From NCBI GenBank assembly GCA_010279815.1, contig QEOQ01000253.1:583977-647976 (forward strand): a stretch of DNA of 64,000 nucleotides, in the 5' to 3' direction. Numbering within the stretch: the first letter of the stretch is position 1; every line of letters begins with the position of its first letter. The translations under genes and the position numbers were made by a program. The notes under the pieces are model-generated. The model did not search any database. It saw only the letters and a program-made list of their open reading frames with translations, and was not told the origin of the DNA. The DNA is from Brachionus plicatilis (Eukaryota; Rotifera; Eurotatoria; Ploima; Brachionidae). This document shows, piece by piece, positions 1-64,000 of this stretch.

Positions 1-178
1 GTCTAAATTTTCTAGACATACTGTATGAATACCTATTTATAATTAAAATTAGAAAACTCAATGAGTTGACATAATTTTTAATAAATATACTCTCGCTACA
101 TCAGATTAAATAATTATTAAAAAAAACGTAGTTTTGTTAAGCATTTTATTTGTGGCAAAAGGTTTTGAACTTGAACAT

Positions 179-3100
179 TTAAACGAATGTAATTTTAAGG
201 CTTTGAAAATCATAAACATCAGCGGAACCATCAATTATTAAATCATCTTCTTTTTTCCAGCTTATTTTACCATGCACACTCTTTTTGTCATTGCTTTTTA
301 GATTTTCAAGCGAAACATCACTTGGTATAGACAATGATGAAGTCGTTAGATCATTTAATTTGTCAACATCACTTTTCTTATACTTGAGAACTATTTTGTT
401 AGGTCTATCTTGGTATTTTATTTTTTTTGGAATATTTTTTGACTCGTTGGTAAGATCTGAGGAATCATTTTTATCAATCAATTTTGATGTGATTTTAAGA
501 TGTTTAGATTCGGGTGTTCTCGAGGTAAGTATATACTCATAATCTGGAAAATCTATTTCGTCCGATCCCATGCTATTGACATCATCATTTATTTTTACCA
601 AATTGTTGTTTATATCATTTATTTGGTTCGTAAGAATCTTTAATGAAAAATCCCCTAATGTATCTACGACATTTGTTACCCCAAACTCTATCGCACTTAC
701 ATTTCTACTGTCATTTTCTTGACCAGATAATTGTTCAACATAATTTAAGTCTACTAAGTTAGCTTCGTTTCTGTTAGCCTCATTTTCCGGCTCTAATGAA
801 GATGATATGTTGCAGGTTTTTACTGATGCATTTGAAAATTTTGTTTTATTTCCACCGGATTTTGCGTCATTGTCATTTTTTTCTTTTTTATTTGATTGAA
901 AACCTATGGATATTTAAAAATTATTAAGTTTTAATTTAAAATTTAATTTTTAAATTATTCAATCGGATTACCGAAGCCCGTATCTATTTTTCAAAATTTC
1001 TTAACTTTAAGTGATGGATACCAAATAACTACAGGCGTATGTGAAGGCTCAAAAATTATTTTTTAGCTATTTTGTATATTTATTAATGATTTTAAAAAAA
1101 AATCTCTCTCATTTTAAGAAGAAAGGAAATCTTAAGAAGTATCAGTTGTTGATTAGGAATCAAATGCGGATTTACCGAGAAAAAACGTGGTCTAGTCGGT
1201 TAGGTGAACCGAATTTCACCTATTATGGGAACAATTCTTGTTCTTGGCTTTTGTGAACTATTAATTCAGCTAATTTTTTTGTATACGAAAAAAGATTAGG
1301 TGAACATTTTTTAGATTAAGTGAACAAAAGATTTCTTTTTTGAGCAAGATTAGTGATAATTTTTTCATTTAGCTCTTCGATTTAAAAAAAAACTTAATTC
1401 TTTGTTTGAATATCTAATTAAATTCGAAGACTAAACTCAATTTTACCTGAATCAATAATATGTGATCAAATTGCATTAAGATCACCCTCTAGAATAAATT
1501 TTCCACGTCTCTTTAGATATCCAGGAAAAGTTCAAAAGAAAGTATACTATTTGATGAATTATAAATACTTAAAATAAAAAAAATTTATATCTTAATTCAA
1601 AGAATGTGTGCATAGTATTCATCAAATGAATAACTTTATTTAAACGCAATTTCCTCCATCTCTCAAATTTTGTCATTTTACTTATTTTTTTTCAATATTA
1701 CCTTAAACTTTTATAAAATTAGGTGAACAATTTTTAGGTTAGGTGAACTAATAGTTCACAAACCCTGAGAACAAGAATTGTTCCCATAATAGGTGAAATA
1801 TGGCTCATTTAACACTACTTTCACCTAAAACTAACCGACAAGACCCAAAAAACGAATAAAGAATAAGTAATTTATCAATTTTCCTTATCTTTTACATTTT
1901 TATTCTTGTCATTCAAATAATTATTTTGTTGCTAGAATAAGTTTATTCTGTTTATTCTATTAAATAGTCAATAAATTTTTTTTGCCAGGCCAAATAGGCT
2001 CAAATTTTTGTTTTTTTTCACTTAAAAAAAGGTTAAATTTGTCACCCCCAAAAAGTTTAGGCTATTTATAATCAAGATTGTTTAAAAGTTTAAGTCCAAG
2101 TTGGTAAAAAAAATAAAAAAATTCCCGACTTGGACTTTTAAACAACTCTGTTTATAATTTAAACTGAGCAAATTAAAAATTATACTGATAATAAATTTTT
2201 TGAAAAAAATTACTGATTTTGAATATAAAGTTAAAAAAAAAACAATTCAAAAATTAGCATTTAAGTACCTAATACTCTCTAAGATTAAAACTACTATAGT
2301 AAAATGCACACAGCCAAAAGATAGAAAATCAGTCAATAAAAAGATTACAGAGTCATTGCAGATACTAAATTTAGATGATAAAAATCTTTAATCTGCTGTT
2401 ACATTTTCCATATTAAGTTTTTTTTTAAGAATAAAAGCTAATTATAATCTTTAGTATTGTTTTTTTTCCTAAAAATCACAGAAAATTATCCAAAAACTTT
2501 CCGAAAAAGAAAAATTAACACCGGGCGTTCAAAATTATTACCAGGTGAGCTTGTGGTACTGTTAGAGCTAGCTACAGTGGCAACAGTAAGGGATTTTTCG
2601 AAATTTCCAGGACACTTAGATTGCAAGACTACTTTTGAGTTTTTATATTGAGTGTTACTTTTAAAGCTTGATTTGTTTAATGTCGATTTTGAGCGAACAT
2701 TTTTGTTTGGCTTTAGAACAACGACCCGAATTTTGGGCACAAAAAGGCAAAAAAGAATCACTGTTGCGCTCAAACTCAAACACATTGCCATTGTGGTTAG
2801 TTGTATCTTGACAACAAAGTTTTTTTAAAAAATAAATCAAATTCAAATAAAATACTTTGTAGTTATTTTTTGGTGATTTGCTGGTACCAGCCGCTGCAGT
2901 TGTACCGAAATAAATTGGAATAAAAGCAACCCAAATTATGCAGATAGAGTACATGGTGAATCCGATGAAACGAGCTTCGTTAAAATTTTCCGGAATTTTA
3001 CGAGTTTTAATGGCATAGATTGTACAAAGAATAACAAGAAAAAAATTATACAAAAACGAAACTGCTAGATGAGTATTTTGAGTTTTACACTGGAGAATTA

Positions 3101-6100
3101 CTCTCTTTGGGTCGTCATAGTCAAAGCTTGTGCCAGGCGGACTTTAAAAAATTCAAGTTTTTTTATTTTATATTTAATTATTTAATATCTACCTAATTGA
3201 TATCCAAATGAATATAGCTACAACTTGAACTGAAATTATTGAACCACATATGACCAGTTGAGATTTTGGGCTTACATAACTTGCTTGTCTGACCTGTTTT
3301 ATGCTATTGTTGAATATTCTGGACAATCGATTCGTTTTCGTGAATAGAGCTGATAAACAGATAGTTAAGCTGGTGCTGAAACCAAAACGGAGAAGTAGAC
3401 ATGAGGCAAAATTTGGTTTCGTGACTAAAATCAAAAATTAAGCATTCAACAATCTTTATTATCAAATTTTTTTTAAACTTTTTTGATAATACAAGATCTT
3501 TTTTATTTTGTTCCTTTTTAAATCAAGTGAGTATTAAAAAAAAATCCAAAATTAAAAAATTAAAACTACAATGGCATGATTTAATTTGAAGAATGAATTT
3601 AAAATTGTTTATTCTTTCAATTACAAAGCCTCTATAAAAATAATTCGCAAAAAATATTGTTTTGATTGTTATAACCCTGATTTTTATTTTTAAGTGTCTT
3701 CAAAAGAAATTTTTTGAATTTAACTACAAATACAAATTTTTTGAATTTAACTTTTGTTTTTTCAGTAAATATAGTACTTGAAGTATATGATATATTGTAT
3801 ATTGATATATTGTATAAATATATACTAGTTTACAATTGCAGTAATATTAAGTTAGTTATTTTTTGAGTCAAAATAGGCATTTGAAGATGTCACATTTTTT
3901 ATTTATTTATTTATTTATTTATATAATTACTGCACCTCATAGGCGACTTAAAAAAAAAAAAAAAAAAAATAAAAAAAGCTAAGATTAAATTAAATAAACT
4001 TTTAAATAAACTTTTTAATTCGGAAAAAACATATTTTTTTAATTCCGGGATAAGACCAGATTAGACTGTTCCTAGCATATGATTTATTTTTATCTTTTTA
4101 CTTTTTTCAATCCTTTGTGGTGATTATTTAATTTAATTAAAAGAATTTTTGTATAAAAATTTTTGCGAATTTGAAGAATGGATTATTTGAACTTTTTACT
4201 CAAATAACCTGATCTAAATTAATGTGAGTAAAAATTTTTATTAGAAGAAAAATATGAATTTGCCAGTCAAAAATTTTACTGCAAATGTGGCTAGCTGCCG
4301 ACTGGTGCGGCTAGATCAACACTAAATTTTAATTATTCAATTTTCCTAAACAAACATTACGAATTTCTAAATAATAAAATAAAATTTTGATATTAGTGAA
4401 CCCTGTGAAGCAAATATTTTTAGAATTTAATAAAAAAACATATTATTGAAAACATATTAATAATTTTTTTATAACAATCAATAATATAGTATGCTTATTT
4501 GTTAAATTATTGACTATAATCTAAATCTTTGACTGTTTTTATTAAATGTTTTGAAAAAGTTTATTATGACGAATATTCTTTTTTTGAACATTTTCGAAAA
4601 TTTTTAATCAAATTTAACCAAAAAATGCCTTAAACAAAGTCTTTAGTCACAACTTAGATCTATTCCATGATAGATATCTTTAATATTTGTGGTAAAAATT
4701 TATTTAATCCACTTAATTTTCTGTTTTAAAAGTCTAAAATAAGATTACAATTTTAAGAAGAAAAATTTTAAAATAATTATTAACTATTATTTTTTAAACT
4801 TATTCAGATTTTTTTACTAATTTGGTTAGAATTAGCGTAAATTGAATTTAAAGAATATTTAAGAATATTAATAATTAAATTTTTTTACCTAACTAGCATT
4901 CAAATTAAGTCAAAAAAAATCTGTAAGAATCATTATTAAAAAGAAATTTACCTAAAAAAAATGTGACTAGATAGCTTGCCAATATACCAGCTAATAAAAC
5001 ATAGCAAAGCTCTCTTCCAGATGCTTTTATAATCGGAGTTTCATTATATCTAAGAAATAGGATTAAAAAAAATGTATTTATTAGAAAAGTTAGCATACCT
5101 TATGAATATGTAGATAATATAAATTGTTAATATTATCCCAAGTGTAGAGAATATGATTGGTATCAATGTGAATGGACTATTGAATGTCATAAACTCAATG
5201 GTCAATTTTAGACAGCTTGTTTTATTTTCATTTGGACCAAATCCTTGTGGACATTTTATACATTTGTTAATATCGACATATTGATTCTCTTCACATTTCA
5301 CACATACCCAGCAACAGTGATCTCCTTGTTTAACCTCACCAATGCCGCATTCTTCTTTACAAATTGATCGTGGTATTTTGTCACTATCGCTATTCCATTT
5401 TAGCAGCGATTTATCCAAAACAAATGGCTTGTTTTTTTCCCACTCGGTTATTTTTTTGTAACCAAATATTCCCTTGCCGTCTTTTTGATACTGAAATACT
5501 TCAAAAGGCGCCAGGCCATCTCCTGAATTGTCTTTATCTTTGAGAAACTCGACTTGACGTCCAGTTATTGAATTAAAATTAACATTTCTGATCGCGTTTA
5601 GAAAATCTGGTCCTTTGAAAATTATCTTGTGTTGACAATTTATTAAGTCATTAAAATTTAGTTTCGAACAATGAGCAAATATTAGATCTTGGATAGCATG
5701 GGCAATAGCAAACACACTATCAATCACAAAATGAATAAAACCATCTTGAGTAATATTAAGGGTTTCATGTCCAGTGCATAACTTGGTGTAAGATGGGCGA
5801 CGATTTGACTGAAATATTGGATTTTCAATGCGGCATTTGAATTCATCTTGCCAAAACTCTTCGAACCAAGGGTTTCTTATGTTCTTACCTGGTCTCAATT
5901 TTTGGAAATAATCGCTGAATTCTTTTATTATAAAAGATTTTGGAGCAAAAGTAATAGCTCCCTCTGCTACTAAATTATTGCTTCGAATCGATTCTATTTT
6001 GGTACCCCAACTGTCACTTGCTATCCAAAGAAAATGTCTGGTCATGTTCAAATCTTTAACCAGCTTGAGAAGTTTCCTTTACCCAAAATAAATAGTTATT

Positions 6101-9012
6101 TTTAATCCATTAATTAAATACTAAAAATTTTTTTTATTTTTATTATTTAGCAAAAAATGAAAAAAAAACTTTCAAATTCTTCAAAAAAGAATTTCAATAT
6201 TTTAGAAAAATATTTTAAAAAAATTTACTGCTAATTTTCTTGATTATCTTTTTGTTTATCCATAAGTAAAACAATAATTTATTGCTCTTGAGGTAAGATT
6301 CTTGTGAAATTAAATCATTGTTAAGTAAAAGAAAAAAAAGTGGATATGAGTTTGTGTTTTTAGTATTGACTACCATAAGTAACCTTATTTAAGTTCATCA
6401 CAAAATTATTATTTCGGATGATTTTTACTATTGATTGAAAAATAGAACCTCTTAAAAGTAGATTGATTACCTTCATTTGACAACATGCCAGAAATATTCA
6501 GAAAACTTTAAATATTTTTTACATTTTCTAACAAGCTTAAAAATTTTAAGGAAAAAATGCAATTTTTAGAAAAAAACTTCTATTTAAAATTTTTATTAAG
6601 TTTTGTACTTAAATTTTAATCAGCTTAAAAATAAAACAGGATTAATTATAGAGTTTTTGATTCATAAAAATTCTGGTTAAACCGAATTGGAACTGGAAAT
6701 ATGTTGGGGTATGCAAACACTATATGATTATTAATTTAAATAATTAAAATAAATTTCTCAAGCGACTTGGTATTGAATTTAATACTGAATTATTTTAGCT
6801 TTAATTATAAAATTTAATGAGTATTAACTCTGCAAAAATTTTCTATTTGCTGAGTTATGTTTAAAACTTGGCTTTAGTTAAACATGGTTTTTAGCAATAT
6901 AAAATATTTCTGCATTAAAATTTTTAAGTGTAAATTAATAAAATACTTATTTTTTTTATTTTGATCATTTAAAATTTGATACTTTTGACACGTTTTCCAT
7001 ATATCACAGTCAACTCTCGTTAAACCTGAATGGTTTAAACCGGAAAAATCATTCTGGATTGACTTTTCCGAATTAGATATTACCGGGATAGCTACTTTTA
7101 AGTAAAAATTCCGATTAAAAGTAAATCATTTTTCAAAAATAAAATTAAATATAAAACACTTTGAAAGTTAAACGTGAATTTTTTTGGGTCAAGTTCAGAA
7201 AATTTATTACGAATTAAAAAGTAATAGTTACATGTATTTTAATCTAAATCTAGGCAAAATTTCTGTCCGAATGACAATATAAACCAGAATAAATATTCGG
7301 ATTAAAGAGGATTTTTTACATAGAGTCGCATTCAACTGGGTTGGGGACCAATAAAACTTGTCTGAAAAGTGAATTTTCCGAATTATCGAGAGTTGACTGA
7401 TAATCTTAATATATTATTTAAATCAAGTTTAATTGAATCTTTTGGATTTGATTTCTTTTTAAGATGATTGTCATTTCCCTTTAATAACTTTAATGATTTA
7501 AATTAATAGAATTGGCTTTAAGTTTAAATTTTTTAAAAATATAAATAAAATGATTTATTATTATTTATTCATTTTGCTATATTTATCCTGTCTTTAAAAG
7601 TTTGGTGTGACTATGTATTCTATCAATTTAAATTTATGTGGAATTTGGAAATAATTATTTTATAAATATTGATTTGTCCTAATTAATCTCTTTGAAATTA
7701 AGACTAAAATAAAAAAAATTAATTTCTTATTATCAAAAAGTTAAAGGAGCATTATATTATTTTTTTTAAATTTTGGAATAATTAGATAAAATGAAAAATT
7801 GATAATAAAATTTTGAGATAACACTCCAATTAAAATTTTACCTCACATTGTGGTCTTGAAGGAAAACGACAACTCCTCGAGCATTTTTTTGCTCAAACAT
7901 TTCCATGAGAATAGCTTTGACATCATCTTCAGAGGCAGTTTGAGACAAAGTATAGGATCCAGATATACAGATGTCTTTTAAAATTTAAAATAAAAAAAAA
8001 TTCAAACAAATCAAAAAAAATACTTTTAGATTTAGCATTTGAAATGAAAGAATCGATTCCGCCAAGATTTCCCTCTTCGTTCAAAGTAGCAATATAATTC
8101 CAATTTAAAGAATGGACAAGATTTGCCATCGCTTCTGCTTGTAGCGTATCGGAAGGAAGAACGCGAGAGAAAAACGGAAACCTTTCCTTGTTGCTTAATT
8201 CAGGGCTTGTAGAGGCATAGCTTATTTGTGGAACCTTGAAAAAATTTTATTAAAATATTTTTCTTTGGAAAAATTTTATTTTTTATTCTATAAAGAAAAC
8301 TCACTTGAAATAATCTAAGTAAATTAGCTACTTGGATGGACACACTGCTACTTGCTGCTCCAATTACACCAACAACTTTTCGTTTGTGAATAGCATCTTT
8401 GTTCTTTTTTGGTTTGAAATTATTTGCCAAATCGATCAAGCTAGGATTGTTACTCAAACATGTGAAATCATTGGCAATGTTCTCCTCTTTTAACAAAAAA
8501 TAGTCACTTACAAAATTAAGAGACTTTTCCATGGCGATTGTGTCACGATCACAAGTGTCATAAATACGGGCACCCAGTTTTAAATTAGGCAAAAGATTTG
8601 TGCTATTATTAATTAAATCGATGGCAAAAAGCATCGCCTCTAGACGTTGTATTCCGCGTTCTTTTTTGATTTCACCACAAATGATCTCACTTTGTATGTA
8701 ACTATCTACAGACATGGTTGTCGTTGTCGAAAAATAGTTTATTGATTCAGAATTGCTGCTAAATTGGTCATCAGGAGTTTTTTTCGAATGCCGTGCATAC
8801 TTTGGACCATGAATAGGAAATAATCCTCCAATAAATATGTCACATTGTTCACAAAATTCTAGTTTCGAGCTGTCTAAATATTTCGTTGTATTTTTTTGGT
8901 AAGAATAAATTGATTGACTGCTGGAAACACCAGGTAACGTTGAAATGATTAATAAAAGAAGATTAGAGATAAGGTTTTTTTGTATGCTGTGAACCTTGGT
9001 GTACAACAACAT
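179..9012 (-). CDS. Metabotropic glutamate receptor (class C GPCR), 9 exons, 1,211 aa
   Basis: Exons on the minus strand: 9012-8305, 8234-8024, 7974-7842, 6076-5099, 5049-4952, 3424-3193, 3141-2856, 2806-2542, 903-179. All have GT-AG borders and matching phases. Seen: hydrophobic signal peptide near residues 14-32; Venus-flytrap ligand domain with [34 protein letters not shown] and SYASTS; cysteine-rich domain about 590-640; seven membrane segments from about 650, with [25 protein letters not shown] and [20 protein letters not shown]. These are signatures of metabotropic glutamate receptors, which bind glutamate at the plasma membrane and signal through G proteins; the PENFNEA and TTSS patterns lean to group II (mGluR2/3, insect mGluRA), by inference. 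The last exon adds a 240-aa hydrophilic cytoplasmic tail rich in Ser, Asn and Lys. Its link to exon 8 rests on phase (G|GT) only. An AATAAA signal lies at 150-145, about 30 nt past the stop. Introns 3, 5 and 8 exceed 1.4 kb and hold repeats. Confidence 0.9.
1188..1846. mobile_element. 659-bp hAT-like MITE with 8-bp target duplication
   Basis: The element is bounded by identical octamers aaaaaacg at 1180-1187 and 1847-1854. Its ends (tggtctagtcggtta at the left, taaccgacaagaccca at the right) are inverted repeats. Each arm carries a subterminal inverted block containing gggaacaattcttgttct and gtgaactatta. There is no coding capacity. An 8-bp duplication is typical of hAT elements. It sits in intron 8 of the glutamate receptor gene. 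Confidence 0.8.
2078..2152. repeat. Short inverted repeat with AAGTCCAAG ends
   Basis: The arms aagtccaagttgg and ccgacttggactt are separated by an A/T spacer of about 20 nt, with further pairing of tttaaa outside. The same AAGTCCAAG end motif borders the element at 32501-32700. It lies in intron 8 of the glutamate receptor gene. Confidence 0.5.
3899..3969. repeat. (ATTT)n microsatellite and poly-A run
   Basis: About six ATTT units at 3899-3923 and a run of 19 A at 3951-3969 lie in intron 5 (3425-4951) of the glutamate receptor gene. A remnant of a retroposon tail is possible but not shown. The rest of the intron is featureless AT-rich DNA. Confidence 0.7.
7007..7399. mobile_element. pogo/Tigger-like MITE, 393 bp
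   Basis: The left end cagtcaactctcg and right end cgagagttgactg are perfect inverted repeats. Inner blocks (cggaaaaatc..gacttttccgaatta and gtgaattttccgaattat) are also related. CAGTcaACTCTcG ends resemble pogo/Tigger DNA transposons. The TA duplication expected for that family is not preserved. It lies in intron 3 (6077-7841) of the glutamate receptor gene. Confidence 0.6.
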
Positions 9013-11383
9013 ATTTGTCTGAATTAGTTAAAAACTCATTTTACCTATTTTTTAAGTAATCTAAATAAAGCAGAATGAAAGAATTTTTTACTTTAATGAA
9101 TTACAAGATAGCAAATTATTCAAGTAATTCAAATTAGCTCGGAGAATTCAGCATCCAGGTAATTTTTAAGCTTTATGGTTAATGTCAAAAAACGTTTGTT
9201 ATTAATTATATAAATAAAACTTATTTTATAATGACAGGTAGGCTCTGTTGATAAATTTGATAAAAGACAAAATTTTCTTTATATAAAGGCAATTAAGTCT
9301 AAACTTCATATTCAGTAATTTGATTTAATAAAAAAAAGTTTTTTTATAGAATTACACTAAAGAAAATCTTTCAGAGAAAAAAATTTTTTGTTTCCTTTTT
9401 TCAAATTTTTCATTTCAAGTTTTTGTTTTCCAGTAAACAATAAAATAAAAAGCTTAAATTTTTAAAATTAAAAACATATAAAAATAAAATGGTGAATTTT
9501 TATTTTTGTATTCCTAAAATTTTCGAATCTCTATTTTTTTTTCTATTATTTAAATATAGATTAAAATTATGTGATAGAAAAGTTATTGGGTGATTCCTTC
9601 AAAGAATGACTCTCATTTTAAGTTCAATATTTAAAGATTGTGTTACCTTAATTATGAAAAAGAGATTTTGTCAATTAGCTCTATTAAATTTATTATCATT
9701 TTTTTATAAAATCAAAAAAAAATTACTGAGTAAAAAAAGTTTGTTAAATGATTAAAATATCATTGATAATTTTTATAAAGTAAAATTAAAAACAAAGATC
9801 AAATTTTATTTTATAAAATCCTTTTGACAAAACGTCAATCTATATATGAGGCGACTTAGAATAGGTTCTTTTCGTCACCCGTCTGAACTTAATGAAGATT
9901 CGGATGTTTTTGGATAGAATTTTTTCATGAAGCTTATAATTTTTTGGAGTTCAAAACAAGAAATGTGATTGATTAAACAACTAGATTAAAAAACAAAAGT
10001 AATAAAATCCAGTATCAACGATAAAAGATTATTGTTAAAGAAAACTGAAGAAAAACCTATTGAAGCTACTACATAAACTAGCGAGCATGAAACATAAATT
10101 TAAAAAAATTAAATAACAAAATAAGAGACAAAATGTAAATTCTGTGTTGTTTTCTAACACGTTATTTTAATTTCAAATTTTTCTTTATAATAGAAAAAAC
10201 TTTTCATTTTTGAAAAAATCAATTGTGTAAATATTTAATGTTCAAAATTAATTACTGATGTATCGAAAATGCATTTTTCTTGACAAAGCTTTGTTTTGTG
10301 GTCTTAAAAAAACCCAGCCTAAGCATTAAAAGAAAAAAGAAATTGTTCTAAAAAAAGTATATAAATTAATGACTTTCATAGCTTAGTAAGTCAAAGAATA
10401 TTTTACTCAATTTTTTTAGTTAATTCCTTTTAAGATTTTTCCGTAATTCATGACAAACAGGGAGTAATTTTGATTAAATTTTTAATCTAAAAAGTATTTC
10501 TAAGTTTTTTAAACTCTGTATATCAATATTACAAAAATTAATCTAAATTTAAACAATATTTATTTCCCTATTACCCATTGGTAAATATTTAAAAAAAATA
10601 ATCGTTTCTTTCAATTTTGCTTTTTTTTTTTTAAATATTAGAATAGTATAGAACATTCAAATTGGCATGTTTCTGTAACATCTTTTGGATCAATTTTTAA
10701 AATAAATAATTTTACCTATCTATAAATTTTACTAATCAAATTTTCTTTCAACTAAATATTTACAAATAAGTATAAAATTAAATTATACATTTAAAAAATG
10801 AAAAAATGAAAAAACTAAAATGAAGATGAAAAAATATAGAATTTGCTTCTTTAAAATGCTATAACAAAATATTCAAAAGGCAAAGGTGCAACTTTGATAT
10901 TTAAGAATTTAACATTAAATGTATTCAGTAGACAGAAAACTTATTAAATACGAAAAATAGATTTTTTTTTAATTATTTTTAAATATTTTTGTAAATTTTT
11001 ATTGCAATTCCTATATCTTTTTATTTAAGATTATTCATGATCTTTCAAATATTTAAGTGACTTGTTATTTTTAAATTAGATTGATTTTAATAATTTAACG
11101 TTTTTAATTTTTAAAAAACAAATTAAAGCAAATTTTATGAAAAGAAAACACTAGATACCTGGAATTAATTATCTGACAATTAAAAATATTCTTTACAGTA
11201 GAAAATTTTCAAAAGCAAATGCGGCAAACACTTCTATAGTTGAAACTGAATTATTCATTTATTAGGAATTTCCTTTTTTATATTTTGTGCAAGTCGATTG
11301 ATTCTCCTTTTTTTAATTTAAACACATTGGGGTTGAATAACTTCAAAATAAACTATTTTAACTTATCTTTTCTAATGATGTAC

Positions 11384-11449
11384 GTAAAAATATATATAGT
11401 TTTATAAAGTAAAAATATATATAGTTTTATAAAGTAAAAATATATATAG
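11384..11449. repeat. Tandem repeat, 25-bp unit, 2.6 copies
   Basis: The unit gtaaaaatatatatagttttataaa starts at 11384, 11409 and 11434, with no visible mismatch. It is a small minisatellite. Confidence 0.85.
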
Positions 11450-13160
11450 CCCATAGTTCGTTCCGATTCAGGATTTAAAAAATATTTTATATATTTAGCA
11501 ATTTTTTTGAATTGTGTTGCAAGTTTGGTTTGTGTTAACGATGAAATTAAACAATTTAAAATTTCTCAACCATCGTTTATTTATTAAATTAATTTAAACT
11601 GATTAAATTTTTTTTTTAATTTAAAGAAAACAAGGAATTTATATCAAATGAAACTAAGTATAACTAAAATAAAAGAAAAACAGACTTATATTTAATTGAT
11701 TTTAATAATCTTATTATTTTAATAATCTAATTCTTTCTATTCTTATTTTTGGTATTTTTATTTTCATCGACTTCATGACGTTATTTTTACATAAAAAATT
11801 ATGGAAAAATAGTTTTCCCGAATATCTCGCACATACCATTATACCACGGCATTAGTACTAATAAATTGAATTTTATTTTGGACAAATGTATCTGATTTTT
11901 CTTCTTTATCTAATTTAAGTTTATTTTTACTCAAAGATTATTTAATTAAAACAGTTGGCTTTGAATGCGATTGAATATTTCATAAATGTAGCATATCTCT
12001 TTGGAATGATGTTCTCTAGTTTTAAAAATAATTAAAAAGTAAAAAAATTTGAAAAATTAGCGAAAATTAAATTCATTTTTTAAATTAAATAAAAAAATAT
12101 TCTTGAATCCGAATTCTTGATTTCTGATTTGAAAGATTTTTTATTACTGCTAAATGGTCTAATATTTTAATCTCATATTTAGGTTTATTAAATGGTTTAA
12201 TATAAAGCATATTTTTTCATCTTCAATTTTTGAATTGTTTAATACATAACGGATGATTCATTATGTTTTGCAAAATTTTTAGACCCATGTTAAAGTATCA
12301 ACGGATAACCAGATAAGGTTTATATTTTACTTACTATCAAGATTTTCTAGTTTTTTATTTTATGTTTGGTACCAAGTAAGTACACTTTAATGAAGTCCTA
12401 AGCAAAAATATACACCTGATATATGAACGCGTTCGATTTTTATTACTATAATTGATAAAAAATTAAAAATATTTTTATTCTTAAAAAAATTAGGTATCCA
12501 TTGAGTTAAATATCATAGTTTTCTTAATATTCGTTCAAAAGATAAAATCTAAGTTTGGTCAAAATTTGCAAACTTTTTATGTGACTGAAAAAATCGATTT
12601 TTTATTTATAACATCTGAAGAAATCTTATAACATCTGAATAAACCAAAATTTGCACTAACACAGATACATAAAAACAAACAAGATTTATAAGTATTTATT
12701 TTATCTGTAAATCCAAAAATTTTATAGGAAAAAACAAAGCGAGTTAAAAAGTACTGTCATTTAAAGGTCAGGTATTTTTAGATTTACCCGCAATTTAAAT
12801 TATTCAAAAATTCAACTACGTAATTTAAAACCAAATGAAATGCAGCATGCGGTTTTAATTAAAAAGAAAAAAGTGCCTCATTCGACCAAAAAAATTCTCA
12901 AGATGAAAGTTATTTATAGCTAAATTTAATAGATTATTCTATTGAAAATCGATGATAAAAAATCTAAATTTTTTCATTTAAATGAGATTTTTTCTCTTTT
13001 ATTCATCAGTTATGTCTTTCGATTGTTTAATGATTTTAAAAAGATCTTAACAGAAGATTTTTGTTCATTTAATATTAAATTGTCTAAGAAACACTTAAAT
13101 GTAAAGATTTTAGTTTTGTTTGCTTTCTATTTTGATTATCCATCAGCTACAGGAAGATAT

Positions 13161-13283
13161 AGTATGTTGCAAAAGTTTAGAAATTAATTATTTTATTTAT
13201 CTTAAATTATTTATTAATTGTATTTGATCAAAAATTGAATGCAAAAGAAAAAAAATAAAAACACTAATTTGTAGAATTTTTTT
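13161..13283. repeat. About 120-bp dispersed repeat, copy 1
   Basis: The block from agtatgttgcaaaa to ttgtagaatttttt recurs at 51239-51362 with few substitutions. In both places a Tc1-like transposase remnant lies within 0.3 kb downstream on the same strand, so it may be part of one transposon family. Confidence 0.7.
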
Positions 13284-13303
13284 AAAAAATGGTTTTACAC
13301 TAG

Positions 13304-13408
13304 TTGTGGTTAAAGATTCCGACTGATTACGTACAACAATTGATTGAATCTATGCCAAAAAGAGTTTTGGCTTGTTTTAACGACAAAGGCGGTCATTTCA
13401 AATATTAA
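13304..13408 (+). pseudogene. Tc1/mariner transposase relic, C-terminal end
   Basis: The plus frame ending at the TAA at 13406-13408 reads IPTDYVQQLIESMPKRVLA followed by CFNDKGGHFKY. The pattern W..IP..Y...L..SMP.R......KGGHTKY-stop is the usual C-terminus of Tc1-family transposases. The upstream DDE catalytic region is not detectable here, so this is a short dead fragment. It is the only coding remnant found in the 9-23 kb desert. Confidence 0.6.
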
Positions 13409-16400
13409 ATTGTAAAAATTTCCAAAATTTTGAAACGTTTTTTCTTAAATTAATTTTATCCATTTTTTCTTTTTTTATTTTTTTTATGATTTTTTTCACA
13501 TAATTTTTTTTTGTTTTATGTTTTTGGATTGATTAAAAATAAAATTAAAAAAATCCGCTTTTTTTTTTAATTTCCCGCCTATTATATGCGTAAAAACAAT
13601 TATTTTGTTAACAAAAAAAATTTTCTAAACTTATGAAATCTATCAATAAAGAACTATTTATTGTTACTATAAATAGCCAAAGATCTACAAATTTTCACCA
13701 AAAAATGATTGTTTCTATACTCACTGAATATTTGCTAAATTTCAACAAACAAAATAAAACAAAAGTATCTTAAAAATAAAAATAAAATTTCCATGCGATT
13801 CTGATTCATCTACACTCTTTTGATGTCCTAAATTAAAGGACATTTTTATTTAGAAAAAGATTAAATGCATTTAATTTTTTTCTAAATTATTCTGCAGAAA
13901 ACCTTATTAACAATCTTATTTTAAAATGATTATTTGAATTTAATTTCATTGTAAAAAATATAATCTTTCCTTTCATTAAATATATACTCTAAACTCTAAA
14001 AAGTTGTCAAAATATTTTGATTATTTTTACTTTTCGAAAGAATAATTATTTAACCTGATCTAAAAAACATCAATTTGAAAAATTAATTTTAAAAATATAA
14101 TTGAATCAATTTTTTAAATCAAATTTTCAGAATAAATAGGAATTAAAGCTTAAAAAAACATATTTTTAATTTTTTTTCTTAAATAAATAAGCTCATTTTA
14201 AATTTAATTTTAGCAACTTAATCATGAAAACCAAATATGAAAGAATATAAAAGCCACCCCGAAGCAAATTTTTGTAATTTTAAAGATTTTAAATATAATT
14301 ATTATTAGTTTAGCTTTATTAAATACAATATTTAATACTTGTTCGAGTTATATTGAAAATTGCATAATACAAAATAAGAGCAACAAAATCTAATTTATTA
14401 GAATCCTAAAATTTGTTAAGATATCAATTCAGTGTTTCGAAAATGTCATCATATTTGTTCAAATTTCGTTAAGCTGAAAAGTACGTGAATGAGGCAATTT
14501 TTTAATAAAAACAATCATTCTATTTTTAATCAAAAAAATTAATTAAAATAACCAATGCATTTTACGATACGTTAAGTGGGAGAAAATTTAAATTTATATT
14601 TAGACATATAAATTAAAAAGTCTCCAAATCATATTTTTAAAAATAAAAATTCAGGTAAATTGATTAAAATTTTGAGAATTTTTTTAAAAATCTCTTTTGT
14701 TTATCAACAGAAGGTCTAAATGAATTTTATTAAGAACCAATCGACATTTTAATTTTTCATTTCCTTGAATGAATTAATTTTTAAAAAATTCTAAACAAAT
14801 AATTTTTTGTTAGTTTGAATTAAACTTAGATTTATTAAAATAAATCATGAATCATTCAGTGTGATGTTAGGCATGTATCTAATTAACAAAAAATATTGTC
14901 AAAAAAAATTTCAAGAACTTGTACGAACTGAAAGATAATACTTAACGTCATATTCTATATTATAAAGATAATTATATATCAAATGAAATCAAATACAAGA
15001 TTTTTTTCTGGATACTGGATGTTAGCTTATACAGATATAAGCTATCTTATGATTCTAATCCATTTTGCTTTTAAGTGAATGTCGTTTAGCTTTTTTAATA
15101 TTAAATTACATTAAATCAATTAAATACTAAAAATAAATCTATTGGAAAAAAAGATTAATTTATAATTCAAAAATTGAATGATACTTTAAAAAATCTAATT
15201 AATTAAAGTATATTTACAAACAAGTAAATTAAAATATTATTGAATTGGATGCCTCATGATAAAGTGAATTATAGGTAAATTTCGAGACTATAATCAACTA
15301 GAAAAAACACCTGGAGTTGTATGCGATAATTATTGCCTAATTTTAATTATCTTAATGCACTTTTCTCTATCGATAATGAAGAAAAATGAACTAAAAATTA
15401 ATTTAAATTCTCAAATTATTTGATAAAGAGTACTTCCGACGCTCTTAAGTCGACTTTAAAAATATAATCATATGTCAGATTTAAGAATAAACAAAAAAAC
15501 ATGGAAAAAAAACTTAACTAACTATTAACGTATAACTGATTCTAATGAAATTTTAATTGAAAAATAAATTGCTTTAAATAAAGGATTTTTGAACTGTTAA
15601 ACATTCTCAATCAGTTTCCAAATTATTTAAAAAAGTAAATTAATCACAATAATAATTTATAACTTTGGAAAATAATATTTTTAAAGGAATGTGATAGCTT
15701 GATTATGCATTTTTTGTCGATAAACCAAAAAGTTTTGCATAATAATCAAAAAAACAAATTTTGAAGTTTAGGCCAGAAAATCGTTCTAAACACAGAAATT
15801 GAATTTTCTCGAATAAAAATTATTTTGATCTGAATTTTAGTTAAATTTGACTTATACAAAAAAAGAAATTTTGAAGATTATATTTTGAATATAATTTAAT
15901 TTTTAAATTAAATCAATAGCTATTGATTCAAATTTGTAAAATTTCTACTTTAACAAAAGAAAATACATAAACTTGTGTCTAAGTATGATTTTCACATAAT
16001 CAATTCTATGAAGTTGATTTAATTTAAAAATTCAAAATTTAAATTAAAATTAATTAGTTGTATATTGGTTTTTACAATTAAATCAACTTCTTTAAAATTA
16101 ATTTTCAATAAAATTTAAAATCTGTTATTTATCACTTTAAATATCTATAAATAATTTGCTACTTGTAAATATTAATTCAAGTAATTGCATTGAGCGCTTT
16201 CAATAATATAAAAATAAATAAATTGCTTTTATTTTAAAGCATGTACAATATATTTGTCCTGATAATCTTGACTGAAAAGGCATTGTCTAATAGATCGATG
16301 ATATTCTTTTCGGAATTCTTTTTTATTGTTCATTTTTAATGTAAGTAATCAAGATGGCTTGCTTTTAAAAAATCACTTTGAGCCAAATGATGATTAGACT

Positions 16401-19400
16401 AAACTAATCAGAAATCAACTAAGTAAAAACTTTTCTAATTTTTAATTTCTATAAACCATTCAATTAACTCTTCAAACTGTAAAAAGTTGAAAGAAAATAT
16501 CCTGAGTTTATTAAAATTAAATATAAGTACTTTTCTTATTTTTTAAAAAAATTTTGTTTAATTTAGAAAAAATAAACTGTTCCTCATTTTTTCATTAATT
16601 AAAATTAATGTGGTTCTAACAGCTTATTTTAAATTCTTAAAACTAATTAAATTTAATCGCTTTTGTTCAATTTTATTAAATAAAATTTTTAAAGTAGTAT
16701 ACTTAAAACAAAATCTTGAATAATGAATCTAATTTTGCTTTTAATAAAAGCTTCTTTAAATTTCGAACTTTTCAAACAAAATAATTCGATTTTATTTTTG
16801 TTCAATTAAAATCATAATACTTATAATACCAAATAGTTGAAGCTCAAATAAAGCAAAGATCGTCCACGTTATATTTTTCCTGCTTATTTTTTGCCTGTTA
16901 TATTATATATTTAGAATAAATTAATGAACAATTTTAGGAGATAATTTAAAAATTTGAGGATAATTAGAAAATTTTAAAATAATTTTAAGACTTTGAAAAT
17001 TTAAAATTTTTAACTTTTAAGTACTGAATAATTGCGCCTCTGGAATCAACAAAAGGGATAATAAACTAAACAAAAAACAAACCAGGTTTCAAAAAATTTA
17101 TGCGAATCATTTTTGTAAAAAGTATTTATTTGTTATTTGAACATAAAAATTTATTAATCCAAAGATCGAAGAAACACGAACCAAAAAAAATAAACAATTA
17201 AGTGTTTGATCAATAAAAAAGATTATGCTCATTTTTTGATAAAACAAAATCTTAGAATGTATTTCTAACAAAAAATAAAGATTTTAAACTAAAATTCACG
17301 ATAATTAATTCATGATTTCTCTAATTAATTATTAAATCATCTTAGCTTTTAAGTTACAAAAACGTAAGAAAAATAAAAAACCCATCAATATTTTAAAACC
17401 ATTTTTTAAATAATAAAAATTTAACAGTCTAATAAATTAATTATTTTTGTTTTTAAAATTTTAATTTTGAATTTTTTTTTCAAATACAATTATACATATT
17501 TTGAATTAATATTGAATTTTTTTCAAATATAATATGGAATATAAAAACAGACTTAAAAAACAATTCAAGGTTTTGATTATTTAAATTAAGGGTCATTCTT
17601 TGGTTATGTATACTACCCCAGCAGAAAAACGAAAATAAAAATTAAAAATTACAGCATCGATAAAATAACACTCAAACCATTTAGATCTGTTTTTTTTAAG
17701 ATTTAAAAAAAAAATTCTTTAAAATTTTCAAATTTAAAAAACCTCAATATAAAAGATATGCAATTCTGAAAATTGAAAATTAACAATAATATATAGAAAT
17801 TTGCGTATAAATTTCAGGGTTCTCAAAGATTGCAGCTCTTTTCAAAATGAGAAAAAAAATAATACTCACTAATTTAACAATGCATTTAAAAAAATTTTCT
17901 TACTATTAAGAAAATAATCCATATTTAAGTTAAAGAAATATAGCAAATCTGATAATTTTTTAAGAGATTTCCAATATTATTTAAAAGTATGCTATCTATG
18001 TGTATTTGATCAAAAAAGATAATAATCAGTTTCGTGAGTCAGAAATAGATTATACAATAAAAAGCTTTGATATATCTGAAAAACAAAAACCTATTTTTTG
18101 TCAAATATACGAGACTTTTTGATAATTTTTTCTAAAATTTTATTGATTAATCAAAGATTTAATCTGAAAAGAGTCTTTACAAAAATTGTAAAATTCTGTA
18201 CAAACTTAACAAAAATATTTCCTTTTTTTTAAATTTAAAATCAAAATTAAAAAAATATTCAGAGAGAATGAAATTATTTCCCCTATTCGCTACTTGTTCA
18301 GCATATGATCGTCATACTATATTTTCTTTTATAGATAAAAAAATAATTAAGCCATTAATAAAGTGATGGTCATAATTTTCTTTATCGTTAATTTTAATAT
18401 TTCAAAAAGGAATTTTTTATTCAATTTAAACTTAATTTTACAGTGCCATTTTAAAATAATTATTTTCTTATTAAGTTTATTTTGTCCCAGAGTCAAATTA
18501 ACCAAAATTCTTGACTAAAAACTTGAAATTTAAAAGTATGGGCATTTTAAAATTAAGGAGATAAGATGTTACTAAATTCTAAACTTTTGAATTAAATTAA
18601 GATATTATTAATTTTATACTTATTTTAAATATGCTTAAATTTTTTTTGAGTAGTTTGTTCCTTTAAACATGAGGCCCAAATGATGAGCTGGGATCCATTC
18701 CAAAAAAATAAAAATATGAACAGAACAATTCGAAAATAATACAAAAAACATTTTCGCATCGCTTTGAAAATTTTGCAAAAGCTCTGCATATTTAACATGA
18801 ACTGAGCAATTTTTATTTTGGTTTAATGCATTTGGCAAGTTTTTTTTTGACTAGATTTATTTTTTGAAAAATTGCAAAGTTAATTTAAAAAATTTTACAT
18901 GCCTAAAATTAAAAAATGCATAAAAAAGGTTTTGAAAAAGTGATGGATAAAAATTAACTTACCAATAGCAGAGATGTTGACTAAAAAATGATTCAAAAAT
19001 TTTTATATGCTCTGACAGAAATAATTCTTTGCTTTTAGAGAAAAAATCATAAAATAATAATTAATAAGATTCTAATCATTTTTTTTTGTTTGTCCTGAAT
19101 ATCAAAAAATTAATATTCGAGAATAAATAACTAGTCATATTTTTTTAATCAAAAAATTTAAATTTATCTTTTTCTATTAGTATTTAAGGTTTTCTTTAAA
19201 AAAAAAATTTTAAAAATACTTGACAATAAAAAAAATGTGCATGAGCTACTATTAAAAAATTTTGTATTTTTCGATTTGATTTGAGGAACTGATTTTGAAA
19301 TTGCCTTATCTAAGCAGATAAATTAATTCTGTTTTAATTTTGTAAAGAATTTAATTTGGAAAAAATGAAATAAATGCCTGCAAGGATCGAAAAAAACTAA

Positions 19401-22400
19401 AGCCTTATTTTATCAGAAATTCAATTGATATTTATGTGTTTTCAAAATTGTTTTGTTTCTTTAAAATTAACCATTCAATAATAGAATAAGAGAAACAATT
19501 AGAAATAAAAATTGATATTGCATAAAAGAATTTTTTTAACAAAATTTGACTATTAAAAAATAAAAATAAAAAAAGTGTCGCTTTTATAGTAAAAGCTCTA
19601 AAATTAAATTAAAATTTGACTGTTGCATTTATTGATAATATTTAATAAATTTTTATGTTGTTTTTTAAAACAAAATGATAATCAAGTGAAATAACCTTAA
19701 GGTTATTTAAACACATCTTTGTTAAATTATATTTTCATAAAGATGTGATTGGTTTCTGAATTCAGAAAAATCTATTTATTTAACTAAGAAATAGTAATAA
19801 TCAAAGAATTTTTTTACAAGCTTTTTTGTTAATTTCACCCACTAAATCATGATAATTTCTTTTTTTCAAAAACACAAATAACCACTTACTTATTTATTCC
19901 CATTAGCTCTAGAGAAAAAACTGTTTGGCAACAAATCCAGAAAGAAAAAATTAATATTATATTTTTGCCAAGTTTTTCTCGAAATATATAATATTAAATA
20001 TTAATTCTATTTATCTTTTATATAATACACTTGTTTCTTTCAAATCAGGACATTTCTTTTTAGCTAAATAAACTCAAATATTTACACAAGCAAAATAGTT
20101 TGGAGCGAAGTTTTCAAATCTGCAACTTGAGAATGAGTTTTGACTAAACAAAACTTGTTACAACATAAAATTAAATTTTTATTTAGATTGATTTTTTTTA
20201 TCGAAATCAATTTTCAACAAAAAAGCTATCTCCACTATTTTCGCTCACTTTTCTTTTTTGAGCAGAAAACTTGTTTATAGAAAATTCATTGAAATTAAGA
20301 TTTTTTAATAAAAAAACTAAATGGTTCCTTAGTTCATCCTATTATGAGTATAAAACGTGATAAATAAATTTAAGCTTATCAAGATTTATTAAAATAAAAA
20401 ATTCATTAATACTTATAAAATAATATCAGTCTTTATTTTTAATCAAAAATACAAAAAATTAATATTTAAGTCTGTTTAAAAAGAAAAATTCACAAACGTT
20501 TTAAAACTGGTTATTATCAATTTAATATCTGAATGCTCAAATTTTCAAATAGTTAGAACTTTGAAACATTATTCATTCGAAATTAATTAAAGCTTAATAT
20601 TCGAATTTTTCAAGATGAATATTAAAAAATAATTTAAAAAATCTCATATTTTCTGAAAGTTGCTTTAGGGTTCTAAATATATACTTCTTATTTATATGAT
20701 TATTTTCTAAAACTAAATAGTGAGAAATATCTCTAGAGATTGAAAAAATAACGCTGAATTTTATCAAAATTCAAAATAGAATCTCAAAACTAAGCATGAA
20801 AGTTTGAAATTTATAATTCTGAATCTAATATATAGATAGAAATTAAGAATACCAGTCCGGAAAACATCTTGCAAAAAAGGTTATTTACTTTTAATATTCC
20901 CAAAAACTAATTGGATACGATCTTGATATTGGCTTTTTAATTGGAAAAACTTTAAAAATTTAATGCATCAATAAATCATAAATATAACTAAAAATGAATG
21001 AATTTTACAAATGCTGAAAATTTAAGTTTTCGACTTTGCCTATCGTTACTAAAATATGTGATGAAATTTAGCCAAAAATAAATTCTAAAATTGATTTTAT
21101 GATGAATTTAATTCTGAGCATAAGGGACTTTTTTGATACATACTATTTGATGATTCATTATCTTAAAAAGAATTGATCACCAAATATAAAATATGTCATG
21201 GAGATAATTCATTTTTTTTAGCTTATCCAAAAAAGCCCTTTGAAAACAATTCTTCGTTTTATTTGCTTTAAATTTAACAATGATCATACAATGAAAAATT
21301 AAAAAATGTTTTTGCAAATCAGAAAATGATCTTAGTTTAAATTATATTCAGTAAAACTAATTAAGATTTTTCTTAATTTTTTCTGATATTCGTTGTTTTT
21401 AATTTTGAAAAGGCTTAAATCATTAAAAAATTAATCTTCGGGTTTTAATCTATTTTCTAATTTATAAATCACGTTTTTGATGTATTCACTAAGGTTCTTA
21501 ATAATTTTACATGAAAAAAATTAAAAAGATTCTTTGAATGTCTTAATGTCAGCATTTCTAAAGCGGAAAGAAATATTCTTGCTATTTAACAAGCAAAAAT
21601 ACATATAGAAGTCTAATTGAATCCCAGAAAAATACAGTCAAATAAGAATCTGACTTATCAAGCTTCATTCCAGTCTCATTTTCTTTTGTTGGTATTCAAC
21701 AACTTTTGATAATTTATTTTCAGGTAACTGTTTTTATTTTTTGGAACATAGTTTATGTTTGAAAAGATGATGCATTTTGTTAAACAAAGAAACCTGATAA
21801 TTTAGAATATTTTCAAGTTTTCTAAAATACGTTTGAAACTAAAATTTAATTTGATTACTCAATTGAATTATCAAAGATAATTTAATTATAAATTCCTGAA
21901 TTACTATTATTATTTTATTAATTTACTACGCTTTAAAAAAAATTAACTCATTAAAAAAAGCCTAAATAATTATTAAGCAAAAATTAGATGTTTACAATGG
22001 TCCGTATTGAGTTGGAACATATTTTGACAGCTACTATTTATTAATCCAAGAACCTTTTAGCAAAATTAATTCATTAACTAATAAACAAAATCTTATGAAA
22101 AATTTTATTTTTTTTTTAAATTTACGAGATTTATTTAATAAGGAATATAAAAACACCGACAAAAAAATTTTTATCCACCGAAAGTCTAATTTTAAAATTA
22201 TTTTTTAAATAAATATCTGACATCATAATTGGAAAATGTGTTATTTTTAAAAAAGATTATGTTTAAATTAGAGTATTATTTAAAATTTAAATGGTTTGAA
22301 TTTAATTAGAAAAAAGCAACCATTTATAAATCAATGAAATTAAAAAAATTGTCATCAGTTAACAAGTCAAAAAATATTTAATAATTTATCCAAAATTCTA

Positions 22401-23866
22401 GCTGGAAATCATTCTTGAAAAAGAGGATTTAAAAAAATTTCAATTAATAATCATAGTTTGATGTTTAAAAATAAAGATTTGGGTTTGTACAAGAACAATT
22501 GTCAGATTTTGGTTAACGTAATGGTTTTAGCATAAAATAAGACAAACAAATATTACGTCAAAATGAATCAACTTTTAAATAAAATTGATCTAATAGCAAC
22601 AAAATTTTCCTAATATTAGTTTAAAAAACACAAATTATATTAAATATCAATAAAAAATGGTTAATAATGCTAAGCTTTTAATAAAGAATACTTGTTAATT
22701 TATTCCAACAGATTGGATTTAATTTCAATTATTTTTTAAACTTTCTAGACTTATTTTTGTTCTAGTATTCTTTAATGAACTTAAGATCTAGTTATAAGAG
22801 TTTTATCCAAGGGTGTTTGAATAAGAAAATAAGTAAATTTTCCCAAAAAAAAAAACAATTTTTGGTTAGCGAAATATTCGTTTACCAAATTTTTTTTCGA
22901 ATATTATCCAGTTCTAACTTATAAAAAAATATTTGACAGCTTTTAACTTTTTTGGTTAATTTTTCAAAAATTCAAATAAAAAATAATCATTATTTTTTAT
23001 TTATTTATCTGTGAATATTAGTAATATTCACAGAGAATGATTTTTAATTAATATATTTAATAAAAGAATTCTTAATAAATGAGTCATCCTTAATTTTGGG
23101 CGTTTTAGTATTCGACCAAAATTCACAATTTTTAGTAACTACATCAAAAAAAAAACACTCATTGTCATTTACTCAATATTTGTCATTCGCACAATCACGT
23201 CAAAAATTTTTCCCCAGTTTTCATTTTTTTCACCAAGTTTAATCATTTCAAGCCAAAAATTAGATATTAAAAACCACATGTTACATTTTTTTCGTCTTAA
23301 TAAAATAATAAAAATAAAAGCTATGATGTGGAAAACCACTCCAAATGGGTTTTAAGACCCATTGTGGTAGATTGTTAAATCTAATTTTTATGTTTTATTT
23401 TAAAATTGATTTATAGTATTTGTATCTATTATCACTAGACGGTTTCAAACAGTTCCTCTTTAGAAAAAAAAATTGCGATGTTGTTCTCAGTTTTTCACCA
23501 GCTTTTTTTGGTAATAAAGTCATGAAATCTCGGCACTTGTCTTAGTCCATTCGAAGAATCGTTTTTTAATATAACAGGACAGTACCAGTCGATATCAAAA
23601 TCTTTAAAAATTTTAGACATTTCATTTAGGTGGCTTCTAGTTCTTTATTTGATCATACAATTATGAAAAGACATGAAAAAAGTGCAATTTTTCAAACTTA
23701 TTTTTAAAAAATAAATGGGAGATTATTGCAATCTTATAACGTTGAAATTAAATGGATTAAATTAAACATAGAACATTTAATTTGTATTGTTTTAAAACAA
23801 AAATCTTAAAACAAATTTCTTACAAGTTAGAAAATAACTTTCTTGGTAAAAGATAAAAATGGTATT

Positions 23867-25290
23867 TGGTCTAGCCGTAATGGAACAATTCTTGTTTTTT
23901 GATTCAGTGAACTATTAGTTCACCTAGTTTAAAATTTTTCCACCCAAAGAAGATTCAGTCGAGACTAGAATTGAGAATTTACCATTTTAGTGAGACAGAG
24001 AAAAAACCATATTTAAAGAATCATTTACAGAAGAGATGTGTAATATATGCAGGATATTATGAAGACGAAGTTTTAAAACTATACATTTATTCATTTCATT
24101 AAATATTAATTCAATTATTGATTTGTTTATTGAAAATTTCATTCAATATAAATTTATTGCAACACACATGAGGTTGTTTCGAATCAGGATACATCGAATA
24201 TCCAACTCCACTGTGTAATTGCTCCCAAGTAATTTCTTCTTTTTTTCCTGAATTATCAAATATTTAAGCATCTTTAACCTCTTGTTGTTTCACCATATCG
24301 TTTTTAATTTTCTTTTGACTTATTTATCTTTTTTTTATTTTTATTTTTATATATTTTATTTAATCATATTTAACTTTATTTTAATTTTTTTATAATGTGA
24401 AGGAGCATTAGCTGAGTACAGATAAACAAATAAATAATTGAAGTGTATTGAAAATTGAATGTGCCCCAAAATTTTTTTCTGATCGAAATTCTTTAAAATA
24501 TACTCTCCAAAAAATGTTGCAATCCTTTTTAAAAATAAATCTTTGAAATATTATAAAAAAGTAAAAATCTGATTTAATTTAATTACGCATTTAAAAATAT
24601 CTGATCGAATTTAAAAAATGAAATTTGATATTTAATATATTGTTAACTCTTAGAAAAAATTATGCAAAAATTGATTACTAATTGATTTTGCTTCTCTTAT
24701 CTTGCATTTTAAAGCAGTTATATTAAAAGAATGTACTCAACTAATTATTAGATAAGGATAAGGACCAAAGAAAAAGAAAAAGGCGCCGAGTATTTTGAAG
24801 TTTAAAAGTTATTTAAAAATATTTAAATTTTTTTCCGAATAATAAAAAGTATTTGGCAAGCTTTTTTTTATATTTTACATTTTTAGAAATAATTGCGTAA
24901 TTAAATTTCAAATTTTAACATGCTTAAGTATTAAGTTTAAACTAAACAACGTAACTTCAAAATTTTAAAAAAGTTGAATAGAAAAAAAAAACTTTCCATT
25001 TCTACATTGAAAAATTAATTTTTTTTACATTGATAAAGCTTTTGATATTGAAAAGACCTTTTTTATTTTAATAAAATAGTTTTAATCGATATAAAGTATT
25101 TGATTTAGAAGTAAATTTAAACATGTGAAATTAAACTAGTGATTCAATTTGTCCATCTAATCCTATTTTCGCTCACCTTTAGCTGAACATAAAAATCGAG
25201 TTAACTAATAGTTCACAAAACACGAGAACATAAATTGCTCACATAATATGTGAACTATGGTTCACGGTATCTCATAAACTCGACAAATCA
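23867..25290. mobile_element. Diverged relative of the 1188-1846 hAT-like element
   Basis: The left end tggtctagccgtaatggaacaattcttg and the right-end block taatagttcacaaaacacgagaacataaattgctcacataat match the corresponding end blocks of the element at 1188-1846. Terminal repeats are more diverged and no clean target duplication is seen. At about 1.4 kb it is longer than the first copy, partly because of an insertion at 24853-25001. A LINE-like string at 24400-24440 (gtacagataaacaaataaataa) may be another insertion. Confidence 0.5.
24853..25001. repeat. Palindromic MITE, about 148 bp, copy 1 of 3
   Basis: It starts with ttggcaagcttttttt and ends with aaaaaaactttcca. The inner halves (aattgcgtaattaaatttcaaatttt and its approximate complement) make most of the element self-complementary. 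Other copies are at 32243-32392 and, inverted, 47027-47173. Confidence 0.75.
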
Positions 25291-26492
25291 CTGTCGACAA
25301 ATAAAATTTCCACATAGTATTAACTCGACATAATTTTTATGAAGAATTAATAAATAATTTTAAAATATCAATATTGACTTATATATAATAGGTTCATCAC
25401 GAAATAAAAAATATGGAAATGCAAGTTGGGTATTAATTGATGATGAAAATTTTGAATACATGGAAAAATAACTTTTTAAAAGAGTATAAAAAAAATAAAA
25501 AAATTTCTATTTAATTGATTAATTATAATTAAAAATTAAATAAAATTATTGTCTCATTTTTTTGTACAATTTAAACGTGTATAATTTATAATAATTTTTT
25601 TTCCGCCGATTCGTCGAAAATTTACTAAATTCCTAACCATCACTGACAATAATAATTATTTGAATAAATAATCAAAATATTTTACATTTGTAAACTTAAT
25701 TTTTTTAAATTTAATATTTTAATATTTAGTTGAGAATTTCAAATGGTATCCTTAGAAAAAAACACTCATTGATGAAGGAAAACAAAAAAAACTTGGCCTG
25801 AGGCAATACATTTTTCATAAAATACAAATTATTTGGTTATACATTCATTTTATGCCTTTTAATTTTTTTAAATATCCTTTTTTATGTTTAAATAAAGCTC
25901 CGATCTAATTGCCAAGTGTTTTTTTTTAATTTTTCAGGAGAAAAAGATGAGTTCAAATATTGCTTACGCCTTATAAATTTTCAGATAATACTTCTCCTTT
26001 TTTAAAACATTTCATGGCTAATTAAAGAAAATTTTTTTTAAAAAATGAAAATCATATGCATTATGATATCCATTCAATTATTGAGTCCTTTAATTTTAAA
26101 TTAATTTTGATTATTTTAAAAAAGAGTGTTAAGTGTTTTTAAGTAAAAAAAATCAATTTAATTTAGTCTCAAATGTTTTATATATTTAAATTTTTTTATT
26201 TATTATTAAAGTTATTTTCTAACTTGTATAAAATTTGTTTTAAGATTTTTGTTTTAAAACAATACAAATTAAATGTTCTATGTTTAATTTAATCCATTTA
26301 ATTTCAACGTTATAAGATTGCAATAATCTCCCATTTATTTTTTAAAAATAAGCTTGAAAAATTGCACTTTTTTCATACCTTTTCATAATTGTATGATCAA
26401 ATAAAGAACTAGAAGCCACCTAAATGAAATGTCTAAAATTTTTAAAGGTTTTGATAAGATCGACTGGTACTGTCCTGTTATATTCAAAAACG

Positions 26493-27228
26493 TTATTTAT
26501 GTGAACTATAATTATGTCCTTATAAATATCTAATTTTCAACTTGTAAATGAAAATTAAAATTCGTGAAAAATTATGAACATGATAGTAAATGAGCTTTCA
26601 GGAAAATTCTATATGAATGGGGCAATTGAAGTTTGAGATCAAGATCAAGTTGTGCTATCGAACAACGATCGATTGCACAACTTATTCGGCTTTTTAAATA
26701 TTATAATTGAATTTTGATAAATTTTTTAAAATAAATTATTTAAAAATAATTCATTTAAAAAGAGTAAAAACAAAGCTAAAATATAAAATAAATCCAATTA
26801 AATTTATCCAAAAAATAGATTATAATTATACATAAATATTAACCAAAATCAGATTAATTTAATGCTAATGGCTGTTTTTCGATTTAAACTTTTTTCTTGA
26901 AAATCAATACAAATTTGAAAAGTTGAAAAAAATAATTAAATTTCTCTACAAATTTATCATTTGTTAATTAAACATGAAAATTTTTATCCAACAAGATAAT
27001 TTCACAACTTTTGCATTTTAAAAAAATTTAAACGACCGTTACCAGAAAATTACTTTTTTGATATAGAGCTTAATGTTTATAAGAATTGAAATGATACTAC
27101 AATAATTGCAATTAGAGAATTAAAAAGCAAAAAATATTTTTTTAAATTTTATTTACTGTTTAACAGCAATAGAACAAATAATATAAAAAAGTTAAAATCA
27201 ATGCTTTCTATGAAAAAAAACAATTTTT
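26493..27228. other. AT-rich intergenic DNA and 3' flank of the peritrophin-type gene
   Basis: No gene is seen. On the minus strand an AATAAA at 27153-27148 lies about 75 nt past the stop of the chitin-binding gene and is its likely polyadenylation signal. A small inverted repeat (caagttgtgc/gcacaactt) lies near 26650-26685. Confidence 0.5.
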
Positions 27229-28823
27229 TTAAAAAATTGTTGAATTTGTATTATTGCTTGATTCCATATCAATAGTCGTATTAAGCTCGACTATTGGTGT
27301 TGTTACTATCGGAGCCGATTCAGATGACATTTCTGATGTCTGATTTATTAGTCCTGTTTTTATTTTAGCCTCCATCAATAGGCTTTTAAGTAAATAAATT
27401 GTTTGATCTCTGACCATTGGGTACTTTTTGCAATTCACTACTGATGGATGCACACAGCTTTGATAATATGGTGAAAAATGGGTACCATTAAAGCATTCTA
27501 AAATAGACATATTTCCTTGAATGTCACATGTCACGTACAAATGACATTCACTTGGATGAGAAAAATACACATCACGAGTTTCCAAGCTGGGCTGTTCATT
27601 TGACTCTGCTTGTTTGTTTGGACAAACCATTTTATTAGCTAGAAATTTTTTAAATTGTTTTAAAGATTAAATGTCTATTGGCAAAATTACTGTAGATATC
27701 AATCGGAATAGCGTAACCTCCACAATTAAATGACACATTCTCAATAAAATCACATCTCTTGGTCAAATAATTAAATTTCAATTGAGCGCCTGTTTTTTGG
27801 TCTTTTGGGCAACTGTAAATCCTCAGTGTCCTCTCATCTTTACATTGATAGTAATGTTTGCAGTCGTTTGACGGATAAAGGCCATCACTTAGGTCTTTAC
27901 AACTTGGATACTTATCGCAAGGAATTGAACTTGGAAGAGAAGCATTTATTTGATAATCACCTTTTTTTAAATTACAAAATAATTAGAAAAATTTTCTATT
28001 TAAAAAAATATTTACATAAATCTTTTGCTTGCTTTCGAGTGCCACATTCAATCAAATCATAAAATCGACACTCGTTAAGCATTTCATCGTACTGAAGAGG
28101 ATATGGACAAGCTTTTTGAATCTTATCACCTTCTTTGGTACATTCAAAATACAAGGCACAATTTTCTTTGTGAGCTAATTTGTGTTCAAAGCCTTCAATA
28201 CAATCACTTGGACCATACCACCAATTATTTACATCCGCAAATGTTTGAATTGGCAAAGAAGAAGTAGATGTAGCTTCCATTTGGGTTGAGCTAATGTTTT
28301 GAGAGTAAATTGATGAAAATGTTTCATTGGAACTTTCGTTTATAAAATCAGCCTCTGTTAAATTAGACATAATTTCACTCGAATATGTTGAAAAAATGAC
28401 CTCTTCAGTCGAATTCATCAAAAAATTAGTTTGATTAAGATAAGAGTCAAAGGAATCATCTTGTGTTAGGTTGCTTTTGTTTAAAAACTCTTGATTCTCT
28501 TCTATTAAATAAGATGCATTTGAAGTTTCTTGGAATGTGTAATCATCTGAGGGTAAATTGCATTTAACTATTTCTTGGTAATTGCAGGAGTTGGAGTCTA
28601 GGTCGAAGTAAAGGCCTTCGGCACAAATAAGAGAATATTGCTTGTAAAACGCACATACGTAATAAACTCGGCAATTGTATTTGGACCTTATAAGCCTGAC
28701 TGATTCTGCTAATCTGCGATCTTCGAAATTGCAGACATCTTCTTCGCCAATGGGACTTTCGATCAAATAGGAATGAGTTCCTATGGAAAAGATTGCCAAA
28801 AAAATAATTAATTGAGAGTACAT
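27229..28823 (-). CDS. Secreted protein with four chitin-binding type-2 domains, 495 aa
   Basis: Exons: 28823-28016, 27960-27691, 27638-27229, joined in phase. I take the ATG at 28823 rather than the in-frame ATG at 28880 because it is followed at once by a signal peptide (MYSQLIIFLAIFSIGTHS). Four six-cysteine peritrophin-A (CBM14) modules follow: one in the first 90 residues, one near 215-270 (ending CRFYDLIEC), one in exon 2 (DGLYPSNDCKHYYQCK) and one in exon 3 (FSHPSECHLYVTCD). Domains 1 and 2 are separated by a Ser/Asn/Glu-rich linker with many N-x-S/T sequons; the C-terminal tail is also Thr/Asn-rich. Such proteins bind chitin in cuticle, peritrophic matrix or egg coats. The role here is inferred from the domains only; tissue cannot be told. 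A likely AATAAA lies at 27153-27148. Confidence 0.88.
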
Positions 28824-30935
28824 TTTGATTATCGTCTTTTGTTTTGTTTTAAATTTTTGATATGAAAACCTAGTAAACAAATCGGCTTTAAATAATGTTC
28901 GAAAAGAGCGATTTTTAATTTAAAAGATTTAGAGTTATGTCTCATCATTCATTAAAATTTTAAAAGGCAATTAGTATGAATTTTTTGCAATATGATTTCT
29001 TTAAGTAATCTTTTTCGTATTAGTCTTTTGAGATTAGTTTAGATCACTTGAATTTTTGTCTCAATTAAATGATTTATATTTAAAGTTTTTCGAATACAAA
29101 TGTAAACTATTCAAGGCTAAAAACAAAATGAAAAATTTCCTCAATTCATTATTAAAAAAATTTTAACGATGATAGGGATTGAGGCGTTTTTAATGTATTT
29201 CTCTCTTTTTATTATCAAAAATGCACTCGTAAATAAAAATCTCTTCATGTTTAAATAAAATGTATTTACAATCTCAAATATAGGGGTGGGAAACCGGTTC
29301 GATTTTGAAACCGCTCTTGTATTAAACCGCTTATATCAGAGGAATAAATAGAAAAAATTTTTTTCTTTATAAATTTTATATTTTTTCAATTAAACAATTA
29401 AGAAAAGTTCAATTCAAATATAAAAAATAAAAATGAAAAATTCTTTTCTTAAATTTTCTTTTATTCATAATTGAACCGGTTTACAACTGCAATCTATTTT
29501 GATAATTTTTTAATTGTATTTTATTTAAATGAATTGACTTTTATGGAACCAAAAATAAATCAACCAAAATTTTGAGAGGATTGAAAATTCCAAATAAGAT
29601 ATCATATTTTAGAAAATTTTACAGCGTAATATTTTTGTTATATTAGATTTTTTAAAAAGAGAAGAATTATTTTATCTATATAAATATATTTTATAAATTA
29701 GTTTTTTTTTATTAAAACAAGGACAAACTACTGCAAAAAGAAATTATCTCATTTTTTAATAAATTAAAGTAATTCAAAATTTTTCTTAGAAATTTTCTCC
29801 TATGATGCCTATTTTAATATTTGATACTTTAAATACAATAGAAATTTTTCAATGTTTATTCCCAATTCAAATTTAAAATTTTCAATCTAATTTATTTTGA
29901 AATTTACATACAGAAAGTAGCAAGAAATTGTTTTTGTAATTAAAATTCCTTTTTTTATTACTAAAATAAATTTACTTAATAAAAATGCTTCATGAATTTT
30001 GATTTAAAAATCATACATATAAAAGTCTTTTTTTGATTCAAGAATTATTTCCAAAATATTAAAATTTTTTTCAAAATTTTAAAATGCTTGATCCGATAGT
30101 AGTTTTATTAAAAGAATCGATACTCGAGTAATTGCTAAATAAAGATAAAGACCAAAAAAAAGAAAAGTTACCGACTATTTAGAAAGTTCAAAGTCATTTA
30201 AGATATTTAAGTTTTGTTTTCGAACTAAAAAAACTCTTTCGAACTTCTTTTTAACTTAACTATCTTTCTTTTTTCGTAAATTGTAAAAGGGCCAAAATGG
30301 TCTCGTTTTAAAGTTTTTCTTTAAATTTTTTAAGATAAAATAAAAAACATTTTACAGGAAAAAATGCTAAAAACGATAAAAAAAGTTTACGAAAATTTAC
30401 GTAAAATTACCATCGACCATCATGTCAAGTCAATGCTATAAATAAATCAAAAAAAATTCTTAATAAAATCATTTACTATTTTAACCTTGGTTTAAAATAG
30501 GGAAAATATAACAATATTTCCCAATAAAAATTCTCCATATCAAGATCCATCAAATTTCTTATATTTTAGCATGAAAAGCTATCTAGCACTACTGTTTTAT
30601 TATTTTCATCAGAAAATAATCGTGAACAATTCTCTAAGATGACTCACAACAAAATAAAGAGAATTTTTTGATGATGAATTAGATGAGATAGACACTGAGA
30701 TACAAGCAATCGAACTGTTTGTTGTAAATAAACATTTTTATTGTTTAATTTTAAAAAATAAATACTTGACTAGATTAGTGTTTAAAAAAGCAATTTTGCG
30801 ATTTAAATAAGCATTTTAATAATTTAGTTCGAAAGTTCGAATTGTATTAAATTTGGAAAAATTAAAATGTTTTTAATAAAAAAATATAAATTTTGAATAT
30901 TTTTTATTCAAAATAAAAAGTGAGAATTGGTCAAT
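28824..30935. other. Intergenic AT-rich DNA
   Basis: No gene is seen. Near 29281-29490 a possible degenerate hAT-like element starts with taggggtgggaaaccggttc and has gaaccggttt as an inverted partner near 29475; the call is weak. An AATAAA on the minus strand at 30908-30903, about 28 nt beyond the NSUN5 stop, is that gene's likely polyadenylation signal. Confidence 0.4.
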
Positions 30936-33900
30936 TTAATTTTCAATTAATTGACTTTCTTCTGGACTAGTCTCTAGATCATTATTTCTGTTTAATTCAA
31001 AGCAAGCTATAAAAAAACCATTAGTAAAGTTACTATCAAAGCTAGTCCGAATACAATAATCTAAGTGCAAATCATTTGCATCCTTTTCGTCTGTACATAT
31101 TCCTCGACCATAGTTCCATTTGTCCGCAAACAAATTTATAAGCTTAAATCTTTCGTCACAGTTTTTAAGAGCATATCGTATTACATTTTCATTTTCCTCT
31201 TGATGTATTGAACAGGTAGAGTAAACGATTCTCGTAACATTCTGAAATGACATTGCGTGAAGAAGCATCCTTCGTTGTAAAGCTTCTAATTTCCACAGTC
31301 GTTTATCATCTTTAACATTTTCCAGGTCCGTATCTCCGAATTTCATTCGGTTGGTCATCCCACTTCCACTACAAGGAACGTCTAACATTATGTGACTCAC
31401 TCTGTCATATTTATAAATTTCGGTTTGTAAAAAATCCATGCATTTTAATCTCACATTCGTTACATGGTGCTGTTTAAGGTTGGTTTGCATCAGTTTGACT
31501 CTTGTTTCGTCAATGTCGAATGCATGAATCAACCTTTTGAAAAAAAAATTTTAAATTTTTTCAAAATATTGTTTAAAAATTACCCAGTATTTTTTAGAAT
31601 GTTTGATATTAAAATTGTTTTGTTACCCTTTATAAAATTTAATTTTTTAAACTAAAAAAAATGCATGTTTATTAATCAGGTATGCTATCGTTATCAATCG
31701 TTAAAAAAAATTTAACGATTCTTTTTTTTTGCAAAATTTTTTAATTTAACAAATTAATTAGTAAAAATCAAAAAAAAAAATATTATTTTTGACAAATCCA
31801 AAACCGTTTTTTTCGTTAACGTTATTAACTTTTTTTTTTCATTTCTTTTTTGACCAATTATTAAAATATAAGAATTTTATTAAATAATTTTCTGGAAAAA
31901 TTCAAAATTTAAATACCATTAACACCGTTAACTACCGTTAATTAACGTCAACGATTATGTTTTTACATTATTTGAATTTTTCAATTAAAATAAATACATA
32001 TTAATTTAAATTGTCTTTAAAAAAATATTCTTGTTTGAAAAAATTATTCTTGGATAAAAAGTTAAAATATTTTAAAATATTTTGTCATTGTGTGTGGCCA
32101 TAACCAAAACCACAAGCTGACAAAGTGCAGCGTTATTAACTGCACTCACACTTTATGTGTTACAGCTTACACCACTACTACTACTACTATATTATTTTTG
32201 CTATCTTATTTCAATTCTTTAAAAGTATGATAAAAAAAACCCAATTGGCAAGCTTTTTTTTCTATTTTACATTTTTAGAAATAATTGCGTAATTAAATTT
32301 CAAATTTTAACATGCTTAAGTATTGAGTTTAAATTAAACAACGTAATTTCAAAATTTAAAAAAACTTAAATAGAAAAAAAAACTTGCCAATTTGTAAAAT
32401 AAAAATTTGAAAATTTTTTAATTGAAAATGAAAAATAAATTTGCAAACTTAAATTCAGAGTTTTTTATAAGTCCCAAAAAAATTCCAAGTCATTTTTATT
32501 TTTTTTTTTCAAAGTCCAAGTCTAGAATTTTATTTTAAAATTTTCTAGATCATGCTTCATATCAAAAAATTTATATACTCTTGGGTTGTCTAATGCAAAT
32601 AGATTTTCCATATATCAGAATTTTGTTGCAATTATAGATTAAATTTCTTTTTAAGTAATTCAAAATTTTAAAGCCCGGACTTGGACTTTGAAAAAAAAAA
32701 TTAAAGTCTTTGTTTTTAGAATAATAAATAATTTCTGTTTATTTTTTATTCTGAAAACATATATTTTGTTTTGTTTGATTTAATAAATTTTTTTTTGGTT
32801 GAATAAATGTGTTCATTATTTATTAATTTTGTTGGGAATTTACAAAATTAGTCATAATAAAATATTATAAGTCAATAAAATTTAAACTGTACGAAATTCA
32901 AATTTCTTATTACTGATTAAAAAAATCGTCAACGTTAATTAACGGGAGTTAACGAGATTAACGCCATTAGAATTTTTAATTTTTTAAATAATTTATTAAA
33001 TAAAATTTTTAATTTTTAAATGTTGGTCAAAAAACATCAAAAAAAAAAAGCGTTAATAACGTTAACGATGATAACTGTTTTATAATTATGGTTTTTCAGA
33101 TATAAAATTGTACAAAATGATCTAAAATTATGTTTTTTAAAAAAATTTATTGTTTTTTAAAATCGTTAAATTTTTCCGTTAAATAATGTTTTTTCAAAGA
33201 ACGGAAGCATACCCGTTATTAATTGAAAATTAAAAATTATTATTGATCTTATATTTATTTAATTGACAGTTTAACATCATTCAAATTTTTTAAAAGCACA
33301 AATTTTTGGAACCTAATTTTGTTTAAATACATCTAGCACAGACTTGTGCGTAAGTCAAAAAATAAAGTCATTTTTAAGTCATTTTTTGGTTAAGTCAAAG
33401 ATTTGACTTGACTTAGTGACTTACGCACAAGTCTGATCTAGCATTTCTAGAAATCAACATTATCATGTCAAAAAGTCTGATATCAAATTAAGCAGAAATT
33501 TTTCTCTTTTAATATACTTGAAAATTTAATGGAACAATGCTTGTTGAGCAATATCTCTGCAATAACTCTGCAATTTAATTTTAATGGTTTACTGATACAT
33601 TTAATGTTTTGCAGACTTCCAGAGTTTTTGCAGAGACTTAATTTTGGTGGTACAAAGTTTTATCAGCTGATACATTTTGCAGAACAATTTTTGGACTCAG
33701 AATAAAAAAGTGATTTCATTTTAGAATTTTTGTTTTTGTTCTTTGTTCCAAAATTCACAATGCCTTTTAAATCATTAATTTTGGTTTACCAGAAAGTTTT
33801 AAAAAATACTTAGAATTTATTCAAAAATCTATTTCCAGAAATTTATTTTTTTTTTTTACTAAATTAATACCGTAAACTCGTGACCATTACTTTTGGAACT

Positions 33901-35540
33901 ATGTCAAAATTTGGGTTTATTCCATACGGAACTAATACCATCGAAACCATGTTATAAAATTTTTTTATTTTTTTTTAGAATAAACCTTGACGTCTGACTT
34001 TAAACTAAGAGTAAGCGCAAAAGTTTGATTTTATTCTTAGAATAATTTCGAATTTATTTTGTAAAAAACTCAAAAAATTGTAGTGTTAAATTCGAAATTA
34101 AAAAAAATTAAAAATTAAACTTTATTCTAATTTTTGTATTTATTCTAAGAGCAAAAGTTAAATTCGATTAGAAATTAAAAATTAAAATTAAATTTAAAAT
34201 TAAAAAATACGATTTAAAAGCCAACAAAAACTTATAAAAACATTTATTTTTTATTTTTCCAAATAATTTTACCATTTTCGTCACGAGGTAGCCTTTTTCT
34301 ACCACGTTTCTTTTGTGTTAATTGATTTGAACAAGTTTCGATATTGGAAGTTATTGAAATTTGGGATTTGGCTGATGAAGATAACTTCGATGTGAACCTG
34401 GAAGAAGTAAATTTGATTGAATTATTTGAAACACTCTTAGGGAATTGAGCCTTCAGACCACAGCCAAATCCCAAATTTCAATAACTTCCAATATCGAAAC
34501 TTGTTCAAATCAATTAACACAAAAGGCTACCTCGTGACGAAAATGGTAAAATATTTTTCAATTTTTTTCAATTCAAATGACTGAAAAAAAAATAAAAATA
34601 CTGTATCTTATGGTTAAGAATTTATCTTTAATATGAATATTTTAAAAAGTATTAATTTTTTGTCAGGAAAATGACATTTACTTACTGGAGCACTGGCACC
34701 ATCAATTACATGACTATCTTTTTCTGGATTAAGAGCAAGCGGAACCAAACAACTTGATTTATCAATTTGCAATAAATGTCCGTCAGCAAAAAGATTATAA
34801 TTTTTATTTATTATTGAATCATGTTTAAAAATAATCAAATTTTTTACATGATTATCTTTAATAAATTCATTCTCTTTTAATGAATTGATCAAATTTTTAT
34901 ATTCTTCGTTTGATTTAGTAAAATTTTCGCATTTTCTGTCATATTCGACCATTTGAAAAGAATCTTCGCTTAGTTTGCCTATAATTTCTTTCTTTTTTTG
35001 TTTAAGTTGATTTATATAAATATATTTCGGTTTTATGGAAGAATTATTAGAATAAAACTGTTTTTCGTCGAAGATTTTCAGAAGATTTTCACGCTTATCA
35101 ACCTGATATTTTTTCATATAATGATCACATGCCTCAGTTAGACTTTGATAATTTCGTTTTACAGCACTCTTATATCATAAGTAAATTAAAACTATGAAAA
35201 ATAGACATTAAAAATAATTACTTTAAATTTCCCTCTTACGCCCATTCCAAACAAAACATCATAGACTAATAGCTGAGCAAGTTTATCACCAAGAAACTTT
35301 TCGTTTTCTAGCATTTTTGACTTTTTTATTATCTTGTTTAAAAGTTTTTTGTAGCTCATGGTTTTCATTATTAGACATGTTAGTGAATTTTTGTGCTTTT
35401 CGATTGAATTATTTTAAAAATGAAGGATAAACTTAAAATTTTCAAAATACCTGACTTTTACTCTGGGCAATAAGTGATTGAATCGATCCTTGCTTATTTT
35501 CATAAGCAATCATTATTCGCTTTGCTTCAGCGTAAACCAT
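30936..35540 (-). CDS. NSUN5: NSUN5-type 28S rRNA cytosine-5 methyltransferase, 462 aa
   Basis: Exons: 35540-35451, 35395-35222, 35168-34686, 31627-31584, 31533-30936, all GT-AG with matching phases. Order of motifs: the N-terminal MVYAEAKRIMIAYENKQGSI and VYDVLFGMGVRGKFK blocks; then GHLLQIDKSSCL, HVIDGASAP|GNKT split across intron 3 (SAM-binding motif I), HAFDID (motif II), LDVPCSGSGM (motif IV, with one catalytic-family cysteine) and YSTCSIHQEEN (motif VI, catalytic cysteine). This matches NSUN5/yeast Rcm1, nucleolar enzymes that methylate a conserved cytosine of large-subunit rRNA. Length is close to the human protein (about 430 aa). Exon 4 is only 44 nt. Intron 3 (31628-34685) is 3,058 nt and filled with nested inverted-repeat elements, while the other introns are 50-55 nt. 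Both catalytic motifs are intact, so activity is expected. Confidence 0.92.
32090..32200 (+). repeat. GC-richer island ending in (CTA)n
   Basis: A 100-bp block of mixed composition (gtgtggccataaccaaaacc ... acagcttacacc) ends in actactactactacta. A compact GC-richer piece with a trinucleotide tail looks like the 3' end of a non-LTR retroposon, but no family is recognised. Confidence 0.4.
32243..32392. repeat. Palindromic MITE, about 150 bp, copy 2 of 3
   Basis: It runs from aattggcaagctttttttt to aaaaaaacttgccaatt, the best preserved ends of the family. The interior matches 24853-25001 almost base for base. Confidence 0.8.
32501..32700. repeat. 200-bp inverted-repeat element with AAAGTCCAAG ends
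   Basis: The left end tttttttttcaaagtccaag and right end cttggactttgaaaaaaaaa are perfect inverted repeats of 20 nt. The end motif is shared with the short repeat at 2078-2152. Confidence 0.65.
33339..33435. mobile_element. 97-bp MITE with perfect 8-bp target duplication
   Basis: The termini cagacttgtgcgtaagtca and tgacttacgcacaagtctg are perfect 19-bp inverted repeats. The octamer atctagca occurs immediately outside both ends (33331-33338 and 33436-33443). Internal aagtca repeats make the rest imperfectly palindromic. The 8-bp duplication points to hAT mobilisation. It is intact and looks recent, in NSUN5 intron 3. Confidence 0.9.
34244..34560. repeat. Hairpin element carrying an AT-hook-like ORF
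   Basis: The left arm (about 34256-34376) and right arm (about 34457-34556) are inverted copies, nearly identical except that the right arm lacks 17 nt (complement of gaaacgtggtagaaaaa), flanked by A runs. The loop is about 80 nt. On the minus strand a 76-codon ORF (34474-34244) runs from the right arm and loop through the left arm and ends KKRGRKRLPRDENGKIIWK; RGRKRLP resembles an AT-hook. The 17-nt loss breaks the equivalent reading of the right arm. It is in NSUN5 intron 3, just 3' of exon 3. Whether the ORF is ever expressed is unknown. Confidence 0.75.
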
Positions 35541-37592
35541 TTTTAAAAAATTTTTAAAATTTTAAAAAATTACAAGCGATAATATATTTTGTATTAATTG
35601 AATTAATTTTTTGTGCATAATTCTTTTCGCAAAAGCAAAAATAATTAAACAAATTATCTTGTTGAATTTATTTTAAAAATAATGGATTGATGGTCTAATG
35701 TGCGATTTATTAAATATCTAAGAATAATAAATGACATCGGCTAGGTGAAATTTTAGTACAAAAAGTAAAAATTTTATAATTTATTATCAAATTGTGCAAA
35801 AATGGTTCTGTAAACGGTACAGTTTCGAACAAATTTGTAAAAACGAATTCAATCTCTGCAAAAACTTTGTAATTTTCTGCAAAATCAAAAATATTTGATT
35901 CAAATATTTATATTGTTTGTTAACCAGAAAATTAGAGTTATTTTGAAATAAATGAGAAAGTTAAGTGAATAGTTTATATTTATTGACGAATTTAGTTTTT
36001 TAAATAAAAATCAATTTTATTATAAAAAAAATTTTTTAATTTCATTTTTAGATAGATAGAAATTTTAAATACCTCAACTATTTATTAATGAATTAAGGGG
36101 GGTGAACCAGTGTTATTCAAATTTTAGATCTTGTCAATTTCATCTATAGATCATCCATAGATTATGATCTATAGATCACAAATTTTACTCGAATAATTTG
36201 TTTTGTAAATTTTATTAATTCTAGGTCATATTTTTAAAAAAGCTTTTTTTATTGTAAATTTGGTGATTAAAAAAGAATATATTTAAAAAAACAATCATCA
36301 TATTTACATTAAATTAGATCACAAAATTTCAAATATTTTAAAACTTGGGCCAAAATTTACCAGAAATGATATTTTTAGTCATAATCTCATTAAAAATCGA
36401 AACAATTAAATTTAAAAATAAATAAATGAATATTAAAATTTAGTTAATCTTTAAATTATTTTTTAATAATTGTAAATTTTGTGATATAATTTAATGTAAA
36501 AATGAAAATGGAATTTTTTTAACAACATTTATTTTTTTGATCATAAAATTTGCAATAAAAAATTTAATCAAAACAAATATGATCTAAAGCTCATAAAATT
36601 TTAAGGCTTTCAATCTTAACTTATCTTAACTTATTCAATATAATAGGTATAGTAAAACGACTTAATTTTTTTTTTATTAAATTTTTTTTGAAGTCTAGTT
36701 ATTGAAATGATTTTGAAAATACTTAGAGATGACTTGTTTTTGACTTTTCTAAAAGTCTAGGATGTCCTTAGCCAGCGCATATTCAATAATTGTTAACTTA
36801 AACTCAAATTTTTTAACCTAATATAAGTTCTATTCTAACAGATATTTTCTTAAAGACCAATAAATGCACACAGAACAAGCTAACGCACAAAATAAATATA
36901 ATTTCAGCACAATTTACGGGTCCAGCGCCCCGGTGTTACTTGGCTTTGATTCCTTAATGATCGCCGAGATAGCAGCGCCGTCTCCACTCCAAGTATTAAA
37001 GAGATCTAAACAACAATTATTCTCTAAGGTCAATGTATAGCAGCTACTATAGACGGCTTCCATAGTAAGTCGTCTCCGCAAGCCTGCTTGCTGTAGCTTA
37101 TTATTATTATTTTTATTATTATTACTAATTTAATATGTAAATAAAAAATTGAAACCGCACATTTTTTTTCAAAAACATATTTTAAAATTGTTAAATATTA
37201 ATCTATTTACAAGATTTCATTTAAAGCTTAAAAAAATGTGTTTGATTTAAAAAATGTTCATGGCTACATCGCTTATCTGCAATATTTTGTTAATTAAAAG
37301 CATTAATTCGAGATTAATTTTTAAAAAAAATTATTTATTTTTCATTAATTTATTTCCAATATGGTTAAATTAGAAAATCCTGAAATTAATATATATGTTA
37401 CTCGTTTATGAATTTATTATTTGTCAAATTTAATTCATAGCTTTGACTCGAATTTTCACATTTTTGTTGTATTTGTATGTGATCTTATATACAATCCTGG
37501 AAATAATTCAAAAATTAAAAATAAAATAACATTTTATTTATACTAAACATTTATTCAAATATACAAAAATATTTTTGAAAGTAAAAGTCAAT
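35541..37592. other. Intergenic region between the urease homologue and NSUN5
   Basis: Mostly AT-rich with no gene. It contains the GC-rich island at 36895-37130, listed separately. An AATAAA on the minus strand at 37555-37550, about 40 nt past the urease stop, is the likely polyadenylation signal of that gene. Confidence 0.5.
36895..37130 (+). repeat. GC-rich island ending in (TTA)n, possible retroposon 3' end
   Basis: About 200 bp of mixed, near 50% GC sequence (tttacgggtccagcgccccg ... cgcaagcctgcttgctgtag) stands out sharply from its surroundings and ends in cttattattattatttttattattatta. There is no ORF. The composition and trinucleotide tail suggest the 3' end of a LINE or a SINE. No tRNA-like A/B box pair is evident. 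Confidence 0.45.
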
Positions 37593-40500
37593 CTAAAACA
37601 GATAAAATCTTTGACTGAGTAATTGACTGATTTTCATATTTTCCATGGTTGATTTAACCTCTGGTCTAAGAGGCAAAAGTTGTTTGCTTTGCTGCGTTTC
37701 ATGTTCAATATAATTTAAAGTTCCTTTAGCATGAGCACTTGAATCTAGAATTTAAAAAATTAAGTTAAAATTTTGAATATTTTTTTAAGCTAAATTTATA
37801 AATTATCTCTTAATTTTTATTAAAAGATTTAAATAACTTACAGCTAATTCTTGGACAAAAATTTGCTGGAGACATACTTTGAATTCGATTTAGACTGCGA
37901 CAATCTCTTATCGGTTCAACATGTTTACAAATTCCATAAGTGTTCGTCGCTCCGATTTCATATGAAGCCTTCCAAAAATTATGAAAAATTTTATTTAATT
38001 ATGAAATTAAAGTTTACCTTTGATATAAAAACAACTGAATTAGCACAAGGACTTTTACCACATACGCCCAATACTTGATTAGTCCTTTCAAAACTATTCA
38101 ATTCAGAAAAAACTATTTGTCCTCCTTTGATTACAATTTCAGGCCTAGTGGCAAAAAATTCTGGTCTCCATAGAACCAAATCGGCCATTTTGTTAACTTC
38201 AATGCTTCCTACAGCATGTGAGCAGCCACAAAATACAGCCGGATTAATTGTGTACTTGGCTAGATAGCGTTTCACTCTCTGGTTATCATTTCTAGGTTCA
38301 ATTTTTTCCATTTTTTTCATTGTACTAGCAACTTGCCAGGTTTTATTAATCAAATTTTCAATCATTGACTAAATAAAAATTAAAAAGAATTTAACAAAAA
38401 TATTTTTTTATGATTACTTTTGACCGCTTATTTGAAGAAAACGATGACGACGACACCATACTGATTATACCTAAATCATGAAGGTATTTTTCTAATTCAT
38501 AATTATCTGACTCACTTAGAGCAGATATTCCGATCATGTTTACTTGAGTTAAGATTTCATTTATAAAATCAGATTTAAAAAGACTAGAATTAAAAGCTAT
38601 TCCAGCAACTCTATTTTTTATCAAACTAATGAGATAATCATTTCCATAAGTCTCGTGAAGGGTGTCGATGTCCACTATGGCTAGTACGTCATGAAAATCA
38701 GCGACTCTAAGACATGAATCAATAGCGGCAGGTGTTGCCCCCCAATACTCACTCAATCTCAGACCCATCGCGCCCGAAACTAATTGATCTTCAATTTCTT
38801 TTGGAAAATCGAATGAAGAAGTTTCGTTCGATTTAGATGATGAGCTGTTTGCTTTCGCATAAAATCCAAAATTAATAGGAAGTTCATCAGTACTTTGAAT
38901 CATGTATTTAATATTATTAGGACCTGGAGTGCAGTTTGTTGATGAACTTTCAAATGAGCCTGTTCCTCCACCTTGAGAAAAAGATTTTATTTAATTTTTA
39001 ATTTTTGAATAAATTCTTTTACCAAAAATAGTAGTTATTCCAGAGCCTAATGCAGACAATAAGCTTGATTTTGATTGAAAAAATGAAGATCCAACATCGA
39101 TCGCTCCAGCCGTAATAATAAGTCCTTCTCCACAGATAATATCAGTCCCTGCGCCTACAATCATACCAGCAGTAATGTCCATTGTGTGAGGATTACCAGC
39201 TTTGCCAACTCCATGAATCATTCCATCTTTTATTCCAATGTCTGCTTTAAAAATGCCTGACACGCTATCAATCACTACTACATTGGTGATTACAGTATCC
39301 AAAGCAATATCATTTCTCATGCTTACACTTTGTCCAAGACCTTCTCTTAAATTCTAAAATATTTTTATAAACTTGAAAAAACATTTTTAGTATTAATTTA
39401 ATACTTTTCCGATCCCGAAAGTTAGTTCATCTCCATAAATTGTGAAATCTTTTTCTATTTCTATAACTAAATTAGTATCTGCCAATTTAATCTAAACAAA
39501 GCTAATTTTAGCGAAAAATTAATCACTGAATTTTCGAAGATACTTTGTCGCCTCTTGTTGGTCCATATTTTTTTATGTAGATTTCTCTAGGTATTTTTGA
39601 GTATTTATCTATCATCAACTGATTTTCTTCATTTATTTTTATTTCCTAAAAATACAAAATTAGAAAAAAATAGAGGCCATATTTTCTATGCACAAAAATT
39701 TGTACAAAAAATTTCAAATTTATTTTTATCACTATAATTTGTTTAAGAAAAAGAATGCTGTTTAATGAAGTAGCAATAAAAATTATTTTCAAAGCAAATA
39801 TGATATAAAAAGGAGAAAATATAGCATGAAGTAGATTAAATAAAATATTATTAAAAAAATATAGTGTTGAACATTTATATTAAATAGCAAAAATAATCTT
39901 TTTAAGAATGATATTATATTTGCTATTATTTTTATTTTTTTACTACGATTTCAATTAGCTTTAGTGCGAAAATAATTTTTAGTATTAAGAAAAATGTTAG
40001 TCATTAAAAATTGATTAAAAAAATTGACTTAAAATTAATGATATTTAAAAAGAGGGGTCTAAAAAAAAGAGTGAAAAATAGTCAAACTCAAAAATTGTAG
40101 ATCGTCAAAAATTAGAAATTTAATTTAACTAATTTGAAAATTTGCAATATTTAGACTTTCTATCTTAGAGTAAAATCATTCTAGCATTCACATATACAAG
40201 TCAAAATTTTAAATTTAAGTAATGTGACCCGATATTAAATTTTTGTAGAAGTTTAATGGCATTATTGATAAATCTTTGATTTAGGTGAATTTTTTTTTTG
40301 ATCCTAAAATTTTTTAGTAATATAATCTAATAACTTACTTAATAAAATATAAATAATGACTTTAATTTAATATATTTATTTATTCCAGTATTAAAAAATT
40401 AGCATTCGTAAATGATATTCCTTAAACCTAGCAAAATTATTTATTTGATAAAATTTTTTATCTTATTCAAGTTTTTCAGTAAAATTTTATTTAAAAATAC

Positions 40501-41650
40501 CTCTTGATGCTTATTAGCAAATGATTTTTTATTCAATTTTTTTAGAGTCTTCTTAAGCAAATCATCATTTATTTTGCCATCGACCAAGTAATTACCACCT
40601 TTTATAACTCTAAAAAATATTAACTCGTTTTTAAATTCAAGAAATTTTAGTGTTATTACTTTAAACCAGCGATTTTTATAATAGGAACAATTTTTGTGGT
40701 CTTCGGTTCAAATTCGATCCAGTCACCAGATGGTATATTCTTTTCAAAATTTTATTAAAAATTAAAATAAAATAAAAACCAAAATCTTTACCAATCTTTT
40801 TCCGAAAGCAAGATTTCGATCAAATTGTAATGCTTTGTTTGCTTCAATTAAATTGAAGTGACTTCCAATCTTTTTCAAAATATTTAATTGATTTAAATTT
40901 AAAAAATTAAATACTTTAATTAGTTCATTGCTAGGGTTCGTGACACTCAGTAATGACACTTGTCCTTTCTCTTTGTTGATCTCAATGAAGTCACTGAGAA
41001 TTTCATCATCATTATTCATGTTTTGATTTTCATCGATTTCGCCCTCATCCAATGTTTCTTTTGGTGAATTATCAGACTTAAATGGAATAATATGGCCAGG
41101 GTGCATTTCTTCTGCACTAAAATCTCCATTTGCTTCTTTCATTTGAATGTCTGTTTCGTTTTTAGACTCACAATTGAAAGAATTCGTAATGGGCAAATAA
41201 CTACCGTATAGAGCAAGTTCAATGTTTCCATATTCGGTACAAATAGGGTCTTTTACAAATACCTTTTTTAAGAAGATTATTTTTTTAACTAGGAATTTAA
41301 CATTAAAATAAATCACAAACATTTTTTAAACCCTCGGAAAACGTTGCTTCAACAGAAAGCTCTCTAAGCATTTTGCTTACGCCACTTTGAACCATTTTTC
41401 GCCCAACAATTTGCTTAGCTTTTTCAGTAACTTCTTCGAAAGATTGACCATCTCGAGCAAATTCTAAGATCTAAATATTTTTTGACAAATAGAATTGTAA
41501 ACAAAACGCCTGATAAGGCTATACTTGAGCTGATATTAAAGCAATTGATTCCGGGTAGTTTAAATGTATTCCTCTGGACAGTCTTTTTTGCGCCAAAAAT
41601 CCCGCGTTATGAATTAATAAACAATCAATTTCTCTTTCGGTAAGTCTCAT
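37593..41650 (-). CDS. Full-length urease homologue lacking all nickel ligands (pseudoenzyme), 879 aa
   Basis: Twelve exons: 41650-41525, 41470-41321, 41262-40792, 40739-40660, 40609-40501, 39645-39544, 39491-39405, 39353-39023, 38971-38418, 38368-38018, 37968-37842, 37744-37593. All phases agree (2,640 nt). The order is that of plant/fungal fused urease: gamma part ([29 protein letters not shown]), beta part ([17 protein letters not shown]), alpha part ([93 protein letters not shown]) and the typical end SQRFYLF. Active ureases hold two Ni ions with four His, one carbamylated Lys and one Asp. Here HxH after TAGAID is GSS, the Lys in GLKLHEDW is Arg (GLRLSEYW) with the nearby His also lost, the His before TDTLNE is Asp, the HTYHSEGAGGGHAP loop is gone, and the Asp of ISSDSQ is Ser. 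The span from the lost His to the lost Asp is about 40 residues shorter, removing the mobile flap. It cannot hydrolyse urea by the known mechanism; its role is unknown. Confidence 0.9.
39646..40500. other. Long intron 5 of the urease homologue (855 nt)
   Basis: AT-rich with no ORF or recognisable repeat. The other introns of the gene are mostly about 50-100 nt. Confidence 0.7.
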
Positions 41651-43160
41651 TTTATTAGATGTTTTTTATTTAAATTTTTTTTTCAATTAATATATTAACT
41701 TTTTTATTTTAAATTTATTTATTTTATTTTAACAAATTAAATTTTACAAATGTTTAGTTTTTACCATGAAATTAGATTAACTATCCGATCTTATTTTCAA
41801 TTAAAAATTAAAATTAAAGTTAAAAAAAATGAAAAAAAAATTATTAAAGCTCAGAGTTGGTCAAAAGTCAAATTCAAAAGGAAAAAGCCAGATTTTAATT
41901 TTTTTAAAGTCATAAAATTAGTGATCAAGACAATTTAAATCATTTAGATGCTTCACTCGCAACAGCTAGTTGTAAAAAAATAGTTTGACAAAATTTCAAA
42001 ATGCTAAAGGCTTACTTAAGAAATTTCGTAAAATATTATTTTAAAAAACTTTGACTTAAATTTTTGCAGATTTTTAAATCAATTTTTCTAAAAGAACTAA
42101 GCTACTAAAAGAACTAAGATTTAAAAATTTGTTGATTTTGATTTAACCGATCGAAACATGGACGAATTTCAAAAAAAATTTAATTAAAATTTTTAACCTT
42201 CTATGAATGAATAGAATGACTAAGTGTTTTTTATATGAATTGTTGTTTGTGGATTTTTCAACTCTATTTTTTAGAAAATTGCATTAAATTACTTTTCTTA
42301 AGATAGATCATCATTCATTTTACAGTCACTTTAACTTATAATTATTAAATATATTTTAAATTAATTTTTTTGGTAGCATTTAAAATTAAATTTAATGATT
42401 ATTTTTGATAAATATTTAATTATTTGGTAATTTTCAAATTATCTAAGCGAAAGAGCCATGCCATTAAAAACCTTTTTGATTACAAATAAATAATTTTATG
42501 AGTTTTTTGGTATATTTTCATATATATGCATATCGTCATTGTTTAGGCCGAAATTACGAATCTAATGCGTCGCGCTATTAATTGTATATTTACAGGTAGG
42601 AAACTGGTTTTGAAAATTTCACGTAATTGATATTATTCTATTTTATAGAAAATCTTCAAAATTATTAATAATTTAAATAATTTTTTATTTATATGATTAA
42701 ATTAATACTATATAATTTAAAATTATATACAAAATACTAATTAAATATTTTTAAAAAACACAAGAATAATTTAACGAGACTTTTTCAAGCTAATTTAGAG
42801 AATTAAAAGTAAGTCAAACCTGCAACAAATTAATAATGAGCTGAAAATAAATAAATTATTAATGTAGACAAAATAAGAATTAATCAAGTGTTTTCTAAGC
42901 AAACTAAATATTTAAGTCTGGTTTCAAAATTCTAAATTATCTCTTGATTTAAACTAAAATTTTGACTTCAAGCATATTTTTTCGATTTAACGTTCAATAT
43001 TGAAAATTCTTTTACTTTTTTCAATTTTTTCTTCAAATTTTTAATAACTTTATTTTCTAAACAATCGAAAATTTAAATTTTTTCTACTTGAACATAAAGT
43101 TATAGTGTTTTTTTTCCAAATAGACCAAATAAAAAAAAAATGTTGGTTCAATAATTTATT
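41651..43160. other. Intergenic AT-rich DNA
   Basis: No gene is supported. The plus-strand ORF at 41750-41938 is Lys/Ile low-complexity. A small GC-richer spot (gaatctaatgcgtcgcgc, near 42560) has no recognisable feature. An AATAAA at 43160-43155 (minus) directly follows the PINX1 stop. Confidence 0.5.
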
Positions 43161-44575
43161 TTAAACATTCATTTTTTTGCTCAATTTATAGTATTCGGCA
43201 TCAATTTCTATTTTTTTATTCATCAAATACCGTTTTCTGTTGAGTCGTTTAACTTTTTCGTTAATAACTTCTTCCAAATTTGAGTTGATATAATATGCCG
43301 AATAGCCATAAATGCTCAATAAATTTGAACCTTTAAATGAAGCTTTAACTAATGAATCTAAATCATTTGTTTTTTGATCACTTTCTTCATTTAAACTTAC
43401 GTTTTCTTCTTTTTCCTTAGATTTTTTTTTCTTTTTTTTTGGAATATTTTCGCTCAATGCAGCCTCATTTAGTCGAGTCTCTGAAAAGTTATTATCAGCA
43501 AGTTCATTTTTTTTACTGTCTGAATTCTCATCTAAATCTGTGATAGTTTGTTCGCTCTTTACTGACACGCAAAACCCCTCAGACTCGACTAGTTCCTTGT
43601 TTTTTTTCTTTTTCTTTTTCTTTTTAACATCAGAATCGTGTTCCTCGGTTTCTTTCAAATCAAAACTAACTGGTATTTCAATCGACTCATTCACATTTTT
43701 CCCATTTTTTCCTAAATTTTCCATTTCCTCATCTTCTAGTTCTGTTTTTGATTCATCTTTATCTTTGTTTTTCTTTTTTTTCTTCTTTTTAGCAAAATTC
43801 TCCTCTTCAACTTGATTTACAGTCATAGCTTTACGCTCTTCATTTGAATCGTTCCCAGAGCCATTTGTGGTATTTTTGTTTAGTTTAGATGCCATTTTAT
43901 TAGCGAAATAATCGCTTACAGAAAGTTTATTAGTGCTGAATTTCAGACCAAAATCGTCCTCCACTTTATTTTCCGATTCATTCTTTACTTTATCGCTGTT
44001 TACTTGGCTGAAAGAAGGTCTGAACACATCGGCATCTTCAGTTTCAGGAATTTTGTTAGATTCTTCTGAAGATTTTAATTTTCGTTTCTGAGTTCCAAGA
44101 ATGCAATTCAAGTCATTTGCCGTTACACTCGATAGATCTTTAGATTTGGCAAATTTTTGATAGTGCAATTTTCTTGATTGTCTTGAGCGTTCTTCCAAAG
44201 ATTTTACTTGTTCCGTTTTTTCAGTTTTGTCATTACCATTGGCACTGTTTTGTGAAAGATTGCTGAGCAAATTTTCAAACTCGTCTTGATGATCTAGCCA
44301 AACGTTGTCGTATTCGTTTTTAAAGCCTATGCCTTTAGTGTCCATTTTAAATTTGACTTTAATGTGATCGGTCATGCCATTTTCGCTGGCTCCTAGGCCT
44401 TTGCCCTTTTGCCAGCCCATTTTTTCCATCAAGCGCTTGCCAAATTTGTCCTCATCTAAAAAACTATTAAATAGAATGAAACAATCTGAATATGGTGAAA
44501 ATTACTATTTGCCCAATGAAGTGCGTTAGGGTCGATCGAATATTTTACTTTTTTCTTAGGCTCTGCTAGACCCAT
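43161..44575 (-). CDS. PINX1: PINX1-like G-patch protein, 454 aa
   Basis: Exons 44575-44506 and 44455-43161, joined in phase across a 50-nt intron. Exon 1 encodes MGLAEPKKKVKYSIDPNALH. The join gives the PINX1 hallmark WANNEDKFGKRLMEKMGW followed by the G-patch glycines (KGKGLGASENGMTDHIKVK), then NVWLDHQDEFENLLSNL, which is typical of PINX1. In other animals and yeast this nucleolar protein works in rRNA/snoRNA maturation as a G-patch partner of a DEAH helicase, and in human cells it also inhibits telomerase. The C-terminal half is acidic and low in complexity, with four or more poly-lysine clusters (KKKKKKKNK type) that are probable nucleolar localisation signals. The run-rich coding sequence would be prone to slippage. 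Human PINX1 is 328 aa; the extra length is low-complexity. Confidence 0.88.
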
Positions 44576-45239
44576 GCTAATAGTTTGATTTAAAATGAAT
44601 ATTATTTTTAAAGTTTATTTTCAACAAAATTAAATATGTGAATATATGTTTTATAAAAAGAATTGAAAAACGTGAGCTTGCTAAATAAGACTCTAAAATT
44701 GTCGACATAATTTTTTTCTTAAATAATTTTTTCTAAGATTTTATATTTTATATTTAATTTTTTTTTTCATCGATGAATCTGGCATGATTTTTATAATAAA
44801 TAAAAAATAATTTAAAAAAAAACAAGAAGAAATTTAATAAATACTAGAATACTCTACCTACTCTATCCCACGAATATTTTGGCATAGGTTGAAATTCACA
44901 TATAGTGAGTTAAAAAAACATAAACAAAGAGACAGACACATACATTTTATTGTAATTTATTGAAACGTGAAAAAAACATGTAGAAATATTGTATAACTGT
45001 TAGAAAAACATAAGTCAATTTTATTTATCAAAGTAAAAAAGTGAATTAAAAACATAAACATTTTAGTCGTAATTCATTATCTTAAAAAGAAAATAAAACA
45101 TAAATACTCGTTCATAAACTCGTTCTTAATGTCCTTACAAATTTGACAATTATTTAAATTGGAATGATTCGTAGCAATAGGATTGAATTGTTTAAAGAGA
45201 AAATCTAATTCAACTTCACTGTACACAATGGTCAAAAAA

Positions 45240-46000
45240 ATCGGTCATTTATATTTTTTCCCTTTTTCAATTTTCCCTCTTAACATTTTTCCCTTAATTT
45301 TTTTCCCTTTTTTTTATTCCCTTTGTAAATATTTCCCTCTGAAATTTTTACCCTCTTAATAATTTTCCCTTTTTTGGGCGGTGTTACATAAAAAATAATT
45401 AAAAAGCGTCATAATTAAATTAAATTTTTATTTGCAAAAAGAATCATTAAAAAAGAAATTATTAACCAATAAAAAAACTAAAAAAAATTTACCAAAAAAC
45501 ATTAAACGGAAAAGTTACTTTTTGTTTATCACTTAGAACTTCAGCATAAAAATCATACAAAAAACCATATTTAAAAAAACTATTGTAAGCTACACGCATT
45601 AATCTTTGATCAAATAAAAAAATTTTAAAAAAATTAAAATTGAATAAAAAAGATTTTTTGCGCCTAAGACAGGATCCGGTAACTACCATGTGGTAAACCC
45701 AAGAATTTGTCGTTTTCCCGCACCATAAACTGATTCATAACCGCGAAAAAAAAAATATAAATAAGCATTTAAATTAAAACATGGATTAGAGTCTAATATT
45801 TAATTTTTACTGTAATTAATTATCTTTTATTTTTGGATTTAAATCAATTAGAAAGTCAATTTATTTTAAAATCAATTTATTTAATCTTTATTTTTTAAAT
45901 TGGCTAAAATTATTTTATATTATGCAGAGGGAAAAACATTAAAGGGGAAAAAATTACAGAGGGAAAATTCTACAGAGGGAAAAAATTTAAGAGGGAAAAA
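45240..46000. mobile_element. Foldback with inverted clusters of TTTTCCCTCTT repeats
   Basis: The left cluster (about 45255-45385) holds some nine short ttttccct(ctt) units on the plus strand. The right cluster (about 45920-46000) holds five to six units in reverse (agagggaaaaa). Between them lie about 540 nt, including a GC-richer core near 45660-45740 (gcgcctaagacaggatccgg, gttttcccgcaccataaac). Terminal arrays of short direct repeats in inverted orientation are the design of FB-type foldback elements. No target duplication was identified. Confidence 0.55.
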
Positions 46001-47026
46001 TGCTACTAAATCAAAAAATCCATTCTAAGAGTAGGCCAAAAAAAATTACAAAAAATAATTATGTGGTTTTCTCAGATGAAGAAACAATTTATGTATTTTT
46101 AATTTTTTCAAAAATGCTAAACTTTATGTTTTTTTTCTCTCCCCTAATATGTTCAACTTTCATTTTCATATTTATGTGGTGTTTTTTTGTTTTCACTTTT
46201 TTTATGTGAGTTTAATCCTCTTCCAACTATTTTTTGATTTCAAATTCAAAACAAATGATGCCGATTTCAAAAAAAAAGCCTGATTTATCAAAGACTGTTT
46301 TATCTGATAAATTATCAACAATAAATAATGTCTTCCGTTGTATGTTTTTTATTTAATTTCAGGGTCTTATGGAAGGATCATTTTTTGGTTTTTTGATTAA
46401 CTTGCTTAATATGAAGAAATGTTTATTTCGTAAATCGAAATTCATTTTTTTGTCTCTGTTGATTTAAAAATTTTTAATAAGTCGAAATTGAAAATTAGTA
46501 AAGCTAAGCCAAGATTTTCACACATTTGATTTTTAAATCGGTAAATTTTTTTATTTATTGGGAAAAATAAAATTGCTTTTATGGATATATAAATTTTTAT
46601 TTAATAGAGAGTGGATAAAATATTTAAAAAAAGTTTTATAATCATCTGAATAATAAGCTTTAATTAAGAGCAAATGAAACCTTTTTTTCCAATTCTGTAA
46701 CATTTTTGGTCTCGAATACATGGATTAGGTATGCATGGATTTCCTTTTTTTAAATGTTAAAATATTTTTAATTCAAATAATAACCAAAAAAAAATATTTT
46801 CTCTTTTTTATTAATTGGCTTCTACTTTTATTAAAATTTAATAAATATATATTAATTATGTAGATATAAAAAAGTGACATTCTAACTATAATTTTTTCAG
46901 TCTCATAACAACTTAAAATAATTACGAATTTTGGCTTTTCTTTGTCCAAAAAAAATACTAAAACGGGTTTTACACCAGTTTAAAAAAATTTTGTTACTAT
47001 TCATTTCAAAAAATTCTTTTATAATA

Positions 47027-47173
47027 TGGCAAGTTTTTTTTTCTATTTAACTTTTTTGAAATTTTGAAATTACGTTGTTTAATTTAAACTTAATACTTAA
47101 GCATTTTAAAATTTGAAATTTAATTACGCAATTAATTCTTAAAATTTAAAATAGAAAAAAAAACTTGCAATTT
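47027..47173. repeat. Palindromic MITE, about 147 bp, copy 3 of 3 (inverted)
   Basis: It runs from tggcaagttttttttt to aaaaaaaacttgca. It matches the reverse complement of the copies at 24853-25001 and 32243-32392, including the constant inner block acgttgtttaatttaaactt. Confidence 0.75.
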
Positions 47174-47383
47174 ATTATTTATCATTTTCAATTTCAAAAC
47201 GTATTCGGTTAAGTAATCGAGCCAGATTTTTATATTTATATCTAATTTGTTAGATTTAGTCACTTATTTATTTAGTCAAAAATATTGTTAATTGAAAAGT
47301 TGGTATTACCAAAATAAATTAAAATTTAGATTCCCTAGAATACGTAGTTAAATAAAAAAATTATATTAATCCTTGGTTATTAT

Positions 47384-50285
47384 TTACATAAAACTTTTTT
47401 GAAAAAATTTAAAAAATTTACTTTCTTCACAATATTCACCGCTATATCCTTCCGTACATTCACATTTAAAAGACTTGATGTTTTCGGTTGTGATATTTCT
47501 GCACACACCTTCATTTTTGCATAAATTTTCATCACTTTGACATGTTATTTTAGCTATTATTGTTTAAAAAAAAATAATTTAAAAAATGTAATGCTGGAAA
47601 ATTTTTAATTTTTACTTGAGCAAATGCCACAAGTTTTAGGACAACCTAACTGAATATTGTCAATTAATTTACAAAAATCCTTCAATTCATTGCAATTACT
47701 ATATTTATCCAAACAAGTCAGTTTACTATATATTTTACAAGTACTGCAACACTTATTTTTAATCCATTGATTATTAATACAGTCATTACGACTAAAATTG
47801 CTTTTTATAATGGTACTTTTAATAAAATTTTCACACGTTAAACTTTCATTTGTAAAATAATCCTTAACAATTGCGTCATCGCCAAGCGGACAGTCATCAT
47901 TTATAGCTTTTTTGTCCGGAACACATTCACTATGAACACAAATTTTTCCCGAATCACAGATCGACCCTTGAAGAGCGCCTCCATGAGATGAACAATATTC
48001 AGCGGATTTATTTACTCGACAATACAAATTTAAACACAAATCATTTCCAAAATCCTTTTAAATAATTTTTTACTTAAAATTAAAAAAACCTGCTAAACCT
48101 TTTATTGATATTTTGTATTTAAAAATAAACACGAATTATTTTTTTAAAGCTAAATCAGAATCTGATTTTTTTTAATGAGAGAAAAGATAAATTTTTCTCC
48201 ATTTATCAAGAAACTTTACAATCTATAAAGAATTTCTCCTTTAGTAGCATTTATAATAAACCAACATTAAAATTTCAAGTTAATCAACTAAAGCTTTAAG
48301 TTGAAAATTTCTATTACTTACATTAAATTTTAATTTAAACCTACTTTACTTTGTTTAATAAAAATAACTAATAAATAAGTAAGCATTGTTGAAAAAAGAC
48401 ATTTTATTTTCAATTACTTTACAAAATGAAGCATTCATTCCAAAAATAGCTTTGCATTGCTCATCTAAATCCCAAAAAGTACCGAGTCGGGAATTTTTTG
48501 TAAAATTTACTGTTTTCGATTTTAAATAATCATCAGCTTCGGTAAGACATTGAACATCACTGTTATAATTTTCATTTAAAATTATTTCATGTAAGTATTT
48601 TTTAAAATTTTACCTATTTTTTAGCATATAATTTTTTATTGCTTCAATAGAACATTTTGAGAACTTATTGCTGTTCAACGAAATTAAAATACTCGGAGAC
48701 ATAATAAATCCGTCACTTGCACTACAATTTTTATATAAGCCTTGAATTCCATCATGATCGGAACCTATACTATGTCCTATCTCATGAGCCAAAGTCTGAT
48801 TTTTTTAGATAAATAAACATAAAACATGAGATATAAATTTTAAAACTATTACAGTTGTTCCTCCCAATATAGCGTTGTCTTCAATAATAGAAAATTTAAA
48901 TTTTGGAGAGCAAATACGACCAAAAAACGCCATCCCTGATGTTAATGATCTCTCATGTGATCCCAAATATTGATCTGAACTCCACAAATCTTTACTGGTT
49001 ATTCCAACGGCATGATCATAAGTATAATTCAATTTTTTGCCAACCATGAATTCAGAAAAAGCCATTATGGTATCATCCGCAAGAACTACTTCTTTTTGCT
49101 TGTAAAAAGGAATTTCATTTATTCCTACTCTTTTTCTATGCGACCATTTTGAGTCACTTGATTTCTTTCAGTTAAATTAAATTTTAGAATTAAATTTTTT
49201 TTTTCTTATTTCAAAATACCGTAGAAAAAATAAAGTTTTTTAGTTTCACTGAAATTCGTAGCTCTGGATGATCTTTAAACGAATTTAGATATTTAAAGTT
49301 TACTTCATTTATCATTTGTGAAAAATAAATTTTCATGTAACTTATTAAAGCTTTTTTATTTTGTAATCTAGTTAATTTTTTAAAATTCTGATAAATTGAA
49401 TAATCGGTCACAACCAGTACTTCAATCACATAATTGGTGATGTTTTCTCTAAAACTTAAGAAATCACAATAATTTTTAAATATCTTTTTATTTGATAATT
49501 ACTTTAAATTTTTCAGTTCAACCATTTCATTTTTTTTTCCTAATTAAATATTAGTAATAAAGTTATTTCTAATATTAATAATCGAATACCTGAACCAATT
49601 TTTATAAAGTCGAAACTCTGTTCAAGATTTTTCGGTTTTTCAATGATAATATGAGGATTTTCCAAGTCAGATCTTTTGTTTCGCTTATGATCCATATCAA
49701 CTGGGAGAAATGAATAAACAGTATTTAAATCATAACAAGTTCCGAGCTAAAAATATTTAAAAAACTTAAAAATCTAAAACTAAATATAAAATTTACAGCT
49801 TTTAAGTTATCAATGGAAAATTTTATTAGAGTTAACGAACAAGTAAAATTTTTATCATGGTAAAAAGCAATTTTGTTAGCCAAATCAAACATGTCATTAT
49901 CCATATCCTCATTGTGTTCCGAATTTAGAATCCAATCATTAATTAAAGGATGTTTTTTAGATCCCGGATCACTTTTTTGCAGAACTATAGTTTTATTAAT
50001 TTTTGGTGTCCTAAAGCTAATTTGAATTGAATCCGGAAAAAATCCATTGAATTTTTTTTCTTTTATTTCAATTCTTATGTCTTGAATGATCACTTTTTTG
50101 TTTTTTGCGACATCAATGATTTCTATATAAAAAGAATAAATTAATACCGTAAAACAATTTTAATTTTTAGGATAAATTTAGTTTTTTAGGCTAAGCTTTT
50201 AAACGAAAAATTTACCTTTTTCCTTAAAAGAGAACGAATTGATTAAATAAAAAGCCAGATGAAATATTAAATATTGATAGATCAT
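47384..50285 (-). CDS. Secreted ADAMTS-like zinc metalloprotease with ShKT and EGF domains, 687 aa
   Basis: Exons: 50285-50216, 50122-49797, 49746-49590, 49539-49503, 49448-49220, 49164-48853, 48795-48614, 48559-48418, 48054-47616, 47553-47384, all in phase. Order: signal peptide (MIYQYLIFHLAFYLINSFS); prodomain ending at a furin-type site (HKRNKR|SD); reprolysin-type catalytic domain with zinc motif HEIGHSIGSDHD and Met-turn IMSPS; ADAMTS-style disintegrin-like/Cys-rich part (LGTFWDLDEQCKAIFG, LYCRVNKSAEYC, GSICDSGKICVHSECVP); a ShKT six-cysteine module (CLDKYSNCNELKDFC, GCPKTCGIC); and an EGF-like module (CKNEGVC, CECTEGYSGEYC). The catalytic residues are present, so an active extracellular protease is expected. 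No thrombospondin repeat or membrane segment is seen. The last exon can be read to a TAA at 47384, but a good donor (GAAGAAA|gtaaat) 45 nt earlier means more 3' exons are possible. Confidence 0.85.
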
Positions 50286-51238
50286 TTATCTTTTTTTTTT
50301 GACTGATATGAACAAGTTGATGAAGGTTTTATATAAAAAAAAAGGTATTTTAATAAGAATTTATTAAATGTCAATACACAATAGAAAATAAAAACTAATT
50401 TGAATATCAGTCAAACAAAGTTAATAATGCAAAATGTTTGTTTTAAAACATTTAAATTTTGAAATTTATTTAATAAATATTATTTTTATTTGAATTTTAG
50501 TTTTTTGATATTTTTCATTCTAAATAAAACAAATTTAATTTGAAAGTTTAAAATTCTCGAATATTTAATTGCTTAAAGAAAATCTAAATTTTATTTTTAA
50601 TATTTTTTGATCAAAAAATTTGTTTCCCTAAAAAGATTTTATATATTACAAGAATTTATAAAGACAAATTTTATTAAAACTAAAATTATTTAATTTTATT
50701 AAGGAAAATTTAAAAAAATTTTAAAATTAATGTTATTTAATTTCATCTTTAAATTTGTGTAATATTTATGTTTTTATCCATACATATTTTCATAAGTTAT
50801 CAATAGATGTGTCAGTTATAAAAATCGGAAGCTTTTGCATAACAAATAATAATGTTGCATCAGTTTGAAATTTCTTTTTGATGCGTCTAATTCATTATTT
50901 GAGCATATTTATTTTTTGAATATTTTTTCTTTAAAGCTGTTTTAAATTTTTATTTCTATAAAAATAGATTTCAATTATTTTTACCCTTTTACTTTTTTAT
51001 TAATTCAATACGGTCCTTAAAAATTTGAAGTGATGTCAAAGTCAAACGAATCAAAAACTTGTGTCGATCCATCTTCACGAAAATATTTCAAATTATGAAC
51101 ATATATTCATAAAATTAAATGATTTTTCAAAAATCAAATTTTATTTTTTTTTAAATTTTAACTAAACTCTATCTGTATTGAATTTGAAATTTAAAATCAT
51201 AAAAATCATAAGTTTTTTAATATCAAAGATTTTTTGAA

Positions 51239-51362
51239 CAGTATGTTGCAAAAATTTAGAAATTAATTATTTTATTTTTCTTAAATTGTTTATTTATTGT
51301 ATTTGACGAAAAATTGAGTGCAAAAGAAAAAAAATAAAAACACTGATTTGTAGATTTTTTTT
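51239..51362. repeat. About 120-bp dispersed repeat, copy 2
   Basis: It matches 13161-13283 from cagtatgttgcaaaaa to ttgtagatttttttt in the same orientation. Confidence 0.7.
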
Positions 51363-51529
51363 TCTCTTCAATTTGATACATGACACTCGGCAAAAAATAT
51401 AATCAACTTTTAAATATTTAAAATGAAAAAACCACCTATAGAAATTAGAAATTAAAAGTCGGTTCAAAAGTTCGGATGATCCAAAAGATTAACAAAGATA
51501 TGATTGGTATAAACAAAGACTTAATTGAA

Positions 51530-51732
51530 CAATTAAAGATTGGTCCATGGTTATCTTCAGTAACGAGTTCAATTTTGAGGTCTTTAATCAAAAATCAAGA
51601 GTAAAAGTAAAAAAGTTTAAAAATGGGAAGTTTTATTCGAAGTTCTGTATACCAAGGTTACAAAACTGTAGAGATTCAGCCGGTATCTGGGGATGCATTT
51701 CTTACAAAGGCACTGGTTTCGACCCCCCCTAA
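51530..51732 (+). pseudogene. Tc1-like transposase relic, central catalytic part
   Basis: One plus frame reads DWSMVIFSNEFNFEVFNQ and, further on, SAGIWGCISYKGTG before a stop. Tc1-family transposases have W..V.FSDES.F.LF and a S.M.WGC.S..G.G block about 40 residues later, so both spacing and motif agree. The second catalytic Asp of the DDE triad is Asn here (FSNE for FSDE). Only this middle part is recognisable, and it is certainly inactive. Confidence 0.65.
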
Positions 51733-52189
51733 AAAATTGGCTTTTTGGGGTTTTCACATATGCAGATTACGAATTTGAGGTCGAAAATCGAATCCTAAGA
51801 TAGGGGGGACGTTTTACATTTCCAGAACCTTATCTACATTAAAAAAATATATCTACAAATAAAATCTTTAATCTTATTAGATTCATTTTTTTATCTATTA
51901 TTATGAAAAAAATTATCTACCATAAAAATGATAAAAATTATTTATTTATTTATATTTTTTTGTTTGGAATGAAACTTATTCCTCTGTTAAACTTTCTTGT
52001 TTGAATGTACACGATAATAAAAAAATTAAATTAGAATTATTAACTTGAATTTTTAAATAAAAAAAAAGTAATTTCGAAACTAATAATAGTCAATTTTCTT
52101 AAGAGGAATTCACTTTAACAGAAATTCTTAATTGGGGGTCAATAATGTGCTATTTGTCCAGCTCAATTAACTGATTAATTAATAATAAT

Positions 52190-52360
52190 TTGTTCCTTTT
52201 CTGTCCTAGAAGATGTTGGGGAGGCGCTCAACTCCTTTTCGAGTACCTTTTAGAGCGACGGTTTCGAGTTTACACAGCGGTTACTGCATTGAATTGATCA
52301 TCAATACCACTATTATTATTACCTAGTCGAAACTAGTCCCCCTTTTTATGGATGAAAGAG
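52190..52360 (+). repeat. GC-richer island ending in (ATT)n
   Basis: A block of mixed composition (gtcctagaagatgttgggga ... cacagcggttactgcattg) ends in ccactattattattacc. It is similar in style, not in sequence, to the islands at 32090 and 36895 and may be another retroposon 3' end. Confidence 0.4.
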
Positions 52361-52470
52361 GTTTAAACATTCGTCCTGTACTAGGTTTTGTGAAGTTTAG
52401 TACAAAAGAACAGAACAAATTAAATAAATTTTTTTCTAAAAATTTAAAATTAATTCTATGAATGCAGAAT

Positions 52471-52628
52471 AGTTCAACATTCAAAGTTGCATCAACTGTA
52501 AAAGTCTGCTAATGATGTGCAAAATCTCTGCAAAATGCACTGCACTCGATTATATTGAAATTTAATTTCTGCTGAAATCTGCAAATTAAGCAAACCTAGA
52601 TATTTGATGCAAATTTGAATGTTGCACT
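52471..52628. repeat. 158-bp MITE-like inverted repeat
   Basis: The left terminus agttcaacattcaaagttgc and the complement of the right terminus agtgcaacattcaaatttgc pair over 24 nt with two mismatches. The interior repeats ctctgcaaa/tctgcaaa. No target duplication is evident. Confidence 0.6.
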
Positions 52629-53127
52629 ATGTTTAATTAACAGAATTAATTTTAAGCCTTTAGCAAAAAAATTTTTAATTTTTTAAATTTTTTTCTGCTC
52701 TTTTTATCATTTTGTACTGAATTTTACAAAACCCCCGAAAAATTGAAAACGATCTAATAAAAAATAACAAATTTATTAAACAGTACAATCGATTTCATCA
52801 ATGGTAATCAACAAATTAGAAATTATGTTGAGTAAATATAAATAATCAATTTTTAATAAAATTAAATTTATTTATAATGATAAATTAAATTTAGTGATAA
52901 AAAATTCTTGTTATATTTGAATAATTATGTTCGAAATTTATTTTGTTTCATTTTTATTTCCAAATAGTATTAATAAATGGACAGTGAAAATATCTTATGA
53001 AGATAAAGGCACAAGCCTGTTGATTAAATTTCAACTTGAATTAATAAAAAACCATCTCAAAAAAAAGTAATTTTTTTTTTATTTATTAAAATAAATATTT
53101 TCAACAAATTAAAAGAGGTCAATAAAT

Positions 53128-53199
53128 GGTTCTATGGTGTAACGGTTAGCACTCTGGACTCTGAATCCAGCGATCCGAGTTCAAATCTCGGTAGAACCT
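53128..53199 (+). tRNA. tRNA-Gln (anticodon CTG)
   Basis: 72 nt including discriminator T. The acceptor stem GGTTCTA/TAGAACC pairs fully, the anticodon stem CTGGA/TCCAG holds the loop CTCTGAA with anticodon CTG, and the T arm is CCGAG TTCAAAT CTCGG. Box A and box B are canonical. A T5 terminator follows within 10 nt. It is nearly identical to the animal tRNA-Gln consensus. Confidence 0.97.
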
Positions 53200-53253
53200 T
53201 TATTTTTGTTGTTTAAATTTAAATCTTTTTACTAATATTTTTAAAAAAAATAA

Positions 53254-53325
53254 AGGTTCTACCGAGATTTGAACTCGGATCGCTGGATTCAGAGTCCAGA
53301 GTGCTAACCGTTACACCATAGAACC
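53254..53325 (-). tRNA. tRNA-Gln (anticodon CTG)
   Basis: Identical in sequence to the gene at 53128-53199 but on the opposite strand, 54 nt away and convergent. A T-run terminator (tttattttttttaa on the minus strand) lies in the shared spacer. Confidence 0.97.
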
Positions 53326-53550
53326 ATTTATTGATCTCTTTTAATTTGTTGAAAATATTTATTTAATTTAAATAAGTTAATAATTTTGAAAATTATCGTA
53401 TTGTCTAATACAGAATTTAGACTGCTAAAAATGAGAGAAAATTACTATATGTTTAGTTTTCTATTTGATTTTAAAATTTTCCTTTTTCTAAGTAATTTTT
53501 TTTACTTAATTATTAAGTTATTTCTTGATCGATGAATTTTTTTAATTATT

Positions 53551-54203
53551 ATTTTTTTTTAATTTTAATTTATTTGCTTCAATAATAATTAAATGTATTT
53601 TCTTGATGCAACCTAATTAATTAGTTTAATGGTTGGATTTATATTTATATTTTAGCCTTCAATTCTTAAGAATTTAGAAATTTTGGGTAATTTTAGAGTA
53701 TAAACTGCTAGCGATTTTCTATTTTAAATAAATAATAAAAAATTTGACATGTGATTTAGCTTTAAAAATTAAATGTTAAGTTAAATATTTCAGAATCATA
53801 TCAATTTTAATAATTTTTCTTTGCAATTTATAAAATTTATTTAAAAAATTATGCTTTATCTTCGATTATATAGAAAATTGACTCTATCATAAGCTCATCC
53901 ATCCGCATCGATTAAAGCTAGACTTTGTTTCAAATATTAAATAGATATATCAACCATATTTTGACTTTTTGTTGTGCAGAAGCAAATTTTTTAAATTTTA
54001 ATTAATTTCAAATTTGTGGCTTGAAATTATTCAAAAAAAATTGTTGCATACATTCAAAAATCTTTTCAAGCTTTAAACACGTGTAGATAAAGGCTGAAAG
54101 AATTGCTAAATTTTAAATACAAATTAATCTAATTAACAAGGTGCATACATTTTGACGGATTTAATTTAATTTTTAAATATTAATTTAGAGTATTTAATTC
54201 GAA
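53551..54203. other. AT-rich 5' flank of eIF3b
   Basis: No gene, repeat or clear core promoter element is recognised before the eIF3b start codon. Confidence 0.5.
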
Positions 54204-56596
54204 ATGGTTACAAATTCAAATCGTAACGATACCTCGGAAAATTTGCCCGACTTTAGCGACCCAGAAGACTTTGTAGATGATATCTCCAATGAAGGTCTGT
54301 TGCCTTTTTTCCTCTCTCACAGCTGAAAGTGTTTTCAAATTAATACATTTTCTAGATCTCTTACCAGAATTGATGCAAACTGAGCCTAGGCTCGATCGCT
54401 CAGTCAATAAAATAATTATTATTGATAACATACCGAAAGTAGGACCGAAAGAAAAAAAGGAACGACTGAGAAAAGTTTTGAACAACTTGCTGAAAAACTA
54501 CGGAAAAATTGTCAATGACTACTATCCGGAAGATGAAAACCAAGTTTTAAAGGGGTACTTGAATAAAAAAAATTTTTTCCAAATTATTTATTTAAAAGTT
54601 AACTTGAAAAGATACTTTTTTGTCGAGCTGGAAGATGAAAATCTTGCTCAAAAAGCAGTCTCTGAACTAAATGGATACCATTTGGACAAAATGCACTGCT
54701 TTAAAGTAAACTTATTTGGTGATATAGAGAAATACAAGAATTTGGTGATACGAGAAGAAGATATTGGCGAGCCAGCTCCATTCAAGAATCAAGGAAACCT
54801 CAAATGGTGGTTAACTAAACCAGAGGCATATGACCAAATTTGTATCCAACATGGCGAAAACATTATAAGCGTCTTATTGAATACACCTAATGGACCTCAG
54901 ACATTAATTTCAAGAGAAGTTGGTCTTTTTTTGTTAAGAGAAAAAATAAAATTTCCTATTTTTCAATTAAGAAATGGAGTGAAACTCGTTTCCAATGGTC
55001 ACCAAAGGGGCATTATCTATGCACTTTTCATGAGCGCGGTATTGCTCTTTGGGCTCGGGAAGAATTCAATAAATTCGAGCGTTTTAGTCACTCCGGTGTT
55101 CAGCTGATTGATTTTTCGCCATGCGAAAACTACTTGGTAACATGCAACCCGAGCAGAGCTGGTGTAGATGACCAGGCAGTAATTGTTTGGTGTGTGCGAA
55201 CTGGAAAAAAAAAGAGAGCATTTTCATGTGACAGATCAGTGAGCTTTTCTTGGCCATACTTCAAATGGAACTTTGATGATAAATACTTTGCCAGGCTCGG
55301 AAATGATTGTCTAATGGTCTATGAAACAGCAAATTTTAGTCTTGTGGAAAAAAAGAGCATTAAAATTCCTCACATTAAAGACTTTGAATGGTCACCAGCC
55401 AATAACTACATTTCTTACTGGGTCGCCGAGCACAACAATGTGCCGGCACGTGTTGTCTTAATAGAAGTTCCATCCAAAACTGAAATAAGATCCAAGGTTT
55501 GCTCTGAATTTGGTTGAATATTTTTTTTTAATTTTTATTTTTTTGTGGTTGTTCAGAATTTGGTCAATGTGGTAGACTGTAAAATGTACTGGCAAAGTGT
55601 TGGTGATTTTTTGTGCGTTAAAGTAGAGCGTTATAAAAAAGCAAACGTGGTCAAAGATGAGAACGAAAAAGAAACCTTAAGATATAGTGGTATTTACTAT
55701 AATTTGGAATTTTTCCGAATTAGAGAAAAGCAAATTCCGGTCGATTCTCTGGAAATAAAAGAAAATTGCTACTCGTTTGCCTGGGAACCGAACGGCCAAC
55801 GATTTGCCATTATTTCCGGCGAGGCCACTAGCAGAACCACAGGTTCATTTTACAGAGTGGCCAGTCCGACTGCCACTGTTGCGGGTAAACTAGAATTAAT
55901 TAAAGAGCTCAAAAACCGAGCTGTTTTGCAAATTTCTTGGTCTCCAAATGGACAGCATTGTGTGCTAATTACCAGTGCCTCAAAGCAGCAAGCAGCCAGT
56001 TGCCATGCTGAATTCTATGACGTTCAAAGCAACGATGTAATTTTGTCAAACAAAATTGAACACGAACACATGACAGACTATGAATGGGACCCAACTGGTC
56101 GATATTTTGTAACCTACGTGTCATACTGGAATTATAGAGTAATTAAAGGAAAAAAAGGAAAAAAAAAATTTATTTTATTTTTATTTAGCTGGAAAATGCG
56201 TTTATAATGTGGAATTTTCAAGGAAGACAACTTCAAAAGCAAGTGTTTGATAAATTGTACAAGTTTAGTTGGCGCCCGAAACCACCGACATTGTTGAGTC
56301 CGGAACAAGTAAAAGAAATACGAAAAAATCTAAAACAATACAGCGAAAAATACAACGCTTTGGACAGCACTCGTCAGAGAATTGTTTCACAAGAACAATT
56401 AGAAAAACGACGAAAGATGATGGCAGAATTTAGTAATTTCCGTCGAATTGCTGCCAAACGCTTGGCTGAGCAAAAAGCTAAGCGTTTGGAACTGAGAAAT
56501 GGTGTTGATGTAGAATCTGGAGAAAATGAAGTCGAAGAAATTGAGTATACTGTTCAGTTTTTGGTTGAAACAAAAAAAGAAGAAGTAAACGAATAA
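54204..56596 (+). CDS. EIF3B: Translation initiation factor eIF3 subunit B, 703 aa
   Basis: Exons: 54204-54294, 54356-54554, 54612-54918, 54972-55496, 55557-56138, 56189-56596, in phase throughout (2,112 nt). eIF3b is the scaffold of the eIF3 complex on the 40S ribosome. Seen: acidic N-terminus; RRM with KIIIIDNIPKVG (RNP2) and YFFVELEDENLAQKAV (RNP1), ending FKVNLFGD; WD-propeller blocks such as WSPKGHYLCTFHERGIALW, FSHSGVQLIDFSPCENYLVT, NLVNVVDCKMYW and YEWDPTGRYFVTYVSYW; and the C-terminal WRPKPPTLLSPEQVKEIRK helix with an EEIEYTVQFLVET tail that in other species contacts eIF3i/g. Length is like the fly protein (about 690 aa). Intron 2 (54555-54611) is 57 nt, free of stops and a multiple of three. 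AATAAA lies at 56673-56678. It is the only plus-strand protein gene in the window. Confidence 0.95.
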
Positions 56597-57415
56597 GGCA
56601 AACTTATAGACCAAAATAATGAGCATGTCAAAAAAAATCCTTATTAATTATTTATTTTTTTTGCTTAGAAAAAATAAATATTTCCATGAATTTTTTTTTT
56701 ATTTTTTCTATTTTTTTTCATTTTGAGAAAACATCTTTTATCAATGATTTATTCCATTCTAAACTATCTTAATCACCAGAGTTCCTCTTTAAGATTAAAG
56801 AGTGATATTTTGGGACAAAAAACATCAGACCATAATTTTTCGGTAAATTTACATCGGAATTAGATTCACCAAAATGATGCTGTTAAAATATTTACTTTCC
56901 TAGTCACTTATTTTTTCAATATTCGTTACCTTTGAGACCTTCAAAATTAGGCGCTTTGTTTACGTATTTTAGGTGATGACCACTGGTCTAACCAAAATTA
57001 AAATTATTTATTTTTTGTTCTGTAATTGGATTCCGGGTTTTAGTTGCATCCTTAATCTTTGTATTAAAACAAAGTTAACAAATAAAAATTTAGTTTAACA
57101 TTTTTTATTATTAAAAAATTAATGATTATTAAATTTTTTATTGATAATAGATTTATTCAGCAACCATCTTAATAAGAGGAATTAAAAAAAATTTTTTGAA
57201 AAATTTTTCAACAAATCTAATTTTTTAAAAAATTTATTTAAAACAAAACTATTTTTTACAAAATAAAAATTCAAATTTTCTGAATATTGAATTTAATGTT
57301 TAATATTGCTTGATGTGAACAAAAAAAAAAGCATTTGACCAATAAACCACTTTTTAATCAATGGAAATTTTCCAACTCTCGATCGAACCATTCCAAAAAA
57401 CCAGTCAATAAGATG
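56597..57415. other. Intergenic region, eIF3b 3' flank
   Basis: It contains the eIF3b polyadenylation signal and otherwise AT-rich DNA with no gene or repeat recognised. Confidence 0.5.
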
Positions 57416-58837
57416 TCAATTGATAGTTTCATTTAACGAAGGACTAGATGTATTAGAACGTGATTCTAAATTCGGGATAACATGTCTTTCCAGCCACTCG
57501 TTGCACTTTTTATAAACAGCAGCAATCAAAGCACTTTCGTTGGGATCATAGTCGTCAGTGCACTTATCCAAACTTCTCTCATTATCCCTGCTCCCTTTTT
57601 TTTGCTTGTCAAATTGCTCATCATTTTTCTCGTCTCCTTCTCCAATTGTTTCATTCAATCTCAGCCCTTTTCTGTTACTCGGATACTTTTTGGCATCGTA
57701 AACAAGTTTTGTCGATTCGTACAGCTTATTGTGATTGTTCAACAGCAGATTGACAATCGCAGGAGATTCGGTCGGCAGTGGCGAATTGTTCATGGCCTCA
57801 GTTAATGCAGATTTTTGTCTGGTGTCACCTTTTTCCACTGGCTTTTGCTCGTAGAACACGCCACTTGGCGCCGAAAAATAAATATCATTAAAACTTTCTG
57901 TACTCTTAATGTACACATTATCTTCCAGCTGATTCTTTTGCTTTTGGATCAAATTCTGGGAGCTGGCATTTTCGTTGAAATTAAAACCAACAAATTTGCG
58001 GCTCATTGCGCTATTCCTGACATTTTTGGCCTCTTCATTCAGCACAACCGGGTTCCGGCCACTAGCCAAATTGTAATAAACACTGGATGAATTGGCTGAT
58101 TTTTTCGACTTGTAATCTAAATAAATTGAGTTGGACTGATAATCGGTGTTTTTGTTAGATGAGATTGAAAAATTGGAGGGTCTATGTGTCGCACTGTGGT
58201 AATTGTAGAGTTCGTCTTTTTTGCTTTTTGGCTGAGCTGAACTTGGAATGGAATTTCTTGGCCTGTTTTGATTGTAAAACTGCTGCTTTGATTTATTTGG
58301 ATAATTTTGCACTGCACTTCCCACAGTCCGTGCCGATTTGTTCCCCGAGTTGTCGACCAAATTTTGAATTTTAAATTGTCTATTGAATATTCGTTGATCA
58401 CTGAGTCTGTCTACAAAAACATCACTGTTCAGGCTAGACTGGTTGGACCCATTGACCAAATTGAAACCAGATTGTTTGCTCGCTAAATCGCAAATATTCG
58501 TGGTGTTCTGGTTGGCGATGCTTGCATTTGACACATTTAGAGAAGTTTTTTTGTCGTTGTTTTTCGAATGGTGCATGAGAAACTTGCTATACAGCACATT
58601 GGGACTTGACTTGGAACTTTTTGAGTTCATGTTTTGGCCGTAAACATGCGAGGTGGTCGATGGACGACTCAGCAAACGCTTGGTATCGATGAACTTAGGT
58701 GGATTATTGGTCATGTTAGCGAGAATTGTCTCGTCCTTGAGAGATTTTTGTTTTGTTGTTTGAATTGTCTGATGAATTTGCTGGTACTCGGAGTTCTCAT
58801 TAATTCGGAATCTTTTCGTCATAGATAAAGCTTCCAT
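57416..58837 (-). CDS. Uncharacterised Ser/Asn-rich protein, 473 aa, intronless
   Basis: I do not recognise the family. It is a single open frame from ATG at 58837 to TAA at 57416, clearly richer in G+C than its surroundings and by far the longest uninterrupted ORF in the window. It is hydrophilic, with no signal peptide or membrane segment, and is dominated by Ser, Asn, Lys and Gln, which suggests mostly disorder. Possible short linear features are a basic N-terminus (MTKRFRINENSEY), scattered SRPSTTS/RPRNSIPSS-like basic-Ser patches that could be phosphorylation sites, and a more ordered C-terminal helix (ALIAAVYKKCNEWLERHVIP). It lies tail to tail with eIF3b (820 nt apart) and inside the segment framed by the two tRNA-Gln palindromes. 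Splicing to further exons cannot be excluded. That it is a gene rests on length and composition only. Confidence 0.6.
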   Translation of the reverse strand: MEALSMTKRFRINENSEYQQIHQTIQTTKQKSLKDETILANMTNNPPKFIDTKRLLSRPSTTSHVYGQNMNSKSSKSSPNVLYSKFLMHHSKNNDKKTSLNVSNASIANQNTTNICDLASKQSGFNLVNGSNQSSLNSDVFVDRLSDQRIFNRQFKIQNLVDNSGNKSARTVGSAVQNYPNKSKQQFYNQNRPRNSIPSSAQPKSKKDELYNYHSATHRPSNFSISSNKNTDYQSNSIYLDYKSKKSANSSSVYYNLASGRNPVVLNEEAKNVRNSAMSRKFVGFNFNENASSQNLIQKQKNQLEDNVYIKSTESFNDIYFSAPSGVFYEQKPVEKGDTRQKSALTEAMNNSPLPTESPAIVNLLLNNHNKLYESTKLVYDAKKYPSNRKGLRLNETIGEGDEKNDEQFDKQKKGSRDNERSLDKCTDDYDPNESALIAAVYKKCNEWLERHVIPNLESRSNTSSPSLNETIN

Positions 58838-60324
58838 TTCTAGGACATATTTACTTGATTAACCCGCCCATGCAAAAAATCTAAACTAAAGCTGGATTAA
58901 ATAAAAGAAAATATTTAATTTTAATTGCGGCCAAAATTTTTTAATTATTTTGAGACACGAAAATAAGAAAATTTCCATGTTAATCAGCCAATAAATTAAA
59001 TGAAAAAAACTATTGATGCTTTAAATTATTGTTAAATAATTAATTTTTAGCGAAAATTTTATTTGAACAAGAAATACCAGTTTTTTATCGCCATGTCCCA
59101 GAGATAAAGTTGATATTCTGATTTCAGGTAACTTTTGGATACATTTATGAGCCAAAATTAAACGAGTTTAATTAACACTTGAAGCTAGACTGCTTCAAGA
59201 ACTGCAGAAATTATTGATTTTTAATAATTTAATAAGATTTTTGCGCTCAAATAAAATTAAAAAATGTAATGAGAAGCTTTTTTTTTTGGAAAAATTTGCT
59301 TTAAAAACTGCAATTAACTAAAAGCTTTTATTTAAATTTAATCAAACAAGAACAATAGAATTGATTGCCGATGGCATTTCTTTGTAAACATGAAAAAAGT
59401 TAAAATCACTTTGCCAAAAAAAAAAAACATAGTCTAAATAATGTCTTATGTTTAACAGCTCTTTAAAGTTATTTACTATAATTTTCTAAATAATTTAACT
59501 GTTAATTAAAAAAAGAAACTTTAAACAAAAAAGCTTTTGAATTTTTGTTTTCTCTCTTTTGTTTTCAAGATCTTTCTTCTGAAGCGAACATTATTAGTGT
59601 AAATTGGAGAATTAGACTCATTTTGGAAGACCATAGTTTGGAAAAATTTTAAACTAAATTATTTTTCTTAAAATGATTTATAATATCTACCTTTCTAAAA
59701 ATCAACTTGAGCATAAGTTTTTTTTCTAAATGCCTATCAACAAATTTTTTTAAATTTATTTTTAGAATTAAAATTTTTGAATCAATCTTTGAAAATAATG
59801 CACACCACTGATCGACGTATCTTTAAATATTTGAAATGGTTTCAAGGTTGCCAAAGACTATAAATATATTCCCCCGCTTCTTAATAAAAATTTTCTAAAA
59901 AAAGAATATTTGATCACATAATTAATTGCCAAAATTAGTGTTGTTGATCATTTAAAAATATATGAAACGTCGGATTGAATTTTTTTGGGCTGCTATCTAT
60001 GTTTGCTAAATGTATTTTGTGAGTCAAAAATGTTTTGAAAGGAATTTTTTAATTTTTTTTAAAGCATAATCATTAAAAAAAAACAATCAAGTCTCCAAAC
60101 TGAGCTATTACATATTTATTTTAAGTTTTTAATCAATATATACTTAATATATTTTTTATTTATTATAAAATGCAAACATTGTCTAAGTTTTTTATAAATT
60201 AAAATATAAAAAAAAACTATTAAAAAAATTTGAAAATTGCATTTTTTCATCAATGATTTTCTTTATGAAAGATAAAATGAACATTGATTCATTGAAAATT
60301 TTTTCCTTAAAATATTTAAAAAAA
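58838..60324. other. AT-rich DNA upstream of the uncharacterised gene
   Basis: No coding or RNA feature is recognised, and no core promoter motif stands out. Confidence 0.5.
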
Positions 60325-60553
60325 AATTAAAAAAATTCATCGATCAAGAAATAACTTAATAATTTAGCAAAAAAAAAATCACTTAAAAAAAAGAAAATTT
60401 TAAAATCAAATAGAAAACTAAACATATAGTATTTTTTTCTCATTTTTAGCAGTTTCAATTCTGTATACGATACGATAATACGATAATTTTCAAAATTATT
60501 AACTTATTTAAATTAAATAAATATTTTCAACAAATTAAAAGAGGTCAATAAAT

Positions 60554-60625
60554 GGTTCTATGGTGTAACGGTTAGCACTCTGGACTCTGAATCCAGCGAT
60601 CCGAGTTCAAATCTCGGTAGAACCT
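60554..60625 (+). tRNA. tRNA-Gln (anticodon CTG)
   Basis: Identical over all 72 nt to the genes at 53128-53199 and 53254-53325, with the same flank and a T5 terminator. Confidence 0.97.
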
Positions 60626-60680
60626 TTATTTTTGTTGTTTAAATTTAAATCTTTTTTACTAATATATTTAAAAAAAATAA

Positions 60681-60752
60681 AGGTTCTACCGAGATTTGAA
60701 CTCGGATCGCTGGATTCAGAGTCCAGATTGCTAACCGTTACACCATAGAACC
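60681..60752 (-). tRNA. tRNA-Gln (anticodon CTG) with a D-stem mismatch
   Basis: Same as the other three copies except one base: GTTAGCAA replaces GTTAGCAC, changing C25 of the D stem to A and breaking the pair with G10. The remaining stems are intact. It may still be transcribed but could be a decaying copy. Confidence 0.9.
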
Positions 60753-60795
60753 ATTTATTGACCTCTTTTAATTTGTTGAAAATATTTATTCAAAA

Positions 60796-63371
60796 AATTC
60801 TATTTAATTAAAATTTACTAATGAAACATGCCTCTTGTTCTTTATGAGATATAAATTAATTTTTATTGATTCATTTTTTAAACTAAATAAGTGACTCATT
60901 CATAAAAAAATCACAATAATTTGAACATTATCAATTTATTAGAATCTTTAGAAGAAGAATAAAAATAAATCTTCTCTTACTTGAGTTACTTTTCGGAGAG
61001 AAAATTTTTCGGATACAAGAAGTCCTTATATTTTTTTTATTTTGTATACGGTAATAATCAGAAATTTTTTTTTTGTCAAAAAAAAAATGTTTCAAATCTA
61101 AGGGATTGCGAAAAATATTAATGGTCAATACTTAATTAACTTTTACAAAGTAGGTAAAAAATTAATTAGGATTTTTTGTCTAGAATTTCATTAAATTTGG
61201 CTTTAATTTTGATTTGATCATAGACAAAGTTCTTTGGATTAAGGTTCATTGGACCATTGGATCCATGGTGTTCAGAATTTTATAAATGAGAGATCAGAAA
61301 TCTAAAGAAATATATATTATCGAAAAATTTCTGGTGATATTTAGTATTATTTAAAGAGAATTTTGGCTCAAACGTTTGCTCAATTACCAAGCTAATTATT
61401 TTTATATTAATTTCGCCTCTTTTTTTTGAGAAAAATTTGACCGTAACCTTTTTAAAATAATAAAAATTTTATTCAAAAAATAAAATTTTGCTATTAAATA
61501 TCATTTTAGACTTTGAAAAGTACTCATAAATATAAAAAATGTTTGTTTTTTTATTTAAGATTTTTATAAGTTTATTGGCTTGAAGTTCAGATCTAAGCTT
61601 CTTATTTGAAAATAAGTAAAAATTCCTGAGTTTCTAGTATTTTTTTTTCTTTAATAAAAATAAGAAAACTTGAGCGTTTACAAACATTTCCGTTTAAGCT
61701 CAATATAAGTACAAAAAGAAACTATTACATTAATTAATAGATTTTTGAAGATGCTAGTGGTTTTCAAATATTTTTTGAAATTATTTTGAAATGTCCATTT
61801 GTAACACCTCAACAAAATTTGTCTTATTTTTTTAATGAAAAAGGTTCAACACGTAATATCAGAATCAAAATTTATGTATTCATTCAATAATTTTTATGTT
61901 TAACCCTTTTTGTAAATCTTCAAAAATAATTTTAATGCAAATAAATAATCAAACTGAAAATATTTTAGTTCTAAAATTAGTAATTTTTAATGTTTAACAC
62001 AAAATAACTAAATTAGTTTTAGCTTAACACAATTATAAAGCTGTTATCGACTCTTTCAAATTTACTTTGATTAAAAAAGGTTTCATTTAAAATTATGCAA
62101 ATTATCAAAAATTATTAAAGTCTTTAAGTTAAAACTTCTAATCAGGCCTCTTCTAATGCGTCTCTAAATTTATTTAAATTTAATGAACATTCATCGAATA
62201 ACTTTCTAAAAATTTACTGTAAAAATAAAAGTTATCTAATTCAGATTTTTAATTTATAGACCAAAATTGTAAAAATAGAATCCCTTATAATCGAATTATA
62301 AAACATAAGGAATGCTATAAAATTAATTAAAGAATTTTTCTACTTAGTGAAGCTCGAGTTAACGGAATATCCAATCATGAAGGATTTTAAATAATAATTA
62401 AATCTTAATTATAAAAATCTAAATAAATTTTTTTATGAAAATTATTTACTCATTACGAATTAGAGGTATTGTTCATAAAAGTGCCCTTAGTTTTTACGAA
62501 ATTTAAAAATCCCTTTATTCAGAATCTCTTTCAAAATAATAAAATAAATAATGCTTATTAAATTAAAATCGAAAAATTTCTTAAACGCCCAAATTGCTGC
62601 TTTAATTTTCGAAATATAGTGGTAGGTATATAAATTTTTTCAAAATAATCAATTTTGAATACTTAAGAAAAATAAATAAAAATATTGCTAATTAGTATAA
62701 AATTTGAGCCACTAAAGTTTACATCTTAAAATATAAAAAATAAAAAAATTCTATAAATTATGTAAATTTCAAAAACTAAGAAACATCAAAAATAATTTCA
62801 ATACTGTTAAAAAAACTATAGATATAAAAAAAATCTTTAAAAGACTAACTAAATATTTATTTTATTAATAAAAAATTTGTAAAAAAACAAATTTTTATTT
62901 TTATTTAGCTGGTTTAGATAAAATTTTTTTATCCTAATATCAAATCAATTAGTTTAAAATTTTCCATTTAAAACTTCAATTTTAAAACATTTCTAAAATG
63001 AATTCGTAAAAAAAATCTTATTTAAAATAAAAATTTGATATTAAAAATATTTATAGACTTAACTTTAAATTTTTTTAAAAGTTTTACTTTAAAATTGAAG
63101 ATTTTATTTTCATTAAAGATCAGAATTTTGATAAAAATAAATAAAATTAAAATTTTTTTTATTTTTATCGGCAATAAACTTAATTTTTAATCGAAATTAA
63201 TCAATTTCTTTTACAAAAAGAAAACAAATAACTAAAAGAAATATTTAAAAACAAAATTTTGACTTTTCTTTAAAAAGAATAAAAACTAACTTTGAATTAA
63301 ATCTAGAAGCATTAAACGAGCCTTTTAAAACAATTTAAATCCTCATATCTTTTGAACGGTAGATAACTTTC
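60796..63371. other. Gene-free AT-rich DNA
   Basis: No ORF with recognisable similarity. The minus ORF at 60931-61128 is Lys/Ile/Asn low-complexity and not supported. No repeat structure was noticed. Confidence 0.5.
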
Positions 63372-63905
63372 TCTTAGGGCGTAGTCAACGAGTTGTCCTT
63401 GGTGATGTGGCATCAGATTGGAAAGAGTTCACCAGTGGTGTTCCACGAGGGTCTGTTTTGGGACCAGTTTTGTTCGTTATTTATGTAAACGATCTTTTGG
63501 AAAGTTTTCCAAGTCCAAGTCTTTCATATGCTGATGACTTAAAACTAATGGAGATTTTTGACCAGAACATCACAATGTCAACTTTATTACAACGAGACTT
63601 GAATATTTTAATGGAATGGTCAAGGATTTGGTCAATGGAACTCAACCTATTAAAGTGTACAACATAGGGAAGAATTGAACAAAGTTTGCATAAAAATGTT
63701 ACACATACACTCTGCGAGTCGATTTTGGAAAGGGACCTTGGTGTTATGATCTCAAACGATTTAAAATGGAATAAACAATGCTCAGCTGCTGCTGCTAAGG
63801 CCAACCGTATACTTGGACAAATAAAGAACTCGTTCTCGTATCTGAATCGTGAGACAATTGTACCCTTATACACGTCCTTAGTCAGATCTCATTTAGAATA
63901 TGTGA
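63372..63905 (+). pseudogene. Non-LTR retrotransposon (CR1/jockey-like) reverse transcriptase fragment
   Basis: The frame from about 63372 reads LGRSQRVVLGD, then SGVPRGSVLGPVLFVIYVND (RT block 4), LSYADDLKLM (catalytic YADD, block 5), an in-frame TAG at 63666-63668, then the same frame continues with ERDLGVMISNDLKW and ANRILGQIKNSFSYL (thumb) to LVRSHLEYVI. This is the polymerase core of a jockey/CR1-type LINE. The 5' part (endonuclease and RT blocks 0-3) and the 3' end are missing. The stop codon and truncations make it a dead fragment. Confidence 0.85.
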
Positions 63906-64000
63906 TAAGTGTTTTTATTTATTTATTATTTTTTTTTGTTAATTGTATCGAAAATATACAATTTGTAAAAGGCATTCATTTTGCAAATAGTCAATCTAGG

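What the first reader, a model, noticed from the sequence alone, without database searches (positions are those of the whole stretch)
37593..41650. A complete animal urease homologue in which every nickel ligand has been lost
Twelve exons join in phase into 879 codons with normal urease start, gamma-beta-alpha order and C-terminus, and the structural motifs are well kept. Yet all six metal-ligand positions known from ureases (four His, the carbamylated Lys, the Asp) are changed or deleted, and the flap loop with its Cys-His is shortened away. Selective loss of the active site in an otherwise maintained fold points to a pseudoenzyme with a new structural, binding or regulatory role rather than a decaying gene. 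I know of no described function for such a protein. Ancestry in the animal or in a transferred gene cannot be told from the window.
Basis: partly seen in the sequence, partly recalled or inferred. Interest (0 to 1): 0.88.

Follow-up and report, generated by a model that had tools for sequence, protein, structure and literature searches.

The report
Rotifers' nickel-free, dead urease
This rotifer gene encodes a complete relative of urease, the nickel enzyme that splits urea, but the whole metal site is gone; other rotifers show the same loss, so the protein has probably been kept for some other job that is not yet known.

Summary
The product is a fused gamma-beta-alpha urease homologue. None of the six nickel-ligand positions is kept, and the stretch that carries the third-from-last ligand and the flap is 39 residues shorter than in active ureases. 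Eight rotifer relatives (monogonont and bdelloid; three unnamed, assigned by tree) lack all six as well: 0 of 9 rotifer sequences keep any, while 238 of 242 other fetched ureases keep all six. The loss is therefore old, most simply a single event, and lies inside the animal urease lineage. Two ligand positions carry the same new residue in all nine (Lys to Arg, His to Asp), which speaks for a rebuilt pocket, not decay. Whole-genome searches found no other urease locus and no UreD, UreF or UreG match. Predicted folds remain urease-like over nearly the whole length. Best reading: an ancient rotifer pseudo-urease kept as a binding or scaffold protein, comparable to CRMPs among dihydropyrimidinases. 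Expression in this species, dN/dS and function were not tested.

The parts
37593..41650 (-). pseudo-urease gene: 13 exons at 41650-41525, 41470-41321, 41262-40915, 40869-40792, 40739-40660, 40609-40501, 39645-39544, 39491-39405, 39353-39023, 38971-38418, 38368-38018, 37968-37842, 37744-37593 (stop 37595-37593)
41239..41650 (-). gamma-like domain, about residues 1-100
   Evidence: TIGR00193 over its cut-off
40992..41181 (-). acidic linker between the gamma and beta domains, about residues 120-182, mostly low-confidence in the model
40504..40992 (-). beta-like domain, about residues 183-296
37596..39600 (-). alpha-like (TIM barrel) domain, about residues 313-864
39084..39092 (-). former HxH ligand pair H134 and H136, now Gly448 and Ser450
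39072..39074 (-). Ser454 in place of the Cys of the HxHFxC motif, Ser in 9 of 9 rotifer sequences
38757..38759 (-). Arg542 in place of the carbamylated Lys217, Arg in 9 of 9 rotifer sequences
38670..38672 (-). Asp571 in place of His246, Asp in 9 of 9 rotifer sequences
38448..38669 (-). shortened stretch (74 residues against 113) that in active ureases carries His272 and the flap Cys319-His320
38445..38447 (-). Ser646 in place of Asp360 (Ser in 8, Thr in 1 of 9 rotifer sequences)

Best explanation
The gene encodes a non-catalytic urease-fold protein (pseudo-urease) that was already metal-site-free before monogonont and bdelloid rotifers split. Shown: it descends from the ordinary fused eukaryotic urease, keeps the gamma-beta-alpha order, and has none of the six nickel ligands; the genome searches found no other urease locus and no match to UreD, UreF or UreG. 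Inferred: it cannot hold two nickel ions or hydrolyse urea; it still folds as a urease-like subunit and probably still forms the urease trimer; the empty site was re-packed, with Arg542 and Asp571 (former Lys217 and His246) plausibly pairing where nickel and carbamate sat. Most likely use: an oligomeric scaffold or binding protein whose useful feature is the assembled surface or the closed pocket, not chemistry, much as CRMPs stand to dihydropyrimidinase. My estimates: pseudoenzyme under selection about 0.8; given that, a scaffold or binding role about 0.6; the Arg-Asp pair about 0.5.
For: 0 of 9 rotifer sequences keep any of six ligands, 238 of 242 other fetched ureases keep all six. Of 300 columns conserved in 238 active ureases, 1 of 48 in the loop stretch is unchanged in all nine rotifers against 135 of 252 elsewhere (Fisher p 6e-13). 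Three columns have one and the same new residue in 9 of 9: C454S, K542R, H571D; two of them are ligand columns. Rotifer clade 100/100, among animal ureases. The window and P0001 differ at 7 of the first 843 residues, none at a former ligand. One urease locus only; no UreD, UreF, UreG match. AlphaFold models of a Brachionus and a bdelloid member align to jack bean urease over 772 and 776 residues at 2.6 and 2.7 A. Three unnamed relatives come from contigs of 2741-2986 bases with uninterrupted frames of 863-894 codons, as expected of spliced transcripts (inference).
Against: No transcript of this gene was examined and no dN/dS could be computed, as no second nucleotide sequence was at hand. Rotifer branches are long (stem 1.16 changes per column, then 0.9-1.6 to the tips, against about 0.3-0.7 for other animals), so constraint is looser than in active ureases. 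Models have only middling confidence (pLDDT 75.6 and 73.7), were built with alignments dominated by active ureases (34 of 42 and 28 of 36 rows), and are monomers: trimer and Arg-Asp contact were not tested. The unanimity of new residues can be shared descent alone, and the excess at ligand columns is modest (p 0.03). Absence of UreD/F/G rests on profile searches exon by exon without an animal positive control.
Confidence: 0.75

Rival explanations
1. A new enzyme: the pocket was rebuilt for another, metal-free or differently metalled reaction, so the protein is a neo-enzyme and not a pseudoenzyme.
For: Fixed Arg, Asp and Ser at former active-site positions in 9 of 9, 9 of 9 and 8 of 9 sequences could be catalytic as well as structural.
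Against: The rest of the pocket differs between monogononts and bdelloids (former H134, H136, H219, D221) and the loop over it has different lengths (67-74 against 84), which is unlike a shared catalytic site.
Confidence: 0.12
2. Retained moonlighting: ureases have enzyme-independent activities, and rotifers lost the chemistry but kept such an old side function.
For: Enzyme-independent activities of plant and bacterial ureases are described (abstract passage of PMC5472951). This would explain why the fold was kept when chemistry went.
Against: No such role is known to me for an animal urease; the gamma-beta linker was remodelled in monogononts. It overlaps with the main reading and differs only in the age of the function.
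Confidence: 0.07
3. A decaying gene under relaxed selection with no function.
For: Long rotifer branches; no transcripts or dN/dS examined.
Against: Nine long open frames across monogononts and bdelloids, 136 of 300 core columns unchanged in all nine, fixed new residues, seven differences in 843 residues between the two B. plicatilis-type sequences.
Confidence: 0.04
4. Gene-model or assembly artefact; the true active-site exon was missed.
For: No result here points to it, beyond the small disagreements between guide proteins at exon edges.
Against: The changed residues lie inside well-aligned exons; P0001 and seven other rotifer proteins agree; no active-site exon in the window or elsewhere in the genome.
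Confidence: 0.02

Closest known systems
Fused eukaryotic urease (jack bean 3LA4/7KNS; ureases of molluscs, brachiopods, echinoderms, cnidarians, chelicerates)
   Same: Gamma-beta-alpha order, length, fold and ancestry
   Different: All six nickel ligands and the flap Cys-His are lost, and the loop stretch is shortened
CRMPs (dihydropyrimidinase-like proteins of animals)
   Same: Same superfamily; oligomeric relatives of a metal hydrolase for which no such activity has been observed (passages of PMC4051505); CRMP5 and CRMP2 appear in the fold list at ranks 48 and 50
   Different: Derived from dihydropyrimidinase, not urease; neuronal role known there, no role known here. Loss of the metal ligands in CRMPs is recalled
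Klebsiella urease variants K217A/C/E and H134A
   Same: Folded ureases with a ligand removed, listed among the structural matches; that they lose nickel and activity is recalled
   Different: Single laboratory changes, not a natural loss of all six ligands

Membership tests
Urease, as a family by descent | gamma, beta and alpha domains in urease order | tested here: met
   PDB ureases match in three consecutive stretches, E 5e-165 (rough join); gamma model TIGR00193 98.8 bits over its cut-off of 82.3, alpha subfamily NF009686 443 over 354; beta model TIGR00192 81.6 just under 90.3
Urease, as a working nickel enzyme | curated equivalog model of urease alpha, TIGR01792 | tested here: not met
   407.9 bits against a cut-off of 680; P0003 399.1 and bdelloid P0005 545.4 fail too, Mytilus P0008 910.5 passes
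Urease, as a working nickel enzyme | six nickel ligands | tested here: not met
   0 of 6 in the window and in the eight rotifer relatives
Urease, as a working nickel enzyme | flap with Cys319 and His320 | tested here: not met
   gaps in 9 of 9 rotifer sequences
Urease, as a working nickel enzyme | maturation proteins UreD, UreF, UreG in the genome | tested here: inconclusive
   no match; controls rang in 2, 2 and 6 of 14 prokaryote genomes, but no animal control was available; UreE was not sought
Urease, as a working nickel enzyme | nickel content and urea hydrolysis | not testable with these tools
   needs purified protein
Pseudoenzyme | catalytic residues lost in a kept fold | tested here: met
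   (fold from prediction)
Pseudoenzyme | kept by selection | tested here: inconclusive
   clade-wide long open frames and conserved columns; dN/dS not available
CRMP | descent from dihydropyrimidinase | tested here: not met
CRMP | non-enzymatic oligomeric adaptor role | not tested
   analogy only

The most novel reading that the evidence does not exclude
Rotifers turned the animal urease into a clade-wide structural or regulatory protein by replacing its dinickel centre with a protein-only core (an Arg-Asp pair, Ser in place of the Asp ligand) on their stem: a natural pseudo-urease with an unknown, possibly rotifer-specific cell function.
Probability: 0.45. Interest if true: 0.85.

Novelty: new variant of a known kind. 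Interest (0 to 1): 0.72.

Why it matters
I found no description of a natural urease without its metal site (searches, open-access papers only). If right, the database label 'urease' on rotifer proteins is misleading, and so is any inference from it that rotifers use nickel or hydrolyse urea. It offers an old, apparently single-origin case in which a demanding metalloenzyme with its own maturation machinery became a metal-free protein, with active relatives in other animal phyla for comparison, and a testable question in a small cultured animal: what is a urease fold good for without urease chemistry?

Tried and rejected
Active urease elsewhere in the genome: the Pfam Urease_alpha model and a whole Mytilus urease found only this locus. 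Alternative active-site exon: none in the window. Horizontal transfer into rotifers: not favoured, since the clade sits among animal ureases; but the animal-only node has 92/90, one unnamed sequence (P0109) falls outside the named animals, and the alveolate Vitrella sits just outside.

Reason for the loss: no uricase match (controls rang in 2 of 14); an arginase-family gene is present; the allantoicase search says nothing, because none of its controls rang.

Acanthocephalan relatives: none named in those lists. A paper on an acanthocephalan groups 23 proteins as nickel ureases/hydrogenases, most similar to other Acanthocephala and Rotifera (PMC12274423, passages seen); the passages do not examine ligand residues. 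PMC3745609 mentions urease only in a reference title.

Non-rotifer exceptions: P0060 and P0085 lack D360, P0217 and P0226 lack H134 and H136; I take them for imperfect gene models, untested. Trimer contacts and the Arg-Asp distance could not be measured, as no coordinates were available.

Full report
What was checked. The window lies in a 103-Mb genome of 173 contigs; its own G+C is 24%. The nearest protein found is 'urease isoform X1 [Brachionus plicatilis]', 97% identical over 98%, so the source is B. plicatilis or a very close relative. Neighbouring frames match NSUN5-type, G-patch, chitin-binding and eIF2A-type domains, as in an animal chromosome; a contaminant is unlikely.

Gene model. 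A spliced alignment with three guide proteins agrees on the exons apart from P0001's run-on past the stop, a 12-15 nt micro-exon in the long intron proposed by two guides only, and a few bases at the last junction in one. All 12 introns are GT-AG; the coding sequence is 2595 nt with one terminal stop; G+C at codon positions 1, 2, 3 is 0.42, 0.36, 0.25 and in introns 0.17.

Active site. In an alignment of all 250 fetched proteins plus the window product, 238 of 242 non-rotifer sequences hold H134, H136, K217, H246, H272 and D360; the other four each lack one or two. None of nine rotifer sequences (window, P0001-P0006, P0121, P0122) holds any. The flap Cys-His columns are gaps in all nine; among non-rotifers two plant rows also have gaps there and a few have other residues. 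Between the H246 and D360 columns lie 67-74 residues in the five monogonont-type rows, 84 in the four bdelloid rows and 113 in the four active ureases measured. The alignment of H272 in the shortened loop is uncertain, but none of the nine has a histidine in that column. Ligand numbering and roles are recalled.

Pattern of loss. Of 300 columns conserved at 97% or more in 238 active ureases, 1 of 48 in the loop stretch is unchanged in all nine rotifers, against 135 of 252 elsewhere (Fisher p 6e-13). Seventy-five columns are changed in all nine, 42 of them with a residue present in all nine; in three of the 42 all nine share one new residue: Ser454 (Cys of the HxHFxC motif), Arg542 (K217) and Asp571 (H246). 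That two of three are ligand columns has a chance of 0.03 among the 42, and shared descent weakens even this. D360 is Ser in eight and Thr in one. An Arg-Asp pair filling the former metal site is my inference; no coordinates were available to measure it.

Relatives and ancestry. Named rotifer sequences: B. plicatilis, Adineta vaga, Adineta ricciae, Rotaria socialis, Didymodactylos carnosus; three more of source 'lgn' have no name and group with Brachionus. Rotaria P0006 lacks a short alpha-domain segment in its record. The unnamed three come from contigs of 2741-2986 bases with uninterrupted frames of 863-894 codons, as spliced transcripts would (inference). The rotifer clade has 100/100 and stands among animal ureases at 92/90 in a 26-row tree; in a 36-row quick tree rotifers and the named animals group at SH-aLRT 99. 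Ureases with all six ligands were fetched from cnidarians, molluscs, an annelid, a brachiopod, a priapulid, echinoderms, hemichordates, a lancelet, chelicerates and tardigrades (names; ligands). The simplest history is one loss on the rotifer stem. Rotifer branches are long (stem 1.16, then 0.9-1.6 to the tips, against about 0.3-0.7 for other animals), so constraint is looser, yet 136 of 300 core columns are unchanged in all nine and window and P0001 differ at 7 of the first 843 residues.

Genome context. One urease locus. UreD, UreF and UreG models: no match, with controls ringing in 2, 2 and 6 of 14 prokaryote genomes. The CobW model found one gene here with a 464-residue frame, so a GTPase of UreG's wider family is detectable; the UreG model itself did not match. 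Uricase: no match. Arginase family: two adjacent matches, probably one gene. The animal thus seems to have no urease-based urea hydrolysis.

Curated models. The window product passes the urease gamma model and an alpha subfamily model but fails the urease alpha equivalog (407.9 against 680 bits) and, narrowly, the beta model; an active Mytilus urease passes them.

Mechanism. Committed reading: a pseudo-urease used as an oligomeric binding or scaffold protein. CRMPs are the precedent in the same superfamily: structurally like dihydropyrimidinase, no such activity observed, tetrameric (passages of PMC4051505). A second precedent is that ureases have enzyme-independent activities (abstract passage of PMC5472951), so a side function could have outlived the chemistry.

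Known or new. Seven full-text searches of an open-access library brought up no pseudo-urease and no study of a rotifer urease among the titles listed (not all matches are listed, and subscription papers and preprints are not held). One 2025 paper files acanthocephalan proteins similar to rotifer ones under nickel ureases/hydrogenases (PMC12274423, passages). I rate it a new variant of a known kind: pseudoenzymes of this superfamily exist, a pseudo-urease seems undescribed.

Noticed in passing
window 36905-37100: A dispersed repeat of about 185 bp (40 matches besides itself, a lower bound). Read by eye, its reverse complement encodes the odd C-terminal tail of the B. plicatilis database model P0001 (isoform X1), so that model seems to splice into a repeat in place of the conserved urease-type C-terminus that the window keeps.
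   Followed up: partly
window 53128-53325 and 60554-60752: Four tRNA-Gln(CTG) genes arranged as two inverted pairs, each pair about 55 bases apart.
   Followed up: no
window 40992-41181: Monogonont-type pseudo-ureases have a long acidic, probably disordered linker between the gamma and beta domains; bdelloid and other animal sequences have a shorter one.
   Followed up: no
L003:1417-2811: A 464-residue CobW-type GTPase frame without introns, the only match of the CobW model in the genome.
   Followed up: no
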